Below are positions 1 to 64,000 of a stretch of DNA of 64,000 nucleotides, piece after piece; the stretch's first letter is position 1, and each line of letters opens with the position of its first letter. The translations under genes and the position numbers were made by a program. The notes under the pieces are model-generated. The model was not told the origin of the DNA. It was given only the letters and a program-made list of their open reading frames with translations, and made no database searches. Source of the DNA: Halapricum desulfuricans (GTDB lineage: Archaea > Halobacteriota > Halobacteria > Halobacteriales > Haloarculaceae); the NCBI RefSeq assembly GCF_017094525.1, contig NZ_CP064788.1, positions 2,775,030-2,839,029 on the forward strand. The letters run 5' to 3'.

Positions 1-202
1 GCAGTCGCGGTTCGAGCGCGAACGTGGCGTCGTCGTCCGGCTGGAACTTCACGACCACCTCGTAGGTCTCCCCGCGGTGCCGGAGTGAGACGATATATAC
101 GTCGCTCTGTCCCCCGCTCGTCGGCTGCTCGTAGGTGAACTCTTCGTAGTCCGGGCCTGACTCCTCGAGCACAGCCTCAATATCTGCAGCGGGAGCGGAC
201 AC
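1..202 (-). CDS. Hypothetical protein, N-terminal part only
   Basis: The reverse strand carries an open frame from a GTG at 200-202 to the window edge, giving about 67 residues of an acidic protein that begins VSAPAADIEAVLEESG. The longer reading through an ATG near 240 is in another frame and stops early, so GTG is the only sensible start. The visible part mixes acidic helix and probable beta strands (VYIVSLRHRGETYEVVVKF). I do not recognise the family. It is divergent from rpl40e, with about 155 bp between the two starts. Confidence 0.55.
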   Translation of the reverse strand, partial: MSAPAADIEAVLEESGPDYEEFTYEQPTSGGQSDVYIVSLRHRGETYEVVVKFQPDDDATFALEPRL

Positions 203-321
203 ACCAGTACGTATGCGGACCCCCCAAGTGAATTTTACCCATGGTGGCACGGTATATCAGTGACCTTACACCACACGTTTGTCCGCGAACGGGGCGCGAA
301 CGAGCGTGGCTGGAGGAAGCA

Positions 322-331
322 ACCTTTAAAC
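322..331 (+). promoter_or_regulatory. TATA-like box of rpl40e
   Basis: The A/T block CTTTAAA lies about 28 bp before the ATG at 358, the usual distance for a haloarchaeal promoter making a leaderless mRNA. No Shine-Dalgarno sequence at convincing spacing precedes the ATG, which fits leaderless translation. Confidence 0.5.
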
Positions 332-357
332 GCGCAGGTGAAGAAGGCTGAGTCACC

Positions 358-507
358 ATGGCCAGTTTCGACAAAGCTGAGGGACGGATTCTCGACAAAC
401 AGATCTGCATGCGCTGTAACGCCCGCAACCCAGAGCGCGCTGACCGCTGTCGCAAGTGCGGCTACAAGAACCTCCGACCGAAGGCCAAAGAACCCCGAAC
501 GGCCTGA
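358..507 (+). CDS. rpl40e: Large ribosomal subunit protein L40e
   Basis: A 49-residue basic protein beginning [20 protein letters not shown], a zinc-ribbon component of the archaeal large ribosomal subunit. Two CxxC pairs (CMRC, then CRKC about 13 residues later) form the zinc site, and the tail [13 protein letters not shown] is the typical basic RNA-binding end. Length matches the archaeal family. The gene is monocistronic: a TATA-like box lies about 28 bp upstream and a hairpin repeat begins two bases after the TGA. Confidence 0.93.
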
Positions 508-508
508 C

Positions 509-584
509 AGTGACCGCTGTATCGATGTACCGGTGCGACTGCACGACTTCGTGCGGTTGATCCGGTAAATCGGGACAGTAACCA
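509..584. repeat. Inverted-repeat 3'-end element, copy A
   Basis: A roughly 75-bp element of two imperfect 24-bp inverted arms (17 of 24 positions) around an inner hairpin with arms GCACGA and TCGTGC. The right arm contains CCGGTAAATCG, shared with the copies at 18479-18560 and 30257-30325 and the single arm at 15635-15659. It starts two bases after the rpl40e stop. The rest of the interval up to 760 shows no convincing gene. Confidence 0.6.
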
Positions 585-761
585 CGATGAGCTTCTCGAC
601 GGCGATACTGCCGTCGCGGAGACGTGTAGTGATTGTTGATACTGCCGGGTATGCGTTCGGTGAGAGATTCGCCACACAGTAGCGGCTGCTCTCTCGAACC
701 CGTAGGCGCGTCGAATACTTTTATTTCGGTACGAAAGAAATATCAGTGATACGAGAGCGAT

Positions 762-815
762 ATGAGTAGCCCGCGGGATCCCCGCTCCGTCCGGGGCAGG
801 CCGGTCCGACAGTGA
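762..815 (+). other. Short upstream reading frame before the ATPase remnant
   Basis: ATG at 762 opens a 17-codon frame ending in a TGA at 813-815 that overlaps the GTG start at 812 (GTGA). It could be a leader peptide coupling translation of the next gene, or the frameshifted original N-terminus. An A/T-rich stretch at about 718-727 is a possible promoter. No homology is recognised. Confidence 0.25.
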
Positions 816-1762
816 TAGTGACACGAGACAGCGACATCGAGACGCCGTGGTCGCTGTCCGCGAGCGACGTGCTCGAGCGGCTCGACGTCTCGCCCGAGGG
901 GCTCTCCGAGGAGGCCGTCGAGGGCAGGCGGGCGCAGTTCGGCTCGAACGAGTTGCGCGAGGCTGAACGAAAGCACTGGACTGTCGTCCTGGCCGACCAG
1001 TTCGAGAGCTTCATCGTGCTGCTGCTCGCTGTCGCCGGGGTCGCGGCGTTCCTCCTGGGTGACGTCGTCGAGAGCGTCGCGATCTTCGCCGTCCTGGGCA
1101 TCAACGGTGCCATCGGTTTCGTCACCGAGATGCGCGCGATCGGCTCGATCGAGAGCCTGCAGGAACTCGCGGAGATTCACACTCGCGTCCGTCAAGCCGG
1201 AGAGCAGAGAACGGTGCCGGCCGACGAGCTCGTTCCGGGTGACGTCGTGGTGCTACAGGCCGGTGATTTCGTCCCTGCCGACCTGCGGATGGACCCCGAC
1301 GAACCGATCATGACCCGGACGAACTGGACGGAGCTGGGCTTCTACGGGGTGGTGATCGCGGCCGCCACGGTCGGCGCGTTCGTGATCGGCGGCCGCATCT
1401 CCGGCGGGATGGCGACCGACGAGGCCGTCACGATCTCGTTTCTCACGCTCGCGTTCGCCCAGCTCTGGCACGTCTTCGACGTCCGGGAAGTCACCTCCGG
1501 GATCGTGCGAAACGAGGTCACCGAGAACCCGTACGTCTGGGGGGCGCTGGGGCTGTCGACGCTGATCCTCGTCGGAGCGGTCTACCTGCCCGGGATCTCG
1601 CTGGCGCTGGGCACCGCCCCGATCGGCGTCGACGCGTGGTCGGTCGTGCTTGGGATGAGTCTGCTTCCCCTCCTTGTCGGCCAGCTCGAGCGTGAGGCGC
1701 GGCGACGGTTCGGCGCGAGCAACGCGGAGGCGGGTGAAGGCGCGCGCTCACCGAAGCCGTGA
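812..1762 (+). CDS. Internally deleted P-type cation ATPase (catalytic core missing)
   Basis: A 316-residue frame joins the two ends of a P2-type cation ATPase. Residues 10-60 are the cation-transporter N-terminal domain (PWSLSASDVLERLDVSPEG), about 65-105 the first two membrane helices, and about 110-166 the start of the actuator domain, ending at GDFVPADLR. The next residues, MDPDEPIMTR, belong after helix 6 of a full pump and lead into a four-helix C-terminal membrane domain. The A-domain TGES motif, the DKTG phosphorylation site and the whole nucleotide-binding domain are absent, so about 500 residues have been lost in frame. It cannot hydrolyse ATP by the family mechanism. It may be a decaying gene or a repurposed membrane protein. 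The GTG at 812 is the longest start; a second GTG lies at 818. Confidence 0.75.
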   Translation: MIVTRDSDIETPWSLSASDVLERLDVSPEGLSEEAVEGRRAQFGSNELREAERKHWTVVLADQFESFIVLLLAVAGVAAFLLGDVVESVAIFAVLGINGAIGFVTEMRAIGSIESLQELAEIHTRVRQAGEQRTVPADELVPGDVVVLQAGDFVPADLRMDPDEPIMTRTNWTELGFYGVVIAAATVGAFVIGGRISGGMATDEAVTISFLTLAFAQLWHVFDVREVTSGIVRNEVTENPYVWGALGLSTLILVGAVYLPGISLALGTAPIGVDAWSVVLGMSLLPLLVGQLEREARRRFGASNAEAGEGARSPKP

Positions 1763-1763
1763 G

Positions 1764-1784
1764 GCGCGGGACCGGATTCGAACC
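1764..1784 (-). repeat. tRNA 3'-end fragment 1
   Basis: Read on the minus strand this is a T-loop half (GGTTCGAATCC) followed by a CCCGCGC acceptor end, the same 3' terminus as the fragments at 1884 and 1983. It begins two bases after the ATPase stop and is followed by TTCGCTCGATCGCTGCG-like sequence. There is no anticodon arm. Confidence 0.55.
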
Positions 1785-1883
1785 TCGTCGAGACGGTCGG
1801 TCTCGCTTCGCTCGATCGCTGCGACTCGTCCGGCTCGGATCCTCATTTGCGTAGACACGACTCTCACGTTCGTTTGAGCCGGT

Positions 1884-1908
1884 ATGCGCGGGACCGGATT
1901 TGAACCGG
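1884..1908 (-). repeat. tRNA 3'-end fragment 2
   Basis: A second copy of the T-loop plus acceptor 3' strand (CCGGTTCAAATCCGG, then TCCCGCGCA on the minus strand), about 120 bp from fragment 1 and 100 bp from fragment 3. The spacers share TTCGCTC-rich sequence, suggesting serial duplication of one attachment site. Confidence 0.6.
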
Positions 1909-1982
1909 AGCCACTTCGCTCCCTTCGATCGCTCGTGGCAGGGCTCAAACCGGTCCTGCTCTTCGCTCACTTCGTTCGCTCA

Positions 1983-2040
1983 TGCGCGGGACCGGATTTG
2001 AACCGGCGGACCCCTACGGGACAGCGTCCTAAGCGCTGCA
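1983..2040 (-). pseudogene. 3' half of tRNA-Leu(UAG)
   Basis: The minus strand carries a tRNA-Leu from the anticodon stem to the discriminator: stem CAGCG / CGCTG around loop CTTAGGA (anticodon UAG), a long class II variable arm (TCCCGTAGGGGT), T arm GGTTCAAATCC and acceptor CCCGCGC. Upstream (above 2040) neither the D arm nor the matching GCGCGGG acceptor strand is present within 90 bases, so the 5' half is missing. Such 3' halves are what tRNA-targeting integrases leave as the distal attachment site. From its orientation, the former element would have extended to higher coordinates. The rest of 1763-2210 holds only the fragments and AT-rich spacer. Confidence 0.65.
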
Positions 2041-2210
2041 GTAGGGCCAACTCCAATTCCGGTGTATCTCACCGATTTCCTGCCTGACAATCCTGATTTG
2101 AGCCTATAACATTATAAAACCACCCACCCCACAGGGCCAAACGCTGTTGTCGTTTGGAGAATTGAGTCGGGTACATTGATAACATTGGCCTGAACAGTTT
2201 GTAGACAATT

Positions 2211-3194
2211 ATGGAACAGGAAGCGGTGAGAGCGTACGTTGAACACGCTCAATCTACTATTGAGAGTTCACCACAGATGGGGGAAGCAACCACAAAGGCG
2301 GCTGTTCTACAGGACTTTCTTGAACTTCTCGAATGGGAAATTCCCACGAACACAGAACTTGAGTACTCAGTCAAAGCGTTTGGCCGGACGTTCAAGGTGG
2401 ACTATTCTTTGGTGTTAGAGGGCACGCCGGTAGCGTTTCTTGAGGCGAAGGGCGTTGATACACCGCTTACGGATGAGCATAGAGAACAGATTCAAGAGTA
2501 TATGAAGAGCGAAGACGTGAACTTGGGGATTCTAACCAATGGTAAGGAATATGCGTTCTTCAGGCGGCAGGTAATCGATTCCAAGGTCAATGTGAATACA
2601 CTCGCTGAAACTACGCTTCAGAATTTACCCAACAGAATCAGTATTCTCCGAGCGTTCACGAAAGAGGCGATTCAGAACGAAGAATGGATAGATATTTTCA
2701 ATCGAATTGAGGAGTTGGAAGACGCCAAATCTCAACTTGAAAGGAATAAGGGGCGATTTGCGGCCCGAATTTCGGAGAATATGGCTGATTGGGTGTCTGA
2801 TGGCATATCTTCTCCGGCTGAGACTCAAGCCAAGGAGATGATTGACAGACTGATTCAGGATATTGAAACGGAGATAGTTTCAGATGGTTCTGTTTCTACA
2901 GATGAAGAGGAAGAAGTATCCTCACCTGAGGTTGAGGATGTTCAGAACGCGACCGGCAAGTACGTCATCAAAATAATGAACGGTGATACTGCTATTGCCA
3001 CCCTTGCGGATAACAACCAAAGCGATGCAATGGCAGAAGCAACAAACTACCTCACTCGGCTCTGCACGTTTATATACAACCCTCAGAGCCCCCTGAATGG
3101 AGGAAGAGATGGTCGATTTCTTCCATCAACCCATCGAGATCCCGCTCTGGCTGCTCGCGCACCCACGAAAACATGTTGTAGATTGCCTCTTTGA
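2211..3194 (+). pseudogene. HsdR-like restriction nuclease, C-terminus cut off by an IS
   Basis: The first 281 codons encode a protein like the N-terminal nuclease domain of type I restriction R subunits (HSDR_N_2). It has a helical start, then FGRTFKVDYSLVLEG and VAFLEAKGVD, which supply the Asp and Glu-x-Lys of a PD-(D/E)XK nuclease, followed by a coiled helical region and an acidic linker (about 225-250). From 3055 the frame enters the left end of the insertion sequence, so the last 46 codons are IS sequence. Base composition is clearly AT-richer than the neighbours, pointing to horizontal origin. No helicase motor or methylase partner is present. It could originally have been a small stand-alone nuclease. 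Confidence 0.65.
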
Positions 3195-4345
3195 GACCGT
3201 GTTCAAGCTGGGCTCGGAGCGACGAGGCTTTCGAGACGAGTCGCTCCGAGACGCTCGACGGAGAACCAAGCCGAAGCAGACTGTAGGTGAGCATCTGAAG
3301 GTGCCAGTGACGACTGGCACCATCAGAATCACGCACCTCGCAGCCTCCAAGGCCAAGATCCTCTTTCGAGTCCTCGAAGAATGTCTCAATTCGCCACCGC
3401 TTGGAGTAGCTTCGAATGATATGGGCTGATGGAGCGTCAATCTTGTTCGTCGCAAGATACTTGACCGGATTCTCTTCGTCCTCGTCAACTTCTTTCTCGG
3501 TGATTACTAGCCGTACCTCACCCAATTTTGATACAGGCAGCGTTTTCGTCCAGATGTTGTAGACCTCATCGTCAATCTCCCGTTCTTCAGTGTCGATGCT
3601 CTCTGCGAGCGCATCGACCCGCTTCTCTTCGCCATCAAATGTGACCTGTCGATTGCTCCGGAGAGGTCCAATCCAGTCCTTTCGGTGGGACTCGACATGC
3701 TTGATCAGCTCAGAACCGTGAGCGAACCACGAATCGAAGAGATAGGTGGCCGCAGGCACACCTATCTCTTCTTCGAGTTCTGTGATTATCTCCTGTGCAA
3801 GCTCGTACTTTGTCGCTTCTACGTCCTCCTCGTCGTCATCAGCTTTCTCGTACTGGCGAAATGCTAGTGGATAGGACGTTTTGTGGTCAGTATAGAACGC
3901 ATAGACGAGATTTTGTCCCCAGACAGGCTTGCCTTCGCTGTGATCATAGAACGATCCAGCACCGGGAAGTTCCTTCCCGGTTCGCTGGAGCACTGAATCG
4001 TCGATGACAATGTAGCCGTCCTTCGACCACCGCGTCTCACCGTGATTTTGCAGTTCCTCTAACCGTTCGTGATTAAGTTTGTCTTCGTCCCAGTTGTACT
4101 CGGTGATGAACTTGTTGAGTGCCCGGTCGCTTCCGGCCGGAAGGACTTCTCGTGCAATCCCGGTGACGGTCTTGCTGCTGGCCGCAGCAAGACCTGTCAC
4201 GTACGTTTTGGCATGCTGAGTCTGATGATACGATAGCGAGTCGAACTCATCCAACGGGTCAGTACACGAGAGGAAGTCTGTGATCGGCAGCATCAGCTGT
4301 CAACGCCATCTATATCGCGGCCTTACTTAAACGTGCAGAGCCGAG
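3055..4345 (-). mobile_element. IS4-type insertion sequence with 18-bp terminal inverted repeats
   Basis: A 1291-bp element bounded by perfect 18-bp inverted repeats at 3055-3072 and 4328-4345 (outer sequence CTCGGCTCTGCACG) and holding one transposase gene. The transposase stop lies inside the left repeat. The bases outside the two ends do not match (ACCTCA versus GACCTA), so no target duplication is visible. This suggests that adjacent DNA was deleted or recombined after insertion. The right end is 3 bp from the stop of the neighbouring histidine kinase. Confidence 0.8.
3070..4293 (-). CDS. IS4-type DDE transposase
   Basis: A 407-residue DDE transposase. Recognisable pieces are GYIVIDDSVLQRTGK (first Asp, about residue 97), ATYLFDSWFAHG (second Asp, about 190) and YSKRWRIETFFEDSKE near residue 315, which fits the Y-R-E-K signature of IS4-group enzymes. 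The gene is full length and uninterrupted, so the element may still be active. Group assignment within the haloarchaeal ISH families (ISH8-like or ISH3-like) is not possible by eye. Confidence 0.85.
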   Translation of the reverse strand: MLPITDFLSCTDPLDEFDSLSYHQTQHAKTYVTGLAAASSKTVTGIAREVLPAGSDRALNKFITEYNWDEDKLNHERLEELQNHGETRWSKDGYIVIDDSVLQRTGKELPGAGSFYDHSEGKPVWGQNLVYAFYTDHKTSYPLAFRQYEKADDDEEDVEATKYELAQEIITELEEEIGVPAATYLFDSWFAHGSELIKHVESHRKDWIGPLRSNRQVTFDGEEKRVDALAESIDTEEREIDDEVYNIWTKTLPVSKLGEVRLVITEKEVDEDEENPVKYLATNKIDAPSAHIIRSYSKRWRIETFFEDSKEDLGLGGCEVRDSDGASRHWHLQMLTYSLLRLGSPSSVSERLVSKASSLRAQLEHGLKEAIYNMFSWVREQPERDLDGLMEEIDHLFLHSGGSEGCI

Positions 4346-4348
4346 GAC

Positions 4349-5431
4349 CTAGGACAGCAGCTCGACCGTCTCCTGCGACGCACTGGCGGCCGCAGTCGTC
4401 GCCGTCGACTCGACGCGGGGGAGTTCGATCTCGAAGGCAGCCCCGCCGATATCGCTGTCTTCGACGGTGATCGACCCGCCGTAGCGGTCGACGAGCATGT
4501 CGACGATATACAGTCCGATGCCCGACCCGTCGCTATCAGGGCCGAGTTCGCCGCGCTCGAACAGCGTCTCGCGTTCCGCTTGCGGGACCCCGGGCCCGTC
4601 GTCCGCGACGCGGATCGACACCGTCTCCGTGTCGGCTTCGACGGTCACGACGACACGCGGGTCGTCACCGTCGTTGTGTGCGACGGCGTTCGACAGGAGG
4701 TTGTGCACCACCGACGCGAGCAACTCGTCAGCCCGGACGGCGACGTCCGGGACCGACTCGAGCAACACCGTCACGCCCGGATGGCGCTCCCGGAAGTTCT
4801 CGACCTGCGTGCGAACGACCTGTCGGACCGCGACCGGCCGGAGGTCTGCGCCGTCGTCTTCCATCGCGGAGACGAACGTCCGGAGACGCTCGGTGAGGTC
4901 CATCGCCTCGCTCGTGGTCCGCTGGAGGCGCTCGAGGGCGTCCTGTCCGTCGGGATCGACGTGTCGTTCGAGGATATCCGCCGTGCCCGCGATGACCTGC
5001 AGGTCGTTGCCGACGTCGTGGCGGACGATCCGGTTGACAAGCGCCAGTTTCTCGCGCTCGTCGGCCAACCGCTCGCGCTCGCGTTCGCTGGCGACTGCCA
5101 GCCGCCGCGCGTCGTACCACCCGACGATCAGTCCGCCGAGCCCACCGGTGGCCCCGTTCCCGGCGACGATAACCGTCGAATCGACGGCCACGACGCCGCT
5201 GGACGCCTCGAACAGGACCAGTGCGAACCCGGTCAACACCGAGACGCCGGTCCCGATCGCCCACCAGACCCCGACGTGGCCGCTCTGCTCGGCGGTCAAC
5301 TGACACTGCCAGATCAACAGTCCGACGACCGCGACGACCGCTGCGAGCGCAAGCGGGAACACGCCGCCAAAGAGCAGGCCGATCGACGAGGGAAACCCCT
5401 GGAGGATTCGAGCGGCCATGGTGGCCGACAA
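4349..5431 (-). CDS. Membrane sensor histidine kinase
   Basis: About 360 residues. At least three N-terminal membrane helices (roughly 16-42, 55-77, 82-105) lead to a coiled linker and an H-box NRIVRHDVGNDLQ with phospho-acceptor His138, then N-box HNLLSNAVAHND, G1 DDGPGVP and G2 GSGIGLYIV. It lacks PAS or receiver domains, so the membrane segments probably sense the signal. Start choice is open: TTG at 5429-5431 or ATG at 5417-5419 are available, but coding-like sequence (VRVLVGGAVTGTG) continues upstream to a stop near 5541 with only a CTG as start. The stop codon abuts the IS right end. Confidence 0.8.
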   Translation of the reverse strand: MSATMAARILQGFPSSIGLLFGGVFPLALAAVVAVVGLLIWQCQLTAEQSGHVGVWWAIGTGVSVLTGFALVLFEASSGVVAVDSTVIVAGNGATGGLGGLIVGWYDARRLAVASERERERLADEREKLALVNRIVRHDVGNDLQVIAGTADILERHVDPDGQDALERLQRTTSEAMDLTERLRTFVSAMEDDGADLRPVAVRQVVRTQVENFRERHPGVTVLLESVPDVAVRADELLASVVHNLLSNAVAHNDGDDPRVVVTVEADTETVSIRVADDGPGVPQAERETLFERGELGPDSDGSGIGLYIVDMLVDRYGGSITVEDSDIGGAAFEIELPRVESTATTAAASASQETVELLS

Positions 5432-5605
5432 CCCGACGCCGGTACCGGTAACTGCCCCGCCGACGAGAACGCGGACGGTCCGATCGGATCGACCGGCGAC
5501 CGCCCGGGCGACGATCGCATCGAGTGTCAGTTCCCCTCACAACTTGCCCGCCGTACGGATCGATCGTACCTAATCGTTCGGGTTCGCGGGAATCGAGGCC
5601 GTGGG

Positions 5606-6544
5606 CTATCCCTCATTCGGGAACGGGACGTCGATCGCCCGTCCGTCCTCGGCGACGAACGCGCGTTCGCCCTCGAATACCGCCCGAGCCTCGTCTTCGA
5701 GCTGTCCGCCCCGTCCCGCGTAGCGCGTCGAGATGTGTGTCAGCGCCAGCCGTTTCGCCCCGGCCCGGTTGGCCAGCTCTGCGGCCTGCTTCGCGGTCGT
5801 GTGACCGGTCTGTCCGGCCCGGTCGCGGTGGTCCTCGCCGAAGGTCGCATCGTGGATCAGCAGGTCCGCGTCGTCGGCGGCCTCGACCGTCGCGGCCGTC
5901 GGGCTCGTGTCGCCCGTGTAGACCACCCGCCGACCCGGGCGGGGCGGGCCGACGACTTCCTCGGGCCGGATCGTCCGGCCGTCGTGTTCGACCGGCTCGC
6001 CGGCGTGCAGTTTCGAGTACTTCGGTCCCGGCGGGATACCGAGTTCGTCTTCCGCCTTTTCGCGGTCGAACCGGCCCTTTCGGTCGCCCTCGATCAGGAC
6101 GTACCCGACCGACTTCGTGCGGTGGTCGGTCTCGAAGGCCTCGACGGTGTAGGCCTCGCGGTCCAGCACCGCGTCGCCGGGAGCGACCTGATGGATCCGG
6201 AGGGGATAGGTCGGCCGTTCGCCGGTCGCCTCGATCAGCTGTTCGAGGTGACTGCGGGTCCCGTGGGGCGCGTGAATCGCCAGCGGGTCGGTCCGATCGT
6301 TGAAGTCCAGCGTCTGCAACAGCCCGGGGATTCCGAGGACGTGATCGCCGTGCAGGTGCGTGACGAAGATGTGCGAGACGTCGAACCCGGTCGAGAAGCG
6401 CATCATCTGGCGCTGGGTCCCCTCGCCGCAGTCGAACAGGAACCGCTCGCCCTCCCTGCGCAACAGCACAGCCGAGGGGTTGCGCTCGGTCGTCGGCACG
6501 GCCCCGCTGGTCCCCAGGAACGTCACGCGCATCTCGTCGGCCAC
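5606..6544 (-). CDS. rnz: Ribonuclease Z (tRNA 3' endonuclease)
   Basis: A 312-residue metallo-beta-lactamase fold enzyme that cleaves the 3' trailer of tRNA precursors. Motif II HLHGDHVLG (about residues 63-71) supplies the zinc ligands. Further ligands lie in VVYTGDTSPT, LLIHDATFGEDH and ALTHISTRYAG. MRVTFLGTSGAVPTTERN is the usual start, so either ATG (6544 or 6532) would do. Length is normal for the short tRNase Z form. The gene is divergent from the TrkA gene. Confidence 0.93.
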   Translation of the reverse strand: MADEMRVTFLGTSGAVPTTERNPSAVLLRREGERFLFDCGEGTQRQMMRFSTGFDVSHIFVTHLHGDHVLGIPGLLQTLDFNDRTDPLAIHAPHGTRSHLEQLIEATGERPTYPLRIHQVAPGDAVLDREAYTVEAFETDHRTKSVGYVLIEGDRKGRFDREKAEDELGIPPGPKYSKLHAGEPVEHDGRTIRPEEVVGPPRPGRRVVYTGDTSPTAATVEAADDADLLIHDATFGEDHRDRAGQTGHTTAKQAAELANRAGAKRLALTHISTRYAGRGGQLEDEARAVFEGERAFVAEDGRAIDVPFPNEG

Positions 6545-6615
6545 TCACAGGTCCGCGAGTAAACCCCCTTCGGATCGCCGCAGTGTTTTTACCTGTGGTT
6601 GTGTATGACACACGC

Positions 6616-7269
6616 ATGAAGTTCGTCATCGTCGGCTTCGGCCGGGTGGGCATCCGCACCGCGCGGATTCTCAGCAGCGAGAACCACGAGGTCACAGTCA
6701 TCGACAGCGACCCGGAAAAAGTCGAGCGTGCCAGCGAGGAGGGGTTCACCGCACTGCAGGGCAGCGGCGACGACGAGTCGCTGCTAGAGGAGGCGGGCAT
6801 CGAGACGGCCGACGCGATCGCGGCGCTGACCGACGACCTCAACGTCAACTTCTCGGCGTGCATGATCGGCAAACATCACGGCGCGCGCACAGTCATGCGG
6901 ATCGACGCGGACTACCGCGAGGAGATCTACGAGGCCTACGCCAGCGAGGTCGACGAGGTCGTCTATCCCGAGCGACTGGGCGCGGCCGGTGCCAAGACGG
7001 CCCTGCTCGGCGGTGACTTCAACGTGCTGGCGGACCTGACCGAGCGACTGTCGGTCGCGACCATCGACGTTCCGGACGGCGCGGACGTGGTCAGCAAGCG
7101 CGTCGTCGAGGTCGAGTTGCCCGGCGACGCGCGCATCTACGCGCACGGACGACGGAACGAACCGATGTCGATCCCGCTGCCCGACACGACGATCGAGGCT
7201 GGCGACACTGTCGCGGTCACCACCGATCCGGACTCGCTCGAGGCCATCAGGGCGACGCTGGGCGCGTGA
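6616..7269 (+). CDS. TrkA-family NAD-binding regulatory protein
   Basis: A 217-residue cytoplasmic RCK protein. The start MKFVIVGFGRVGIRTARIL is the GxGxxG nucleotide-binding loop of TrkA-N (1-120), and residues 135-217 form a TrkA-C ligand domain (VSKRVVEVELPGDARIYAHGR). Such proteins gate Trk/Ktr potassium transporters, but no transporter gene is adjacent. The ATG at 6616 directly precedes the Rossmann strand. A T-rich stretch at 6591-6597 is a plausible TATA element for a leaderless mRNA. Confidence 0.85.
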   Translation: MKFVIVGFGRVGIRTARILSSENHEVTVIDSDPEKVERASEEGFTALQGSGDDESLLEEAGIETADAIAALTDDLNVNFSACMIGKHHGARTVMRIDADYREEIYEAYASEVDEVVYPERLGAAGAKTALLGGDFNVLADLTERLSVATIDVPDGADVVSKRVVEVELPGDARIYAHGRRNEPMSIPLPDTTIEAGDTVAVTTDPDSLEAIRATLGA

Positions 7270-7545
7270 ACAGAAAGGGAAACGAGAGGGGTGGTAGTGG
7301 GTGCCCGGGCGCGCGATGAGGATGGGAGGCATACCGAAGCCGTTGTGCGCGCCCATGCGGCCGGTGTGTTCGCTCGCCCATAAATTCACGTCAGACGAGC
7401 GCAAGACCCCCGGCCAGCGGCCCGATATCTCGTTTCTCGGATGGTTTCGATCGGGAGATTGTTCCGTACCCCAACGATTATGATCCCGCGCCGCGGAGTA
7501 TCTAGTACGTGTGTGGTGGTATCATCCATCACACTCGACCCACCC

Positions 7546-7692
7546 ATGACCACGGACAAACCGATGACCGACGCGGACGCGGACGGACGGTACGCCGCAA
7601 TCGAGACCGGCAGCGGCGAGACGGTGATCTACGACCGGGACAACCCGGACGCGTGGGTCCAGTCGGACTATGCCGTCGACATCGGGACTTGA
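7546..7692 (+). CDS. Small acidic haloarchaeal protein, DUF7331-like
   Basis: A 48-residue acidic protein beginning MTTDKPMTDADADGRYAAIE, with YAAIETGSGETVIYDRDNPDAWVQSDYAVDIGT as its core idea. It resembles the short DUF7331 proteins common in haloarchaea, function unknown. The ATG at 7546 is preferred because the protein family starts close to this point. The 276 bp between the TrkA stop and this gene contain no convincing gene. Confidence 0.6.
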   Translation: MTTDKPMTDADADGRYAAIETGSGETVIYDRDNPDAWVQSDYAVDIGT

Positions 7693-7738
7693 CATCCTCC
7701 ACACGACTGAAGTCCGGTAACGACGCTACACACGAAGG

Positions 7739-7746
7739 GTTTAAAT
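7739..7746 (+). promoter_or_regulatory. TATA-like box of the binding-protein gene
   Basis: GTTTAAAT is centred about 27 bp before the ATG at 7769. This matches a leaderless haloarchaeal promoter and supports ATG 7769 over the GTG at 7760. Confidence 0.45.
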
Positions 7747-7768
7747 CTTATTTACTCGAGTGTTGCTT

Positions 7769-9028
7769 ATGGACGAGCGGGCAGGCGGCCCGAAGCCGCG
7801 GCTCGGGCGTCGGGCGTACCTCAAGGGAGTTAGTCCGATCGTGGGGGTCGGAGCAGCTGGGTGTCTTGGGGTCGGGACTGACTCCGGTCCGATCCGTGTC
7901 GGCAACCTGTCCCCGTTTAGTGGTGGCCTCGGGTGGATCGGCCCCAACTCACGACGCGGTATCCGGACCGCGCTCGCGGGCAACGGCGGCGTCAACCGGG
8001 CCACGATCGACGGCAGGACCGTCGAGATCGTCGAGCGAGACACGGAAACCGATCCTGAGACGGCGATCGCTGGCTTCCGCTCACTCGACGACGCGGGCGT
8101 CGAGACGATGGTCGGCCCATCGAGTGTCGTGGCGGCGAGCCTTTTCCGGCCCGCGCTCACTGCTCGTCTGTCGTTCGTCTCGCCGGTATCGGGGACGACG
8201 CAACTCGACAACATCGGCGGGACGTACATCTGGCGAACAGTTCCATCGGACACAGTCGGCGCTCGCGCACAGGCTCGATTCGCATATCAGGAACCAGGCT
8301 GGCGACGGATGGCACTAGCATACAGAGATAGCAAAGGGTCCTACAGCTTCTCGAAGGCCTCCGGGGAGTACTTCTCTTCGCTCGGTGGCGACGTCGTAAC
8401 TGAAGTCGAGCTCAACCCGAACGCCACCGATTACCGGTCGGCTGTCCGAACGATTCAGGACGCGGGAGCCAGTGTGGTGTCTCTCACTGCCGGTACCACG
8501 ATCACCGGCCAGTTCATTCGCGACTACGTCTCGCTTGGCGCGGACGACGACTTCGCGATCTTGCTCGGTAACGACGTCCTGACGTCGGCGTTTATCGATG
8601 AGATGGGGGCTGACACAATGGAGGGGATGGTGGGACAGACGCCGGCTCCTGGTCCAGCCATCGATGCTTTCACCGAGCGATACGACGCGATCCACGGCAC
8701 GCCCCCCGGCATATTCGCGGCGGCGGCGTACGATGCGATGAATCTCATTGCACTCGCGTTCGTCACGGAAGGCGAGCCAAACCGGCGTGCCGTCCCGGAC
8801 CATCTCCGGAAGATCGGGAACCCACCGGGAACAGAGGTTTCGACGTTTGCAGCCGGGAAAGCGGCGCTTGAGGCCGACGAGCCGATCAACTACGTCGGTG
8901 CCGCGACCCCACAGAACTTCAACGAGTACGGCGATCCGCTCGGTTCGTTCGCGATCAATCAGGTCGTTGATGGCTCCTGGCAGACCGTCACCACCTACAC
9001 CGCTGAACAACTATCCGAAAGAGGATAA
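7769..9028 (+). CDS. Branched-chain amino acid-type substrate-binding lipoprotein
   Basis: A 419-residue type I periplasmic-binding-protein fold (Peripla_BP_6, LivK/BasB-like). The N-terminus carries a twin-arginine-like RRAYLKG followed by a short hydrophobic run and a lipobox GAAGC, so it should be anchored outside the membrane. Ligand-fold landmarks include IRVGNLSPFSGGLGWIG near the mature start, TMVGPSSVVAASLF, and AAAYDAMNLIALAF near residue 320. No permease or ATPase genes are adjacent. Instead a HAMP-type histidine kinase starts 53 bp downstream (or 11 bp with the alternative GTG), so the protein probably presents a ligand to a sensor rather than to a transporter. The actual ligand is unknown. 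Confidence 0.85.
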   Translation: MDERAGGPKPRLGRRAYLKGVSPIVGVGAAGCLGVGTDSGPIRVGNLSPFSGGLGWIGPNSRRGIRTALAGNGGVNRATIDGRTVEIVERDTETDPETAIAGFRSLDDAGVETMVGPSSVVAASLFRPALTARLSFVSPVSGTTQLDNIGGTYIWRTVPSDTVGARAQARFAYQEPGWRRMALAYRDSKGSYSFSKASGEYFSSLGGDVVTEVELNPNATDYRSAVRTIQDAGASVVSLTAGTTITGQFIRDYVSLGADDDFAILLGNDVLTSAFIDEMGADTMEGMVGQTPAPGPAIDAFTERYDAIHGTPPGIFAAAAYDAMNLIALAFVTEGEPNRRAVPDHLRKIGNPPGTEVSTFAAGKAALEADEPINYVGAATPQNFNEYGDPLGSFAINQVVDGSWQTVTTYTAEQLSERG

Positions 9029-9080
9029 TTATGTATGGGTGGCGAGTGAACAGGACAGTCACCTGGCGACTGCTCCAGCA

Positions 9081-10826
9081 ATGTTCGATACACTCACGCC
9101 CCACGGATGGAATCTCAAGCGGAAGGTGATCCTGGCGTTTGCTCTCACGGCGTTGCTCGTTGCCGCGACCGGCGTAGTCGGGTTTGTCGCCGTTTCGACG
9201 GTGTACGATAATTCTAACGCAATCAATACGAATGCCGAAACTGTCGATACGACCAAAGAGCTCCTGATCGCCATCGAGCAGGAACAGGTCGCAATCTATG
9301 CCGACATTGCGGGGGAGCCAGGAGCAAGAGAGGAGTTTGAAACTGCCGCGTCAAACTTCGATCGGTGGGCCGACGAGATGAATGTCGAGCGACTGGATGG
9401 CGAACAACGGCAGCTGTTCACAGCGCTCGAGGCCAAACACGCGCAGTACACGAGACTTTCCCGGGAAGTATTCAACGCGACACAAGCCGGCGATATCGAC
9501 CGGGCTAACACCATCATCGAAACGCAACTCGATCCGCTGTCCGTCGAGATGCGCGGTATGGCGTATTCACTTCAGGGACTTGCTCTCGAAAACAAACGGC
9601 AAGCTACGACCCAAGTCGCCGATACGGCCGAGACGACACAACGACTCGTCCTGTTGTTGAGCGCGGGTGCGTTCGGAGCCGCGATCCTCATTGGCTTGTT
9701 CGTCTCCAACCGACTCACAGAGCCAGTCAACCAGCTCTCGGCGTCCGCGATCTCGATCAGCGAGGGTGACTTCAGTACCGAGATCGACGAGTATCACGCG
9801 GACGACGAAATCGGACGGATGGTCGAAGCGTTCGGCGAGATGCGGACAAATCTCGAAGGCGTGTTCGCCGAGCTTGACGCCATCAGCCAGCACCTTCAGC
9901 AGGGCGATCTCGACCACGAAATCGACACCGACTACCCCGGCACGTACGGGGAGATTATGCACAACATCGACGAGAGCATCACACAGCTCACCGCGAGTTT
10001 CGATGAAATCAGAGACGCCAGCGAGAACCTACGGGCTGGCGAACTCGATTACGACATCGATACCGACCGGCCGGGCGAGTACGGGGCCGTGCTGTCGGAT
10101 CTCGAGGGTGATCTGGCTCAGCAACGCGACCGCGAGCGAGAACTCCAACGGCAAAAAGACCAACTCGAGGACTTCGCGACGATCGTCGCACACGACCTGC
10201 GAAACCCGCTTACCGTCGCTCGGGGACGGATCACACTGCTCGAAGACGAGTACACGAACCCGACCGCAGCGCCCCACTTCGATGCCATTCAGCAGGCTCA
10301 CACTCGGATGGAAACACTCATCGACGATATACTGTCGCTGGCACGAGCCGGACAGCCCATCGGGGAGAAAGAATGGGTGGACGTCAGCCAGGTCGCCCGC
10401 GATGCCTGGGCAACGATCGACGCGCCGGGAATGACGTTACAGACGACCGGCCACTTCGAGGTCAAAGCGAGTCGTGAGCGATTACAACAACTCCTCGAGA
10501 ACCTGTTCGGTAACGCAAACGCCTATGCGGGAGACGAGGTGACTATCTCGGTCGGCTCGATCGAGGCGATGCCGACGACGACGAGGGATTCGACCGCCAA
10601 TGAGTCCGGCTTTTTCGTCGCCGACGACGGGTCCGGCTTCGACGAGGGGCAACAATCGAAAGTATTCAAGCCCGGCTACACGACCGACGATTCTGGAACC
10701 GGCTACGGGCTCTGGATCGTCCAGACGATCGCTAACGCCCACGGATGGCGGGTCAGCGTCACTGAGAGCGAGACTGGCGGAGCGAGGTTCGAGGTCACGG
10801 GCGCACGCGTTCGCGAGCACCGCTAG
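9081..10826 (+). CDS. Transducer-like HAMP histidine kinase
   Basis: 581 residues. The N-terminus (GWNLKRKVILAFALTALLV) has TM1, then an extracellular helical bundle (about 40-185), TM2 (about 192-212), a HAMP domain and two extra HAMP-like units carrying DYPGTYGEIM and DRPGEYGAVL. These closely match the transducer at 60228-62597. Instead of an MCP signalling domain it continues into a kinase: H-box IVAHDLRNPL with His371, a dimerisation helix, and HATPase_c with VADDGSGF and GTGYGLWIVQTIANAHG. ATG 9081 is chosen by alignment with the transducer start; GTG 9039 is the alternative. It is co-directional with the binding lipoprotein, its likely input partner. Confidence 0.85.
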   Translation: MFDTLTPHGWNLKRKVILAFALTALLVAATGVVGFVAVSTVYDNSNAINTNAETVDTTKELLIAIEQEQVAIYADIAGEPGAREEFETAASNFDRWADEMNVERLDGEQRQLFTALEAKHAQYTRLSREVFNATQAGDIDRANTIIETQLDPLSVEMRGMAYSLQGLALENKRQATTQVADTAETTQRLVLLLSAGAFGAAILIGLFVSNRLTEPVNQLSASAISISEGDFSTEIDEYHADDEIGRMVEAFGEMRTNLEGVFAELDAISQHLQQGDLDHEIDTDYPGTYGEIMHNIDESITQLTASFDEIRDASENLRAGELDYDIDTDRPGEYGAVLSDLEGDLAQQRDRERELQRQKDQLEDFATIVAHDLRNPLTVARGRITLLEDEYTNPTAAPHFDAIQQAHTRMETLIDDILSLARAGQPIGEKEWVDVSQVARDAWATIDAPGMTLQTTGHFEVKASRERLQQLLENLFGNANAYAGDEVTISVGSIEAMPTTTRDSTANESGFFVADDGSGFDEGQQSKVFKPGYTTDDSGTGYGLWIVQTIANAHGWRVSVTESETGGARFEVTGARVREHR

Positions 10827-10859
10827 TTGATACGGAATAGACGTCACGATCTGCCAGTA

Positions 10860-11888
10860 TCAGGACTGCAGTTCCGCCATGTGTTCCTCGAAGGCCGCCC
10901 AGAACGGGTCCTTGCCGGGGTGATCGACGGCTTCGCCGTCGACGGTCAGCCCCGATCCGGTGACGACCTCACCGACATCGGCCGCGGGGATCCCCTCGCG
11001 TTCGAGGGCCTCGAGCACGTCCCCGACACCGTCAGGGTCGACTGTCGCCAGCAGCGTTCCCTCGCTGATGGAGATCCAGGGATCGACCCCGAAGAACTCG
11101 CAGGCCTCGCGGACGCCGGGCTGGACCGGCACGCGGTCGCGCTCGATCTCGATCCCCACGTCGGCGGCGCGCGCCATCTCGAAGAGCCCGCCGTAGATGC
11201 CTCCCTCGGTCGCGTCGTGCATCGCCGTCACCGGTCCGGCCGCGGCCGCTACCAGCGCGTCCCGGACCGGGCTCATGTCGTAAAAGCGATCCTGGGCGTC
11301 TTCGATCGTCGACTCCGGGAGCTCGCCCGCCAGCAGCGACTCGAACTGAATCGACAGCAGGCCCGTCGTCTCGATTGCAGGGCCTTTCGTGACGATCACG
11401 CGGTCGCCAACGTTCGCGCCGTTCGGGCGGACGAGGTCGTCCGGATCGCCGACGGCCATCGACGTCCCGCCGCCGACCATCGGGTAGTTACAGCCAGCGT
11501 AGCGGGCAGTGTGACCGGTCACGATCGACACGCCCAGCTCGCGCGCCTCCCGATCGAAAGTCCCCCAGACCGTCTCGAACTCATCGTCAGTGATCTCGGG
11601 CGGGAGGTTGAAGTCGACGCTGAGATACGCCGGCTCCAGCCCCGAGACGGCGACGTCGCTGAGCAGGACGTGAAACGCGAACCACGCCGCCCGCTCGAAC
11701 CCGACGGCGGGCATGACGAACACGGGATCGGTCGCCATCGCCAGCGCCTGCTCGCCGATCTCGACGACGCCGAAGTCGACGCCGTGGCTTGGCCCGAGCG
11801 TCACGTCCTCGCGGTCGGCCCCCAGCCGCGGATAGATGTACTGGTCGAAGAACTCCCGATCCGCCTTGCCGAGCTCGGGGTCGCTCAT
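10860..11888 (-). CDS. AIR synthase-related (PurM/HypE-like) protein
   Basis: A 342-residue PurM-fold protein of the group that includes AIR synthase, HypE and thiamine-monophosphate kinase. The N-terminal domain contains HGVDFGVVEIG and VSGLEPAYLSVD. The glycine-rich DATEGGIYGGLFEMA (about residues 215-230) is the ATP-associated segment of the C-terminal domain. It lacks surrounding purine or hydrogenase maturation genes, so the substrate is not known. It ends 34 bp from the stop of the convergent histidine kinase. Confidence 0.75.
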   Translation of the reverse strand: MSDPELGKADREFFDQYIYPRLGADREDVTLGPSHGVDFGVVEIGEQALAMATDPVFVMPAVGFERAAWFAFHVLLSDVAVSGLEPAYLSVDFNLPPEITDDEFETVWGTFDREARELGVSIVTGHTARYAGCNYPMVGGGTSMAVGDPDDLVRPNGANVGDRVIVTKGPAIETTGLLSIQFESLLAGELPESTIEDAQDRFYDMSPVRDALVAAAAGPVTAMHDATEGGIYGGLFEMARAADVGIEIERDRVPVQPGVREACEFFGVDPWISISEGTLLATVDPDGVGDVLEALEREGIPAADVGEVVTGSGLTVDGEAVDHPGKDPFWAAFEEHMAELQS

Positions 11889-11934
11889 TACTGGTTGGTA
11901 TCGCCCCGTGGTAGTAAGGCTTGCTGGTTCGGTG

Positions 11935-12810
11935 CTAGCCGATCGTGATCAGCGTGATACCGGCGACGGCCAGCCCTGCGGCGACCAGCCGGATCCGGAA
12001 GGCATCCTCGTTCAGGAGGATCCCGCCGAGCAGGACGGCCACGACGGCCTGAGTGTTGACGATCGGCGACCCGATGCTGGCGGGCAACAGCTGAAAGGCG
12101 AGCAACACGAGGTGGTTGGCGACGGCGACGAGCAACCCCGCGGCGGCGAACTTCGGCAGGTCCCGTCGTGTCTCGGCCGGCCAGGACGCACGAGCCGCAA
12201 GCGGCGCGACAAACAGCGTGACGATGAAAAACATCACCGGGAGAAACGTCTGTGGCGGGAGCGAGAGCTCCTGCATCAGGTAGCGCTTGCCCACGTCGAC
12301 GACGCCGAACGCGGCGGCACTGGCCAGCGCCAGCTGGGCGGCGGTCGTCGTCGCGGCCCGCCGGAACGGTTCGAGGAGCTCGCCGGGCTGGTAGTTGGCG
12401 ACGTAGACGGCGGCCGTCGCGACGAGGACGCCCGTGACTTGCAGTGGGGTCAAGTGTTGGCCAAGCAGGAGGATCTCCAGCGGCAGGACGAACACGGGAA
12501 CGATCTTGCTGATCGGGGCGACGTACGAGACCGCGCCGCGCCGGAGCGCTGCCAGAAACGACAGCAGGGCCAGCCCGGTCATCGCCGAGACCCCGAAGAC
12601 GACCGTGAACAGCCACAGATCGGCACTGGCCGGGAGATAGTCGCCATCGACGGTACACGCGGCGACCGGCAGATACCAGAGGAACGCCGCCCCTTCGACG
12701 AGCACGAGGTACACCGGCGAGGGGTACGGCGAGAAGTACCGTTTGATCGCGTAGAGATACGCGCCGAGCAACAGCGCCGACGCGATCGCGTAGCCGAGTC
12801 CGAGGTTCAC
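11935..12810 (-). CDS. EamA/DMT-family transporter
   Basis: A 291-residue membrane protein with about ten hydrophobic helices arranged as two EamA repeats: the first about 5-135 with SKIVPVFVLPLEILLLGQ, the second about 150-290 with NTQAVVAVLLGGILLNE. The short polar linkers and length are typical of drug/metabolite exporters. Substrate cannot be read from the sequence. It lies 46 bp upstream of the PurM-like gene in the same orientation, so the two may be co-transcribed. Confidence 0.85.
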   Translation of the reverse strand: MNLGLGYAIASALLLGAYLYAIKRYFSPYPSPVYLVLVEGAAFLWYLPVAACTVDGDYLPASADLWLFTVVFGVSAMTGLALLSFLAALRRGAVSYVAPISKIVPVFVLPLEILLLGQHLTPLQVTGVLVATAAVYVANYQPGELLEPFRRAATTTAAQLALASAAAFGVVDVGKRYLMQELSLPPQTFLPVMFFIVTLFVAPLAARASWPAETRRDLPKFAAAGLLVAVANHLVLLAFQLLPASIGSPIVNTQAVVAVLLGGILLNEDAFRIRLVAAGLAVAGITLITIG

Positions 12811-12849
12811 AGCGCGACTATTCGACCCGACACCAAGAGGCGTTCGTTC

Positions 12850-13806
12850 CTACCGCAGATCGAGTTCGTCGAGTCGCTCCTGGAGCGTCTCGGCCGAGGC
12901 GTGGAGTTGCTCGTGTTCCTCGTCGGTCAGATCGTACTCCAGCACCTGCCGGACGCCGCGGCGGTTGACGACGCTGGGCAGACTGAGGTACACGTCGTCG
13001 AGGCCGTGCTGGCCCTGCATGAGCGTCGAGACCGTCAGGATCGTGTCCTCGTCGCGGACGATCGCGTCGATGATCTCGGCCGTCGCGAGCGCGACCGCGT
13101 AGTTAGTCGCGCCCTTCTTGTCGATAATTTCGTAGGCGGCACCCGCGATTTTCTCCGACAGCTCGTCTTTGATGTCCGGACCGCAATCTCGCAGACAGGC
13201 CGAACAGAAGTCGTCAAAGGGCATCCCTGCGAGGTGAGCGCTGCTCCAGACCGGCACTTCGCTGTCGCCGTGCTCGCCGATGACGTAGGCGTGGACGTTC
13301 TGGGCGGCGACGTCACAGTGCTGGCTGAGGACCTGCTTGAACCGGGCGGTGTCAAGCACCGTCCCCGAGCCGATGATCCGCTCGTGGGGCAGGTTCGAGA
13401 CCTCCCAGGTGACATACGAGAGAATGTCGACGGGATTGGTGACGACCAGCAACACCGTCTCGGGGTCGATCCGCTCGGTGATCTGGGGGACCATGTCCTC
13501 GAAAATACTCACGTTGCGCTCGAGCAGTTCCATGCGGCTCTCGCCCGGCTTCTGGCTCGCGCCCGCAGTGATCACGACCACGTCGGCGTCCCAGCAGTCC
13601 TCGTAGTCGCCGACGTAGACGTCGACCGGTTCGACGAACGCCCCGCCATGGGAGAGGTCCATCGCCTCGCCCTCGGCTTTCTCGCGGTTGATGTCGATCA
13701 GCGCGATCTCCGAGACGGTGCCGCTGTTCATCAATGCGAACGCCGTCGTCGCGCCGACGTTCCCGGCTCCGACGATGGCGACCTTGCCCTTGATGCTGGT
13801 GGTCAT
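12850..13806 (-). CDS. ldh: L-lactate dehydrogenase
   Basis: A 318-residue NAD-dependent LDH/MDH fold enzyme. KVAIVGAGNVGATTAFALMN is the nucleotide-binding loop. Specificity loop ASQKPGESR has Gln where malate dehydrogenases have Arg, arguing for lactate/pyruvate. The catalytic His is in VIGEHGDSEVPVWS, and the substrate Arg is in SGTVLDTARF. ATG 13806 (MTTSIKGKVAIV) is chosen; a longer upstream frame has no family similarity. LDH is unusual among strictly respiratory haloarchaea and suggests fermentative or lactate metabolism. Confidence 0.9.
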   Translation of the reverse strand: MTTSIKGKVAIVGAGNVGATTAFALMNSGTVSEIALIDINREKAEGEAMDLSHGGAFVEPVDVYVGDYEDCWDADVVVITAGASQKPGESRMELLERNVSIFEDMVPQITERIDPETVLLVVTNPVDILSYVTWEVSNLPHERIIGSGTVLDTARFKQVLSQHCDVAAQNVHAYVIGEHGDSEVPVWSSAHLAGMPFDDFCSACLRDCGPDIKDELSEKIAGAAYEIIDKKGATNYAVALATAEIIDAIVRDEDTILTVSTLMQGQHGLDDVYLSLPSVVNRRGVRQVLEYDLTDEEHEQLHASAETLQERLDELDLR

Positions 13807-13919
13807 TCCTGTTGGCTTCTTTCGGGCACGCAGACATAAAGTTGCGGACAGTGGACAGCCGTTCACGGCCGGCGGTCACGAGTACTCGAACGTCTGTTCG
13901 TCCGACGATGCGGTTCGTC

Positions 13920-14063
13920 CTACGACCGCCACTCGTTGCCACAGCGGTTGCACTCGAAGTACCGCCAGTCGGTCCCGCCCGGCACGCGTTCGCGGGCGGT
14001 CGTCTCTCGGTCGCAGCTGCCACACACCGGACAGGCCGTCATTGCCTCGGTACTGAGGGACAT
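13920..14063 (-). CDS. Small zinc-ribbon protein
   Basis: A 47-residue protein, MSLSTEAMTACPVCGSCDR at the start, with CPVC and CNRC knuckles about 25 residues apart and an aromatic DWRYFECNRCGNEW end. This is a single zinc ribbon as seen in many small haloarchaeal proteins. A TATA-like AATATATAC lies about 30 bp upstream (14084-14094), supporting ATG 14063. It is divergent from a second small zinc ribbon at 14174. Function is unknown. Confidence 0.65.
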   Translation of the reverse strand: MSLSTEAMTACPVCGSCDRETTARERVPGGTDWRYFECNRCGNEWRS

Positions 14064-14173
14064 ATCAGTTCGTACGTACCACTCGTATATATTCTTTCGG
14101 AAGTGAGTAAAGATTTCTGGAGTCGGTCGGGTCGGCCGAAACGTCAAGGGGTCTCGGTCTCGAAATCCCGAGT

Positions 14174-14350
14174 ATGACCCGAACGACGTACACCTGTGAC
14201 GGGTGTGGGACTCAGCTGGACAACGAAAAGGACATCCAGAAAAGCACTGGGACGATCCGCCCGGACTGGCAGTGTCGGACCTGTGGGACGACCGTGCCGT
14301 CGGTCGTCGCCGAACGGATCAGCCATCAAAAGCAGAACGCGACGGAATAA
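14174..14350 (+). CDS. Small zinc-ribbon protein
   Basis: A 58-residue protein starting MTRTTYTCDGCGTQLDNEKD, with CDGC and CRTC pairs flanking a 22-residue loop (KSTGTIRPDWQ), so it should bind one zinc. It is followed 28 bp later by the MFS gene, possibly co-transcribed. Comparable orphan zinc ribbons are frequent in haloarchaea. No function can be assigned. Confidence 0.7.
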   Translation: MTRTTYTCDGCGTQLDNEKDIQKSTGTIRPDWQCRTCGTTVPSVVAERISHQKQNATE

Positions 14351-14378
14351 AGGCCGCTGGCACCCACGGACTGATCGA

Positions 14379-15632
14379 ATGGACGGAAACGAGCGATCAA
14401 TCGTCGCGTTCGCGAGTTCGGCCCACGCGCTCGTCCACACCTACGAGCTGTCGATCCCGATCTTCGTCGTCGTCTGGTTGCAGGCGTTCGACGCGACGAC
14501 GGCACAGCTCGGACTGGCGGTCACAGGAGGGTACGCCCTGTTCGGGATCGGTGCGCTGCCCGGCGGCGTGTTGGCCGATCGGTTCGGCTCGCGCCGGCTC
14601 GTCGCCGGCGGCCTCGCCGGGATGGGACTGTCGTTTCTGGCGCTGAGTTTCGCGAACGGGCTGGTCGCCGTCGCACTCGCGCTGGCCGGCTGGGGCGTGG
14701 CCGCGAGCGTCTACCACCCCGCCGCCCTGTCACTGCTGTCGACCGGCGTCGAGAACCGCGGGACGGCCTTCGCCTACCACGGGATGGCCGGCAACGCCGG
14801 GATCGCGCTCGGGCCACTCGTCTCGGCGCTGCTTCTGGTGGCGCTCGACTGGCAGACCGTCGTCCGACTGCTCGTCGTGCCGGCGGTCGCCGTCGCTGGA
14901 TACGCCCTTGTCGTCGAGTTCGACGAGATGGCCGCCGTCGATGCGGACGTCCGCGAGTCCAACGCCGACGGGCCGGGTCGCGCAGTCTCGCCGTCGTCCG
15001 TACTCGCCGACAGCAGGACGCTGTTCACCGCCGGCTTCGTGCTGGCGCTCGCGGTCGTGATGGCAAACGGACTGTTCTACCGCGGGACGCTGACCTTCCT
15101 GCCGGAGACGCTCGGGGACTTCCTGCCGCCGATCGACGAACTCCTCGGCGTCGTCGGGTCCGACAGCGTACTGGCCGCGGAACTCGACACCGCATCGCTG
15201 GTGTACGCCGGCCTGCTGACGGTCGGCATCGCCGGCCAGTACGCCGGCGGGAAACTCTCCGATCGCGTCTCGCCGACGCTCGGCATCGCCGGCGCGTTCG
15301 GAGCGCTCGTCGCTGTCGCCGTCGCGTTCGTCCCCGCCGCCCGGATCGGACCGGTTCCGCTGCTCGCGGTGAGCGTCCTGCTCGGCCTGTTCCTGTTCGC
15401 GCTCCAGCCGCTCTATCAGGCGACCGTCGCCACGTACACGCCGCCGGACGGCCGGGGCCTCTCGTACGGATACACGTACCTGGTGTCGTTCGGCGTCGGC
15501 GCGACCGGGGCGACGATCGCCGGCTATCTCCTCTCGACGCTCGGTATGGGCGGGACGTTCCTCGTACTCGCGGTGTTTCCGGCGCTCGGGGGCGGATTCG
15601 CGCTGGCACTATATCGGTGGGATCCGGCGTGA
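14379..15632 (+). CDS. Major facilitator superfamily transporter
   Basis: A 417-residue membrane protein with about twelve hydrophobic helices in two halves separated by an acidic loop (about 185-205, EMAAVDADVRESN). The loop after helix 2 contains GGVLADRFGSRRLV, the classic MFS loop 2-3 signature. The fold resembles small-molecule permeases of the FsrA/YfkF kind, but the substrate is unassigned. ATG 14379 opens with a short polar segment before helix 1. Confidence 0.85.
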   Translation: MDGNERSIVAFASSAHALVHTYELSIPIFVVVWLQAFDATTAQLGLAVTGGYALFGIGALPGGVLADRFGSRRLVAGGLAGMGLSFLALSFANGLVAVALALAGWGVAASVYHPAALSLLSTGVENRGTAFAYHGMAGNAGIALGPLVSALLLVALDWQTVVRLLVVPAVAVAGYALVVEFDEMAAVDADVRESNADGPGRAVSPSSVLADSRTLFTAGFVLALAVVMANGLFYRGTLTFLPETLGDFLPPIDELLGVVGSDSVLAAELDTASLVYAGLLTVGIAGQYAGGKLSDRVSPTLGIAGAFGALVAVAVAFVPAARIGPVPLLAVSVLLGLFLFALQPLYQATVATYTPPDGRGLSYGYTYLVSFGVGATGATIAGYLLSTLGMGGTFLVLAVFPALGGGFALALYRWDPA

Positions 15633-15634
15633 TG

Positions 15635-15659
15635 GTGACCGCTGCCCCGATTCACCGGT
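15635..15659. repeat. Single arm of the 3'-end element family (copy D)
   Basis: GTGACCGCTGCCCCGATT continuing into CACCGGT matches the conserved arm of the elements at 509, 18479 and 30257 at about 21 of 25 positions. It begins two bases after the MFS stop. A matching second arm is not evident, so this may be a half element or chance. Confidence 0.35.
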
Positions 15660-15704
15660 ATGACCGCCCGGCGGCTTTTTGCGCTCCGGCCCACTCTAGG
15701 AGGT

Positions 15705-16595
15705 ATGCGCGTACTCGTCACCGGGGCAACGGGATTCGTCGGCAGCCATCTCGTTCCGGCCCTGCTCGATGCTGACCACGACGTCGTCGCGATGACCCGC
15801 GATGCCGACCGCTACGACCCGCCCGACGGCGTCGAGGTCGTCGAGGGCGACCTGCTGGAGCCGGAGACGCTGGCCGGCGACCTCGACGGCGTCGATGCGG
15901 CCTACTATCTGGTTCACTCCCTGCAGACCGGCGGGGACTTCGAGGAGCGCGACCGGACGGCCGCGACCAACTTCGCGGCGGCCGCCAGCGGGGCCGGCGT
16001 CGAGCGGGTGATCTATCTCGGTGGCCTGGGTGAGACCGGCGACGACCTCTCACCGCACCTGCGCTCGCGCCAGGAGGTCGAGCAGTTGCTGGCTCGCGGG
16101 AGCTACGATCTGACGACGCTGCGGGCGGCGATCATCGTCGGTTCGGGCAGCGTCAGCTTCCGGATGGTCCGCCAGCTGGTCGCGAAACTGCCCGTCATGG
16201 TCGCCCCGCGGTGGGTGTACACCGAGTGTCAACCCATCGGGATCGCGGACGTCGTCTCGTATCTCGTCGGCGTGCTCGACGCTCCCGAGACTGCCGGCGG
16301 GACCTACGAAATCGGCGGCCCGGAGGTACTGACCTACAAGGAGATGCTCGTCCGAACCGGCGAGGCGATGGGGAAGCGACCGCTGGTCGTCCCGGTCCCC
16401 GTGCTGTCGCCGAAACTCTCCTCCTACTGGGTCGATCTCATGACCGACGTGCCCAGGTCGATCTCGCATCCGCTGATCCTCGGACTGAAGAACCCGGTCG
16501 TCGTGACCGACGACAGCATCGATCGGCACGTCACGGTCGATCGAATGCCGTTCGGAGAGGCCGTCGAGCGCGCGCTGGCGGAGGCGTCGGCGTGA
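15705..16595 (+). CDS. NAD(P)-binding NmrA/SDR-like protein
   Basis: A 296-residue atypical short-chain dehydrogenase. [21 protein letters not shown] is the TGxxGxxG cofactor loop; a YLVHS segment and a [18 protein letters not shown] segment are typical of the NmrA-like/SDR_a5 group related to complex I NDUFA9 and quinone-linked proteins. An unusually strong Shine-Dalgarno sequence, AGGAGG, sits just before the ATG, so this gene is likely translated from a leadered mRNA. It overlaps the next membrane-protein gene by four bases (GTGA), indicating translational coupling. Confidence 0.85.
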
Positions 16596-17350
16596 GTGAC
16601 GGCGGTCCGGAGACGAGCGCGGGGACGACGAACGCGGATACGCCCCCCGAAGCGATCTACCGCGAGGACCGGTGGGTCTACGAGAGCATCGTCGGTTCGA
16701 TCCCCGGCATGGAGTTCTCCCGGACGCAGGCGATGGCGATCCAGCTCGGCCTGTTCGGGATCGGGGTGATCGTGATCGCGGCGCTCACCGACCGGTGGAC
16801 GGCGGCGCCCGCGGGGCTGGCCGCCGTCGCCGTCGTCTCGGCCGGGAGCGTCCTCATGCTGACGCTCGGTCGCCGCATCCGGAATCTTGACGTTCCGGGA
16901 TGGTACACCCACACCCTGTTCGGCACGGGGATCGAGATCGTACTGGGCGTGTTCTCCTACGTCGGACTGATCACCTACCTGTTCGTGGCCGAACCGCGCC
17001 AACCCGGCCCGTCGCTACTGGAGACGCTGCTCGGGCCGGAGCCGTCGGTACTGGCGGTGGCGTTTACGCTGCTCGTGCTGTGGGACGTCTGCTATCGCAT
17101 CGGCACGGGCTGGTGGGCCAGTATCGTCGGACTGTGGCGCTCAGTCCTGTTCGCCGACCGGCTCGACCGGCCGACGAGAGCCGCGCTGATGGAGGCCGAC
17201 CTCGTGACGATCGGGTTCGCGGCCGTCCAGCTCGTGTTGTTGCCGTTTCTGGATGGCCACCGGCTGCTGGCGCTGCTGGTCGCGGGCCACGTCGTGGCAG
17301 TCACGCTAGTCTCCGGACTCTCGGTGCTGTTACTGCGGCAGTCACGCTAG
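16592..17350 (+). CDS. Haloarchaeal integral membrane protein, altered C-terminus
   Basis: 252 residues with an acidic N-terminal tail of about 45 residues and six or so hydrophobic helices (for example [33 protein letters not shown]-like region, [18 protein letters not shown]). It resembles the DUF7530 haloarchaeal membrane proteins. The GTG start overlaps the stop of the SDR-like gene. A 41-bp tandem duplication (34-bp copies at 17296-17329 and 17337-17370) shifts the frame so that the stop falls inside the second copy. The final LLRQSR is therefore probably not ancestral. Confidence 0.65.
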
Positions 17351-17370
17351 TCTCCGGACTCTCGGTGCTG
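17296..17370. repeat. 41-bp tandem duplication at a gene end
   Basis: A 34-base sequence beginning GGCAGTCACGCTAGTCTCCG occurs at 17296-17329 and again at 17337-17370 with a 41-bp period. Because 41 is not a multiple of three, the second copy supplies a TAG in the reading frame of the upstream membrane protein. Confidence 0.85.
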
Positions 17371-17376
17371 CTGAGC

Positions 17377-17718
17377 TTAGCCCTGAGCGAACGCCTGCAG
17401 TTGCTCGCCGGGGACGAACCCCTCGGAGATGCGGTCGACCGGCTCGCCGTCACGGAACCGCACGAAGGTGGGAACGCTCGCGATCCGGTATTCATCGACC
17501 AGCGGCGGGTCGTCCCGGGGGTTGATCGTCCCGACGACGGCGCCCGAACGGGCGACGCCGCTCAGTACCGGTTCCATCGACGCACAGACGCCACAGCCGT
17601 CGGTGTAGAACTCGACGAGGACGTCATCGTAGGTCTCGACAAAGGCCGTGAGCTCGTCGCCGTCGGCCAGATCGACCGGGCGCTCCGGCGGCTGTTCCGC
17701 GTTGAACGGTGTACTCAT
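17377..17718 (-). CDS. Thioredoxin-like protein with CGVC active site
   Basis: A 113-residue thioredoxin fold. VLVEFYTDGCGVCASMEPVL carries the redox pair Cys-Gly-Val-Cys (about residues 42-45), instead of the canonical CGPC. The cis-proline loop is present as ASVPTFVRF. The absence of the active-site proline usually makes the disulfide more oxidising, though this is only inference. It is divergent from the TetR regulator, with which it shares a 93-bp promoter region, and convergent with the duplicated gene end at 17350. Confidence 0.85.
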   Translation of the reverse strand: MSTPFNAEQPPERPVDLADGDELTAFVETYDDVLVEFYTDGCGVCASMEPVLSGVARSGAVVGTINPRDDPPLVDEYRIASVPTFVRFRDGEPVDRISEGFVPGEQLQAFAQG

Positions 17719-17790
17719 TACTCGCTGAAACGGGCCCGAGCAGCCTTAGTGCTACGATCCTGTCTGAATCGGAAGATTCTTTTCTGTCAT

Positions 17791-17804
17791 TAACTGATCG
17801 GTTA
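17791..17804. promoter_or_regulatory. Candidate TetR operator
   Basis: TAACTGATCGGTTA is a near-palindrome of the AcrR/TetR kind (TAAC outer arms, one symmetric mismatch pair), placed 7 bp before the TetR start in the divergent promoter region. It would let the regulator control itself and possibly the thioredoxin gene. Confidence 0.45.
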
Positions 17805-17811
17805 GTCAGGA

Positions 17812-18435
17812 ATGGACGTACCGACCGGGGACCCCGCGGGGGAGCTGAGCGAGACACGCCGGGAGCTGATCGAAGCGACGCGGGACGCGATGTGCAAACA
17901 TGGTTTCGCCGATCTGACGATGCAGGCGATCGCCGACGAGTCCAAGAAGAGCAAGGCGGCGCTGCACTACCACTTCGATACGAAGGCCGAACTGCTGGCC
18001 GAGACGCTGTCGTACCTGCTCGCGGAGTTCATCGAGGAGGTCGATACCGGTCCGAAAGGCGATCCCGAGGCGCGACTGCGGGCACTCACGGAAGCCCAGC
18101 TGTTCGGCCCCGACGGCCGGGACGGCGACTCAAGCGACCACTGGGAGTATCACGCGATGCTAATCGAGATCCAGTCGCACGCCCCCCACGACGAGACGTT
18201 CGCACAGCAGTTCACCGCCAATTACGAGTACGTCAGAGGACTCTACGCCGATATCATCCGGAACGGCATCGAACAGGGTGTCTTCGAACCGGTCGATCCC
18301 GACCGGACCGCGGCGCACATCCTCGCCGCGATCAAGGGCGCACGCGTCCACCACGTCACCACCGAGCGCGAGGACGTCGCCGCGACCGTCTACGACGCGC
18401 TGATCAAGCAGGTGCTCGAACCGCTCCGCGCCTGA
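17812..18435 (+). CDS. TetR/AcrR-family transcriptional regulator
   Basis: 207 residues. The N-terminal helix-turn-helix (about 18-60) reads GFADLTMQAIADESKKSKAA followed by LHYHFDTKAELLAETL, the hallmark of TetR repressors. The helical C-terminal domain (about 65-205) would bind a small ligand. A palindrome lies just upstream, suggesting autoregulation. The target genes are unknown; the divergent thioredoxin is the nearest candidate. Confidence 0.88.
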   Translation: MDVPTGDPAGELSETRRELIEATRDAMCKHGFADLTMQAIADESKKSKAALHYHFDTKAELLAETLSYLLAEFIEEVDTGPKGDPEARLRALTEAQLFGPDGRDGDSSDHWEYHAMLIEIQSHAPHDETFAQQFTANYEYVRGLYADIIRNGIEQGVFEPVDPDRTAAHILAAIKGARVHHVTTEREDVAATVYDALIKQVLEPLRA

Positions 18436-18478
18436 TCGTTCGACCGTCGCGATCCTCGCGGCGCTCTCGTTGTTCCAT

Positions 18479-18560
18479 CATACGGTCGGTTGTAACGATT
18501 TACCGGTGTGATCGCATAACGGATGCGATCGATTCGGAACAGACTTACAGCCGACCGTAT
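18479..18560. repeat. Inverted-repeat 3'-end element, copy B
   Basis: An 82-bp element with 15-bp terminal inverted arms (TACGGTCGGTTGTAA against TTACAGCCGACCGTA, one mismatch) and a perfect inner stem GATCGCAT / ATGCGATC with loop AACGG. The left arm contains CGATTTACCGGTG, the family core. It occupies most of the gap between the convergent stops of the TetR and ZIP genes and ends at the ZIP stop codon. Confidence 0.7.
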
Positions 18561-19426
18561 CAGCCCAGCGCGACGTCGAGATAGAGCATCAGGACGACAC
18601 CGACCATCAGTCCGAGCGTCGCGACGCGTTCGTGGCCCCGGGTGTGGGTCTCCGGGACGATCTCGTCGCTGATGACGAACAGCATCGCTCCGGCGGCGAA
18701 TCCCATCGCGTAGGGAAGGAGCGGTTCGAAGACGACGACCGCGGCCGCGCCGGCGACCGCCACCGGGATCTCGACGACGCCAGCCCGAACGCCGGCGAAT
18801 ACGGCGTATGCTCGGCGGTCGAGGCCGGCGTTGATCGCCGCGATCGAGACGGCCAGTCCCTCGGGGACGTTCTGAATACCGATCGCGACCATCAGCGGCA
18901 GGGCGTCCCTCACGTTCCCCGAGCCGAACCCGACCCCGACTGCCAGTCCCTCGGGTATGTTGTGCAGCGTGATCGCCAGGATGAACAGGACGACCGACGC
19001 CACCCGGGGATCGTCGACAGAAGGGATCGACTCGTCCGGGTCGGCGGCGTCGCGGCGCTTGCGGCCAGTCAGCAGATAGTGGGCATGGGGAACGACCGCG
19101 TCACCCCTGTCGAGGACAACCGTCCCGAGCAGGATGCCGAACAGGACAGGCACGGGCTGGAACGGTCCGTCAGCCCACCCGACTGCGTCGGGCGTCAACT
19201 CGATCCCGGGGACGATGAGGCTGGTGAACGCCGCGGCCATCATCACGCCTGCGGCGAACCCGAGCGCACCGTCGAGCGTCCGCTCGCTGGGGTCGCGCCA
19301 GACCAGCACCAGCGACGCCCCGATCAGGTTCAGCGTCGCGATGAACAGCCCGCCCACCAGCCCGTGGACGACGGGATTCGTCCCGAAGACCGCTTCGAAC
19401 TGCGTCGCGACGCTTCCGACGATCAC
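18560..19426 (-). CDS. ZIP-family metal transporter
   Basis: A 288-residue membrane protein with about eight helices. The helix IV signature ITLHNIPEGLAVGVGFGSG and the helix V segment IQNVPEGLAVSIAA provide the His, Asn and Glu metal ligands of ZIP zinc/iron transporters. A charged loop (GRKRRDAADPDESIPS) separates helices III and IV, as usual. Start is uncertain: GTG at 19426 directly before VATQFEAVFG is preferred here, and a GTG at 19510 would add 28 non-membrane residues. Confidence 0.85.
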   Translation of the reverse strand: MIVGSVATQFEAVFGTNPVVHGLVGGLFIATLNLIGASLVLVWRDPSERTLDGALGFAAGVMMAAAFTSLIVPGIELTPDAVGWADGPFQPVPVLFGILLGTVVLDRGDAVVPHAHYLLTGRKRRDAADPDESIPSVDDPRVASVVLFILAITLHNIPEGLAVGVGFGSGNVRDALPLMVAIGIQNVPEGLAVSIAAINAGLDRRAYAVFAGVRAGVVEIPVAVAGAAAVVVFEPLLPYAMGFAAGAMLFVISDEIVPETHTRGHERVATLGLMVGVVLMLYLDVALG

Positions 19427-19617
19427 GGTCGTCCCTCGCGTCGTGTCGCCATTTCTGATGCCCGGGTCACGATACAGTTCGGGGTACGCACCTCTCCCGT
19501 ATGAAACCACCCGGTGGGCGGGGAATGGTCGCCCGGGGGGACGATGTCATAGATAGCAGAAGAATTTACTCATACCTTAGTTATTTGTCGCTTGCGCTCG
19601 AAGACGTGTGTGGAAGG

Positions 19618-20676
19618 ATGGCAATGAAAGCATTCGTCATGAAAGAGATCGGAGAGACGGACGTTATCGAGAAAGAGCGCCCGGAGCCCGGGCCGATGGA
19701 CGCGATCCTGAAGCCGACCGTCGGGCTGGTCTGCACGTCGGACACGCACACGGTCCACGGGGCGATCGGCGAGCGCGAGGACCTCACGCTGGGTCACGAG
19801 ATCGTCGGCGTCGTCGACGAGGTCGGCGAGGACGTCGAGGACTTCGGGCCAGGCGACCGCGTGGCTGTCGGCGCGATCACACCGGACTGGAACTCCGAGG
19901 CCGCACAGGACGGCCACCCCTCACAGTCAAACGGAGCGCTGGGCGGCTGGAAGTTCGCCAACGTCAAGGACGGTACGTTCGCCGAGTACGCGCACATCAA
20001 CGACGCGGACGGCAACCTCGCGCACATTCCCGACGGCGTCACAGACCACGAGGCCGTCTACACGGCCGACATGCTCTCGACAGGGTTCGCCGGCGCGGAG
20101 AACGCCGATATCCCGATGGGCGGGACCGTCGCGGTCTTCGCGCAGGGCCCGGTCGGCATGATGGCGACGAAGGGCGCGGAACTCCAGGGAGCCGGGCGGA
20201 TCATCGCCGTCGAGACTGTCAAAAACCGGAAGGAACTGGCTCGCGAGTACGGCGCCACCGACATCGTCGACTTCGAGGACGGGGACCCGGTCGAGCAGAT
20301 CATGGACCTGACCGACGGCGAGGGCGTCGACGCCGCGATCGAGGCGCTCGGAGCCGACCAGACCCTCCAAGACTGCATTAAGGTCACCAAGCCCGGCGGG
20401 ACGGTCTCGAACGTCGGCTATCACGGCGACGGCGAGTTCCGGCGCATCCCCCGCGAGGAGTGGGGCGTCGGGATGGCCGAGATCGACATCGTCACCGACC
20501 TCTGTCCGGGCGGCCGCCTGCGTATCCGGCGGCTGCTGCGGCTGCTCGAACAGGGCAAAGTCGATCCGACGAAGATGACGACCCACGAGTTCGACTTCGA
20601 GGACATCCAGGATGCCTTCGAGATGATGGAGGCCAAAGAGGACGACATCATCAAGCCGCTGATCCGGTTCGACTGA
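19618..20676 (+). CDS. Zinc-dependent secondary alcohol dehydrogenase
   Basis: A 352-residue medium-chain dehydrogenase. The catalytic zinc site is GLVCTSDTHTVHG plus GHEIVGVV. Between them and the fold core, AITPDW and GGWKFANVKDGTFAEYAHIN closely match the isopropanol dehydrogenase branch (Thermoanaerobacter brockii type), which lacks the four-Cys structural zinc lobe. The cofactor loop is AQGPVGMMA with RIIAVETVKN; the Glu after the second strand, where NADP enzymes have Gly-Ser-Arg, suggests NAD preference. ATG 19618 is used; ATG 19624, with better spacing from GGAAGG, is equally possible. Confidence 0.88.
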   Translation: MAMKAFVMKEIGETDVIEKERPEPGPMDAILKPTVGLVCTSDTHTVHGAIGEREDLTLGHEIVGVVDEVGEDVEDFGPGDRVAVGAITPDWNSEAAQDGHPSQSNGALGGWKFANVKDGTFAEYAHINDADGNLAHIPDGVTDHEAVYTADMLSTGFAGAENADIPMGGTVAVFAQGPVGMMATKGAELQGAGRIIAVETVKNRKELAREYGATDIVDFEDGDPVEQIMDLTDGEGVDAAIEALGADQTLQDCIKVTKPGGTVSNVGYHGDGEFRRIPREEWGVGMAEIDIVTDLCPGGRLRIRRLLRLLEQGKVDPTKMTTHEFDFEDIQDAFEMMEAKEDDIIKPLIRFD

Positions 20677-20683
20677 TCGTCCG

Positions 20684-21610
20684 CTAGACGAGGTTGACCG
20701 CCCAGCGGATCCCCGCGAGCACGACCAGCACGGCCCCCTCCAGGCGAGTCAGCTGTCGGCCGGTCCACAGCAGCGTGACGACGAGCAGGACCGTCCCGAG
20801 CAACCAGACGACGCTCCGAGGGGCCTCCGGCGAGACCGAGAGCGGCCCCAGCAGCCCGGCGACGCCGAGCACGCCGAGGACGTTGAACAGGTCGCTCCCG
20901 AGGAGGCTGCCGACCGACAGTCCAGAGTGGCCGCGCCTCGCGGCGACCACCGCGGTCACCAGTTCCGGCGTCGAGGTCCCGGCGGCGACGACGGTGACGC
21001 CGATCGCCCACTCGGAGACGCCCGCCGCGGCCGCCAGCGTCGAGGCGCTCTCGACCAGCAGTCGCGCGCTCCCAACCACGAGTACGAGCCCGGCGAGCAA
21101 CCGCCCCGCGTCGGCCAGTGGTCGCGTCGGCTCGACCGTTTCGGCGACGGTCGCGATCGTGCCGCTGCGGATCAGTATCGACAGGTAGACCACCAGCCCC
21201 AGCAGGAACAGGCCGCCCTCGGGGCGGGTGAGCCGACCGTCCCGCAACAGGACGAGCAGGACGGCGGAAGCGAGTACGAGCGCGGCCCCGTCCCGGTGGA
21301 CGAGCCGACGCGTGCGGTCGAGCGTCCCGAGCAGCGCCGTCGTGCCGAGGACGAACCCGAGGTTGAACACGTTCGAGCCGACGACGTTACCGACGGCGAT
21401 ATCACCCTGACCGGCCAGCGCCGCCTCGGCCGTGACGGCGAACTCCGGCATCGAGGTCCCGAACGCGACGACGGTCAGCCCGACGACGAGACGGCTGACG
21501 CCCAGCCGCGCCGCCAGCGCCGACGCGCCCTCGACCAGCAATCGCGCGCCGATCCAGAGCCCGCCGATCGGCGCGAGGATCACGACGAGCTTGAGGGCGG
21601 GGGTGGCCAT
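20684..21610 (-). CDS. Sodium/calcium exchanger family protein
   Basis: A 308-residue CaCA antiporter (YrbG-like) with ten helices in two inverted repeats. Alpha-1 contains VVAFGTSMPEFAVTAEAA and GNVVGSNVFNLGFVLG; alpha-2 contains VVAAGTSTPELVTAVVAA and GSLLGSDLFNVLGVLG. Both conserved glutamates (TSMPE and TSTPE) are present. The second repeat has Asp in GSDLFN. Stop codons of this gene and the alcohol dehydrogenase are 7 bp apart, in convergent orientation. Confidence 0.92.
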   Translation of the reverse strand: MATPALKLVVILAPIGGLWIGARLLVEGASALAARLGVSRLVVGLTVVAFGTSMPEFAVTAEAALAGQGDIAVGNVVGSNVFNLGFVLGTTALLGTLDRTRRLVHRDGAALVLASAVLLVLLRDGRLTRPEGGLFLLGLVVYLSILIRSGTIATVAETVEPTRPLADAGRLLAGLVLVVGSARLLVESASTLAAAAGVSEWAIGVTVVAAGTSTPELVTAVVAARRGHSGLSVGSLLGSDLFNVLGVLGVAGLLGPLSVSPEAPRSVVWLLGTVLLVVTLLWTGRQLTRLEGAVLVVLAGIRWAVNLV

Positions 21611-21975
21611 CGTCGGTCGTTTGGATCGCCCCCGTCGAAAAGACGTTGGTGCTGAATCTGACACGTCTGGGTCTGCCCGTACCGACCTTTTCGTCCGAGC
21701 AGTCGCGCTTGCGATCGCTTTGAATCCCCGGCTATTGGGACTGGGTTTTATTTTGAAGCACTCATAGACGATAGATACAGGGCCGTTTCCGGGCGTTCGA
21801 TCACGGCGGCCGTCGCCGAGGAGGGCCAGAACGACGCCACCGAAGCGATCGGGGTCATGGAGGACGCGACGGCGTCGACATCGCACACGTGCAGTGTCCT
21901 GCGACCGTCCGAGACGCGTGCGACGAAGCGACCGTCCGAAAGCAGTAACACCGACGCGCTCCGAGATGGCTTCCG
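21611..21975. other. Intergenic stretch, doubtful small reading frame
   Basis: This 365-bp gap lies upstream of both the exchanger gene (minus) and hjc (plus). On the minus strand a frame from a GTG near 21944 to a stop at about 21769 would give a 60-70 residue protein (LLLSDGRFVARVSDGR). It has no recognised relatives and sits where both promoters should be. I see no RNA gene or repeat. Confidence 0.25.
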
Positions 21976-22500
21976 ATGGTAGTGTCCAACGAGAAGGGCG
22001 ACCGCCGCGAGCGCGAGCTCGTCAACGCCCTCGATGCGGCCGGGTTCGCGGTGATGCGCGCGCCGGCCAGCGGGAGCGCGACCGAGCGGGAACTCCCGGA
22101 CGTGCTGGCCGGCGACGGCACGACCTTCTACGCCATCGAGGCCAAATCCAGCGGCGGCGACCCCATCTATCTCTCGGGCGAGGAGATCGAGGCGCTGGTC
22201 TACTTCTCGCGGAACTTCGGCGCGAAACCGCGGGTCGGCGTCCGGTTCGACCGCGAGGACTGGTACTTCTTCCACCCCGGCGACCTCTACACGACCGACG
22301 GCGGCAACTACCGCGTCAAAAAGGAGACCGCGCTGGCAGAGGGAACGGACTTCGAGGAGTTCGTCGGCCACTCGGAGAAGGTCACGCTGGACGACATCGC
22401 CGAGGACGACGGCCCGGACCAGACCGTCCTGGACGTGCTCGCGGCCTTCGATCGGGGCGATCTGGACATCGACGAGGCCGCGGCGATGCTAGAGGACTAG
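21976..22500 (+). CDS. hjc: Archaeal Holliday junction resolvase Hjc
   Basis: 174 residues. The N-terminal 120 hold the PD-(D/E)XK nuclease: [20 protein letters not shown] with the first Glu, ELPDVLAGD with the Asp, and [10 protein letters not shown] with the Glu-x-Lys. [21 protein letters not shown] follows, as in Hjc. It resolves four-way junctions in recombination. The C-terminal 45 residues (ending [11 protein letters not shown]) are an acidic helical tail seen in haloarchaeal versions. Confidence 0.92.
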
Positions 22501-22570
22501 GCGTCGTCACGACCTGCTCGGCGGCCGTTCCGCAACTGATAACACCCTGCCCGCTGAGCGTTCGACCAGC

Positions 22571-23611
22571 GTGTACGCCGCAGCGATCACCGACCTGTTG
22601 CGCCTGATCGCCGTCCCGGTACTCGGCTGGGCGGCGGTCCGCGACCTCGAGACCCGTCGCGTCCCCAACGAGACGTGGCTCCCGCTGATCGGACTCGGGG
22701 TCGCACTGCTTCTGTGGGACGGACTTGCCGTCTGGATCGACACCGCGTGGATGCTGACTATCGACGGTCTCAAGGTGGGCGTCGAGGCCTGGTCGGCCGG
22801 CGAAACCGCACGGTCGCTCGCGCTCCGGTCGGCGATCAGCGTCGGCTTTCTCGTACCATTTGCCTACGCGTTCTGGTGGTTCGGCGGCTTCGGCGGCGCG
22901 GACGCGAAGGCGCTGATGGCACTTGCGGTCCTGTTTCCGACCTATCCGGTGTTTTACTTCCCATCGCTCACGCTGCCGCGGTTCGAGGCGACGCTCGGCG
23001 TGTTCGCGCTGACGATCCTCTCGAACACGGTGCTGGTCGGGGCCGTCTACCCGATCGCGCTCGCGGGCCGGAACCTGCTGCAGGGAGCGGTGAGTCGGAT
23101 GATGGTCGTCGGCCGCCCCGTCGCCGTCGAGACGCTGCCCCGGCGGTACGGCCGGTTGCTGGAGCGGCCCGAGGGATTCACCCGGCGCGGGATGGATCTG
23201 GACGTGCTGCGGATGTACTTCTCCTGGCGCGGGCTGACGCTCGCGCAACTGCGGGGAGACCCCGAGCGCTACCGCGACCCCGCGAGCCTGCCGTCCGAGC
23301 CGAACGATCCCGGTGACGGAACGGTCCCCGAGGGGGACCGCTCGCTGGTGCGCACCGACGGCGGTCGTGAACAGGACGGACGCGAGGACGACCCCTGGGG
23401 CGCGGACGCGTTCTTCGAGGACATCGGCGGCCCGATCTACGGGACCGACGCCGAGGAACTCCGGGCCGGGTTGACGCTCCTCGCGACGAGCGAGCGGGTG
23501 TGGTACTCGCCGGGACTCCCCTTTATCGTCCCGATGTTCGGCGGACTCGTCGCGAGTCTGCTCGCCGGTGACGTGCTGGTCTGGCTGCTCCTGCAGGCCG
23601 GACTCGGCTAG
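22571..23611 (+). CDS. A24-family prepilin/preflagellin peptidase-like membrane protein
   Basis: 346 residues. The N-terminal 190 form a six-helix A24 aspartyl peptidase: AAVRDLETRRVPNE gives the first catalytic Asp (Asp25), and WFGGFGGADAKALMALAV gives the second in the GxGAD-K variant of the GxGD motif. A hydrophilic region of about 110 residues (190-300) is followed by two final helices (about 305-345). It probably matures type IV pilin-like proteins, but no pilin genes are nearby. The start is GTG 22571. Confidence 0.82.
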   Translation: MYAAAITDLLRLIAVPVLGWAAVRDLETRRVPNETWLPLIGLGVALLLWDGLAVWIDTAWMLTIDGLKVGVEAWSAGETARSLALRSAISVGFLVPFAYAFWWFGGFGGADAKALMALAVLFPTYPVFYFPSLTLPRFEATLGVFALTILSNTVLVGAVYPIALAGRNLLQGAVSRMMVVGRPVAVETLPRRYGRLLERPEGFTRRGMDLDVLRMYFSWRGLTLAQLRGDPERYRDPASLPSEPNDPGDGTVPEGDRSLVRTDGGREQDGREDDPWGADAFFEDIGGPIYGTDAEELRAGLTLLATSERVWYSPGLPFIVPMFGGLVASLLAGDVLVWLLLQAGLG

Positions 23612-23650
23612 ATCGACAGCGACAAACTGCCCGGTCGGCTTTCGGAACGT

Positions 23651-24547
23651 ATGGACGTCTTCGTCGCCGGCGGCTGTTCCTGGGACTCGATCGTCTATCT
23701 CGATACGTTCCCGCGGGAGACCGAGACACACTTGGCGCGGGACTTTCAGGAGACGCTGGGCTCGAGCGGGTCGGGCAAGGCGCTGAACCTCGGACGGCTC
23801 GGCGTCGACACGCGCTTCCACGCGATGATCGGCGACGACCGCTACGGTGAGTCGATCCGCGAGCGCTTCGAGTCCGAACCCGTCGCGTTCCGGTTCGATT
23901 ACGACCCGAACGGAACCGAACGGCACGTCAACCTGATGAACGACGCCGGCGAGCGGATCTCGATTTTCGTCGTCTCACCCACGCAGGAGCCCGACATCGA
24001 CTACGAGCGGCTCGAGCAGTGGACCGCCGAGGCCGACGCGCTCGTCGTCAGTCCCGTCAACTACTCGCGGTACCTGCTCCCGGCCGCGGTCGAGGCCGGG
24101 ACGGCCGTCTGGGCCGACGTTCACGCCTACGACGGCGAGGATCCCTATTACGACGACTTCCTCGAGGCCGCCGACTACCTGTTCATGAGCGAGGAGGGGA
24201 TGGCCGACTACCGCGAGTTCATGCGCGAGCGGATCGACGCTGGCAGACAGCTGGTCGTCTGCACTCGCGGGAGCGACGGCGCGGTCGCGCTGACCGCCGA
24301 CGGCGAGTGGATCGAGGTCCCGGCCGCCGAGTTCGACACAGTCGACACCAACGGGGCGGGCGACGCCTTCTTCGCGGGGTATCTCTACGGGCATCGACAG
24401 GGGCTGTCCGTCGAGACGAACCTGCGCCTGGGGACGCTCGCCGGCGGATTGGCGGTTTCCTCGCGGGATCTGGCACACCCCGATCTCTCGCCGGATCGGC
24501 TGGCCGACGAGTACGAACGGCGGTACGGGGAACCGGTGCGTCGGTGA
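23651..24547 (+). CDS. PfkB-family (ribokinase-like) carbohydrate kinase
   Basis: 298 residues of the ribokinase fold. VDTNGAGDAFFAGYLYG (about residues 233-249) is PfkB signature 2 with the catalytic Asp and anion hole. The N-terminal GCSWDSIVYLDTFP and GSSGSGKALNLGRLG correspond to the sugar-binding lid region. Substrate cannot be assigned from the sequence alone (ribose, fructose, ketodeoxygluconate or nucleoside are all possible). Confidence 0.88.
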   Translation: MDVFVAGGCSWDSIVYLDTFPRETETHLARDFQETLGSSGSGKALNLGRLGVDTRFHAMIGDDRYGESIRERFESEPVAFRFDYDPNGTERHVNLMNDAGERISIFVVSPTQEPDIDYERLEQWTAEADALVVSPVNYSRYLLPAAVEAGTAVWADVHAYDGEDPYYDDFLEAADYLFMSEEGMADYREFMRERIDAGRQLVVCTRGSDGAVALTADGEWIEVPAAEFDTVDTNGAGDAFFAGYLYGHRQGLSVETNLRLGTLAGGLAVSSRDLAHPDLSPDRLADEYERRYGEPVRR

Positions 24548-24563
24548 GGTCCCGTGCCAGTCA

Positions 24564-24962
24564 TCAACGGTCGACAGCGCCGCTCTCCCCGTCATTCGCG
24601 TCGACGAACGAGCGGACGAGATGTCGCTCGACGGCGTTGAGCCGCTGCGAGATCGCCGACTCCGAGCGGTCGAACGCCGCGGCGATGTCGGCGAGGCGGG
24701 CGCTTCGCGGGTTGTCGTAGTACCCGCACGCGACCGCGTAGCTGGCGGTCGAGCGCTGTGCGTCGGTGATGTCGTCGACGGCGATGACGTGCGGGCCTGC
24801 ATCGGTCGAGCCGACGGCGTCGATCGAGAACGACTCGTCGTCCATCGATCGCCCGAGAAACAGGAGCAGTTCGCGGGCCGCGTCAGGCTCGGGAAACGAG
24901 AGCGTCATTCTGATGCCGGCCTCGTCCGGGTCGGCCGTCGCCCGCGTCTCGTGCTGTGACAC
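24564..24962 (-). CDS. HTH-10 (bat/DmsR-like) regulator
   Basis: 132 residues with an N-terminal ligand-like part (about 15-60) and a C-terminal HTH-10 domain: ITDAQRSTASYAVACGYYDNPRSARLADI followed by AFDRSESAISQRLNAVERHLV. This domain type is common in haloarchaeal regulators such as Bat and DmsR. The GTG start lies 2 bp after the chaperone stop, so it is the last gene of the reductase operon and likely regulates it. Confidence 0.82.
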   Translation of the reverse strand: MSQHETRATADPDEAGIRMTLSFPEPDAARELLLFLGRSMDDESFSIDAVGSTDAGPHVIAVDDITDAQRSTASYAVACGYYDNPRSARLADIAAAFDRSESAISQRLNAVERHLVRSFVDANDGESGAVDR

Positions 24963-24964
24963 GG

Positions 24965-25594
24965 TTATCCCTCCGCGTGCGTGCTCGCCCGGTCGACCAT
25001 CCGTTCGACCTGCGCTTCGTCCGGTCCCGCGGCGTCGAGTTCCGATCGCAATCGCTCGATCGCGGCGACCAGTTGCTCGACACACCACCGATGGATCGGG
25101 GCCTGCGCGGCCGCCCGGTCGGTCAGCGCGGCGAAGGCGTCGATCCAGTCGAGTTCCGTCTCGACGAACGCGGCGAGTTCGTCCCACTCGCCGGCTTCGG
25201 CCAGCAGACTCGCGTACTGGAGCTGGAGCGCGACGTGATCGGGCGGGTACGCCTCCGGAACCGTCGCCTCGAGCGCGTCGTACCGGCGCTGCATCGCGGC
25301 GGCCGGCGGGCCACCCATCAGCCCGCTGCGGTCGCCGTACCACTCCTTGTAGGGAGAGGCGGCCGGCGGCGCGAACGGCGTCGCCAGCGCCCCGAACAAC
25401 GCCTCGTAGTCCTCAGTGAGGTTGCGCCCGGAAACAGGAGGTGGATCGTCGGGGGCGATCCCGACCCGTTCCAGCAGCTCGGCGAGGGCATCGGGCTCGT
25501 TTTCGAGGGTCTCCTGAACCGCTCGATCCGGATGGCGCAGACAGTTCGACAGTCCGACGAGCGCGTCCGCCCACGCGTCGTTTCGTGCCGACAT
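24965..25594 (-). CDS. TorD/DmsD-family molybdoenzyme chaperone
   Basis: 209 residues, all-helical. The YEALFGALATPFAPPAASPYKEWY stretch (about 65-90, broken here as two pieces: YEALFGALATPF and PPAASPYKEWY) and PPDHVALQLQYASLLAEAGE match TorD-family chaperones, which hold the Tat signal peptide of molybdopterin oxidoreductases until the cofactor is loaded. The gene is packed between the PsrC-like and HTH-10 genes with 2-bp gaps. Its client must be the catalytic subunit encoded at 27413-29728. Confidence 0.85.
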   Translation of the reverse strand: MSARNDAWADALVGLSNCLRHPDRAVQETLENEPDALAELLERVGIAPDDPPPVSGRNLTEDYEALFGALATPFAPPAASPYKEWYGDRSGLMGGPPAAAMQRRYDALEATVPEAYPPDHVALQLQYASLLAEAGEWDELAAFVETELDWIDAFAALTDRAAAQAPIHRWCVEQLVAAIERLRSELDAAGPDEAQVERMVDRASTHAEG

Positions 25595-25596
25595 CG

Positions 25597-26739
25597 TCAC
25601 AGTCCCGGAACGGCCAGCGGCGTCTTGACGGCGGCCATCAGGATCACGTACCGGAGCAGGAACCCGCCGACGAGCACGAGCGTGTACTTCAGCGCGTAGC
25701 CGCCGGTCAGCAGTCGCTCGCCCCACAGCGTCTCGCCGACGTCGGTGAACTGATGCAGCATCGTCACCGTGATCGAGAGGACGACCGGAAGCCCTGTCCC
25801 CAGGATCAACACGCCGCCGACGAACTCCAGCCCGTAGGTGCCGAACAGCGCGGTCTCGGTCACGTTCGCGGCGACGTCCGGGGAACTGGCCAGATACGAC
25901 ACCAGCAGCCCGATCGCCACCAGTTCCACGACGATGATCGCGTCGTCGGTCAGGCAGAACCGGTGGTTGGTCCGGGTCAGCGCGCCGCCGCTGGCGACCG
26001 TCCCAAGAAGGGCCGCCGAGATTCCCGTCGAAACGCCGCTCAACAGGAAGATGAAGGGCAGGTACGTCCGCTCCCACAGCGGGACGACCGCGACGTCGCT
26101 CAGCAACATCGCCGTGTACGCGATGAGCAGCAGCGCGAGCGCCCCGCCGACGAGCCGGAACGCGCCGTGGACGCGGCTGGGCGGGCGCGTCGTGTCGGCG
26201 ATCGTATCCAGCAGCCACACGATCCCGCGGTCCGCCGACCACGGTGCGACGCCGTCGATCCAGCCGAGGATCCGCCGAGGGAACATGCTCAGGCCGGACT
26301 GGGACTGCAGGTTCGCCCCGAAGTGCAGCCACAGCGTCTCCAACGCCGCGACGACCGTGAACAGCACGATCACCCACGTCCCGATGACCAGCCACGAGCC
26401 GAAGTTGGTGAAAAGCACCGGGAACGTGAGCGCGCGCAGCGGCGCACCCAGGTGCGACAGCAGGGCGACGCCGCCGACGGCGATCGAGAGGACGCTGAGC
26501 ACCGATCCCCAGCGAGCGGTCTCGGCGCAGGCGTAGCGGTGCTCGTCGTCGTCGGTCCTGGCGAGCAGGATCTTGCCGAGCCAGCTGTCCGTGTCCATCA
26601 GGCTCTTCATCAGGCTCGCCCACGAGGAGGTCACGTACGCCCCGCCGGCGGTGCCTCCGAGGAAGAGATACAGCGCGATGAACTGTGCCCAGTGGACGTG
26701 GGGCAGCCAGAGCCATTCCGAGCCACCTGTGACACTCAT
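25597..26739 (-). CDS. NrfD/PsrC-type membrane anchor of the reductase
   Basis: 380 residues with eight to ten helices. The start WLPHVHWAQFIALYLFLGGTAGG is the characteristic first helix of NrfD/PsrC proteins, which exchange electrons with membrane quinone without binding haem. GALALLLIAYTAMLLSD and FLLSGVSTGISAALLG are further family segments. It should dock the ferredoxin subunit at the outer membrane face. It lies 2 bp after the Fe-S gene and 2 bp before the chaperone gene. Confidence 0.87.
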   Translation of the reverse strand: MSVTGGSEWLWLPHVHWAQFIALYLFLGGTAGGAYVTSSWASLMKSLMDTDSWLGKILLARTDDDEHRYACAETARWGSVLSVLSIAVGGVALLSHLGAPLRALTFPVLFTNFGSWLVIGTWVIVLFTVVAALETLWLHFGANLQSQSGLSMFPRRILGWIDGVAPWSADRGIVWLLDTIADTTRPPSRVHGAFRLVGGALALLLIAYTAMLLSDVAVVPLWERTYLPFIFLLSGVSTGISAALLGTVASGGALTRTNHRFCLTDDAIIVVELVAIGLLVSYLASSPDVAANVTETALFGTYGLEFVGGVLILGTGLPVVLSITVTMLHQFTDVGETLWGERLLTGGYALKYTLVLVGGFLLRYVILMAAVKTPLAVPGL

Positions 26740-26741
26740 GG

Positions 26742-27410
26742 TTAGTCCCCTGCGTTGTCAGGCGTCGCGGCGTGTTCGACCATATCGAGGTTTTCCTCGC
26801 CCTGGAACGGCTCGACGATGACCCGCTCGTTGTTCGATTTGAACCGCTCGGCCGCCGCCTGGGAGGCCTCTTTGACCATCTCTTTCTCCGGCCCGGCCTT
26901 GATTGCTCCGCCAACGCAGTCGGAGACGCAGTTGGGCTGGATCGGGTTGTCCTGCTCGTTTTTCGACTCCGCGCCCGCACCGCTGCCCGGCCCCTGATCG
27001 AGACACATGTTACACTTCGACATCAGCCCGTTGTCGCCGTAGGTCGGCGCGCCGAACGGGCACGCCCAGCCACAGTACTTGCAGCCGATGCACTTGTCCT
27101 GATCGATGGTCACGATCCCGTCGCTGTCGCGCTTGACGATCGCCTCCGTCGGGCAGACCTCCTCGCAGGGCGCGTCGTGACAGTGCATACACGACATCGA
27201 GATCGGGACGTTCTCGATCGGCGAGGACGTGTCGGCGTCGTACTCCTCGGACGCGGGGTGGGTCCCCTTCTCGTGGTGGGTAACGGTCCGCCAGTCGTCG
27301 GCGTCGGAATCCCGGCCGTGGAACTGCTTGCAGGAGATCGAACACGCGTGACAGCCGATACATCGGTTGGGATCGAAGTAGAACACCCAGTGGTCCTGTC
27401 TGTCAGCCAT
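26742..27410 (-). CDS. Four-cluster ferredoxin subunit (DmsB/PsrB-like)
   Basis: 222 residues with the four Cys groups of the DmsB/PsrB/NrfC family: CIGCHACSISC, CMHCHDAPCEEVC, CIGCKYCGWAC and a more divergent CNMC with PNCVSDC. These bind four [4Fe-4S] clusters that pass electrons between the quinone-reactive anchor and the molybdenum subunit. It has no signal peptide of its own, so it is expected to travel with the Tat-exported catalytic subunit. An acidic insert (GSGAGAESKNEQDN) precedes the last cluster. Confidence 0.92.
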   Translation of the reverse strand: MADRQDHWVFYFDPNRCIGCHACSISCKQFHGRDSDADDWRTVTHHEKGTHPASEEYDADTSSPIENVPISMSCMHCHDAPCEEVCPTEAIVKRDSDGIVTIDQDKCIGCKYCGWACPFGAPTYGDNGLMSKCNMCLDQGPGSGAGAESKNEQDNPIQPNCVSDCVGGAIKAGPEKEMVKEASQAAAERFKSNNERVIVEPFQGEENLDMVEHAATPDNAGD

Positions 27411-27412
27411 GG

Positions 27413-29728
27413 TCAGTCACCCCCCGCCGGCGTTACGTCGACCGCGATGTGTCTGTCTACCTGTCCCGTGATCGGATCCATCTGTGTGTCGTGAAGGGTC
27501 ATCGTGTTCATTCCGTCCGCCGACCGCTCGCGGGCGTCCTCACCGGTCGTGATCGCCGAGGTCTGGCCGAACCCGTACTGTGAGGTGACGAACCCGGGCC
27601 GTGCGCGCTCGGTGACGATCGCCATGAGATCGCCGCTGCCGCTCTTGGATTCGATCGTCACCAGATCGCCCGTCTCGATACCGCGCTCCTCGGCATCCCG
27701 CGGGTGGAGATAGAGGTAGTTCCCGCGGTAGTCCTCCTCGCTCAACTGGTTTCGCTTGGCGAACTGGTCCTGCAGTCGCTCGTGGGGCTGGTTGCTCCCG
27801 TGGGAGAAAAACACCGAGCGAACGTCGGTGAACTCCAGGGGGTACTCCTCGGAGGTCGAATCGCCGTACGTGCCCGGCGAGATCCACTCGGGGGCCGTGT
27901 CCATCCCGGCCTCCTCGGCGGCCGTCGCGAACGACGATACCTGATCGAGGTCGAATCGGAAGGTGAAGTCCTCGCCGTACTGCTCGTAATCGTACTCCTC
28001 GAGGAGCTCGTAGTTCGTCTCGCCGCTATCGAGCTCTTCGAGGGTCAGATCCAGCGTCGAGAGCTGGTCGTCGATGTACTCCTCGTGGGAATCCCACTGC
28101 TGGAAGATCGTCCAGTCGTCGTTGTCCGTCCGCTCGGCCATCGCGTCGGCGATCCCGGTCAGGATGTCGAAGTCGGGCTTGGTGTTCCACTGCGGATCGA
28201 CGGCGGCTTTCGAGCCCGTGATCCACTTGTGGTTGGGGTAGGCACTCCAGTTGCCGGTCCCGAGGGTGTCTTTCTCCAGCTGGGTCGCCTCCGGCAGGAC
28301 AATGTCCGCCCGCCGGGAGACGCCATTCCAGTAGGCGTCGATCGAGATGACCAGATCCATCGCCTCGATCGCCTCGATCCACGCGTCGGCGTTGCCGTCT
28401 TTCAGCGGGTCGTCGTGGTGACAGACGATCCCGTTGATGTGGTCGTTGTCGACCATCTCCGGGACGAGGTTGTGCGCGATCCCCTCGATGTGCCGGACGG
28501 GGTAGTCGGAATACTCGTCGTATTTCTTGAGCGCCGGCTCCTTGTACTCGGCGCGCGGCGTGTAGTCCTCCTCACAGACCTGGCCGAACGATGCCGTCGC
28601 GGGGTACTTCCAGAGCCGGAGCCCGCCGGGCCTGTCGATATTGCCGACCAGGCCGTTGAGCGCGGTGATGTTCTGGGTCGCCTTCCAGCCGTTGCCGGCC
28701 TGTGCCGTCCCCGTCCAGACGGAGATACCCGCCTGCGGGGCGGCCTCGGCGAACCCGCGTGCGACCCGCCGGATCTGGTCGGCGTCCAGACCAGTGATCT
28801 CGGCCGCCTCCTCGGGGGGCATCTCGGCGGCCGCCTCCCGATAGGCCTCGAAGCCGTAGGTGTGGTTCTCGACGAATTCCTCGTCGTACAGCTCCTCCTC
28901 GATGATGACGTTAGCCATCGCGAGCGCCAGCGCCCCGTCCGTCCGGGGCTCGATCGGCATCCACTCGTCGGACTTCTGGGCCGTGATCGTGTGCTGTGGG
29001 TCGATCGTGACCAGCGTCGCGCCGTTCTCCTCGATCGCCTCGAGGACGCCCTTGGCCTCGAACTGACCGGCGAAGGAGTTCAGAATGTTCCGGCCCCAGG
29101 CGATGATGTACTCGGAGTTCTGGTAGTCAGGGACGCGATTGTTCGAGCCGACGCCCATCATCCCACCGGTGACGAACGTCGGGCCGGCACAGACGTGGAT
29201 CCCGCGGCTGATCCGCTCGGGCGAGCCGTAGAGGTCCCGCCAGACCGTCCGGAAGATGCTCGTCTCGGCCCAGCTAGTGGCGTCGAGGAACGTCTCCGAA
29301 CCGTTCTCCTCGGCGAACGCGACCAGCCGTTTCGCGGTCTCCTCGAAGGCCGTCTCCCAGTCCACCTTCCGGAGAGTCCCGTCCTCGTCCCGAATGTGGG
29401 GCTCTTTGATCCGCTTTGGGTCGTGGGTCTTGTCCAGTTGTGCCAGTCCTTTCGGACAGAGCGTCCCCTCGGTGTCCGGCCCGGCACTCCCGCGCGGATG
29501 GCCGTCGACGCCCGTGAGGTTGACGACGGTTCCGTCCTGAACGTAGGCTTTCTGTCCGCAGTTGTGGCTGCACATCCAGCAGTTGCCGAACGCCGTCGAC
29601 AGCTCGCCGGACGGGGCGCTGTCCGTCCCATCGCCGGAGAGACAGCCACCGAGGGCCGCTGCCCCAGCAGCCGCGCCGGCCGTCTTCAGCAGGTTTCGAC
29701 GAGTGAGCGTCCCCTCGCGTTCACTCAT
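27413..29728 (-). CDS. Molybdopterin oxidoreductase, probable polysulfide/thiosulfate-type catalytic subunit
   Basis: 771 residues. A Tat signal with TRRNLLK and a lipobox-like LGGC starts the protein. The Fe-S site is Cys50, Cys53, Cys57 and Cys91 (NCWMCSHNCG, LCPKG). At the position of the molybdenum ligand the sequence reads RGIHVCAGP, giving Cys180; DMSO and TMAO reductases have Ser there, whereas polysulfide, thiosulfate, arsenate and nitrate enzymes use Cys. Further family blocks are ADIVLPEATQLEKD and the C-terminal molydopterin-dinucleotide domain (YLHPRDAEERGIETGDLV). ATG 29728 is chosen because it places the twin arginine correctly. It is first of a five-gene operon with 2-bp spacings. 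The exact substrate is inference. Confidence 0.85.
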   Translation of the reverse strand: MSEREGTLTRRNLLKTAGAAAGAAALGGCLSGDGTDSAPSGELSTAFGNCWMCSHNCGQKAYVQDGTVVNLTGVDGHPRGSAGPDTEGTLCPKGLAQLDKTHDPKRIKEPHIRDEDGTLRKVDWETAFEETAKRLVAFAEENGSETFLDATSWAETSIFRTVWRDLYGSPERISRGIHVCAGPTFVTGGMMGVGSNNRVPDYQNSEYIIAWGRNILNSFAGQFEAKGVLEAIEENGATLVTIDPQHTITAQKSDEWMPIEPRTDGALALAMANVIIEEELYDEEFVENHTYGFEAYREAAAEMPPEEAAEITGLDADQIRRVARGFAEAAPQAGISVWTGTAQAGNGWKATQNITALNGLVGNIDRPGGLRLWKYPATASFGQVCEEDYTPRAEYKEPALKKYDEYSDYPVRHIEGIAHNLVPEMVDNDHINGIVCHHDDPLKDGNADAWIEAIEAMDLVISIDAYWNGVSRRADIVLPEATQLEKDTLGTGNWSAYPNHKWITGSKAAVDPQWNTKPDFDILTGIADAMAERTDNDDWTIFQQWDSHEEYIDDQLSTLDLTLEELDSGETNYELLEEYDYEQYGEDFTFRFDLDQVSSFATAAEEAGMDTAPEWISPGTYGDSTSEEYPLEFTDVRSVFFSHGSNQPHERLQDQFAKRNQLSEEDYRGNYLYLHPRDAEERGIETGDLVTIESKSGSGDLMAIVTERARPGFVTSQYGFGQTSAITTGEDARERSADGMNTMTLHDTQMDPITGQVDRHIAVDVTPAGGD

Positions 29729-29875
29729 CGGAACCACTCCAGCAGCCGCCAGAACGACTCGGTCGGTCATCGCACGCGTCGCACCGTTCGAAATCCGCTG
29801 TCGAGATCTGCATTGCCACGATCATGACTCTCCCATACCTCTAGAGAGCACTCGTACCAGCAAAGCCGACACTCG

Positions 29876-29898
29876 GGATAAATTAAGGTTTTATATAC
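29876..29898 (-). promoter_or_regulatory. Promoter block of the reductase operon
   Basis: On the minus strand the TATA element GTATATAAAA is followed by CCTTAATTTATCC. The same arrangement, 19 of 23 positions, precedes the rhodanese gene at 31715-31737. The leader to the chosen ATG is about 140 bases, long for a haloarchaeon, leaving room for operators. Confidence 0.55.
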
Positions 29899-29960
29899 TC
29901 CGGGTCGGGGTCGCGCACACAGTCTTGTTCGATAAATCCAAGAATAGACAACAACGCTTT

Positions 29961-29974
29961 GTACCGGGCGGTAC
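29961..29974. promoter_or_regulatory. Palindrome upstream of the 86-residue protein
   Basis: GTACCGGGCGGTAC has perfect 5-bp arms around GGGC and sits 20 bp before the ATG at 29995, within the divergent region shared with the reductase operon. It could be an operator for one of the nearby HTH regulators. Confidence 0.3.
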
Positions 29975-29994
29975 AAGTTTACCTGTGAGACAAC

Positions 29995-30255
29995 ATGGCT
30001 ACTGAACGGTCCGATTCGCTCGACACGCTAGTTCGGGTCGCGGAAGGAGAAGACGACCTCACGAAAGCGGGGTTCGAGGAGATCGTCGACTCGATGGAGA
30101 CGCGAAAGAAGTACAGCGTCGAGTCGTACAACATGCTCTGCACGTCGGCCGACGTGGTGGTCGTCTGTGATATGGACACCCAGGAGTTCATCCAGATCGA
30201 GATCCCCCAGGACGCAGCGCCCGAGGACGAAGTTATCGTCACCCGGGACGCCTGA
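29995..30255 (+). CDS. Small acidic protein next to the reductase operon
   Basis: 86 residues beginning MATERSDSLDTLVRVAEGED, predicted as two or three helices followed by beta strands (SADVVVVCDMDTQEFIQIEIP). A single MLC and a VCD cysteine are present. I do not recognise the family. Its divergent placement against the reductase operon, with an intervening palindrome, suggests an accessory or regulatory role. A type C inverted-repeat element follows within a few bases of its stop. Confidence 0.6.
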   Translation: MATERSDSLDTLVRVAEGEDDLTKAGFEEIVDSMETRKKYSVESYNMLCTSADVVVVCDMDTQEFIQIEIPQDAAPEDEVIVTRDA

Positions 30256-30256
30256 T

Positions 30257-30325
30257 AGTAACCGTCGTACCTCCCTTCCGGGTGCACCGCACGCGTGCAC
30301 CGGTAAATCGGTACAACGGTCACGA
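30257..30325. repeat. Inverted-repeat 3'-end element, copy C
   Basis: Arms starting GTAACCGTCGTACC (left) and ending GTACAACGGTCAC (right) pair over 24 bp with seven mismatches and enclose a strong GTGCAC / GTGCAC inner stem. The right arm contains CCGGTAAATCGGTAC. It begins 2 bp after the stop of the 86-residue protein and lies before the convergent rhodanese stop. Confidence 0.65.
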
Positions 30326-30403
30326 TGATCGCTGCCGATAGCGAGTCTCTCGAAAAACGTTTCTTTCGAGTGCCGTCGTGACGCGATTTCGTACGATGTC
30401 GGA

Positions 30404-31675
30404 TCAGGACCCGCAGCCGAATCCGCCACCGCCGGTGTCGCCGCCCATGTACTCGATGTCGGCCTTTTTAACCTGGTTCGACGAGAGCTGCGCGAGTTTG
30501 GTCAGTTCCTGATTGAGGTCGGACTGGATTTCGAGTCCCGTCGCGGTCGGTTCACCCTCCGTCCGGTCGTCGATGTCCACCCGCCAAGCGTCGTTCGGCG
30601 TGGGCGTGTTCTCGGCGTTGTAGTGGTTCCACTGCTTGGAGACGGAACCGTCGTAGACAGCCACGTTGTCGTACCCGAGGATGCCGTCTAGCGCGAAGAA
30701 GGCGATCGCGGCCCGGTAGCCGCTGCCACAGAAAGTGACGACCTTCTGTCCCTCTTCGACGCCGTCCAGCCCCCAGACGTGCTCTTCGATCGTGCTTGCG
30801 TCCTGCCAGGGAGCGTCCGCCTTGAAGCTGTCCGCCTGCAGGTAGCTGGCCGGCGGGTCGGCGGTCGATCCGGTCGGTCGCGGCGTGGCGTCCCCTCGGA
30901 GGTCGAGGAACGCGGCGTCGCTCTCGCCGGCGTTTTTGGCGTCGACCTCCTGAATCATCTGATTCAGACCGAACCGGAGCCCGTAGTTCGGCGTCCCGAA
31001 CGCCTTGACGGTGTAGGCACAGGTCGGCGCGTCTGGTGCTTCGAACTCCAGATTGTACTGCTCGCCGTATGCCGTCTTCCCGCCGTTGAGAACTTTCACG
31101 CGCTCTCGCGGGAAGCCCCAGTATCGCATCGTCCAGTAGGCCCGGGCGACGACGTACGGTGCCGATCCCGTGAGAACGACTGTCGTGTTCTGTCCGACAC
31201 CGGCGCTCTGGAGGACGGCGTCCATCACCGAGCCGCTCGGGACGAGCGTCGGAGTCTCCGCGAGCCCTTCGAGCCGTTTCTCGGTGAGCGCTGCAGCCCC
31301 CTCTGCGTCCTCGGTCGACCACTTGAGCGCACCCGGTACGTGCCCACCGTCGTAACCCGACGTGTCGAGCGTCAGAACGACGACGCGTTCTTCGGCGGTG
31401 TCGTTCGTGTTCACCAGGCCCGCGTCCTGCCATTCCTTCAGCGTCGCGGGTTCGATCAGCGCGCTCTCAGTCGCTGTCGGATCGGGTTGCTCCGTCTGCT
31501 GTGGCTCGGTCGTTTGCTGTGGCTCGGTCGTTTGCTGTGGCTCGGTCGTGGTCGTCGCATCTGTCGGTTCGGTCGTCGCCCCTCCGTTGTCGCCACCGGA
31601 ACAGCCAGCGATCGCGGCGGCACCGGCGGCACCGGACAGTGTGAGGAACGTTCGGCGGTCGAGTTCGCGTGCCAT
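30404..31675 (-). CDS. Exported double-rhodanese lipoprotein (sulfurtransferase-like)
   Basis: 423 residues. A Tat signal (DRRTFLTLSG) with lipobox IAGC leads to a Thr/Glu/Gln-rich linker containing three TTEPQQ repeats. Two rhodanese domains follow: the first (about 90-225) has VVLTGSAPYVVARAYW at the active-site loop with no Cys, while the second (about 240-385) has VVTFCGSGYRA, a proper CxxxxxR-type loop. The protein ends in a glycine-rich GGDTGGGGFGCGS with a lone Cys. It should sit outside the membrane and may handle sulfane sulfur. ATG 31675 gives a normal Tat n-region; ATG 31687 adds four residues. Confidence 0.82.
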   Translation of the reverse strand: MARELDRRTFLTLSGAAGAAAIAGCSGGDNGGATTEPTDATTTTEPQQTTEPQQTTEPQQTEQPDPTATESALIEPATLKEWQDAGLVNTNDTAEERVVVLTLDTSGYDGGHVPGALKWSTEDAEGAAALTEKRLEGLAETPTLVPSGSVMDAVLQSAGVGQNTTVVLTGSAPYVVARAYWTMRYWGFPRERVKVLNGGKTAYGEQYNLEFEAPDAPTCAYTVKAFGTPNYGLRFGLNQMIQEVDAKNAGESDAAFLDLRGDATPRPTGSTADPPASYLQADSFKADAPWQDASTIEEHVWGLDGVEEGQKVVTFCGSGYRAAIAFFALDGILGYDNVAVYDGSVSKQWNHYNAENTPTPNDAWRVDIDDRTEGEPTATGLEIQSDLNQELTKLAQLSSNQVKKADIEYMGGDTGGGGFGCGS

Positions 31676-31714
31676 ATCTGTACACATGGCTTCTGGTTGG
31701 ATCGGTCTAGCTCT

Positions 31715-31737
31715 GGATCAATTTGGGCTTTATATAC
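31715..31737 (-). promoter_or_regulatory. Promoter block of the rhodanese gene
   Basis: GTATATAAAG followed by CCCAAATTGATCC on the minus strand, matching the reductase operon promoter at 29876-29898 in 19 of 23 positions. It lies about 40-60 bp before the start. Confidence 0.55.
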
Positions 31738-31788
31738 CCGCTCCGCGATCGGCCCGGTTCCACGGTCGTCGGACCCGAAGCGGACCGA

Positions 31789-32448
31789 TCAGTCGACGTC
31801 GTCCCAGCAGTCACACTCCACCGAGAGCTGGCGAAGGACGTTACCTTCCGCCCGGCGGAGGCGCTGTGACAGCGCCGAGGTTGAGATGCCGATCCGGTCG
31901 GCCAGCTCGGCCAGCGAGACGTCGGCGTCCGGGTCGTAATACCCCATCTCCTGTGCGTGGTAGACGGCTTCGCGCTGCTTGCGGGTGAGCGCGGAGACGT
32001 CGACCGAGCAGTCCTCGTTGAACTCCGACCGGTCCGTCGAGACGATGCTCCGGAGCGAGACGTTATCACACACTGACCGGATGTCACTCACGAGATCGGC
32101 GACGGCCTGGGTGTCGGCGACGTAGGTCTCGACGACGAACGACCCCTCGTTGATCTCCCGGTAGCGCGGGAGACAGCCGTGCTCGCCGAACACCTTTCCC
32201 GGACAGTGATCGCAGAGCTGGTTCTCAAAATACTGGGTCGAGACATTCTCCTGCGCAGGATCACGAACCACGGCGTCGACGTTACAGACCTCCTCGCTGA
32301 GGCGCACGTCGATCCCGATGACCTCACCCTCCATGCGGTCCAGCCGACAGGGGCCGCCCCGCTCGATCTCCAGAACGACCCGCATCTCCCGGTCCTCGAC
32401 TGGCGGGTCGATCGGAGCGCTTTCCCGTCCGATCCGGTTGATCGCCAT
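31789..32448 (-). CDS. HTH-10 regulator with a cysteine-rich sensor part
   Basis: 219 residues. The N-terminal part (1-150) is a mixed alpha/beta sensor region containing [18 protein letters not shown], three clustered cysteines that could hold a metal or Fe-S centre or react with sulfur species. The C-terminal HTH-10 domain reads [19 protein letters not shown] followed by [26 protein letters not shown] 32448 opens the conserved region; the frame continues upstream without similarity. Position beside the rhodanese and reductase genes suggests it controls them. Confidence 0.82.
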
Positions 32449-32607
32449 ATCCGGTATATCGGATCTACCACTCAAATGAACGGGGTCGTTTCTCACGTAC
32501 TGGAAACATCCGTGATCGATCAGCAGGGTCCGGCGACGAGTCTCGCTCGTGTCGCCTGCGCACGCAGACGCAAAAGGCCTATGCGAGCCTGTGCCGACCA
32601 CAGTGGT

Positions 32608-32979
32608 ATGAGCGAGACAGAGCCGAGACTGGCCTTCGAGGACAACGAGTACCTGCCGGCGGTCGCCCAGGACGCCGACAGCGGCGAGGTCCTCATGCTC
32701 GCGTACGTCACGCCCGAAGCGCTGGAACGGACCCGCGAGACCGGCCGCGCCCATTACTACTCGCGGAGTCGGGACGAACTCTGGGAGAAAGGAGCCACGA
32801 GCGGCCACACCCAGCACGTCGAAGAGATCCGGGTCGACTGCGACGGCGACGCCCTGCTGTACCTGATCGACCAGGAGGGCGGGGCCTGTCACACGGGGTA
32901 TCACAGTTGCTTCTACCGGACGATCGACGGCGACGTGGTCAGCGAGAAGGTGTTCGATCCCGATGACGTCTACGAGTGA
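32608..32979 (+). CDS. hisI: Phosphoribosyl-AMP cyclohydrolase
   Basis: A 123-residue HisI, third step of histidine biosynthesis, opening the adenine ring of PR-AMP. The start region [20 protein letters not shown] and the block [20 protein letters not shown] are diagnostic. Metal ligands are in [16 protein letters not shown] followed by [10 protein letters not shown]. It is single-domain (no HisE fusion). The last 17 bases overlap the next gene. Confidence 0.95.
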
Positions 32980-34102
32980 AGCGTCGGTCGACGAACTGAT
33001 CGAGCGCTACCGGCGTCGCGCGGACGCCTACGGGGAGGCCTGCGACCGGGTCGAGGAAGCCGGCGAGGACCGACTGCAACGGCTCGCGGGGTACTACGAC
33101 GAACTCACGGGGCTGTTCGACCGCTACGAGTCGCGGATCGTCAGCGACGGCGAGAGCGAGGTCGACATGGAGGCGTTCATCGAGTATCAGGACGAGCTGG
33201 CCCACTTCTTCGAGCACCTGCCCGAGGACCTGCCCCACCGCGAGGACTTCGAGGCGATCGACGACATGATGCACGAGCGCTATCTCAAGCACTCGGACTT
33301 CGAAGCCGCCCGCGAGGCGCTGTCGCCGGTCGCCGATCTGGTCGGCCGTCTCGAGGAGCGTGCTCGGGCCGAAGAACGCCTCGCCGAGGCGAGACGCGAC
33401 CTCGAACGGCGGCGGCGAGAGATCGACGAGCGGATCGACGACCGCGAGCGGCTGATCGAGTTCGGCGAGGCCGATCTGGACGCGCCAGTCGAACGGCTCC
33501 GCGAGCCGATCGAAACCTACGACGAGGCTGTCGTGGACGCCTTCGAGACGTTCACCGGCGAGGCGAGTGCCCGCGAAGTGCTTTCGTTCGTCGAATCGAC
33601 GGCCGCGTTCCCCCTGATCGAGTACCGCGAGCCGCCCGAGGACCTCCTCGAGTACGTCCGAACCTCCGGGGCCGGGGCCGAGTCCATCCCACAACTGCTC
33701 GAGTACGCCGACTACTCGGTCTCGAAACTCGATCACTACGTCGAGGACGCTCGCGCGCTCAAGCGCAACGTCGCGACGCACCGGACCTACCTGCAGCGAC
33801 TCGACGGCGATCCGCTGACAATCGGCTGGCCGCCGCCGACCGCTGCGGCGCTGCAGTTCCGGTGTCGGGAGCTCGTCTCCGTCGTCGACCGGTTCGACCC
33901 GCCGGACACGGTGCTGGCCGCACTGCACGACGTTCGGGCGCTCGCCCGGCGCGAGGACTACGAGCGGCTGCGAGAGAGCGCCGTCGCCAGAGAGCGACTC
34001 GACGACGACGAACGCGAGCGGCTCAAGCGCGGCGAGATCCGGGACGAGCTCGAACAGTTGCGCGAACGGTACGAGCGACTCGCGAGCGTTCTCGACGAGT
34101 AG
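32963..34102 (+). CDS. Acidic coiled-coil protein (DUF7118-like)
   Basis: 379 residues, almost entirely helical and very rich in Glu, Arg and Ala. Long coiled-coil stretches lie at about 100-165 ([20 protein letters not shown]) and 335-379. No catalytic motif or membrane segment is visible. It starts inside the end of hisI (17-bp overlap), so it is translationally coupled to it. The family seems confined to haloarchaea; a structural or chromosome-associated role is only a guess. Confidence 0.72.
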
Positions 34103-34113
34103 GACGGCAGCGG

Positions 34114-35490
34114 CTATGACTTCGCCGCGGCGTCCGTGATCGCGTCGTACATCAGTGACGCGAGCTGTTCGGCGCGGTCGCGGTCGCGTGCCTCGGCGTA
34201 GACGCGCACGAGCGGTTCGGTCCCGCTGGGACGGGCCAGTACCCACCCGTCGTCGAACTCGAGTCGGTGGCCGTCGATCGTCCTCACCTCGGCGTCGGTC
34301 TCGTGGGCGACCGTCTCGATCGCGTCGATCATCGCCGAGCGCTCGCCCTCGTCGGCGTAGGAGACGTTCTTCCGGACGTTGTAGTACGCGTCGTAGTCGG
34401 CGGCGATCTCGCTGGCTCGTCGGTCCGCGAGCAGTTCACAGAAGCGCGCGGCGGTATAGGCCCCGTCCCGGATAGTCCGGTAGCCCGGGAAGATGATCCC
34501 GCCGTTGCCCTCGCCGGCGATCGGGACTCTCGTGCCCGCCTTCTGGAGTTGCTGTACCTTCGTGATGATGTGACTGGACCCGATCTGCGTGAGGTGTAAC
34601 TCCGCGCCGACCTCGTCGGCGACGTCGACCAGCCGCTGGGAGGAGCTGACCGCCGAGACGACGCCGTCACCCGCCCGGAGTTCCTCGCGGGCCAGCGCGG
34701 CCAGCGCGGCGTCGCCCTCGATGAACGAACCGGTCTCGTCGACGAAGATCGCCCGATCCGCGTCGCCGTCGTGTGCGACCCCCAGGTCGGCGTCGCTGGT
34801 CTCGACCAGTCGCTTCAGGTCGCCGAGGTTGTCCGCGACGGGTTCGGGTTTGCGGCCGGGGAAGTGCCCGTCGGGCTGGGCGTTGATCGTCAGGACGTGA
34901 CAGCCCAGCTCGCGGAAGAACTGCGGGCTGGTCACCGCGCCGGCGCCGTGACCCGGATCGAGCGCGACTGTCAGGTCCGCGTCGGCGATGCGCTCGCGGT
35001 CGACCGCCTCGAGCAACTGGTCGATGTACGCCTGTCGAACGCCGTCGATCGTCCGGGTCTGCCCGATGTCGTCCCACTGGCTGCGTTCGAAGCGCTCGCC
35101 GAGCAGGCGCTGCTCGACCTGTTCGAGGTCGTCAACTGCCAGTTCGATGCCATCCGGTCCGATCAGTTTGATCCCGTTGTGCTGGGGCGGGTTGTGCGAG
35201 GCCGTCACCATCAGCGCCGGAATCGACTGCTCGTCGGCGTAAGCCTGCGCTCCCGGGGTCGGGATCGTTCCCAGGTAGTCGACGTCGAAGCCGACGCTGG
35301 CGAGTCCGCTCCGCGCGGCATCGGCGATCATCCCGCCGCTGGTTCGGGTGTCGTGGGCGACCGCGACGCGCGAGACGCCCGAGTCGGTGCGCCAGACTGT
35401 GCCAGCGGCCATCGCGACCTGGAGCGCGTATTCGGGAGTCAGCGTCTCGTTGACGACCCCGCGAACGCCGCTCGACCCGAAGACTTTCAT
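34114..35490 (-). CDS. glmM: Phosphoglucosamine mutase / phosphohexomutase
   Basis: 458 residues of the alpha-D-phosphohexomutase superfamily, four domains. MKVFGSSGVRGVVNETLTPE is the usual GlmM-type start, TASHNPPQHNG contains the phosphoserine (Ser98), DGDADRAIF binds the metal, GEGNGGIIFPGY is the sugar-recognition loop and RPSGTEPLVRVYAEA the phosphate-binding loop. The gene makes glucosamine-1-phosphate or an equivalent sugar phosphate for surface glycan synthesis. Convergent with the coiled-coil gene, 11 bp between stops. Confidence 0.88.
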   Translation of the reverse strand: MKVFGSSGVRGVVNETLTPEYALQVAMAAGTVWRTDSGVSRVAVAHDTRTSGGMIADAARSGLASVGFDVDYLGTIPTPGAQAYADEQSIPALMVTASHNPPQHNGIKLIGPDGIELAVDDLEQVEQRLLGERFERSQWDDIGQTRTIDGVRQAYIDQLLEAVDRERIADADLTVALDPGHGAGAVTSPQFFRELGCHVLTINAQPDGHFPGRKPEPVADNLGDLKRLVETSDADLGVAHDGDADRAIFVDETGSFIEGDAALAALAREELRAGDGVVSAVSSSQRLVDVADEVGAELHLTQIGSSHIITKVQQLQKAGTRVPIAGEGNGGIIFPGYRTIRDGAYTAARFCELLADRRASEIAADYDAYYNVRKNVSYADEGERSAMIDAIETVAHETDAEVRTIDGHRLEFDDGWVLARPSGTEPLVRVYAEARDRDRAEQLASLMYDAITDAAAKS

Positions 35491-35583
35491 CTGGATGGCT
35501 CTCGCACGTCAGGGAGCATAGGGATTCCGGAGTGTCGATGGTCGGGACGGCTGTGATCGGAGTCGGTCCCGTGGGGACTGGCG

Positions 35584-36183
35584 CTATATCCCGAGCCACT
35601 CGTCGTTGCGGATCTCGTACCCGTTCGCCTGGCAGAACTCGGCCGCTCGCCGGCGGACAGCCCGAGACCCCGGAAGTGTCTCCTTCTCGTGGATCCGATT
35701 GACGGTCCAGTCGGCGACGACCTCGATCCCTTCGTCCTCGTCGTCGGCATCGATCGCCTTCAGTTCCCGAAACGTCTTCTCGTAGGTTGTACGCTGTGAG
35801 TCGCCGAGTTCCTCGTTTCGCAGCGTCCCGGCAGCCTCGACGACCCGTTTCATCGCCGTCGCGACCGTCGGCCGCTGTACCCGGACTCGGACCGACTCGG
35901 GCGTGTCGAAGCGTTCCGCGTCCGTATCGGCGACGAGTTCTTCGACCGTGTACGGCCCGTCGACCGATTCGATCTCCCGATCACCGACGGTCTCGACGAC
36001 GTCTGCCCCCGTCGCGGGGAACGAGACCGATTCAAGCTCCGATTCGAGGTCGGCCAGTACCGCAGGTTCGACCGGCGGCTCCGGCTCGTCGCCCCGCTCA
36101 AGTTCCGCGGCGATCGCACGCGCTCGCTGACGGCGCTCTTCGTTTCGGGCCTGATCTTCCCGTCCGCGCTTGTCGTCTGCCAT
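35584..36183 (-). CDS. Haloarchaeal protein of the DUF5789 type
   Basis: 199 residues. An acidic/basic coiled N-terminus (GREDQARNEERRQRARAIAA) is followed by SVSFPATGADVVETVGDREI and YTVEELVADTDAERFDTPES, a pattern typical of DUF5789/DUF2795-like haloarchaeal proteins. The C-terminal 60 residues (TYEKTFRELKAIDADDEDEG) look like a separate helical domain. ATG 36183 (MADDK) is preferred over 36192. Function is unknown. Confidence 0.65.
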   Translation of the reverse strand: MADDKRGREDQARNEERRQRARAIAAELERGDEPEPPVEPAVLADLESELESVSFPATGADVVETVGDREIESVDGPYTVEELVADTDAERFDTPESVRVRVQRPTVATAMKRVVEAAGTLRNEELGDSQRTTYEKTFRELKAIDADDEDEGIEVVADWTVNRIHEKETLPGSRAVRRRAAEFCQANGYEIRNDEWLGI

Positions 36184-36277
36184 CGATAACATACGTGTGC
36201 CGGAGTCATAAGTCTGCGGTCCTCCCTGACACGTTCACAAAAGAGTTAATTCGACCCCACGGAAACAGTGAGTGTTG

Positions 36278-37723
36278 ATGGGGATATCCGCACTTGCAGC
36301 GGCGTCACGGGCCGGCATTGAACTATACACCGTACCGATCGTCGGCGTTGAGTTGTCACAGACAGTGGTCACGGCGATCGGCATCCTCATGATTCTGTTT
36401 CTCCTCGTTGGATCGGGGTTCTTCTCCTCGTCGGAGATCGCGATGTTCTCGCTGCCGCCGCATCAGGTCGACGCGATGGTCGAACAGGGCAGACGCGGCG
36501 CGAACGCGGTCAAGTCCCTCAAGGATGACCCGCACCGCCTGCTCGTGACGATCCTGGTCGGCAACAACATGGTCAACATCACGATGTCCTCGATCTCGAC
36601 GACCATCGTGGGCTTTTACCTCGACGCGGGAACGGCAGTGATCGTCTCGTCGCTGGGCATCACGTCGATGGTCCTGCTGTTCGGCGAGAGCGCGCCGAAG
36701 TCCTACGCCGTCGAGAACACCGAGCTGCATGCGCGACGCGTCGCGCCACCGCTGAAGGTCGTCGGGAAAGTCCTCCTGCCGTTGATCGCGGTGTTCGATT
36801 ACCTGACGCGGCAGGTCAACAAGATCACGGGCGGTCGCTCGGAGATCGAGAGCACCTACGTCACCCGCGACGAGATCCGCAACATGATCAAGACCGGGGA
36901 GCGCGAGGGCGTCCTCGACGAGGAGGAACGGGAGATGCTCCACCGAACGCTCCGGTTCAACAACACGATCGCCAAGGAGGTCATGACGCCGCGACTGGAC
37001 GTGACAGCAGTCTCGAAAGACGCCGACATCGCCGAGGCGATCGAGACCTGCATCCAGAGCGGGCACGCCCGCCTGCCGGTCTACGAGGGGAGTCTCGACA
37101 ACGTCATCGGCGTCGTCCATATCCGGGATCTCGTGCGCGATCTCAACTACGGCGAGAACGAGCAACTCGAACTGTCCGATCTGATCGAGCCGACCCTGCA
37201 CGTCCCCGAGAGCAAGAACGTCGACGATCTCCTCAAGGAGATGCGAGAGAACCGCATGCACATGGTCGTCGTCATCGACGAGTTCGGGACGACCGAAGGG
37301 ATCGTGACGATGGAAGATCTCACCGAAGAGATCGTCGGCGAGATCCTCGAGGGCAGCGAGGAAGAGCCGATCGAGTTCGTCGACAGCGACACCGCGATCG
37401 TCAAAGGCGAGGTCAACATCGAGGAGGTCAACGAGGCGCTGTCGATCGATATCCCCGAGGGCGAGGAGTTCGAGACGCTCGCGGGATTCATCTTCAACCG
37501 CGTCGGACGGCTCGTCGAAGAAGGCGAAATTATCGCGTACGACGGCGTCGAGATCCGCGTCGAACAGGTCGAGAACACCCGAATCATGAAAGCCAGAATC
37601 AGCCGGATCGACGAGGTCGAGATCGATTCGGACGGGGACCGCGACGAGACGGACGACGACAAGAGCGGTGAGACAGCGTCCGACGACGAGTCGTCCGCCG
37701 ACACCGGGCGATCAGACGACTGA
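36278..37723 (+). CDS. CNNM/CorC-family membrane protein with CBS domains
   Basis: 481 residues. The N-terminal DUF21 transmembrane domain (about 25-195) begins FFSSSEIAMFSLPPHQVDAM and has three to four helices. A CBS pair follows (about 215-345; VMTPRLDVTAVSKDADIAEA and VVVIDEFGTTEGIVTMEDL), then a C-terminal CorC/HlyC domain (about 355-440; FETLAGFIFNRVGRLVEEGE) and a strongly acidic tail. Such proteins are linked to magnesium or other cation transport. ATG 36278 is used. The 3' end overlaps the convergent phosphate transporter by 12 bp. Confidence 0.9.
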   Translation: MGISALAAASRAGIELYTVPIVGVELSQTVVTAIGILMILFLLVGSGFFSSSEIAMFSLPPHQVDAMVEQGRRGANAVKSLKDDPHRLLVTILVGNNMVNITMSSISTTIVGFYLDAGTAVIVSSLGITSMVLLFGESAPKSYAVENTELHARRVAPPLKVVGKVLLPLIAVFDYLTRQVNKITGGRSEIESTYVTRDEIRNMIKTGEREGVLDEEEREMLHRTLRFNNTIAKEVMTPRLDVTAVSKDADIAEAIETCIQSGHARLPVYEGSLDNVIGVVHIRDLVRDLNYGENEQLELSDLIEPTLHVPESKNVDDLLKEMRENRMHMVVVIDEFGTTEGIVTMEDLTEEIVGEILEGSEEEPIEFVDSDTAIVKGEVNIEEVNEALSIDIPEGEEFETLAGFIFNRVGRLVEEGEIIAYDGVEIRVEQVENTRIMKARISRIDEVEIDSDGDRDETDDDKSGETASDDESSADTGRSDD

Positions 37724-38902
37724 CGTCCAGACGGCAAACAGCCCGTACCCGAGACCGAGCGCCAGCACCAGCGAGCCGATCCACGCGAGCACCGTCTTGG
37801 CCATCTTCTCGCCGCTGACCGCGCCGCCACCGGCCGCGTAGCCGCTGCCGATAATTGCGCTGACGATGATCTCGTTGAACGAGACGGGGATGCCGAACAG
37901 GACGGCCGTCTGGGCGATGGCGAAACTCGGGATCAGCGCCGCGATCGACCGGCGCGGCCCCAGCGAGGAGTAGTCCTGCGCGATCGCCTTGATCATCCGC
38001 GGTGCGCCCGTCCACGACCCGGCGAGCAGGCCGATCCCGCCGAACAGGAGGACCGTCTCGAGCGGGACCTGCACGCCGGTGTCAGGCCCGAGCAGCGGCA
38101 GGAGCGGCCCGATCGCCAGTCCGACCTGACTGCCGCCCGCCGAGAAGGCGACCAGCCCGCCCAGAACGAGCAGGAAGTGACGCTGTGCGGCCGCCGCATC
38201 GGCCTGCAGATCCCGATACAACAGCGCGGCGATGACCGCGGCGAACGCGACCGAGACGCCGGCCCGGCCGACCAGCGTCGACTGGCCGGCGAGGGCGGCG
38301 AGTTCGACGGCGATCGAGGACTGTTCGCCCGGCCCGCCGAGCAGGACGAAGTTCACGTTCGCCAGCAGGACGGCGACGACGGCCGCAAGCGCCGGGACTG
38401 CGAGTCGCTCGGGAACACGCTCGTCGCGCAGCGTCGTCGCGACGCCGTAAGCGATCCCGCCGCCGACAAACGGGATCGTGACCCACAGCGTGACGATTTC
38501 ACGGTACTTGGCCCACGCCGGATCCCCGCCCGCCGCGAGTCCGATCCCGACGACGGCCCCGGTGACGGTGAACGCCGTGGCGATCGGATAGCCCGTGAAC
38601 ACGCCGAAGGCGACCAGGCCAGCGGCCAAAAGCAGCGCTAGCGTCGCCCCCGCAGGCGAGAGCGTGTACCCGCCGATCAGTTCCTGTCCGACCGCCTCCG
38701 AGACGTTCGCGCCCTGTAGTGTCGCCCCGGCCAGTCCGAGCAGTCCGACCAACAGTCCGGCTCGTAGCACCGAGATCGCGTTGGCCCCTACCGCTGGCGC
38801 GAACGGCGTCGACCCCGAGGACCCGGCACCGATCGCCCACGCCATGAACAGGCTCGCGAGCGTCGCGACCGCAAGCGTCGCCAGCAGTGTCGGCTCGACC
38901 AT
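37712..38902 (-). CDS. pit: Inorganic phosphate transporter, Pit family
   Basis: 396 residues with about ten helices. The Pit signatures appear twice: GSTPFAPAVGANAISVLRAG near the N-terminus and GIPVSFNEIIVSAIIGSGYA near the C-terminus. GYPIATAFTVTGAVVGIGLA and the loop before APRMIKAIAQDYSSLGPRR are also typical. It would move phosphate (as metal phosphate) with a cation. ATG 38902 opens directly on the first helix. Confidence 0.88.
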   Translation of the reverse strand: MVEPTLLATLAVATLASLFMAWAIGAGSSGSTPFAPAVGANAISVLRAGLLVGLLGLAGATLQGANVSEAVGQELIGGYTLSPAGATLALLLAAGLVAFGVFTGYPIATAFTVTGAVVGIGLAAGGDPAWAKYREIVTLWVTIPFVGGGIAYGVATTLRDERVPERLAVPALAAVVAVLLANVNFVLLGGPGEQSSIAVELAALAGQSTLVGRAGVSVAFAAVIAALLYRDLQADAAAAQRHFLLVLGGLVAFSAGGSQVGLAIGPLLPLLGPDTGVQVPLETVLLFGGIGLLAGSWTGAPRMIKAIAQDYSSLGPRRSIAALIPSFAIAQTAVLFGIPVSFNEIIVSAIIGSGYAAGGGAVSGEKMAKTVLAWIGSLVLALGLGYGLFAVWTSVV

Positions 38903-38987
38903 CACGAGCGTGTTCGGCGGCGACCCGGAATAGCCTACCGGCTCGCGTGTCCGTGTCTCGTTGCCGCACAGTGCCCTCTCGATTCCG

Positions 38988-40229
38988 TCAATCGTCACCG
39001 AACAGGGACGAATCGAAGCCGCTCCGGTCCCTGAGTCGCCCGGTCCCGTCGTGGTCGGCGATATCTCCCTCGCTGAGGTCGTCGTTGACGGCTTCTACAG
39101 TCTCCGGTTCGACTTTTTCGGTCACCTCGAACGTCTCGACGGGGCTGAGCAAGCCCCAGAGCGCGCCCAGCGAGTGGGGGACGAACGCCACCGGCGTCAA
39201 CGCGAGATACAGCGGCCACAAAAGCGGCGACTTCCGGTACCCGAACGAACCCGCGAGCATATACACGAACAGCATCCCCAGTAGCGCGAGCGAGAACAGC
39301 TCGTAGTAACCCATCCCGGGGGCCGTTCCGGGGAAAGCCACCGCGGCCACGACAAGAAACGGAACCAGCGGTGACAGCGCCCAGGCGACGATCCGGGTGT
39401 GATACAGCGGCCGATACCGGAGCGGCAATAGCCCCCCGTCCGCGCGCGTCCCGGAGATCCACCGGCGGCGCTGTTTGATCATCGACCGGATCGACGGCGG
39501 TGCCTGATTTCTGAATCGGGTGTCGAGCACTGCAAAGGAAATGTCACGTTGGTCGGCGGCCTTCCAGATGAAGTTCGTGTCCTCGGTGATCGTCGCCCGG
39601 TCCCACGTGATCGTGTCCTCTAGGGATTTTCGGATTGCCACGCCCCCGCCCCACGCGTACAGCGGGTACCGCAGACGGTGAAACCCGAACTGCTCGAACT
39701 GGTAGCCGACGCGAAACACTTCACTGAGATAGGCGATCCGCGAGCCGGTGTACAGCGGCTTTTCGGTGAACTGGACGACATCGGCGTCCTGGAGACCGTG
39801 GAAGTCAGTGACGATCGTGTCCTCGTCCAGGTACAGGACGTACTCCTTCGAGCAGGGGACGTTGCGCCTGGCCCACTCGACCGCACGGCCCTTGTTGGTC
39901 GCTGCACACTCGAACGATTCCGGGACGACGTGGACGGCCGCACCGTCGACGTCGATCGGGGCCTCCGCGACGACGTGGACGTCCTCGATCTCGTCCGGGA
40001 TCGACGCGACCGTCCCCTGCACGACGGCTTCGGCGTCGATCGTCATGACCCGCACCTGCACGTCCGAGAGGTCCCACTCGACGTCGTCGGGCCCGACGGA
40101 GCCGCCCCGAGCGAGGACAACGGTCTCGAACAGCCACCACAGCGCGGACAAGCCGTAGAGAACGAGCGCGATCCACAACCCGAGCACGACCGTGCCCACG
40201 AGCGGGTTCGAGAGGAGGAACTCGATCAT
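38988..40229 (-). CDS. Membrane glycosyltransferase, family 2
   Basis: 413 residues. One N-terminal helix (8-40), then a GT-A catalytic domain of about 220 residues: YVLYLDEDTIVTDF carries the DxD-type metal site, ITEDTNFIWKAADQ the catalytic ED, and IKQRRRWISGTRA the QxxRW motif of processive GT2 enzymes. Three or four C-terminal helices follow (about 270-370). It probably builds a polysaccharide or glycolipid. ATG 40229 is chosen; upstream extension lacks similarity. Confidence 0.85.
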   Translation of the reverse strand: MIEFLLSNPLVGTVVLGLWIALVLYGLSALWWLFETVVLARGGSVGPDDVEWDLSDVQVRVMTIDAEAVVQGTVASIPDEIEDVHVVAEAPIDVDGAAVHVVPESFECAATNKGRAVEWARRNVPCSKEYVLYLDEDTIVTDFHGLQDADVVQFTEKPLYTGSRIAYLSEVFRVGYQFEQFGFHRLRYPLYAWGGGVAIRKSLEDTITWDRATITEDTNFIWKAADQRDISFAVLDTRFRNQAPPSIRSMIKQRRRWISGTRADGGLLPLRYRPLYHTRIVAWALSPLVPFLVVAAVAFPGTAPGMGYYELFSLALLGMLFVYMLAGSFGYRKSPLLWPLYLALTPVAFVPHSLGALWGLLSPVETFEVTEKVEPETVEAVNDDLSEGDIADHDGTGRLRDRSGFDSSLFGDD

Positions 40230-40380
40230 GCTGTGCAGGGCTCCTGTCCGATCGATGGTGGAATGAGGTGCATAGTGTGAGAGACGCTCCACCGGAGGCT
40301 GGCGGACCAGCGAAAATTCAACCTTTCGACGTTACGCGCCAGTCCGCTCTGCCGGACCAACAGGTCGCCAGACCAGTCGA

Positions 40381-41085
40381 TCAGGTGTTCGTCGGGTCGG
40401 CGTCGTCGTGGTTCCGGTTGGGAACCTCGATACCCTCGGCGGCTTCCGGCGTCTCGGTCTCCTTCTCGGCGTCGATGTGCCAGCGGTCGAGTTCCTGCTC
40501 GTAGTCGGCCAGCTGGTTCGACACCCTGATCTTCAGGTCGTCGTCGTTGACGTTGATCTCGAAGACGTACTCGGGGTCGTCGTCGCTGACGCGCCTGACG
40601 TTGGCGCTGATTAGCTCGTTGTCGAAGTAGTAGGGCGCGAGCTGGGTCATCACGTTCTGATAGACCGTGTCCTCGACCTTCCGGATCGCCTTCCGGCCGG
40701 CGGAATCGGCCGCCCGGGCGACGTAGTCGATCGACTCGCCCCACTTGTCGACGGCCTCGTCGGGATCGTCCAGGTTCTCGTAGGACTCGCTGAGCTTCTC
40801 GCCGGCCGTCTGGAGGTCCTCGTCCGGGCCTTTGCCCTTCCTTTCGCCTTCGCCCTCGTCGACGCTTGCCTGTTCGGCTGTCTTCTCGCTGACGTCCTCG
40901 TCGAGCCGCTCGTGGCTCTTGGGCCGCCACTCGTCGAACTCCTCGAGGGCCTCGCTATCGACCTCGACGTCGTCCTGTCGGGCGATGTCTTTCAGCGCCC
41001 GCGTGAGTCGCTCGCCGTGCTCGACGATCGCCGCCCAGCCGCCCCGGATCTTGAACCCGGAGACGCTCTCTTCCATCTCAGACAT
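40381..41085 (-). CDS. Haloarchaeal DUF5828-like protein
   Basis: 234 residues. A start MSEMEESVSGFKIRGGWAAI, a long acidic helical middle (60-115), then RKVEDTVYQNVMTQLAPYYF and FEINVNDDDLKIRVSNQLAD, a mixed alpha/beta C-terminal part. It has the look of DUF5828, a family known only from haloarchaea. No catalytic site is evident. It lies alone between the glycosyltransferase and the divergent DJ-1 gene. Confidence 0.65.
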   Translation of the reverse strand: MSEMEESVSGFKIRGGWAAIVEHGERLTRALKDIARQDDVEVDSEALEEFDEWRPKSHERLDEDVSEKTAEQASVDEGEGERKGKGPDEDLQTAGEKLSESYENLDDPDEAVDKWGESIDYVARAADSAGRKAIRKVEDTVYQNVMTQLAPYYFDNELISANVRRVSDDDPEYVFEINVNDDDLKIRVSNQLADYEQELDRWHIDAEKETETPEAAEGIEVPNRNHDDADPTNT

Positions 41086-41259
41086 AGTCGGGTGTTCGGT
41101 CGCTGTGTTCGGCGTCCGTGCGCCGCAAGACGTCCATCTCGAATAGGCTTTCGGGTCTAACGAGGTTAAGCGTTTCCGACCGCGTCCGTGACGGAGCGAC
41201 AGTCGGCCGGTGTTGCCGCGCTCGGACGATATATCCGTCTCACGACCCACTGTTCGACG

Positions 41260-41952
41260 ATGGTATCCGCACTGTTGATCGTCAGCGAACACGGCTACTG
41301 GGGCGAGGAATGTATCGAGCCGCTCACGACGCTCGACGACGCCGGCGTCGACGTCACGGTCGCGACGCCGTCGGGGAGTCCGGCCGTCCTCGACGAGCGA
41401 TCGGTCGACCCGGACGAGGTCGACGAGGAGCTGGCCGAGCGCGTCCGCGAGGTCCACGAGAACGACGAGCGCCTGAACGATCCCGAACCGCTCGCCGGGG
41501 TCGATCCGGCTGCCTTCGACGCGGTCGTCTTCCCCGGCGGCCACGGCACGGAGTGGGACGTCAACCAGGACAGGCACGCCCGAGAAGCCCTGCGGACGGC
41601 CGTCGAGGGCGAGGACGGGAAGGCGATGACCGTCTGTCACGCGGTCGGGATCCTCGCGTTCACGCGGGACAGCGACGGCGACGTCCTCGCGGCAGGGCGA
41701 TCGGTCACGGGCTTCCCCAACGAGTGGGAGGAGGGCATCGTCGACGAACACGACCGGATGCCCGACGGCCGCAAACTCCCCTACTGGGTCGAAGACGAGG
41801 TCAAGGCAGTCGGGGCCGACTGGAACGCCCGACTCGAGCAGGACACCAGCGTCACCGTCGATGGGGACCTCGTGACCGCGCGAGGACCACCGTCCTCTGC
41901 GACTGCGGCACGGACGCTGCTCGACGAACTGGGTGTCGAGTACGACGGCTGA
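41260..41952 (+). CDS. DJ-1/PfpI-family protein
   Basis: 230 residues of the class I glutamine-amidotransferase-like fold. AFDAVVFPGGHGTEWDVNQD and KAMTVCHAVGILAF give the nucleophile elbow Cys (about residue 126) with Glu and His candidates (SEHGYWGEE) as in Hsp31/glyoxalase III-like proteins. Likely roles are deglycation or glyoxalase activity. ATG 41260 is preferred to the upstream ATG, which adds 24 dissimilar residues. A TATA-like GATATATCC lies about 30 bp upstream. Confidence 0.85.
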   Translation: MVSALLIVSEHGYWGEECIEPLTTLDDAGVDVTVATPSGSPAVLDERSVDPDEVDEELAERVREVHENDERLNDPEPLAGVDPAAFDAVVFPGGHGTEWDVNQDRHAREALRTAVEGEDGKAMTVCHAVGILAFTRDSDGDVLAAGRSVTGFPNEWEEGIVDEHDRMPDGRKLPYWVEDEVKAVGADWNARLEQDTSVTVDGDLVTARGPPSSATAARTLLDELGVEYDG

Positions 41953-42009
41953 GCCGTGCTTCGGCGGCGTCTCGTCAGTTATTTCTCCCCGCCAGCCACA
42001 CGCTCGGGT

Positions 42010-42684
42010 ATGACCATCGAAGACCGCGGCGAGGCGAAAGTTATCACGCACGCGCTCGCGAAACACACGCTCACACAGTTACGAAGCGTCGAGACCGAGC
42101 AGGTCGCCTTCCGGAAAGGACTCGTGAAGCTCGGGCGGATCTGTGGCTACGAGATTATCGACGGCGTCATGGAGACGGCCTACGAAACCGTCCAGACGCC
42201 GCTGACCGAGACGACCGGCGAGCGCGTCGTCGGCATGGACGACGTCGTGATCATCAACGTGCTCCGGGCGGCGACGCCGTTCGTCGAGGGGCTGCTCAAG
42301 GCCTTTCCCCGGGCGCGTCAGGGCGTCATCTCCGCCAGTCGTGACGAAGCCGGCGGGATGGACGACGCCGGCGAGTTCGACATCGAGGTCGACTACGTGA
42401 AACTCCCCGAGATCCACCCCGAGGACACGGTCATCGTCGCCGATCCGATGCTCGCGACCGGGTCGACAATGGCGACCGTTCTCGAGCACGTCCAGGGGAT
42501 GGGCGACCCCGAACGGCTGCTCGTGCTCGCGGCCGTCAGCGCTCCCGAAGGGCTGGTCCGGCTGAACGAGCAGTTCCCCGACGTCGAGGTCCTGTCGGTC
42601 GCCGTCGACGATCACCTCGACGAGGACGGCTACATCGTCCCCGGACTGGGCGACGCCGGCGACCGGGCGTTTCGGACGACCTGA
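42010..42684 (+). CDS. upp: Uracil phosphoribosyltransferase
   Basis: 224 residues. It converts uracil plus PRPP to UMP in pyrimidine salvage. [19 protein letters not shown] is the PRPP-binding loop, [17 protein letters not shown] the UPRT hallmark, and [19 protein letters not shown] the C-terminal uracil-binding segment. Full length and intact. The IS66 insertion lies 39 bp downstream, so it probably removed the original 3' flank but not the gene. Confidence 0.95.
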
Positions 42685-42731
42685 TTTCTCGCACGAATTC
42701 ATACTGGTGGCGATACCATTTCGGTACGTGT

Positions 42732-43508
42732 TTACCCCGAGGACGCGACAGCAGGCACAGCCTGAGCCCGTGAAATCATCTCGTTGTCTCGGGCGACTCG
42801 CTTGAACTCTTCGTAGGGATTGCGTCCCTGCTGGCGCCAGGTCGCCAGCAGGGACAGCAACGTCTCATGCACGAACATACCGCGGTCGTTCCGTAGCGTT
42901 CCAATGAGCTTCCGGAGAACCACCGGCTCACGGAGCGCATTTTCAGCGGCGTTATTCGTTGGGGAGACCGCTGGCTCACCGATGAAGGTGAGCCAGTGGT
43001 CGAGGCCTCCTTCGATCTTGCCGAGCAGTGTTGCCACTGGTCCGTCGGGAACTGACCGCTCAATCAGAGATTCAAGCTCTCTCCGCGCCACACGCTGGAG
43101 TTCTGCTCGCTCACGGACTGTCAAGTCGCTCTCCAGCCGAGTCTGGAGAGCGACGTACAGCTGTTTGAGGGCACGGTAGATCGGTTCGCCTTCCGCCTGC
43201 TTCTCGGCGGCGTCTTCAGCCTCCCGGAGAATATGCGCCCAACACCGCTGGAGGTTGCTGCTGAAAGCCGGATACGCCGTCCACCCATCACAGACGATCG
43301 TTCCCGCGAAGTCCTCGCCGAGGACTTCCGCGGGAACATCACTTCCGCGACTCTCTCTGACCGCGTACAGCGTGTGGTTCTCGGTGGTGAACGTCCAGAT
43401 CCACGCCTGTTCGCCGTCGCGTTTGATGCCAGTCTCGTCAACGTGGACAACGTCGGCTTGCTGTATCTGGCGGCGGATCTGCTCGTACTCATAGCGACCG
43501 GCGCGCGG
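42732..43508 (-). pseudogene. IS66 transposase, C-terminal part
   Basis: About 258 residues of the catalytic half. RRQIQQADVVHVDETGIKRD has the first acidic residue, AFSSNLQRCWAHILREAED the CWAH motif and AVSPTNNAAENALREPVVLR the third acidic residue (N-A-A-E-N-A-L-R-P-like). It joins with the N-terminal part at 44622-45326; the IS630 inserted after ATERA, before RAGRYEYEQ. Translation as one protein is no longer possible, so the copy is dead. Confidence 0.85.
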
Positions 43509-43513
43509 AGTGG

Positions 43514-44044
43514 TCAGCGTAACTTCTGGACATCTGGGAGGAACGTCTCGATCCAATCACTAGCGAAGCTGACCTGCTGACTCAACCGGTGGAATGTCTC
43601 GGTGAGGAACTCTCGAAAGTTGTCTTTGTCATCGAAGATTTCAGGAGAGATATCTCGTTTGAGGTCTTTCCAGAGCGGTTCGATTGCGTTCAATGTCGGT
43701 GAATACGGCGGAATGAAGACGAACTCGATGCCGAGTTCGTCGGCCCGTTGCTGTGTGAGTTTCGCATGGTGAGAGCCGTAGTTATCGGCCACGAGCAGAA
43801 TCCGGCCCCGCGGATTCTGCTCGCGGATCTCCTCTAACGCCTCGACGATTGTCTCTTTGACTAACCGCTTTTTGAACGTAATCACACTTTGACCAGTCAG
43901 CGCGTAGAAACCGATCGACCGCCATGGAAACGTCACTAGCGGTTTTGCGATCGTGACCGTCCGATCAAACGACCAGAGTCGCTGTGAATTCTCGAACGGT
44001 TGAGGCCACGCTTCATCGAAAAAACCCCAACACGACGGGATCAT
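43514..44044 (-). CDS. IS630 transposase, catalytic (DDE) frame
   Basis: 176 codons. GFFDEAWPQPFENS carries the first Asp, RILLVADNYGSHHAK the second and PYSPTLNAIEPLWKDLKRD the final Glu, the full IS630/DDE_3 triad. The first nine codons overlap the end of the upstream frame. The true product is probably a fusion made by slippage on a run of six T (44026-44031), where losing one T joins the frames as VVLGFFDEAW. Confidence 0.8.
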   Translation of the reverse strand: MIPSCWGFFDEAWPQPFENSQRLWSFDRTVTIAKPLVTFPWRSIGFYALTGQSVITFKKRLVKETIVEALEEIREQNPRGRILLVADNYGSHHAKLTQQRADELGIEFVFIPPYSPTLNAIEPLWKDLKRDISPEIFDDKDNFREFLTETFHRLSQQVSFASDWIETFLPDVQKLR

Positions 44045-44573
44045 CCTCCTCGGTATCGTGGTCGTCCTCGCCGAGCGCCTCAGTCAGGCGCTCGGCGAGA
44101 ATCTCATCTGCGTCAGCCGGACTACGCGGATCCATCGGCCGCGGCTTGGCGTAGTTCATGCCCGCGGCACGAAGTTTCCGGCTGAGATGCGCCGGGTGGT
44201 AGGTGACATCGTAGCGGTCTTCGATTAGGGCGTGAATGGCTTGCGGTGTCCAGGGTTGATCCTCTTCGAGGATACCACAGAGTTCATCGAACTGCGTGGG
44301 AGTGAGCTTCGGCGGCCGGCCGCCGCCGAAGCGCGGGCGGAGTCCCTCTACACCGTCATCATTCCACGCGCGAGCCCATCGACGCGTCGTAGATCGGGAG
44401 ATTCCGACGCGTCGGCCCGCCTGCTTGCGGGTATCGCCCTGATAGAGATTCTTGATGAAACACAGCCGCCGGACGAGACGGGTCTCGTCCGCCGACTGTG
44501 CATCTTCGATAGCCTGCTCAAGCTCTTCTTCCGACAAATGCCGCACTAACTCTCCGCGTTGGCTTGTGTTCAT
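44013..44573 (-). CDS. IS630 transposase, DNA-binding frame
   Basis: 186 codons with two helix-turn-helix units: DTRKQAGRRVGISRSTTRRW and the winged helix around FDELCGILEEDQPWTPQAIH, typical of IS630 N-termini. It ends EEDDPVVLGFFR at a TGA just after the T-run, overlapping the catalytic frame by 32 bases. The arrangement fits programmed frameshifting or transcriptional slippage. Confidence 0.8.
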   Translation of the reverse strand: MNTSQRGELVRHLSEEELEQAIEDAQSADETRLVRRLCFIKNLYQGDTRKQAGRRVGISRSTTRRWARAWNDDGVEGLRPRFGGGRPPKLTPTQFDELCGILEEDQPWTPQAIHALIEDRYDVTYHPAHLSRKLRAAGMNYAKPRPMDPRSPADADEILAERLTEALGEDDHDTEEDDPVVLGFFR

Positions 44574-44621
44574 CGAGAGCTATACGCTTCCAGAAGAGTC
44601 AACTCTTTCGCAGACCACTCC

Positions 44622-45326
44622 AGCGCGCTCGGTCGCGTGCCACGCGGCCGCGCCTGACAATTCCAGTCCGTGAAGTTGCTCGAAACGGTCGCCGATCTTC
44701 CGATAGGGAAGTCGGTGGTCGTACCGAGAGAGCGCTGCCTGTGCGATGACGTTCACCCCGAACTGCCCCTCATCGGGGCAGTCGGGGTGTGATGCGACAG
44801 TCTCAGATCCACAGGAGTGGCACTCGTAGTGGTGTCGGTTGTACTGTGTGACTTCCGGTGGCTGTGGATCGGGGAGTTCCTCGACGAGTCGGGGGCTGAC
44901 GCCCGCCGACTCGTCAAACGCTTCACCACACTCTGGACAACAGTCACAGGTGACCTCGATTTCTCGATCTGGATCAGGAGCGTCGCGCCATTCCGGGTCG
45001 TGTCCAGACTTTCGTCCGGGTGTGCCACCGTCAGTCCGTGGTTGTTCGTCGTCCTCGTCCCCGCCGGACGAGGACGACTCCTCTTGCTCCGATTGGTCCT
45101 TGCTCGGCGGTGTATGTGGTCCCTCGTACCATCGGACCTTGGCTCTGAGCCGCTTGTTCTCTTGACGGAGTTGCTCGTTTTCCTTGCGGAGCTCCTCATT
45201 CTCTTTGCAGAGTTCTTCGTGTTCTTCTCGGAGTTCTTCGTGTTCCTCTCGTCGTTCCTTGAGTTCCTGTTCCAGGTCAGCAAGATGAGCGAGGATCTCT
45301 TCTCTGGTGGGCTCCGAAGAAGTCAT
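44622..45326 (-). pseudogene. IS66 transposase, N-terminal part
   Basis: About 235 residues: a leucine/glutamate coiled coil (LADLEQELKERREEHEELRE, region 10-60), a Gly/Ser/Asp linker (PPSKDQSEQEESSSSG), a zinc ribbon (CDCCPECG and CHSCG) and the start of the catalytic region (LPYRKIGDRFEQLHG, then AAWHATERA). It is cut by the IS630 element after ATERA. The frame itself runs on into IS630 sequence to 44580. Confidence 0.82.
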
Positions 45327-45481
45327 GAACAGACGAGACGGGATGGTCTCCGGCCCGGAGACCATCCCTCAAGGGCACGCTTGCTCGCCTGTTGCATCGA
45401 TCTACGTTACCGGTGTCGCCGCTCCTACGAGAGACTACCGAAATCGATCTGGGGGTAAACACGTACCCATTTCGAAATGAT

Positions 45482-45499
45482 TCGGCACGATGATGTGCC
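45482..45499. other. Small hairpin in front of cmi4
   Basis: CGGCAC GATGAT GTGCCG forms a perfect 6-bp stem in the gap between the IS66 target duplication and the cmi4 promoter (T-rich ATTTTTATCC at about 45562-45571). It could be the original upp terminator hairpin displaced by the IS, or chance. Confidence 0.3.
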
Positions 45500-45594
45500 G
45501 GATATCTTTACCAACGTATAGCTATCAGTATCAGTTCCACGGACGTGAAAAGAGCGGACGGATTTTTATCCCCGGATCGTCGTGTTTCGGTTCG

Positions 45595-46197
45595 ATGGAC
45601 AAGAAGACCGAACAGTTACGCGACATCTTCGTCGACGTCGCCGGCGAGGAGACGGTCACCGAGCGCCAGCAGGAGGGGCGGGGGTCGCTGGCGGACGGCG
45701 ACGACGAGCGCATCGCCCAGCGGCTGATCGAGGTCATCGAGGACATGCGCGAGCGCGACGGCTTCGAGACCGACTGCGACGACCGGACGCTGGCGGCGAT
45801 CGTCAGGGGGTTCTACGAGGGGGAGAGCGACGAGACGCTCGCCGAGAAACTCGATCTCGACCCGGAGACGGTCTTCCGAGCGCGGATGGACCTGCAGCTG
45901 GTCGACGACAGCGATACCGACGCGCCGTTCTCGATGGCGACGCTCCGGGACCTGCTGGCCGCGGACGCAGACGGCGGGACGATCGCGGCCGAACTCGACG
46001 CCGACCGCGAAACGATCGAGCGGTTCAGCCGGGTCGCGGCCGCCCAGAACCGGGCCCGGCGGACGAGCCACCGGTTCAGGACCGCCTTCGAAGAAGTGCT
46101 GACCGACGTCGACCTCTCGATTCAGTTGACCGAGGGCGTCAGGGAGGACGGACTCGAAGACGCTACCGAAGACATCGAGACAGACGTGTCGATGTGA
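45595..46197 (+). CDS. cmi4: Conditioned medium-induced protein 4 family
   Basis: 200 residues. MDKKTEQLRDIFVDVAGEET and VTERQQEGRGSLADGD match the haloarchaeal Cmi4 family, first noted as induced by conditioned medium in Haloferax. Helical segments at 45-130 (RGFYEGESDETLAEKLDLDP) and 120-165 resemble two helix-turn-helix-like units. No enzymatic motif. ATG 45595 is preceded by a TATA-like TTTTTATC at about -27, supporting leaderless expression. Function is unknown. Confidence 0.8.
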   Translation: MDKKTEQLRDIFVDVAGEETVTERQQEGRGSLADGDDERIAQRLIEVIEDMRERDGFETDCDDRTLAAIVRGFYEGESDETLAEKLDLDPETVFRARMDLQLVDDSDTDAPFSMATLRDLLAADADGGTIAAELDADRETIERFSRVAAAQNRARRTSHRFRTAFEEVLTDVDLSIQLTEGVREDGLEDATEDIETDVSM

Positions 46198-46261
46198 CGG
46201 CCGGGAGCGTGACGGGGGTCACGGGCGGAGGTTTATATTCGAATCCGCCACCACGCGTGGT

Positions 46262-46918
46262 ATGCACGCGTTTCGTGACGTGGCGACGGCGGCCTACTGC
46301 CCGCGGAAACTCTACTATCGGCGGCGCGATCCGGACGTCGGCGAGTCGATCCCCGACCGCGTTCGGGGCCGTCGAGAACTGGCGTTCGAGTACGACCGGC
46401 TCGTGACCGACGACGCCGCACTGCGGGCCGCGCCGATCGAGGTGACGCCGACGACCTTCCGGTCCCGGATCGGCTGTCACAAGGCCGGGCTGGACGCCTG
46501 GGATGAACTCGCCGACCCGCCGGCCAGCGAGGTCATGCTCGAGGGGAAGGACGCTCGTGGCATCGCTCACAAGGTGCTGGAGACGCCGCTGGCCCCGTCG
46601 CTGGTCTTCACCGGGCGACCGCCCGAACAGGGCGTCTGGGAGCCGCAGTCGGTGCGTCTCGTCGCGGCCGCGCTGGCGCTGTCGTGGGAACGCGAACGGT
46701 CAGTCGAGCGCGCCTTCGCGGAGTATCCGGCCTACGGCGTGATCCGCGAGATCGAACTCTCGGCCCGGCGGCGGTCGCAGTACCGGGCCGCACTCCGGAC
46801 CGCCGAGTCGATCGACGGGCCGCCGAAACGGACCGAGAACCGCGAGAAGTGCCAGGCCTGCGAGTACCGCGAGGGATGCGGCGTCAAAACGCGGTCGCTC
46901 CGGACGCTGCTGAGCTGA
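46262..46918 (+). CDS. Solo Cas4-like Fe-S nuclease
   Basis: 218 residues. RDVATAAYCPRKLYYRRRDP at the N-terminus has the first Cys of the Cas4 Fe-S site and KCQACEYREGCGVKTRSLRTL at the C-terminus the other three. Between them HKAGLDAWDELA and VMLEGKDARG would supply the PD-(D/E)XK metal residues, though the core is divergent. No CRISPR array or other cas gene is near, so it is a stand-alone Cas4/RecB-like protein. A role in DNA repair is inference. Confidence 0.75.
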   Translation: MHAFRDVATAAYCPRKLYYRRRDPDVGESIPDRVRGRRELAFEYDRLVTDDAALRAAPIEVTPTTFRSRIGCHKAGLDAWDELADPPASEVMLEGKDARGIAHKVLETPLAPSLVFTGRPPEQGVWEPQSVRLVAAALALSWERERSVERAFAEYPAYGVIREIELSARRRSQYRAALRTAESIDGPPKRTENREKCQACEYREGCGVKTRSLRTLLS

Positions 46919-46943
46919 TCGTCATCCGAAGCGACCGACGGCG

Positions 46944-47522
46944 CTATCGGTCGGCCAGCCACGCCTCGATCGCGTCGGCGTCGGGACCGCGGCGGTGGAT
47001 CTCGCCGGTCTCGACGTCGACGACCGTGCTTCCAGTCCCGCCGGTCTCGCCGCCGTCGAGGACGACTTCGGCCGAGTCGGTGATCGAATCGAGGTCGGCG
47101 ACCCGCCGGACGCTGGGCCGGCCGCTGACGTTCGCGCTCGTGGCCGTGATCGGCGCGACCTGTTCCAGCAGGTCGAGCGCGAGCGGGTGGTCGGGCACGC
47201 GGATCCCGACCTGCTCGCGGCCCGCGGTGAGGATATCCGGGACCATGTCGCGACGCTCGACCAGCACCGTCACCGGCCCGGGGAGGAACTCGTGCATGAA
47301 CGCCCGCTCGGTGGCCGTCGGCGCGGTGTACTCGATCGCGGCGTGCAGGTCGGGAACGGCCATCGAGACCGGCTCCTCGCGGTCGCGCCCCTTCGCTGCG
47401 AACACCCGCTCGACGGCGTCAGGATCGAGCGCGTCCGCGCCAAGTCCGTAGACGGTCTCGGTCGGGTAGACGACCAGTTCGCCGGCTTCGATCGCCTCGA
47501 CGGCCGCTTCGAGGTCGCTCAT
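46944..47522 (-). CDS. L-threonylcarbamoyladenylate synthase (Sua5/YrdC)
   Basis: 192 residues, single YrdC domain. VVYPTETVYGLGADALDPDA, FAAKGRDREEPVSMAV, FMHEFLPGPVTVLVER and ITATSANVSGRPSVRR are the nucleotide- and threonine-binding blocks. It makes TC-AMP for the universal t6A37 tRNA modification. No Sua5 C-terminal domain. Convergent with the Cas4-like gene. Confidence 0.93.
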   Translation of the reverse strand: MSDLEAAVEAIEAGELVVYPTETVYGLGADALDPDAVERVFAAKGRDREEPVSMAVPDLHAAIEYTAPTATERAFMHEFLPGPVTVLVERRDMVPDILTAGREQVGIRVPDHPLALDLLEQVAPITATSANVSGRPSVRRVADLDSITDSAEVVLDGGETGGTGSTVVDVETGEIHRRGPDADAIEAWLADR

Positions 47523-47660
47523 CGTTCGCGTGTGGGCGTCTCGCGGATAAAAGGTCGCCGGTGACGGCAGCGGCGGTCGTACCCGACGGCCCGGCTCGGG
47601 CGGGACGACCCCGAGCGCGAATCCGATGGGTATTACCCGAGCGCTGGCACACTCGACAGT

Positions 47661-48188
47661 ATGGACACCCAGCGACTCATCGACGCGTTACGCGAGACCG
47701 AGGCGGTCCGTTTCGGCGAGTTCGAACTGTCCCACGGTGGGACCAGCGACTACTACGTCGACAAGTACGTCTTCGAGACCGACCCGACGAGCCTGTCACT
47801 GATCGCCGAGGCCTTCGCCGAGTCGCTCGGCGACGGCGATACCAAACTCGCCGGGGTCGCGCTGGGCGCGGTCCCGCTGGTCGCGGTCACGAGCGTCGAG
47901 ACCGGCCGGCCGTACGTCATCGCGCGCAAGCAGCGCAAGGAGTACGGCACCGCGAACCTGATCGAGGGCGGCCTCGAAGCGGGCGAGGAGGTCGTCATCA
48001 TCGAGGACATCGCCACCACGGGTCAGAGCGCGATCGATGCCGCCGAGGCGCTGCGCGAGGCCGGGGCCGTCGTCGAGCGCGTGCTCGTCGTCGTCGACCG
48101 CGAGGAGGGCGCGGCCGCAAACCTCGCAGAACACGACCTCCGACTGGAGGCGCTGGTGACCGCCTCCGAGTTGCTGGCCGATCGCTGA
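47661..48188 (+). CDS. pyrE: Orotate phosphoribosyltransferase
   Basis: 175 residues. It joins orotate and PRPP to give OMP in de novo pyrimidine synthesis. [20 protein letters not shown] is the PRPP loop, [20 protein letters not shown] the conserved Lys-rich catalytic loop, and [20 protein letters not shown] the orotate-binding start. The ATG at 47661 follows a TATA-like GGTATTACC at about 47627. Confidence 0.95.
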
Positions 48189-48237
48189 TCGGACGTGCGT
48201 CGTTCGCGACCGACACGAACTGCCCGGTCTCCCTCAG

Positions 48238-48393
48238 CTAGGCGTCCCGCTCGACGCCGTCGAACTCGAAGCGCGCGCCGCCCGCTTCGGAGTCGGTGAC
48301 CGAGACCGACCGGCCGTGGGCCTGCGAGTAGCCCATCTCGAAGACCCTCTCACGGGCGTTCGGCTCGATCCCTCCGCCGTCGTCGGCGACGTA
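48238..48393 (-). pseudogene. Remnant of a histidine kinase ATPase domain
   Basis: The minus strand encodes [23 protein letters not shown], then [20 protein letters not shown] and a stop. This aligns with the last 75 residues of the kinase at 9081-10826 (VADDGSGF...VFKPGYT...NAHGWRVSVTESETGGARFE), but about 20 residues holding the G2 box (GTGYGLWIVQTIA) are missing and no kinase core precedes it. It is a decayed 3' end. The rest of 48189-48499 shows nothing else. Confidence 0.65.
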
Positions 48394-48499
48394 ACGTCTC
48401 GACCGACGGCTCGACACGCATCTGTACGTCGATGTTTCGCATGCCCTACAAAAATGCTGCCGTGCGAAATCAGGTACAGTCGAGAACGGGGGCGATCGG

Positions 48500-50089
48500 T
48501 CACTCGCCGTTGTCGAGCGAGATGTGCGTCGCCTCGATGATGCGGTCGTCGTCGTTGAGCTCGTCAAGCAGGTCCTCGCCCGGCGCGCTATCGAGGTTGT
48601 AGACGGTCAGAGCCTCGCCGCCGCGGGACTGGCGGTTGTTGAACATGCCCGCGATGTTGATGTCGGACTCGCCCATGACCGAGCCGATGTACCCGATGAC
48701 GCCGGGCTCGTCGCGGTTGCGTACCACGAGCATGTGGCCGTGGGGAATCGCCTCCACGCGGTAACCCTGGATGCGGACGATCCGCGGGTCGTCGTCGGCG
48801 AACTGCGTGCCATCGACGGTGACGGTGTGCTCGCCGTCGCTGACCTCGACGGTCACGAGGTTGTTGAAGTCCTCGACCTGCCGGGTCTTCGATTCGGTGA
48901 CCTCGACGCCGCGCTCCTCGGCGATGCGCTCGGCGTTGATTGCGTTGGCCTGCCACTCCAGCGGCGAGAACACGCCCTGCAGGGCGCTGGCGGTCACGAC
49001 GTCGACGTTCTCCTCGGTGATGTCCCCGGTGTACGTGATCTCGACCGATTCGACGTGACCGCCGAGCAACTGCATCGCGACCTTACCGGCGGTCTCGGCG
49101 ATCTTGACGTACGGTCGGATCACCGGGTAGACGCCCTCGCCGGCCGAGGGGGCGTTGACCGCGTTGGTGACGATGTCGCCCTCGAACGCCGCGAGGATCT
49201 GATCGGCGATGCTGATCGAGACGTTCTGTTTCGCCGACTCGCTGCTGGCGGCGATGTGCGGCGTCACGATCACGTTCTCGGCCGCGAGCAGCGGGTTGTC
49301 CGGCTCGACCGGCTCGCTGTCGAAGACGTCGACGGCCGCCCCGTAGAGGGTTCCGTCCTCGACTGCCTCCGCCAGAGCCGACTCGTCGACGATCCCGCCG
49401 CGTGCGCAGTTGATCAGGTAGCCGTCCTCGAGTTTCGACAGTAGTTCCTCGTCGACGAAATGCTCCGTCTCGGCCGTCTTCGGCGTGTGCAGCGTGACGA
49501 AGTCCGCCTTCTCGAAACAGGTCTCGATGTCGTCGACCAGTTCGGCGCCCAGCTGTCGGGCCCGCTCCTCGCTGAGATACGGATCGTAGGCGACCAGATC
49601 CATCTCCAGGTTGCCGAGGCGCTTGGCCACCTCCTGACCGATCCGGCCGAGCCCGACGACGCCCAGCGTCTTGCCGTTGAACTCCGACCCGAGGATGTCG
49701 CCTTTCGCCCAGTAGCCGTCCTTCAGTTGCATGTGGCCCTGTGGGATTTTGCGCCCGGCGGCGAACGCCAGCGCGATGGTGTGCTCGGCGGTCGCCCGGA
49801 CGTTGCTTTCGGGCGCGTTTGCGACGACGACCCCGCGGTCGGTCGCCGCTTCGACATCGACGTTGTCGATGCCGATGCCCGCGCGCCCGACGACGACCAG
49901 TTCGGGCGCGGCGTCGAGTAGTTCCTCGTCGACGGTCGTCCCGGACCGGACGATCAGTGCGTGTGCGTCGGCGACGATCTCGAGCAGTTCCTCGCGGTCG
50001 GCGTCCGTGGCCAGTTCGATGTCGTGGCCCGCCTGGCGCAACCGTGCCAGCCCCGCGTCGTCGACGGCGTCCGCAACTACGACGTTCAT
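48500..50089 (-). CDS. serA: D-3-phosphoglycerate dehydrogenase
   Basis: 529 residues, the long SerA form. Catalytic domain with NAD loop [16 protein letters not shown], Arg in [15 protein letters not shown], Glu in the following [15 protein letters not shown] and His in [15 protein letters not shown]. An intervening (ASB) domain (about 320-450) and a C-terminal ACT domain ([20 protein letters not shown]) complete it, implying allosteric control, probably by serine. It begins the phosphorylated serine pathway. ATG 50089 (MNVVVADAV) is the natural start. Confidence 0.95.
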
Positions 50090-50185
50090 ATCTGACGTGA
50101 CTTCCCCGCCCGGCATAACGCTTGCCAAACGGCGCTCACAGATGCCGGCGTCGATCTGCTCGAAACGGACGTGCAGCAGTCGCTG

Positions 50186-50815
50186 TCAGCGCCCGCGCCG
50201 TCCTTTCGTCTGTCTGTAATCCCGGTCCAGAATCCCGAGCAGGTGCTCGATCAGCGCCTCGGTCTCGGCGTCAGTCTGCTCGCGGGGTTCGATCATGGGG
50301 ACGATCTCGAACCCGCGTCCGCGGACCGTGCTCGCGTGTTCGGCCTCGACGTCGAACTCCTCGGCGCTGCGAGTGGTGTACTCCCAGGCCAGCGCCTCCA
50401 GGGCGTGCTGGCCGACGGCGACGATGATCTCGGGGTTGATCATCCGCAGTTCGCTCGTCAGATACGGCTCGCAGGCGCTGAACTCCTCGTCGGTCGGCTC
50501 CCGATCGGGATGGTGACACCGCGCGGCGTAGGTCAGCACGACGTTGTCCAGTTCCGGCTCGGTCGTCTCCGGTGGCGAGTCGGTGAATCCGGTCGCCCGC
50601 AGGATATCGAGGATCGTCTCTCGACCCGCACCCATAAAGGGAATCCCGGCCTCGTCGGCTCCGGCGTCGGGATACCCGCCGACGAAGGCGAACTCCGCGC
50701 TCACGTCGCCGTACCCGTGGACGACCCGCGATCGGCTCTCGGCCAGTTCGGGACAGTTCTGACACGACTCGTCCATCCCGAAGGGGTTGTACGGGGACTC
50801 CTGGTTTGCGTCCAT
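50186..50815 (-). CDS. Uracil-DNA glycosylase superfamily protein
   Basis: 209 residues of the Fe-S containing UDG group. CQNCPELAESRSRVVHGYGD, FVGGYPDAGADEAGIPFMGA, LTYAARCHHPDREPTDEEFS with a further Cys in ACEPYL, and PEIIVAVGQHALEALAW define it. Cys residues match the [4Fe-4S] ligands of family 4/5 enzymes. The motif usually reading GEGPG is GGYPDAG here, so substrate range may differ. It would excise uracil in base excision repair. Confidence 0.82.
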   Translation of the reverse strand: MDANQESPYNPFGMDESCQNCPELAESRSRVVHGYGDVSAEFAFVGGYPDAGADEAGIPFMGAGRETILDILRATGFTDSPPETTEPELDNVVLTYAARCHHPDREPTDEEFSACEPYLTSELRMINPEIIVAVGQHALEALAWEYTTRSAEEFDVEAEHASTVRGRGFEIVPMIEPREQTDAETEALIEHLLGILDRDYRQTKGRRGR

Positions 50816-50905
50816 ACGTCCGTGTCCGGCCGAACGATCAAAACAGGCGCGGTCGCGGCGATTTCCACCCCGCAGACTCTTGTCGATCGACTCCTAACGA
50901 GCGGT

Positions 50906-51145
50906 ATGGCCGACGCCCTCGCACCGTCCGAACTGCTGAGCGCGCGGCGACTCGCCCGGTTTGGCTACCTCGGGCTGTTCGTCGTCGTGGCGTATTTCAC
51001 GCCGCTATTCGAGCAGTATCCGCCCCTGCAGTGGCTCGGAATCGCCGGGCTCCTGATCGTCTTCTTCGACGCCGTGATCTGCGCACGGCGACGCTGGCGC
51101 GAGATCAGAGAGACGATGGGAACCGACGAGCAGGAGCCGAACTAG
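50906..51145 (+). CDS. Small two-helix membrane protein
   Basis: 79 residues with two helices, about 20-36 (YLGLFVVVAYFTPLF) and 42-60 (LQWLGIAGLLIVFFDAVICA), followed by a positively charged ARRRWREIRE segment and an acidic tail. No family recognised. ATG 50906 is the only start compatible with the short leader. Confidence 0.55.
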   Translation: MADALAPSELLSARRLARFGYLGLFVVVAYFTPLFEQYPPLQWLGIAGLLIVFFDAVICARRRWREIRETMGTDEQEPN

Positions 51146-51198
51146 CGCGGTGAACGGCCGTCGTCTCGGCGCGGAGCCGACCTACTTCTCGTCGAAAA

Positions 51199-52446
51199 CT
51201 ACTCCTCGTCGACGGTTTCGGCGTGCGTGTCGGCGTCGTCAGGGTCGGTGACGGGACTCGAGGGATGGTAGTCAGTGTCGTACTCGCCGGGTCGGTCGTC
51301 CAGCCGGTCGGGGTTGAGCCGCCCGCCGAGCAGCATGAAGTCGAGCACCGTGCTGTACAGCAGTGCCTCGACGACCGGGACCGCTCGCGGCGGCAGCGTC
51401 GGGTCGTGGCGGCCGACGACCTGGATCTCCTTGCGCTCGCCGGTCTCCCAGTCGACGGTCTCCTGCTTTTTCGGGATCGAGACCGGCGGGTGCCAGCTCA
51501 CCTCGCCGTAGATGGGATCACCGGTCGTGATCCCGCCCTGGATCCCGCCGTGGTCGTTGCCGACAGGAACGGGGTCGCCGTTGTCTCGCGGCTCGTCGCC
51601 GCTCGACGGTTCCGAGTCGCTTCGCGACTCGCCCTCGAATTCCCAGTCCTCGTTGTACTCGCTGCCGGCGGTCGTCCGGGCCTCGCGGCCGATGCCGTAC
51701 TCGAAGTCGTTGACGGCGGGGATCGAGTACATGAGCTGGGCCATCCGCGAGGGGAAGCTGTCGAACCGCGGCGCGCCAAGTCCCCGCGGGACGCCGCGCA
51801 TCTCGAAGTAGATCGCGCCGCCGATGGAGTCGCCCTCTGTCTGGTACTGGTCGGCCAGCTCGCGCATCCGCTCGGCCGTCTCGGGGTCGGCACACCGCAC
51901 TTCGTTCTCCTCGCTGTGCTCGAGGATCTGCTCGAAGGAGACCTCGGGGGCCTCGACGTCGCCCAGCTGGCAGACGTGGGCCTTGATCCGGACATCGTAC
52001 TCGCTCTGTTCGAGCACCTGCTTCGCGATCGCGCCGGCGGCGACCCAGTTGACCGTCTCGCGGGCGGACGAACGGCCGCCGCCGCCCCAGTTCCGGGTGC
52101 CGAACTTCGCCGAGTAGGTGAAATCGCCGTGGCTGGGCCGGGGCGCGGTGACGAACGGTTCGTACTTGCCAGAGCGGGCGTCCTTGTTCTGGATGACCAT
52201 CCCGATCGGCGTCCCCGTCGTGTAGCCGTCCTGCAGGCCCGACTTGATCGAGACGGCGTCCGGTTCGTCCCGCGAGGTCGTGATCATCGACTGACCCGGC
52301 TTGCGCCGGTCGAGGTCTTTCTGGATGTCGTCCTCGTCGAGTTCGACGCCCGCCGGCACGCCCGAGACGGTACACCCCATCGCCTCGCCGTGGCTCTCCC
52401 CGTAGGTCGTCACCTGGAAGAGCCGACCGAAGCTGTTACCGTTCAT
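51199..52446 (-). CDS. aroC: Chorismate synthase
   Basis: 415 residues. It makes chorismate from EPSP in the last shikimate step, using reduced FMN. Signatures: GNSFGRLFQVTTYGESHGEA, GGRSSARETVNWVAAGAIAK and RHDPTLPPRAVPVVEALLYS. A 30-residue acidic insert (SRSDSEPSSGDEPRDNGDPV) before GNDHGGIQGGITTG is a haloarchaeal adornment. ATG 52446 gives the standard MNGNSFG start. Confidence 0.96.
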   Translation of the reverse strand: MNGNSFGRLFQVTTYGESHGEAMGCTVSGVPAGVELDEDDIQKDLDRRKPGQSMITTSRDEPDAVSIKSGLQDGYTTGTPIGMVIQNKDARSGKYEPFVTAPRPSHGDFTYSAKFGTRNWGGGGRSSARETVNWVAAGAIAKQVLEQSEYDVRIKAHVCQLGDVEAPEVSFEQILEHSEENEVRCADPETAERMRELADQYQTEGDSIGGAIYFEMRGVPRGLGAPRFDSFPSRMAQLMYSIPAVNDFEYGIGREARTTAGSEYNEDWEFEGESRSDSEPSSGDEPRDNGDPVPVGNDHGGIQGGITTGDPIYGEVSWHPPVSIPKKQETVDWETGERKEIQVVGRHDPTLPPRAVPVVEALLYSTVLDFMLLGGRLNPDRLDDRPGEYDTDYHPSSPVTDPDDADTHAETVDEE

Positions 52447-52579
52447 TGTCAGTCCGTCAGGGGCGGAGGCATTTGAAGCCTCCCACTTTCGGCAGTTCCC
52501 ATCGTCGCTGGTGACCCCGATTGCCGCTATCGACCCGACAGAGCAATGAATATTGGGAGGCACCTCCAAGACCAGACGA

Positions 52580-53455
52580 ATGAAATACGAGTACGCAGGC
52601 GACGTCCACAGCGAGCTTGTCGAGTCGTATCGAGCAGACGAATCCCCGTTTCCAACGGATTCATCACGGACGTATCCGCGCCGCGAGTTCCTGCGTGAGG
52701 AACCCCCCCTTCTCAAACAGCTCCTGTTTCCCAGATGCTGGAACGCGACGGAGTTGCTGGACGATCCCGATGCAACCCACAGTCGGCTGACTGAGCTGGG
52801 TCGCTGCGTGCAGACGGGCATCACCGCCTATTCGGATCACGACGAAGCGGCCGTGACGGAGCTGGTCGACGGGACGCTTGACCAGTTGCCGGCGATTCGA
52901 CGCACCCTCAAAAAAGACGTCGAGGCCGCGTACAAGGGCGACCCCGCAGCAAAGAGCTACTGTGAGATCATCCGGTCGTATCCCGGGTTTCACGCGATCC
53001 TGACCCATCGTGTTGCGTATGTCCTCTACGAATCGGACGTCTTCGCCTACGCCCGGGAACTCTCCGAGTACGCGAGAACCGAGACCGGGATCGATATCCA
53101 CCCGGGTGCTGATATCGGCGAGTACTTTTTCGTCGATCACGGGTCGGGCGTCGTCATCGGTGAGACCGCGACGGTCGGTGACTGGGCCCGAATCTATCAG
53201 AACGTCACGCTGGGTACGCTCCACTTCGAGGAAGAAGAGGAGGGCGAAGACCACATGCTTGCAAAAGACTACAATCGCCATCCCGACATCGGCGACCACG
53301 TCGTTATCGGTGCCGGAAGCAACGTGCTCGGGACGGTCGAAATCGGCGATCACGTGAGTATCGGTGCGAACTCCTGGGTGACCGAGGACGTTCCGGACGA
53401 TACGAGCGTGTTTGTAGCCGATCATCCCAAACAAAAGCGGAAATCGAACAGGTGA
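52580..53455 (+). CDS. cysE: Serine O-acetyltransferase
   Basis: 291 residues. Helical N-terminal domain (1-160), then a left-handed beta helix of hexapeptide repeats: TGIDIHPGADIGEYFFVDHG, GVVIGETATVGDWARIYQNV, HPDIGDHVVIGAGSNVLGTV and VEIGDHVSIGANSWVTEDVP. His in FVDHG and the Asp nearby are catalytic. It acetylates serine for cysteine synthesis. An insert of six acidic residues (FEEEEEGED) interrupts the helix, as in EpsC-type proteins. Preceded by a T/A-rich ATGAATATTGG region. Confidence 0.92.
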   Translation: MKYEYAGDVHSELVESYRADESPFPTDSSRTYPRREFLREEPPLLKQLLFPRCWNATELLDDPDATHSRLTELGRCVQTGITAYSDHDEAAVTELVDGTLDQLPAIRRTLKKDVEAAYKGDPAAKSYCEIIRSYPGFHAILTHRVAYVLYESDVFAYARELSEYARTETGIDIHPGADIGEYFFVDHGSGVVIGETATVGDWARIYQNVTLGTLHFEEEEEGEDHMLAKDYNRHPDIGDHVVIGAGSNVLGTVEIGDHVSIGANSWVTEDVPDDTSVFVADHPKQKRKSNR

Positions 53456-53567
53456 CTGTCGAGACGCGTCTCAGACATGCAGTCCACTCTCACAGGTACG
53501 ACACGGTGACGGCACTATCGGTTCGCGCGAGCCGCGAACGGTGCTGACCGGGCAGTGGCCGTTGGAG

Positions 53568-53768
53568 TTATCCGTGGAACCGGTACAGTGAGGTGACGTA
53601 TGGCAGCCGGTTGAGCACTGTCGGCACGAGGTTGATCAATTTGATCCCGATCGGGAGCAGGACGACCGTGACGTTGAGTAGCCACGCAGTGTTCACGACG
53701 ATCGGTGTTGCCCACCAGCCGACGAACACGAACCACAGCGCACGAACCCAGAAAGAACGTTGTGCCAT
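53568..53768 (-). CDS. YccF-domain membrane protein
   Basis: 66 residues: MAQRSFWVRALWFVFVGWWA, then VNTAWLLNVTVVLLPIGIKL and NLVPTVLNRLPYVTSLYRFH. Two hydrophobic helices and the VGWW plus AWLLN motif match the YccF family (DUF307), small inner-membrane proteins of unknown function. Full length for a single-domain archaeal version. Confidence 0.75.
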   Translation of the reverse strand: MAQRSFWVRALWFVFVGWWATPIVVNTAWLLNVTVVLLPIGIKLINLVPTVLNRLPYVTSLYRFHG

Positions 53769-54310
53769 CAGTTGTCCTAGATGTCCAGAAGGTAAATCCG
53801 TACCGTTGGGTCCGGCGTGGGTCGCGTCGCTCAGACGTCGTCTCTGCACGTATCGCGGATTCGAAAACGCGAGAGCTCATCGTCACGCTCGACCTCTTGA
53901 CACGCGCATTCGTCTCCGGGAGGATCGAGACGTTCGACACACTCTGACTCAATGAGCGATTGATTTCCTCTGGTGGGCCAGTGTGGCCGGACACGAACTC
54001 CCGTAGCCATCACTCGCCCGGTCACGCATCGAACGAAAGCACACACATTCCAACAGTAGAACAGGAAACGCCGGAATCTGAGCCTGTCGGCCGTGATTTT
54101 GGGACGAATCGCAGCGATGGGCGCTGGAGGCGCTTGTCCGACTGTCAAATGAATCTCCTTTCCAGGCGTGAGGCGTCCGAATCCCGGTAGCTCAGAAACA
54201 GCGATTTGTCAATTGGAATTCCTTTTGTGACGATAGTAAAAGATATAGAGCGTGCGTATCTCGCCTGCTTGGTCGTGCCGGGCTCCCAGCCCCGACCGAC
54301 AGAAATATGC
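53769..54310. other. 542-bp intergenic region with the first long repeat copy
   Basis: The left part has a doubtful plus-strand frame from GTG 53762 to 53947 (ending DLLTRAFVSGRIETFDTL), which overlaps the YccF start and has no recognised relatives. From about 53965 to 54250 the sequence matches 63095-63375 as a direct repeat. No RNA gene recognised. Confidence 0.4.
53965..54250. repeat. Long direct repeat, left copy (83-bp identical core 54117-54199)
   Basis: About 280 bp align with 63095-63375 in the same orientation. The core ATGGGCGCTGGAGGCGCTTG through GTAGCTCAGAAAC (54117-54199) is identical to 63251-63333 over 83 bases, while the flanks differ at perhaps one base in four or five. Short frames on both strands cross it, but the identity runs through their stops. 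Confidence 0.85.
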
Positions 54311-54739
54311 CTAATTTCCTTTTGTTGCGGTCCAGGTCGCACTCGCTTCGACAGCATTCTTGACTGTGAGGCGAGCTACTTCCGGTGGGGAATCGCCGTC
54401 ACCGCCGGCGGGAAGAAACTGGAATTCAATCGGGGCTCCCTCTTCCCTGAGTTGGGCCGCTAGAGTGACGACATCGCCTCTCTCAGCGGTGACGAATTCA
54501 CGCCGGACGAGTGTCTCTCCGTCGCCAACGGTTGTATCGAGCGAGGCATCGTATTCCTCAGGGCTGGCAGTCACTGATACGTCTACAGCCGCCTGGTCCG
54601 TGTTCTCGACGACCAGTGTTCCGCCCGGATACTCTGGACTCTCGTTCCCATGCCCGAGCGGGGCGAGACCCATACAGCCTGCAGAAGACACGCTCCCGAG
54701 AGCGGCACCGATCGTCCCGAGATAGCGTCTTCTGCGCAT
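54311..54739 (-). CDS. Exported lipoprotein
   Basis: 142 residues. MRRRRYLGTIGAALGSVSSA followed by GC is a Tat-like/lipobox signal (twin or tandem arginines, then hydrophobic run and Cys22). The mature part is a beta-rich domain (GGTLVVENTDQAAVDVSVTA ... VARLTVKNAVEASATWTAT) like the many small haloarchaeal immunoglobulin-type lipoproteins. No ligand assigned. Confidence 0.72.
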   Translation of the reverse strand: MRRRRYLGTIGAALGSVSSAGCMGLAPLGHGNESPEYPGGTLVVENTDQAAVDVSVTASPEEYDASLDTTVGDGETLVRREFVTAERGDVVTLAAQLREEGAPIEFQFLPAGGDGDSPPEVARLTVKNAVEASATWTATKGN

Positions 54740-55094
54740 ATACAGGCCTAGACAAACGGGTAGAAAAGTGTCTTTTGCCACTTCGATACTCTGGTGCCGA
54801 TCCGTTGATCGGACTCGCCCCCAGTATCTTTCATATAGATTGTATATGATTTGAAACCGATAGAGAGATCAGAGAGAGAACTCCGCAGGTTGGCAGCTAT
54901 TTCGATCTAGGCACGCTGAACCGGACGTTTTCCTCAATCAGAGCGACGCTTCAGTTCCGCTATTCATACCGGTTGGGAAGTGCCGAGGTTGTGAGCCAGC
55001 CCAGTTAGCCCTTGCCGTGACCCGGACGGCACACACCCCTCGCCAAGAGTGAAAACTGGATACCTCCGAGCCACACGCTTTTTGTGGCTAACTC
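54740..55094. other. Intergenic region, nothing recognised
   Basis: 355 bp between the lipoprotein start and the stop of the saccharopine dehydrogenase-like gene. It contains AT-rich sequence with a possible TATA element for the lipoprotein (TTTCATATAGATTG, about 54828-54841), but no gene, repeat or hairpin that I can support. Confidence 0.4.
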
Positions 55095-56360
55095 TCACAC
55101 TCCCGGCCCTGTCGCCTCGCTCACGGTTGCAGTGAATCCGACTGCCCGCAGACGGTCGGCCAGCGGCGTTCCGATTGCAGCGGCGGGCGTCAACACGCCA
55201 CCGGACAGCGGTGAGTCCGTGTCGTCCTCATACAGACACATCCCGGCCTCGCCGAGCATCCGCGCCGTCGCGCCGTACCCCGGCCCCCAGTCGGCCCCGA
55301 ACTCTGCCTCGACGGTAAATCGGTTGCCGTCAGCCGTCCCGCGGCCGAGCACCCGGATCGTGAAGTACCCCTGGTCGGTCTCCTCGCTCGTCGGCCCCTC
55401 GCCAGGGTCGGGGAACACGTACGTCCGGATGCCCGACCGGAGCGGTCCGACCGACATCGCCGCCGAGAACAGCCCCAGACCACCGGCGACTGCGCCCGCT
55501 GTCGCCGCGCCCCTGAGACCGCGCCCGGTAGGAACAACCTCCGAACAGCGAAACTCCCGACCCCAGGGATAGCCCAGGAGAGCGTTGCTCCGCCTGACGA
55601 TACGCTCGTTGACGGGGGCCATCGGTGACGGTGCCGTCCACTCGTCTCGCAGTGGGTCCTGCTTGGGCCACCGTTGTTGGCCCGGGTCGACACCGTCTCG
55701 CTCGCCGGGCGGGGCCAGCGAGTAGGGGTTCGCCAGCGTCTCCCGGGCGACCGGGTCCTCGGCGGCGGTCTCGAACAGCTCGCCGAAACTGGCCAGCGTA
55801 CCGCCGCTGACGCCCTCACTCCCGTCCTCAACATAGATGCGGACCGTGTCGCAGGGGACACCGAACGTCTCGCGAGCGAACGACTGGACGAGAGCAGTCC
55901 CGATGTCGGCGGGGACGGAATCGAACCCGCAACTGTGGACGATCCATGTCTCTGCCTCGACCGCCGCGTCGTGGAACTGGTCGACAGTCTCGCGGATCCA
56001 GTTTACTTCGCCCGTCAGATCGCAGTAGTCAGTTCCAGCGCCGATACACGCCTCGACCAGCAGTGTGCCGTACGTGGTGTACGGGCCGACGGTCGTGCAG
56101 ACGACTGCCGTACTGGCGGCCAGCTCTCGGAGACTCGCCGGGTCGGTCGCATCGCCGAGGATGATCGGAACGTCGGTCCATTCAGTCCCTTCGGCGAGGT
56201 CAGCCGCCAGCGCTTTGAGGCGTGTCTCGTTCCGGCCACCAATCGCCAGCGTGACCGCGCTCGGGTCGTATTGCTCGGTGAGGTACTCGGCGACGAGCCG
56301 TCCGGCAACGCCTGTGGCGCCCCAAACGACGATGTCGTACTGTCGATCGGTGTCGGCCAT
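55095..56360 (-). CDS. Saccharopine dehydrogenase-like NAD(P)-binding protein
   Basis: 421 residues. YDIVVWGATGVAGRLVAEYL is the Rossmann loop, and AIGGRNETRLKALAADLAEG, TTVGPYTTYGTLLVEACIGA and IVHSCGFDSVPADIGTALVQ follow the saccharopine dehydrogenase-like/trans-acting enoyl reductase pattern known from mycobacterial lipid synthesis. A hydrophobic segment at about 285-300 (GAATAGAVAGGLGLFSAA) may touch the membrane. A reductase role on lipids (for example polyprenyl chains) is inference. Confidence 0.82.
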   Translation of the reverse strand: MADTDRQYDIVVWGATGVAGRLVAEYLTEQYDPSAVTLAIGGRNETRLKALAADLAEGTEWTDVPIILGDATDPASLRELAASTAVVCTTVGPYTTYGTLLVEACIGAGTDYCDLTGEVNWIRETVDQFHDAAVEAETWIVHSCGFDSVPADIGTALVQSFARETFGVPCDTVRIYVEDGSEGVSGGTLASFGELFETAAEDPVARETLANPYSLAPPGERDGVDPGQQRWPKQDPLRDEWTAPSPMAPVNERIVRRSNALLGYPWGREFRCSEVVPTGRGLRGAATAGAVAGGLGLFSAAMSVGPLRSGIRTYVFPDPGEGPTSEETDQGYFTIRVLGRGTADGNRFTVEAEFGADWGPGYGATARMLGEAGMCLYEDDTDSPLSGGVLTPAAAIGTPLADRLRAVGFTATVSEATGPGV

Positions 56361-56479
56361 CCTTCCGGTGTAGGGTTCCCGGGGTCTACACCCTTTGGGG
56401 AATGTATGTCACGACTCCCGGATCTCGGGATGTCGTTCCCGCAAGTGCGTACAGCAGTATCGCGGCAAAAGCCCGCGCG

Positions 56480-56689
56480 CTAGTCGTTGCTGACCATGAC
56501 TTCGCTGGCCTTGATCACGGCAGCGACCTCATCGCCGGGTTCGATATCGAGCCGTTCGAACGAGTTGCGCGTGATCGTCGAAGTGACCTCCTGGCCGTCG
56601 CCGAGTTCGATCACGACTTCGGCCATCACTTGCCCGGTTTCCACGTCTGTGACGGTACCTTCGAGATGGTTTCTGGCGCTGAGTGCCAT
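56480..56689 (-). CDS. Molbindin-like TOBE-domain protein
   Basis: 69 residues: MALSARNHLEGTVTDVETGQ, EVTSTITRNSFERLDIEPGD and EVAAVIKASEVMVSND form one TOBE (Mop) domain, which binds molybdate or tungstate oxyanions as oligomers. It would buffer molybdenum for enzymes such as the reductase encoded at 27413-29728. ATG 56689 is preferred over 56692. A MITE lies only 24 bp upstream and must affect its promoter. Confidence 0.85.
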   Translation of the reverse strand: MALSARNHLEGTVTDVETGQVMAEVVIELGDGQEVTSTITRNSFERLDIEPGDEVAAVIKASEVMVSND

Positions 56690-56713
56690 CATCCAATTTA
56701 CCGGGTCATAGCA

Positions 56714-56829
56714 AGTTGAATGTTCCCCCGCGTGGGGGGACCCCTATGCTCACGAGAGCAAGCCTCCTGTTTCGAGGGGATGCAGATCCTTGAAACGCAG
56801 ATCCACCGTGTGCGGGGGAACATTCAACT
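56714..56829. mobile_element. 116-bp MITE with 18-bp terminal inverted repeats
   Basis: AGTTGAATGTTCCCCCGC at 56714-56731 is perfectly repeated in inverse at 56812-56829, and AGCA flanks both ends (56710-56713 and 56830-56833) as a 4-bp target duplication. The 80-bp interior codes for nothing and has short hairpins (GCTC ACGA GAGC) and a repeated GCAGATCC. This is a non-autonomous transposon; the parental IS is not in this window. Confidence 0.85.
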
Positions 56830-56902
56830 AGCAGTTCAACGTTGAAAGAGCACTAATTGACTGACTCGATGGGGAAGGAGATCGACTATGATCGCGTGAA
56901 AG

Positions 56903-59791
56903 TCATCGAGAGCGGGGCAACTCGATTTTGACGCGGTTTCCGCTGGGATCGTTCTCCTCGAAGACAACCGTTCCGTCCGACCGCGTGACGATCCAGTACA
57001 CCAGCCACAGCCCGAGACCGCTCCCATGATAGAGCGGATCCACCTTCTCGCCGCGGGTGCCCACTTGCTGTTCCATATCCGGAATCGCCGGCCCGTTGTC
57101 CGCGATCTCGAGGGAGACGTGTTCATCGTCCCGGGAGACAGTCGTTTTCACGACTGGTGACGCCGTGTCGTTGTGTTGGATCGCGTTGACGAGGAGTTCT
57201 TCGACGGCCTGACCGATCCGGGACGACGCGACGACCGTGATGTCGTCCGGACAGTGGACGTGGATCGTCGCGTCGGGATAGTCTTCGGCGACCGACTGTG
57301 TGACGCGCTGGAGGAGATCGTTGATCTCGAAGGTGTCCTGAACGGGTCGCTCGAGCAAGACCTCCGTGATCATCCGCTGTTTGTTGGCCGTGTCCACGAG
57401 CTGGTCGCTCTTGGTGCGGATCGATTCGGCGTGGGTGGCGATCGTCCCGGACGTCGCGTCCTGAATAGCTTCGGCGAACCCTCGTATGACGTGTATATCG
57501 TTGCGGATATTGTGTCTGAGAACACGCTCGAGTACCTGCAGGTGCTGTTCGCGCTCCTTGCGCTCGGTGATATCACGCTGGGTTCCCAGCCAGCGGACTA
57601 GATCGCCGTCGGTATCGTAGACGGGTGTGACCGTGACCTGGCTCCAGAACATCGTGCCGTCTTTGCGGTAGTTGCGCAACTCCACAGTGGTCTGTTCCTC
57701 GTTGTCGATCGCCGCGCGGAGATCGGCTACCGTCTCCGGATCGGAGTCGGGGCCCTGGAGCAGCCGACAGTTCTCGCCGAGGAGTTCCGCCTCAGAGTAG
57801 CCGGTGAGATCGGTGAACGCCTCATTGATGTAAACCATCGGGTTGTCGTCTTTCGCGGGATCAGTCATTGTCAGGGGAATGTGGGCCTTGTCGATCGCCT
57901 GCCGGAGGCGGTATAACTCGTCTTGCTGTTTCCGCATCTCGGTGACGTCCTTGTTGACGGAAACGAAGTGAGTGGTCTCATCGCTATCGTCGGTTACCGG
58001 TGCGATCGTCTTGTTGACGACGTACCGGTCGCCCTGCTTTGTCGTGTTGATTAACTCGCCGTGCCACGTATCTCCCCTGAGGATCGTGTCCCACATCTCT
58101 TCGTAGAGTTCCTCGTCGTTTGCCTCCGAACGGAGGATCGCCGGCGTTCGCCCGACTGCTTCCTCGGCACTGTAGCCGGTGGTCCGTTCGAACGCCGGAT
58201 TGACGTATTCGATCGTTCCGTTGCAGTCCGTGATATAAATCGAGTGCGCCGAGGCCTCGATGGCGCGCCTGAAACGCCGGAGGTCCCACTCGCGCTGCTT
58301 GCGCTCGGTGATGTCCTTGTTCGTACAGATGAGTTTCCCGTCGTCGAGCCGGGAAAGCGTGAGCTCGTGGTGGACCCGCGTTTCGTGACGAGTTTGCCCG
58401 ACTGCTTCGCCTCGCCACTTCCCGGCGTCTTCGATCTCCGGGAACACCGTATTTTCGAACCGCGCGATTTCCGCTTCGTCGTAGAGACAGCGCCACGTCC
58501 GTCCGAGGAGGTCCTCGGGATCGTATCCGAAGACGTCGGCGTGGGCCTGATTCATGTAGATGAACTCGCCGGTTTCGTCGAGGAGAGCGATCCCCTCCAT
58601 CGACACTTCCATGGCCTCGGCCTGCGTCTCCAGGCGCGATTCGCGCTGCTTGCGTTCCGTGATTTCCTGAACGATCCCGATAGCACTCACCGGGTTCCCT
58701 GCGTTGTCGAACTCGAAATCGGCGTTCGCCCTGACCCACTTTGTCTCACCGCCATCCGTCACGATCCGGTGTTCGATGTCGTACGGTTCGCCCTCCTTTG
58801 CGGCCTGCCACTGCTTCGCGACGGCGTCCCTGTCGTCGGGGTGGACGTACTCCATATAGGTGTCCTCGTCGATACTCCGGGTACCGTCCGCGAAGCCCCA
58901 GATATCACAGATTTGCTCGGACCAGTACACCTCGCCGGAGCGAAAGTCCATAGACCAGTAGCCGAGATTCGCCACGTTCTGGGCCTTTTGAAGCTGGATC
59001 TCTCGCTCGCGGCGATCGGTAATGTCGGTGTAGACCCCCAACGCTTTCGATCCGCCGTTGTAGACCGCGTTCTGCAGAATGAAGTGCCGTTCGCCGCTGT
59101 TCGTTCGACGCGTGACTTCCTCGGAGACGAGTCGCCCGGTCGACTGGACGCGGTCGTTGATCTCCCTGGCGCGTTGCTGGCGGTCCTGTGGAACGATATA
59201 CGAATCGAGTGACTCCCCGATGATCTCCTCGGCAGAGTAGCCGAACGTCTCTTCGAACGCGGAGTTGACCTGTCTGACGATCGGCTCATCGGACTGGTAC
59301 TCGATCTCGACCGTCGGCTGGGGGAACTGTTCGAACAGGGTTCGAAAACGACGACGGTGCTCCTCTAGTTCGCGTTCGTACTGTTTGCGTTCGGTGATGT
59401 CCTGAACAACACCGACGGCAGTACCAGGCGTGCCGTCCTCATCACGCTGGACCGTCGCCCGCTGGCGGACCCACCGGGTGTCGCTGTCGTCCGTCACGAG
59501 CCGGTGTTCGATGTCGAACCCGCCATCCTCTCCGAGTGTGCTCCAGTTCTCCTCGACGACAGCTCTGTCACTTGGATGAACGCGCTCCAGAAACCGCTCG
59601 TCGGTGAGAGGTGTGTCCCTGGGCACATCAAGGAGCCGTTTGAGTTCCGCCGACCAGTACACCCGGTCGTCGGTCAGATCCCGCTCCCAGCTACCAAGGT
59701 TCGCGATGGCCTGTGCGTCTCTGAAGTGGGCGTCTCGGCGCTCACCCGAGTCGGACACGCTATCAGTCGAGGAGTCGTGTGATTTGGACAT
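56903..59791 (-). CDS. Six-PAS histidine kinase with a LOV-type PAS domain
   Basis: 962 residues, cytoplasmic. Six PAS domains lie at about 20-140, 147-262, 265-385, 388-500, 501-625 and 626-745, most ending in a DITERK-type linker. The sixth contains GENCRLLQGPDSD, the LOV core GxNCRxLQ with Cys675, plus LRNYRKDGTMFW and LGTQRDITERK with the conserved Gln, so FMN binding and a light-driven cysteinyl adduct are expected. The kinase core follows: H-box RVLRHNIRND (His760), N-box LLVNAIQHND, G1 IADNGPAIPD and G2 GSGLGLWLVYW. The gene is 23 bp after cheW in the transducer operon. Earlier PAS domains lack the LOV Cys. Confidence 0.88.
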   Translation of the reverse strand: MSKSHDSSTDSVSDSGERRDAHFRDAQAIANLGSWERDLTDDRVYWSAELKRLLDVPRDTPLTDERFLERVHPSDRAVVEENWSTLGEDGGFDIEHRLVTDDSDTRWVRQRATVQRDEDGTPGTAVGVVQDITERKQYERELEEHRRRFRTLFEQFPQPTVEIEYQSDEPIVRQVNSAFEETFGYSAEEIIGESLDSYIVPQDRQQRAREINDRVQSTGRLVSEEVTRRTNSGERHFILQNAVYNGGSKALGVYTDITDRREREIQLQKAQNVANLGYWSMDFRSGEVYWSEQICDIWGFADGTRSIDEDTYMEYVHPDDRDAVAKQWQAAKEGEPYDIEHRIVTDGGETKWVRANADFEFDNAGNPVSAIGIVQEITERKQRESRLETQAEAMEVSMEGIALLDETGEFIYMNQAHADVFGYDPEDLLGRTWRCLYDEAEIARFENTVFPEIEDAGKWRGEAVGQTRHETRVHHELTLSRLDDGKLICTNKDITERKQREWDLRRFRRAIEASAHSIYITDCNGTIEYVNPAFERTTGYSAEEAVGRTPAILRSEANDEELYEEMWDTILRGDTWHGELINTTKQGDRYVVNKTIAPVTDDSDETTHFVSVNKDVTEMRKQQDELYRLRQAIDKAHIPLTMTDPAKDDNPMVYINEAFTDLTGYSEAELLGENCRLLQGPDSDPETVADLRAAIDNEEQTTVELRNYRKDGTMFWSQVTVTPVYDTDGDLVRWLGTQRDITERKEREQHLQVLERVLRHNIRNDIHVIRGFAEAIQDATSGTIATHAESIRTKSDQLVDTANKQRMITEVLLERPVQDTFEINDLLQRVTQSVAEDYPDATIHVHCPDDITVVASSRIGQAVEELLVNAIQHNDTASPVVKTTVSRDDEHVSLEIADNGPAIPDMEQQVGTRGEKVDPLYHGSGLGLWLVYWIVTRSDGTVVFEENDPSGNRVKIELPRSR

Positions 59792-59814
59792 GAAGCGGTC
59801 TTTCCCCCTGTGGA

Positions 59815-60231
59815 TCAGCTACCGGTATCGGTTATGACGTCGTTGACCCGGCGTGGCTCGACCCACAGCCTCTCGCCGATGACGCCGTGGACGTACTCGT
59901 TGTCGGTGACGGGATCGACCTCCGGGTCCGGGACCGTCGTGACTTCGTGGGCGCGGTCGACCAGCCAGCCGACCTGCTGACCCTCCTGCTCGAAGATGAT
60001 AACGTGATCGGCGTCCTGGCTGTCGGCAGCCTCGATCACCGAACCGGGGTCGACGACCGGCGTCTCCTCACCTCGGTACTCCATCGTCCCCACGACCTGT
60101 GGGGGACCCTCCGACGTCGGTGTGACAGACTCGTGTTTGACCACTCCTCTGATCCTGCTAATCTCCACACAGCACCACTCCTCGCCCAGCGTGAACGTGA
60201 GGACTGCCGCCGACGGGCCGGCCTGTGTCAT
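59815..60231 (-). CDS. cheW: CheW-like chemotaxis coupling protein
   Basis: 138 residues of the CheW fold: VLTFTLGEEWCCVEISRIRG, GTMEYRGEETPVVDPGSVIE and VIIFEQEGQQVGWLVDRAHE. It would connect transducers to CheA. Its start ATGA overlaps the transducer stop by four bases, so the two are translationally coupled. No cheA, cheY or other che gene is in the window; this adaptor may serve a remote kinase. Confidence 0.87.
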   Translation of the reverse strand: MTQAGPSAAVLTFTLGEEWCCVEISRIRGVVKHESVTPTSEGPPQVVGTMEYRGEETPVVDPGSVIEAADSQDADHVIIFEQEGQQVGWLVDRAHEVTTVPDPEVDPVTDNEYVHGVIGERLWVEPRRVNDVITDTGS

Positions 60232-62597
60232 CGTTGCCCCTCCCGTGGGGTGGTCGTCTCGCCCGGTGACGTGTGGCCGCCGTCGGCCTGTGCCCGGGCC
60301 GACGGGCCACTCTCGCCCTCGCTCGCCAGCGACGCGCCGGCGGTGACACTGTCGCGGATCTCGAACATCGAAACCTGGTCGTGGAGGGTCTCGGACAGCG
60401 CAGACAGGTCTTGGACGCTCTCGGAAACGCCCGACAGTGACGAGGTCTGTTCCTCGGTCGCGGCCGAGACGTTGCTCGCCTCCGCCGCCGTCTGCTGGCT
60501 CACGCTCGACACCTCATCGACCATCGCGACCACCTCTTCGGAGGATGCCGCCTGATCGTCGGTCGCATCGCTGATCTCCGTGATGCCGGACTCGGCCTCT
60601 TCGACGGCATCGGCGATTTCGTCGAACATCTGGATCGCCTCCTCGATAGTTTTCGACCCCCGGTCGATGCGCTCGCTCATAGCCTCCATCCCCTCGACCG
60701 TCTCGGCCGTGGTCGACTGGATTTCGGTTATCCGGCGTTCGATCTCGGTCGTCGCGTCGGCGACTTCCTCGGCGAGGGTCTTGATCTCGTCGGCAACCAC
60801 GGCGAAGCCTTCGCCGGCCTCGTCGGCGCTTGCCGCCTCGATCGAGGCGTTCAGCGCCAGCATATTCGTCTGCTCTGCGATCCTCGTGATCATCTCGACG
60901 ATATCGCCGATCTCGTCCATCTTTTCATCGAGTGCCTTGACCTGACTCGACGTCTCTTCGGCCTGGGCCTCGATGGACTCGATCTCCTCAGTCGCTTCAT
61001 TGGCGTACTCCTGGCCGGTTTCGCTCCGCTCGACGGCTGTCGTCGCCGTCGCAGCGACCTCTTCAGCCGATGCGGCGATCTCCTCGACGGTTGCCGACAT
61101 CTCGTTCATCTCGCTGGCTACCTCCTGGAGGTTCTCGCTCTGGGTGTCCGCGCCGTGTGAGATCTCCTCGACCGACTCCGCGACTTCCTCGCTTGCGGCC
61201 TCGATCTCTTCGGTACTGCTGGCGACCTCCTGGCTGGAGGTCGCGACCTCGTCCGCGATATCCTGAACAGTCTCGATACTGTCGCTCAACTGTTCCAGGC
61301 CCGATTCGAGATCGGTGAGAACCTCGCCGTACATCCCGGGATAATCAGTGTCGAGACGACGGTCGAGCTGGCCCGTTTTGAGCCCCTCGCTGGCGGTCGA
61401 GATCTGCTCGAAGCCCGCCGCGAGCTGTGCCGTGCCGTCGTCGATGTTCGCCAGCACGGTCCCGTACTGACCGGGCTGGTCCGTGTCGATGTCCCGATCC
61501 AGTTTCCCGGTCTTGAGCCCTTCACTGGCGGTCGAGATCTGCTCGAAACTCGCCGACAGTTGCGTCGTGCCTGCGGCGAGGTTGTCCAGCACGTCCCCAT
61601 ACTGACCGGGCTTGTCCGTCTCGATCGACTGCTCGAGCCGGCCGTGCTTGAGATTGTCGCTCGCCCGCTGGATCTCCTCGAAACTGACGGTGAGCTGATC
61701 GGTCCCCGAATCGAGACTCCGCATTATCTCGCCGTACGTCCCGGGGTAGTCCGTCTTGAGATCACGGTCCAGCTCCCCGGTTTCGAGGTTCCGGCTGACG
61801 GCTTCGAGTTCGGCAAAGACGCCACGAAGGTTCGTCTGCATCGTCTCGAACGCCTCGACCATCCGTCCGAGTTCGTCGCTTTCGACGTGATCGTCGAGAT
61901 CGATGTCGAGATTGCCCTCGCTGGCGGCGCGAGCGGCGTCGGACAGCTGGGAGACGGGCGTCATGATCCGCCGTGAGACGAACAGGCCGATAGCGATAGC
62001 AACGACGAACGCTCCGATCGTCAGGCCGATTACCTCGGTCTGTGCGTTCTCGGTCGTCTGATCGGCAGCAGCGACCTGTTCGTCCAGATCCGCCTGTGCG
62101 GACTGCTCGATCGAATGGGCGTTCTCTTCCATCGACGTGCCCAGCGACTCCATCTCGCTGGCCGTCTGTTCGGTACTGGCGTCGTCACCGGCTTCGACAG
62201 CCCTGAAGAACTCCTCGCCGAGCGTGTTGTACTCCTCGTGTTGGGACTTGATGTCGGAGAACTCCGCCTGCTGGTCGGCGGAGAGGCTCGCCGAGTCCAG
62301 TTTCTGGGCCTGCTCGTCGAACAGCTCGTTGGCCGCCTCGAACTCCTGTCGGGCGTCGGATGCGCCGAGCTGAGCGGCCAGAACGGCTTCCTGCTGTTGC
62401 TCGACCGCCACGATAAGCGACGCTGCGGCGTCCATCTTTTCACCGTCCTCCGCGATCACGTGCACCTCCTCGTCGACGGCACCAACGGACGTGTATCCGA
62501 TCGCGCCGGTCACGGCGACCAGCGCGGCCACGAGGACGAACGCGAGAATCAGTTTCGGTCGCAAGTCGAGTCTGTCAATCGTCAATTTCTCAATCAT
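60228..62597 (-). CDS. Halobacterial transducer (MCP) with poly-HAMP array
   Basis: 789 residues. TM1 (about 15-37, KLILAFVLVAALVAVTGAIG), an extracellular four-helix domain (40-190), TM2 (about 195-215), HAMP, then four HAMP-like repeats of about 47 residues, each with a D-Y/Q/K-PG-x-YG signature (TDYPGTYGEIM, TDKPGQYGDVL, TDQPGQYGTVL, TDYPGMYGEVL). The C-terminal MA domain has the hairpin tip GEGFAVVADEIKTLAEEVAD. First gene of the transducer-cheW-kinase operon. ATG 62597 aligns with the kinase at 9081. The ligand is unknown. Confidence 0.93.
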   Translation of the reverse strand: MIEKLTIDRLDLRPKLILAFVLVAALVAVTGAIGYTSVGAVDEEVHVIAEDGEKMDAAASLIVAVEQQQEAVLAAQLGASDARQEFEAANELFDEQAQKLDSASLSADQQAEFSDIKSQHEEYNTLGEEFFRAVEAGDDASTEQTASEMESLGTSMEENAHSIEQSAQADLDEQVAAADQTTENAQTEVIGLTIGAFVVAIAIGLFVSRRIMTPVSQLSDAARAASEGNLDIDLDDHVESDELGRMVEAFETMQTNLRGVFAELEAVSRNLETGELDRDLKTDYPGTYGEIMRSLDSGTDQLTVSFEEIQRASDNLKHGRLEQSIETDKPGQYGDVLDNLAAGTTQLSASFEQISTASEGLKTGKLDRDIDTDQPGQYGTVLANIDDGTAQLAAGFEQISTASEGLKTGQLDRRLDTDYPGMYGEVLTDLESGLEQLSDSIETVQDIADEVATSSQEVASSTEEIEAASEEVAESVEEISHGADTQSENLQEVASEMNEMSATVEEIAASAEEVAATATTAVERSETGQEYANEATEEIESIEAQAEETSSQVKALDEKMDEIGDIVEMITRIAEQTNMLALNASIEAASADEAGEGFAVVADEIKTLAEEVADATTEIERRITEIQSTTAETVEGMEAMSERIDRGSKTIEEAIQMFDEIADAVEEAESGITEISDATDDQAASSEEVVAMVDEVSSVSQQTAAEASNVSAATEEQTSSLSGVSESVQDLSALSETLHDQVSMFEIRDSVTAGASLASEGESGPSARAQADGGHTSPGETTTPREGQR
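61300..61750. repeat. Tandem coding repeats (HAMP units) in the transducer gene
   Basis: Blocks about 141 bp apart share long stretches such as CTGGCGGTCGAGATCTGCTC (61389-61408 and 61527-61546 region). They encode successive HAMP-like units. The near identity at DNA level suggests recent unit duplication or gene conversion. Confidence 0.7.
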
Positions 62598-63467
62598 TGT
62601 GTGTATGTGGCCAGGTCGAGGATTACAAGCATAAATAATTTCTTCTCGATTGTCAACTATGATATTGGGAGAAGAGAAATATATATTCCTATTATCGATA
62701 CATAACATATATATGGCGAGTATGTAGACGAATTCTCATACTTCAATGGTTAGACTAGTGGTGCTTCAATTATGATTGAAGAAGACGTCCGGTTCGATCT
62801 CGGGCATGGACACTCAGAGAACGAACGCCTCATCCTCTAACTTAACGCGACCTGATGGACCTCCCATCCTATTTCAGTTTCCTGGTGGAAGCTGCGATTC
62901 TTGTTGCCGTCCTGCGTATGCTCTACCAGCTATACACGTGGAAACCGCCGCAAACGGTCTAGACAACCGTCCACAGACTTCTCGGCCTGTCCAAGGCCGC
63001 GGGCTATCTATAGCTGCCACTGTGCTGAATTCACACTCTAAGTCTTACACGCGGATTCTGACAGAATGTGAAGCAGTAGTGTCTATCAGCGATTAATCTT
63101 CTCTGTTGGGACCAGTGTGGCTGGATGCGAGCTCCCGTGGCCACCACTCGCCCAGTCGCCCATCGAACGAAAGCAAACACATCTCAACAGCAGAATGCGA
63201 AACGCCCGAATCAGGGGCTGTGAGCCGTAGTTTCGGGAAGAATCTCGGCTATGGGCGCTGGAGGCGCTTGTCCGACTGTCAAATGAATCTCCTTTCCAGG
63301 CGTGAGGCGTCCGAATCCCGGTAGCTCAGAAACGACGATTTACCAATTGAAATACCGTTTGCGGTGACGGTGAAAGAGATAGAGCGCGAATCGGTCGCCG
63401 GTCTCTCTGGAGTTGGTGAGGAGACGAATCGGTAGAGACAGTTGGGCCCATCACCACAATTCCGGCG
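62598..63467. other. 870-bp intergenic region with the second long repeat copy
   Basis: Upstream of the transducer the sequence is AT-rich (62640-62760), including a likely promoter around 62680-62720 (AGAGAAATATATATTCC region). No gene is convincing in 62760-63090. From 63095 the long direct repeat begins and runs to about 63375, followed by 90 bp up to the stop of the next kinase. Confidence 0.4.
63095..63375. repeat. Long direct repeat, right copy (83-bp identical core 63251-63333)
   Basis: Direct repeat of 53965-54250, 9134 bp away, same orientation. It follows the stop of the partial histidine kinase. The identical 83-bp core is 63251-63333. Confidence 0.85.
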
Positions 63468-64000
63468 TCACGCCGTTGGAAGTTGGACGGTAACGATGGT
63501 TCCACGCGGCCCGTTCTTCTCAATCATCAGCGTCCCATTGGAGTGGTCGACGAGCAGGTTGACAAGCCAGAGTCCGAGTCCTTTCCCGTGATATAAAGGC
63601 TGCACCTCTTCGCCCTTGATCAGGACTTGTTGTTCGATCGCCGGGATCCCCGGGCCGTCATCTGCCACGCGAATCTGAACCGTCCCCCCGTCGCAGTCAA
63701 GACCCACCGTTACGGATGGGGCGGCTCGATCCGAGTGAATGATGGCGTTCTCGACGAGTTCCTCGATGACTTTCTCGAAGGAACTGACTGCAAACGCGGC
63801 TTGTGCGTCGGGTACGTCGACCGAGATGTCGGCATCTGGATAGCGGTCACGAAGCCCCTCTATCGTCGTGGTAATGAGTGGGACGATATCACGTGATACA
63901 GGTTGCGGGTTATCAGCCAGGAACTTCGTGACGTCCCGTTCCTTGTCTGTTGTTTGTATGAGTCGCTCACCACTCCGAATAATCGTCTCTGCGTATTCCT
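63468..64000 (-). CDS. Histidine kinase, C-terminal part (5' end outside window)
   Basis: The frame is open to the window edge, giving 177 residues: end of the dimerisation region (RSGERLIQTTDKERDVTKFL), then HATPase_c with N-box VIEELVENAIIHSD, G1 VADDGPGIPAIEQQ and G2 GKGLGLWLVNLLVDHSNGTL. The region closely resembles the corresponding part of the LOV kinase (AVEELLVNAIQHND, GSGLGLWLVYW), so it is a paralogue. Its sensor domains lie beyond 64000. Confidence 0.9.
   Translation of the reverse strand, partial: EYAETIIRSGERLIQTTDKERDVTKFLADNPQPVSRDIVPLITTTIEGLRDRYPDADISVDVPDAQAAFAVSSFEKVIEELVENAIIHSDRAAPSVTVGLDCDGGTVQIRVADDGPGIPAIEQQVLIKGEEVQPLYHGKGLGLWLVNLLVDHSNGTLMIEKNGPRGTIVTVQLPTA

Follow-up and report, generated by a model that had tools for sequence, protein, structure and literature searches.

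The window, a stretch of 64,000 nucleotides of Halapricum desulfuricans (C1:2775030-2839029 of a 2.89-Mb single-contig genome), contains a block of sensory genes enclosed by two long repeats. What these repeats are, and how the block came to lie between them, is the question raised by this locus. The initial annotation had described same-orientation direct repeats bracketing a 9.1-kb block, and the pair is real: one direct repeat of 291 nt (53975-54265 versus 63109-63399) was 83% identical between its copies, which lie 9134 bp apart on the same strand. Profile matching extended the pair to 53949-54252 and 63082-63386. The longest identical tract measured exactly 83 bp (54117-54199 and 63251-63333), the length that had been given for an identical core. 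On the sequence data, we believe with a probability of roughly three in four that the repeats are att sites, produced by SNJ2-family insertion at the 3' end of tRNA-Arg(TCG), with tandem stacking, integrase-less units and, in addition, homologous exchange between arms. The features of the region are as follows.

53855-53947, plus strand: decayed vapC remnant, whose middle is gone, leaving part of the N-terminal region and the C-terminal end, abutting the left arm of site 1
53949-54252, plus strand: putative att site 1, with left arm 53949-54116, core 54117-54130 and right arm 54131-54252 (model match 1-305)
54117-54130, plus strand: 14-nt core ATGGGCGCTGGAGG of site 1, the first bases of the 83-bp identical tract
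54311-54781, minus strand: lipoprotein-like protein of 156 aa, no Pfam match
55095-56360, minus strand: saccharopine-dehydrogenase-like NAD(P)-binding protein (PF03435)
56480-56692, minus strand: single TOBE domain protein, molbindin-like (PF03459)
56903-59791, minus strand: multi-PAS sensor histidine kinase (PAS families and HATPase_c)
59815-60231, minus strand: CheW-like protein (PF01584)
60228-62708, minus strand: methyl-accepting transducer with a HAMP domain (PF00015, PF00672)
63082-63386, plus strand: putative att site 2, with left arm 63082-63250, core 63251-63264 and right arm 63265-63386
63468-63998, minus strand: C-terminal part of a PAS histidine kinase, the first gene of the next unit, running past the window end and resembling the PAS kinases of the array

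The six enclosed genes were those that had been claimed, with Pfam support for all except the lipoprotein-like protein. The multi-PAS kinase may carry an NCRxLQ motif of the LOV type. The core occurred exactly twice in the window as an exact match and not at all on the minus strand, and a tRNA scan of the window found none. The sequence beside the core had been suggested to be an ancestral coding 3' end on the minus strand. This did not hold up, as stop codons interrupt the frame in several of the 8 copies that were read. The 28 variable columns of these copies were spread 8/9/11 over the three codon positions, and a coding remnant in the right arm was ruled out by the stops together with this even spread. 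A palindrome reading of the site was also rejected: once the seed copies had been oriented, the site profile gave no two-strand signal, and self-comparison of the consensus gave no long inverted repeat.

The repeat is no chance resemblance: it was found at 10 places genome-wide, with E-values from 1.9e-147 to 1.4e-37. Nine sites in the same orientation lie within 2828978-2867544 (38.5 kb), and one more lies at 935 kb. A more sensitive model found 11 sites, adding a weak one at 1894373 beside a second vapC copy, and the repeat was also matched on the H. desulfuricans plasmid NZ_CP064792. The rightmost site of the array extends into a minus-strand tRNA-Arg(TCG) gene (C1:2867532-2867606). The core is the reverse complement of the 3' end of this tRNA plus one flanking base, and the 83-bp identical tract begins at its first base. 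Each site consists of a left arm (~168 bp), the core (14 nt) and a right arm (~120 bp), in this order. Between the nine sites lie eight units of 0.64-8.8 kb with a site at both ends. The transposase of unit 2, the regulator of unit 7 and both assignments of unit 8 are sequence readings only.

Unit 1: the sensory block of the window
Unit 2: KaiC-like protein, PAS kinases and a transposase
Unit 3: Doc toxin and a 46-aa protein
Unit 4: response-regulator PAS kinase
Unit 5: vapBC
Unit 6: PAS kinase
Unit 7: Usp, a regulator, TrkA and TrkH
Unit 8: a transposase and exported proteins

These data bear on earlier proposals. The block could be excised, as had been proposed for recombination between the repeats; its description as a lone repeat-bracketed segment has to be given up, the block being one of eight array units. 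The repeat does not behave as an ordinary dispersed repeat without variation: nine of its ten genomic places belong to a single array, and related species differ in what their arrays contain and in how the units are ordered. Gene conversion or constraint had been offered for the identical core, and we judge this to be right. The 83-bp tract, which runs from the core into the right arm next to differing left arms, fits a core crossover between related units or conversion. In the following, G000 is the H. desulfuricans genome itself, other G numbers are relatives' genomes and L numbers are fetched loci. The vapC remnant (translation of 53705-53948) has the same junction to the left arm as the intact vapBC cassette with its VapC at L035:3485-3901, which indicates a decayed further unit to the left of site 1. 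A 94.9% identical copy of the lipoprotein-like protein lies beside a site in G001.

Some smaller observations were made in this genome. The degenerate site at C1:1894373-1895207 (L118) lies beside a vapC copy with an internal stop, and the only nearby tRNA is tRNA-Ile. The right arm of the Doc unit carries an ~81-bp insertion with inverted-repeat ends (L034, ~18180-18270), which looks like a small MITE and is absent in G001 and G002. A transposase-like gene is present twice, in opposite orientation and in two array units (L034 16197-17510 and L035 13133-14446), with 99.4% identity over 1404 bp.

A site model based on sequence only (R1), built from 18 sites, was searched against the family at E <= 1e-4. 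It matched 61 of 146 family genomes, from 12 of 22 genera, and found no site in the other 85. In loci fetched around many of the matches, 121 sites were mapped. The 3' part of the model includes the vapB start, so matches restricted to ~243-303 were left out of the site count; several vapBC loci of Natrialbaceae type match only this part. Among vapC loci found by name, sites reaching the core were present in Haloarcula rara, Haloarcula amylolytica, Halosimplex salinum, Halorientalis pallida, Salinibaculum litoreum, Halorubrum sp. Hd13 and others, and the reversed-sequence control for these loci gave zero matches. No copy of the site was found in phage records. An exact 31-nt pattern had no match in the genome-contig collection, which may leave out records near the window.

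The ends of the sites were strongly asymmetric. Where a tRNA-Arg lay no more than 600 bp away on the side of the right arm, every one of the 27 sites ended at model position 175-190, compared with 12 of the remaining 94, sites of related genomes not being independent in these counts. Among the 12 exceptions, an integrase ORF comes next in five (L047, L048, L112, L121, L123), a half-site made of core plus right arm comes 69-112 bp further on in six, and L110 has neither. At the other end, 26 sites begin at model position 150-186, that is, with the core and right arm and without the left arm. Half-sites that end at the core and half-sites that start at it are the products expected when a circular element with the order left arm-core-right arm inserts into the tRNA core. 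The target was tRNA-Arg(TCG) in most loci and tRNA-Arg(CCG) in some, and there the core follows the CCG tRNA.

In many genomes, the core is separated from the tRNA by one mini-unit of ~100 bp or by several in a row (L099, L115, L128, L110, L125, L098, and L106 at 6538-6888). Each contains a copy of the tRNA 3' end, an inverted copy of T-arm sequence and a hairpin-like stretch, and they are possibly array units of the smallest size. In L039 (2881-3064, G001), a site lost its core by deletion between two TCGAACGAA repeats in its left and right arms.

Empty sites were sought in Haloarcula. The sequences on either side of the lone vapBC unit in G074 were joined at the core, and the genus was searched with the joined sequence. 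In G074 itself the match is broken at the join, into 1-362 and 349-700. G079, one of the genomes in which the model found no site, aligns over 246-700 without interruption. By script, 11 of 13 Haloarcula loci compared span the join unbroken, with >50 bp on the left, and continue into the tRNA; among the empty-site genomes, at least G076 and G078 have a site elsewhere. Taken together, the site anatomy, the end asymmetry and the unbroken empty sites indicate that the repeats are att sites and that the sensory block belongs, as a single unit, to a tandem accretion array.

Integrase genes stand beside such sites in relatives. An integrase directly follows the core in L047, L048, L112, L121, L123 and L129, and by coordinates one also adjoins the site in G118, G119 and G151 (about nine genomes in all). 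The site-adjacent ORFs are tyrosine integrases (PF00589), the one of G025 falling below the Pfam cut-off. The integrase of G031 was 46.5% identical to the SNJ2 integrase and 45.9% to that of HHPV4. Five of six site-adjacent integrases were 51-77% identical to each other, and tree support for the group was moderate (87/95); the rows G001 and G002_C27 of this tree look like wrong-frame picks. In G131, G111, G155, G091, G025 and G031, a tRNA-Arg(TCG) is found ~19-66 kb past the site, with side and strand as expected, and each of these intervals would correspond to one element. The consulted sections of PMC8371274 give 14 nt as the length of the SNJ2 att site and state that the archaeal integrases characterised do not require a directionality factor. 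The array of H. desulfuricans (2828978-2867544) had no PF00589 match, and L034 and L035 had no match to the profile of the site-adjacent integrases. Its genome contains no member of the site-adjacent group, the best relative being 44% identical (at 1817571), so mobility here, if any, would need an integrase supplied in trans.

From these observations, we propose the following mechanism. An SNJ2-family tyrosine integrase would recombine circular elements into the 14-nt core at the 3' end of tRNA-Arg(TCG). Each insertion would restore the tRNA and leave an att site at each junction, and repeated insertion would give a tandem stack of units. Autonomous elements would carry the integrase directly after the core. 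Most units would be devoid of it and movable only by an integrase acting in trans. Short units would be recurrent toxin-antitoxin cassettes (vapBC, Doc with its 46-aa partner, DUF433/DUF5615), and the 9.1-kb sensory block would be a larger integrase-less unit. The long arms would also recombine homologously, mixing arms and cargo. That the integrases of relatives act on these very sites, and that units move in trans, is what the arrangement of genes and sites suggests.

The cargo was counted in 63 units between consecutive sites at least 300 bp apart; this count omits 7 gaps of <300 bp and locus L051, which overlaps L119 and holds one Trk unit. Sampling was partly steered by vapC: a good part of the 36 fetched loci was chosen for a nearby vapC, which inflates the share of vapBC, and Doc was no criterion. 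Within this partly biased sample, a toxin-antitoxin relative is present in 25 of the 30 units of <1300 bp (vapBC in 11, Doc with the 46-aa protein in 10, DUF433/DUF5615 in 3 and a second vapBC type in 1), compared with 5 of the 33 longer units. All 45 toxin-antitoxin matches in units read in the same direction; the genes of the window's own unit lie on the opposite strand to it. No relative of VapC was found in viral contigs. The order of units varied, with vapBC before Doc in G002 and G130 and Doc before vapBC in G000 and G001. The toxin-antitoxin genes may serve to stabilise the array.

These compact units are important for the strongest competing explanation, in which the integrase-less units are decayed remains of complete integrative elements. 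The arrays would then record past insertions, contain no dedicated cassettes and no longer move anything. We regard this as possible and lean against it. Several observations favour it: N-terminal remnants of integrases lie inside those of G001 and G136, a broken integrase is present in G120, a decayed vapC abuts site 1, the H. desulfuricans genome is without a close integrase, and the G001 site in L039 has lost its core. The sizes of the short units argue against such an origin. All 11 vapBC units of <1300 bp measured 633-643 bp between sites (two further vapC units were longer), and Doc units of 733-982 bp recurred in 10 arrays. Had each unit decayed independently, one and the same compact form would not be expected to remain every time.

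Homologous recombination has also left its traces. The Doc cargo of G003 was 95-96% identical to that of G000, G001 and G002 (Halapricum), with arms ~55-63% identical, and the Trk/Usp cargo of G000, in a TCG array, was 97% identical over 5685 bp to that of G005, in a CCG array, with diverged arms and cores. At G005:C1:2055306-2062285 (L119, L051), a vapBC unit and a Trk/Usp unit are stacked at tRNA-Arg(CCG). For vapBC in G000, G001 and G002, the inner right arm was 94-97% alike, as was the cargo; the inner left arm was about as alike as the left arms of unrelated units in two of the three pairs. A test of arm-cargo co-inheritance did not yield the clean result predicted by a simple cassette model. 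Two shared cargos are thus far more alike than their arms, which means that homologous exchange has also acted and that arms do not simply travel with cargo. Such recombination, between arms or across genomes, has probably reshaped the array.

It is improbable, in our view, that homologous recombination did everything, with 300-bp direct repeats spreading and exchanging blocks and no site-specific recombinase involved. The repeats are long and mostly 80-90% alike within the genus Halapricum, the arms are mosaic and the cargo is homogenised apart from them, as this explanation expects. It leaves unexplained why 27 of 27 sites stop at the tRNA 3' end, why the far ends have no left arm, why empty sites are precise and why integrase genes stand beside the sites. 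Very little weight can be given to the idea that the repeats are functional non-coding elements, such as an RNA gene or a regulatory region, kept alike by host selection: some stretches of the left arm do show strong conservation between genera, but Rfam gave no match up to E = 1 in 53000-64000, no site was found in the 85 family genomes mentioned above, and the anatomy fits att arms. Large integrons are rich in toxin-antitoxin pairs. A true integron with an IntI-type integrase and folded attC sites would account for tandem one-way cassettes rich in such pairs and for an adjoining integrase in some genomes, but it is hardly credible here, since single-stranded folding of 53949-54252 was no better than chance (z -0.04 versus 100 shuffles), the integrase of L121 scored 24.7 bits on integrase_gron against a cut-off of 265 and matched Xer/SNJ2 types, and the main text of the archaeal integron survey PMC9668308 has no words beginning Halobacteri or haloarchaea.

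We therefore return to tRNA-anchored att sites and compare them with known systems. The array is closest in kind to CIME accretion arrays and to the ssrA islands of Dehalococcoides, and resembles integrons by analogy only. As described in the consulted part of PMC5704250, CIMEs of Streptococcus retain att sites but have no integrase, and together with elements that carry one they form tandem stacks next to a tRNA gene. The units of the array are likewise att-flanked at both ends and integrase-less, with insertion at a tRNA 3' end that is restored. They differ in that they occur in haloarchaea, with an SNJ2-type integrase, sites of ~300 bp and eight units in one row, and in that units of ~1 kb recur as the same toxin-antitoxin cassette in several genera. 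With regard to descent from ICEs or IMEs, integrase genes were looked at, and their remnants were seen in some arrays. The Dehalococcoides ssrA islands, in the sections consulted of PMC3146451, are many and tandem, each flanked by directly repeated copies of an RNA gene's 3' end, and 15 of them are without an integration module and are called possible CIMEs. They have a serine recombinase, a tmRNA gene, 20-bp repeats and reductive dehalogenase cargo, whereas the haloarchaeal array has a tyrosine integrase, tRNA-Arg, long arms and toxin-antitoxin and sensory cargo.

The SNJ2-like betapleolipoviruses share a 14-nt att core at a tRNA, and the site-adjacent integrases of relatives were 42-46.5% identical to those of SNJ2, HHPV4, Halfgib1 and HRPV9. 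Such an integrase is present beside the relatives' sites but absent from the window's unit and array. The annotations of Harhisp1 and Halfgib1 place attP immediately past the integrase gene's 3' end, whereas here the core lies just before the integrase start. Integrons, including the archaeal ones in the consulted part of PMC9668308, are similar in their one-way tandem cassettes, each with a recombination site, and in that some arrays stand beside an integrase; here, in contrast, there is no IntI and no folded attC, and a tRNA gene serves as the anchor. Searches of the open-licence literature on archaeal integrases, tandem or cassette arrays, accretion and tycheposons gave no account of this array.

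A more ambitious interpretation is a dedicated, integron-like shuffling platform of haloarchaea, in which SNJ2-family integrases encoded by larger elements would move, in trans, toxin-antitoxin cassettes of ~1 kb and larger cargo units, all with double-stranded att sites of ~300 bp. The platform would have tRNA-Arg(TCG) and tRNA-Arg(CCG) as its anchors, be stabilised by toxin-antitoxin units and have arisen independently of the IntI/attC integrons. We hold this to be rather unlikely as a whole. The proposed att-site array makes sharp predictions, namely core junctions, empty sites and an integrase to test, and would be a test case for trans-acting integrases of the pleolipovirus type. It would explain how modules for sensing, potassium transport and toxin-antitoxin functions come to be shuffled among species of haloarchaea, always at fixed tRNA genes. 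It would also show that cassette stacking arose in archaea without integrons.

Follow-up and report, generated by a model that had tools for sequence, protein, structure and literature searches.

Known archaeal phototaxis proceeds via sensory rhodopsins, and the locus described here raises the question of whether a soluble flavoprotein could give the haloarchaeon Halapricum desulfuricans a further light input, to a histidine kinase and perhaps, through its gene neighbors, to movement. The locus lies within a stretch of 64,000 nucleotides of contig NZ_CP064788.1 (assembly GCF_017094525.1; hereafter the window), in which a kinase gene ends its series of PAS domains with a candidate LOV domain (Table 1). 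Judged by sequence comparison and structural modeling, its product is probably a soluble multi-PAS histidine kinase gated by light through a genuine FMN-binding LOV domain.

Table 1. Features of the LOV kinase locus (positions in the window)
Feature	Position	Strand	Basis
Soluble sensor kinase, 962 aa, PAS x5 - LOV - DHp - HATPase	56903..59791	-	ORF, Pfam, NCBIfam
Five N-terminal PAS domains, residues ~24-624	57920..59722	-	
LOV domain (PAS6), residues 626-751	57539..57916	-	phmmer, motif, AlphaFold, structure match
Adduct-forming Cys675 codon (predicted)	57767..57769	-	motif and coordinate arithmetic
Ser717 codon AGC, replaces FMN-contact Asn (YtvA N104)	57641..57643	-	LOV alignment
Phospho-acceptor His760 codon, RVLRHN	57512..57514	-	motif, kinase alignment
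HATPase_c, residues 857-961	56909..57223	-	Pfam, E=1.5e-14
CheW-like adaptor, 138 aa	59815..60231	-	
Htr transducer, TM - 4HB - TM - HAMP repeats - MCP signaling domain	60228..62597	-	
Upstream 619-aa PAS kinase, 3' part	63468..63998	-	
TOBE-domain protein, 70 aa, downstream of kinase	56480..56692	-	

A single open reading frame encodes the kinase, with six PAS stretches (NCBIfam TIGR00229) and a HATPase_c domain, and no obvious membrane segment was seen in its sequence. The H, N, G1 and G2 boxes of a histidine kinase with HisKA-type DHp and HATPase_c domains are all present: His760 lies within VLRHNIRND, the N box (EELLVNAIQH) and the G2 box (GSGLGLW) are intact, and the G1 box (DNGPAIP), which varies among relatives, has Ala in place of the second Gly. 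Identification of the protein as CheA was rejected, as Hpt, dimerisation and CheW-like domains remained unmatched in a Pfam search of the whole kinase. No response regulator gene was found adjoining it.

PAS6 is a genuine LOV domain of an ordinary, already known kind. It contains the LOV motif GENCRLLQG at residue 672, a form of GXNCRFLQG that includes the adduct-type Cys675, followed by NYRKDG at 707 and GTQRDIT at 736 with Gln738; on sequence inspection, the LOV Cys motif was absent from all five N-terminal PAS domains. The closest PDB matches in a phmmer search were LOV proteins, namely YtvA (2mwg, E=2.4e-34), aureochrome and phototropin. An AlphaFold model built from 40 homologues reached a mean pLDDT of 96.2 and superposed on LOV structures with Z scores of about 20-22 and, for the closest, an rmsd of 0.5-1.2 A; its best structural match is the Brucella LOV domain 6ph2 (0.9 A over 123 residues), and it shares 46% identity with YtvA (2pr5) over 114 residues. 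A unique or chance match is ruled out by these PDB relatives, the fold match and the counts of LOV domains across the family. The six-PAS architecture, the LOV identity of the last PAS domain and the places of its landmarks (Cys675, NYRKDG and the Gln ahead of DIT) are therefore as the earlier note had read them from the letters alone. That note also made its case depend on the key FMN contacts, which is borne out for Arg676, Gln679, Arg692, Asn707 and Gln738, all of which are kept, and fails for the second contact Asn, which is Ser717. FMN binding and photochemistry of PAS6 are likely on the strength of these residues and the model.

The proposed direct connection of the LOV domain to the kinase core is likewise sustained. 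From D740 of the DIT motif to His760 there are 20 residues, a spacing shared by several haloarchaeal kinases whether or not their last PAS domain is a LOV domain, and a model of residues 620-962 (mean pLDDT 82.7) shows one unbroken helix from residue 742 to 779 that runs through His760. The shared spacing and the continuous helix indicate that the LOV domain uses the PAS-to-DHp coupling that is standard in this kinase clan. Blue light would generate an adduct between Cys675 and the flavin, Gln738 would pass the change to the C-terminal helix, and this helix would carry it without a break into the DHp helix that bears His760, thereby raising or lowering autophosphorylation. Blue-light gating of the kinase by such a route is likely, given the residues retained and the modeled helix.

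Several known photoreceptors resemble parts of this arrangement. In the artificial protein YF1, a helix also couples LOV to DHp, although its kinase is of the FixL type. LOV-HK of Brucella abortus is likewise a LOV-gated soluble histidine kinase with the closest LOV fold; however, its LOV domain is N-terminal with a PAS domain between LOV and kinase, and the haloarchaeal protein falls outside its equivalog (NF052306, blue-light-activated histidine kinase) with a score of 210 bits against the NCBIfam cut-off of 450. YtvA of Bacillus subtilis shares the flavin contacts except N104 but has a STAS output instead of a kinase. From archaea come ALovD-1 and the other Lake Diamante LOVs, which likewise are haloarchaeal LOV domains in PAS-rich histidine kinases, with an acidic surface and with the Phe position taken by Trp or Tyr; they differ in keeping FWN where FWS is found here, and taxis neighbors were not reported for them (PMC12202551). 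An archaeal LOV domain has been found photoactive at up to 3 M salt (PMC12202551).

The rarity that the earlier note implied was overstated, since haloarchaea commonly have LOV kinases and an archaeal LOV domain has already been characterized (PMC12202551). LOV domains were detected in 124 of 146 family genomes (E<=1e-30). The genome of H. desulfuricans itself encodes two more, one in a REC-PAS-LOV-PAS kinase and one in a Bat-type regulator. In a LOV tree, PAS6 belongs to a clade of ten haloarchaeal LOV domains (support 100/99), other members of which adjoin other kinds of transducers, either of a six-helix membrane type (G120, G123) or of a protoglobin type (G010).

With regard to the neighborhood, the gene order described earlier, a transducer and a CheW gene preceding the kinase on the same strand, is confirmed. 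The transducer start is best placed at the ATG at 62597, the version of the ORF caller running to 62708. The transducer and CheW genes share 4 bases (ATGA) at the transducer stop, and the kinase ATG follows 23 bases after the CheW end; such tight packing suggests that the three genes are co-transcribed. Upstream of the operon and beyond the window edge, on the same strand, lie a gene for a 527-aa PAS kinase and then one for a KaiC-like ATPase (L058:4498-9293), and in six relatives the same classes, KaiC-like ATPase and PAS kinases, are found with the orthologous transducer and with a LOV kinase. Downstream of the kinase, a 301-bp stretch bearing the TOBE gene (window 56420-56720) recurs with 97% identity at G000:C1:2039611-2039916, and this second copy adjoins another transducer-CheW-PAS kinase locus. 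Elsewhere in the window (8748-10826, plus strand), a membrane kinase has a 4HB-HAMP input half 38% identical to that of the operon transducer and fused to HisKA-HATPase, giving the same input a different output. The genome contains six CheW domains, and it seems to be common for a transducer to have a CheW copy of its own.

The transducer family of the operon is repeatedly accompanied by LOV genes. Orthologues, all 44% or more identical to it in the input half, occur at 23 loci, and at 15 of these a LOV gene is part of the cluster, in three arrangements. In type I (eight loci; G002, G003, G010, G022, G096, G097, G110 and G142), a REC-PAS-LOV-GAF-BAT-HTH_10 regulator is encoded upstream of the transducer, often together with CheW; these are LOV-bearing forms of Bat-type regulators (REC-PAS-GAF-BAT-HTH_10), whose output is DNA binding rather than a kinase. 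Type II (six loci; G011, G020, G076, G078, G100 and G114) comprises the transducer, a REC-PAS kinase, a KaiC-like ATPase, a 740-aa LOV kinase and usually another kinase, although single loci may miss some of these genes. The third arrangement is the transducer-CheW-LOV kinase cluster of the window itself. The LOV domains of the three arrangements occupy different regions of the tree and represent separate lineages. Across nine fully scanned genomes, a LOV gene lies within 8 kb of 8 of the 10 transducers of this family, the window's own locus included, compared with 11 of 120 others (Fisher p=1.8e-6, only a guide since the genomes are related). A general attraction of LOV genes to transducers was not supported: in the same genomes a transducer lies within 8 kb of 19 of 45 LOV proteins and of 10 of 31 non-LOV PAS proteins (p=0.26). 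PAS signaling proteins and transducers thus cluster generally, and the clusters are LOV-rich only for the transducer family of this operon. No report of a LOV-transducer-CheW cluster was found in the literature searched, subscription journals being outside its coverage.

The connection between light input and taxis that the earlier note had proposed is strengthened by the recurrence of LOV beside this transducer family and weakened in two respects, as part of the adjacency reflects general PAS-transducer clustering and the kinase is not CheA; what began as a guess has become a supported and plausible hypothesis. In the most likely arrangement, the transducer and CheW would feed the CheA array of the cell, the LOV kinase would bring signals from light and from its PAS domains to bear on the same behavior, and phosphotransfer would proceed to a separately encoded response regulator. 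On the other hand, a light-gated kinase unrelated to taxis, regulating expression or another process and placed here by the piling up of PAS, Bat-like and transducer genes in genome islands, is a serious possibility, if a shade short of an even one. It would account for the transducers near non-LOV PAS proteins, for a kinase devoid of CheA domains and for type I LOV partners that are transcription factors, and the genome also holds two modules of a Bat-like regulator without LOV, a soluble transducer and CheW (L194:4327-9793 and L200:3362-8933). These LOV-free modules, taken with the non-LOV PAS control, mean that adjacency by itself does not single out light. Such piling up explains less readily the excess of LOV genes beside this one transducer family relative to other transducers of the same genomes, their pairing through three arrangements from separate LOV lineages, and the packing of transducer, CheW and kinase as one operon. 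A taxis connection of the LOV kinase can accordingly be proposed from gene neighborhoods in tentative terms. More doubtful is the broader proposition that haloarchaea use LOV flavoproteins besides rhodopsins as taxis inputs, in which a transducer family with its own CheW would be served by LOV proteins recruited several times (as a kinase, as a Bat-like regulator or within a KaiC-kinase cluster), giving motility a blue-light or day-night signal.

The nearest precedents for a taxis connection are SRI/HtrI and SRII/HtrII, in which a haloarchaeal photoreceptor gene also stands beside a transducer gene; there, however, a membrane rhodopsin contacts the transducer, whereas here the candidate partner is a soluble flavoprotein kinase. 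H. desulfuricans has three rhodopsin genes, one of which overlaps a transducer gene as an SRII/HtrII-like pair (L198:4457-7479). If a taxis role of the LOV kinase is correct, the LOV-transducer-CheW cluster would add a soluble, flavin-based light input to archaeal movement, and the KaiC-like ATPase in some clusters might tie together light, clock-like ATPases and movement. The recurrence of LOV beside this transducer in many relatives makes a rhodopsin-independent light input to movement testable.

Light gating itself depends on a working flavin site, in which two motif deviations had been overlooked at first: Leu677 in place of the usual Phe, and Ser717 in place of the Asn of FWN. The equivalent residue of YtvA, N104, bonds the flavin C4=O. 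A pattern scan found FWS/FWT-type LOVs in 7 of 391 genomes of the class, including that of H. desulfuricans. A decayed domain, in which flavin binding or photochemistry was lost through N717S, along with Leu677 and Trp734, leaving PAS6 a structural or non-photic role, would fit the conservation of this Asn in 140 of 147 distinct LOVs (140 of 141 without six that were collected because of their FWS/FWT motif), the description of FWN as hyperconserved among archaeal LOVs (PMC12202551), and the fact that, of the six further haloarchaeal LOVs with FWS/FWT, two have lost the Cys as well. Decay is nevertheless improbable. Every other flavin contact is intact, the Cys is kept in four of those six, and Leu677 and Trp734 are less rare among haloarchaea, whose LOVs repeatedly show Leu, Ile or Met in place of that Phe and Trp at the position of residue 734. 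Furthermore, flavin is still bound by mutants of the same Asn: YtvA N104A and N104D keep their photocycle with moderately faster recovery (PMC4161478), and the YtvA-derived EcFbFP retains fluorescence with N104I or N104S, at a reduced level in N104S (PMC4041573). The second contact Asn can therefore be regarded as canonical rather than LOV-defining, given that natural Ser LOVs exist and N104S keeps FMN binding. Because FMN binding and the photocycle survive in N104 mutants, PAS6 is expected to work as a photoreceptor, perhaps with altered properties, in which FMN would stay bound and the lifetime or yield of the adduct may change; by analogy with these mutants, loss of function through Ser717 is possible but not the best guess.

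Redox sensing is also known for flavin-PAS domains, yet a flavin-binding PAS6 used for redox or oxygen sensing instead of photoreception, in keeping with the generic PAS domains that form the remaining inputs of the kinase and with one related LOV kinase that adjoins a globin-coupled transducer, is very improbable, considering that the adduct Cys, unnecessary for a redox-only role, is retained and that three rhodopsin genes indicate an organism that lives with light. For the favored reading of a light-gated kinase, the natural Asn-to-Ser variant offers a test of which flavin contacts are truly required for LOV photochemistry. LOV-like domains at L054 and L056 have Arg or His in place of the adduct Cys and Thr or Ser in place of the FWN Asn, and may be LOV domains in the course of losing their photochemistry.
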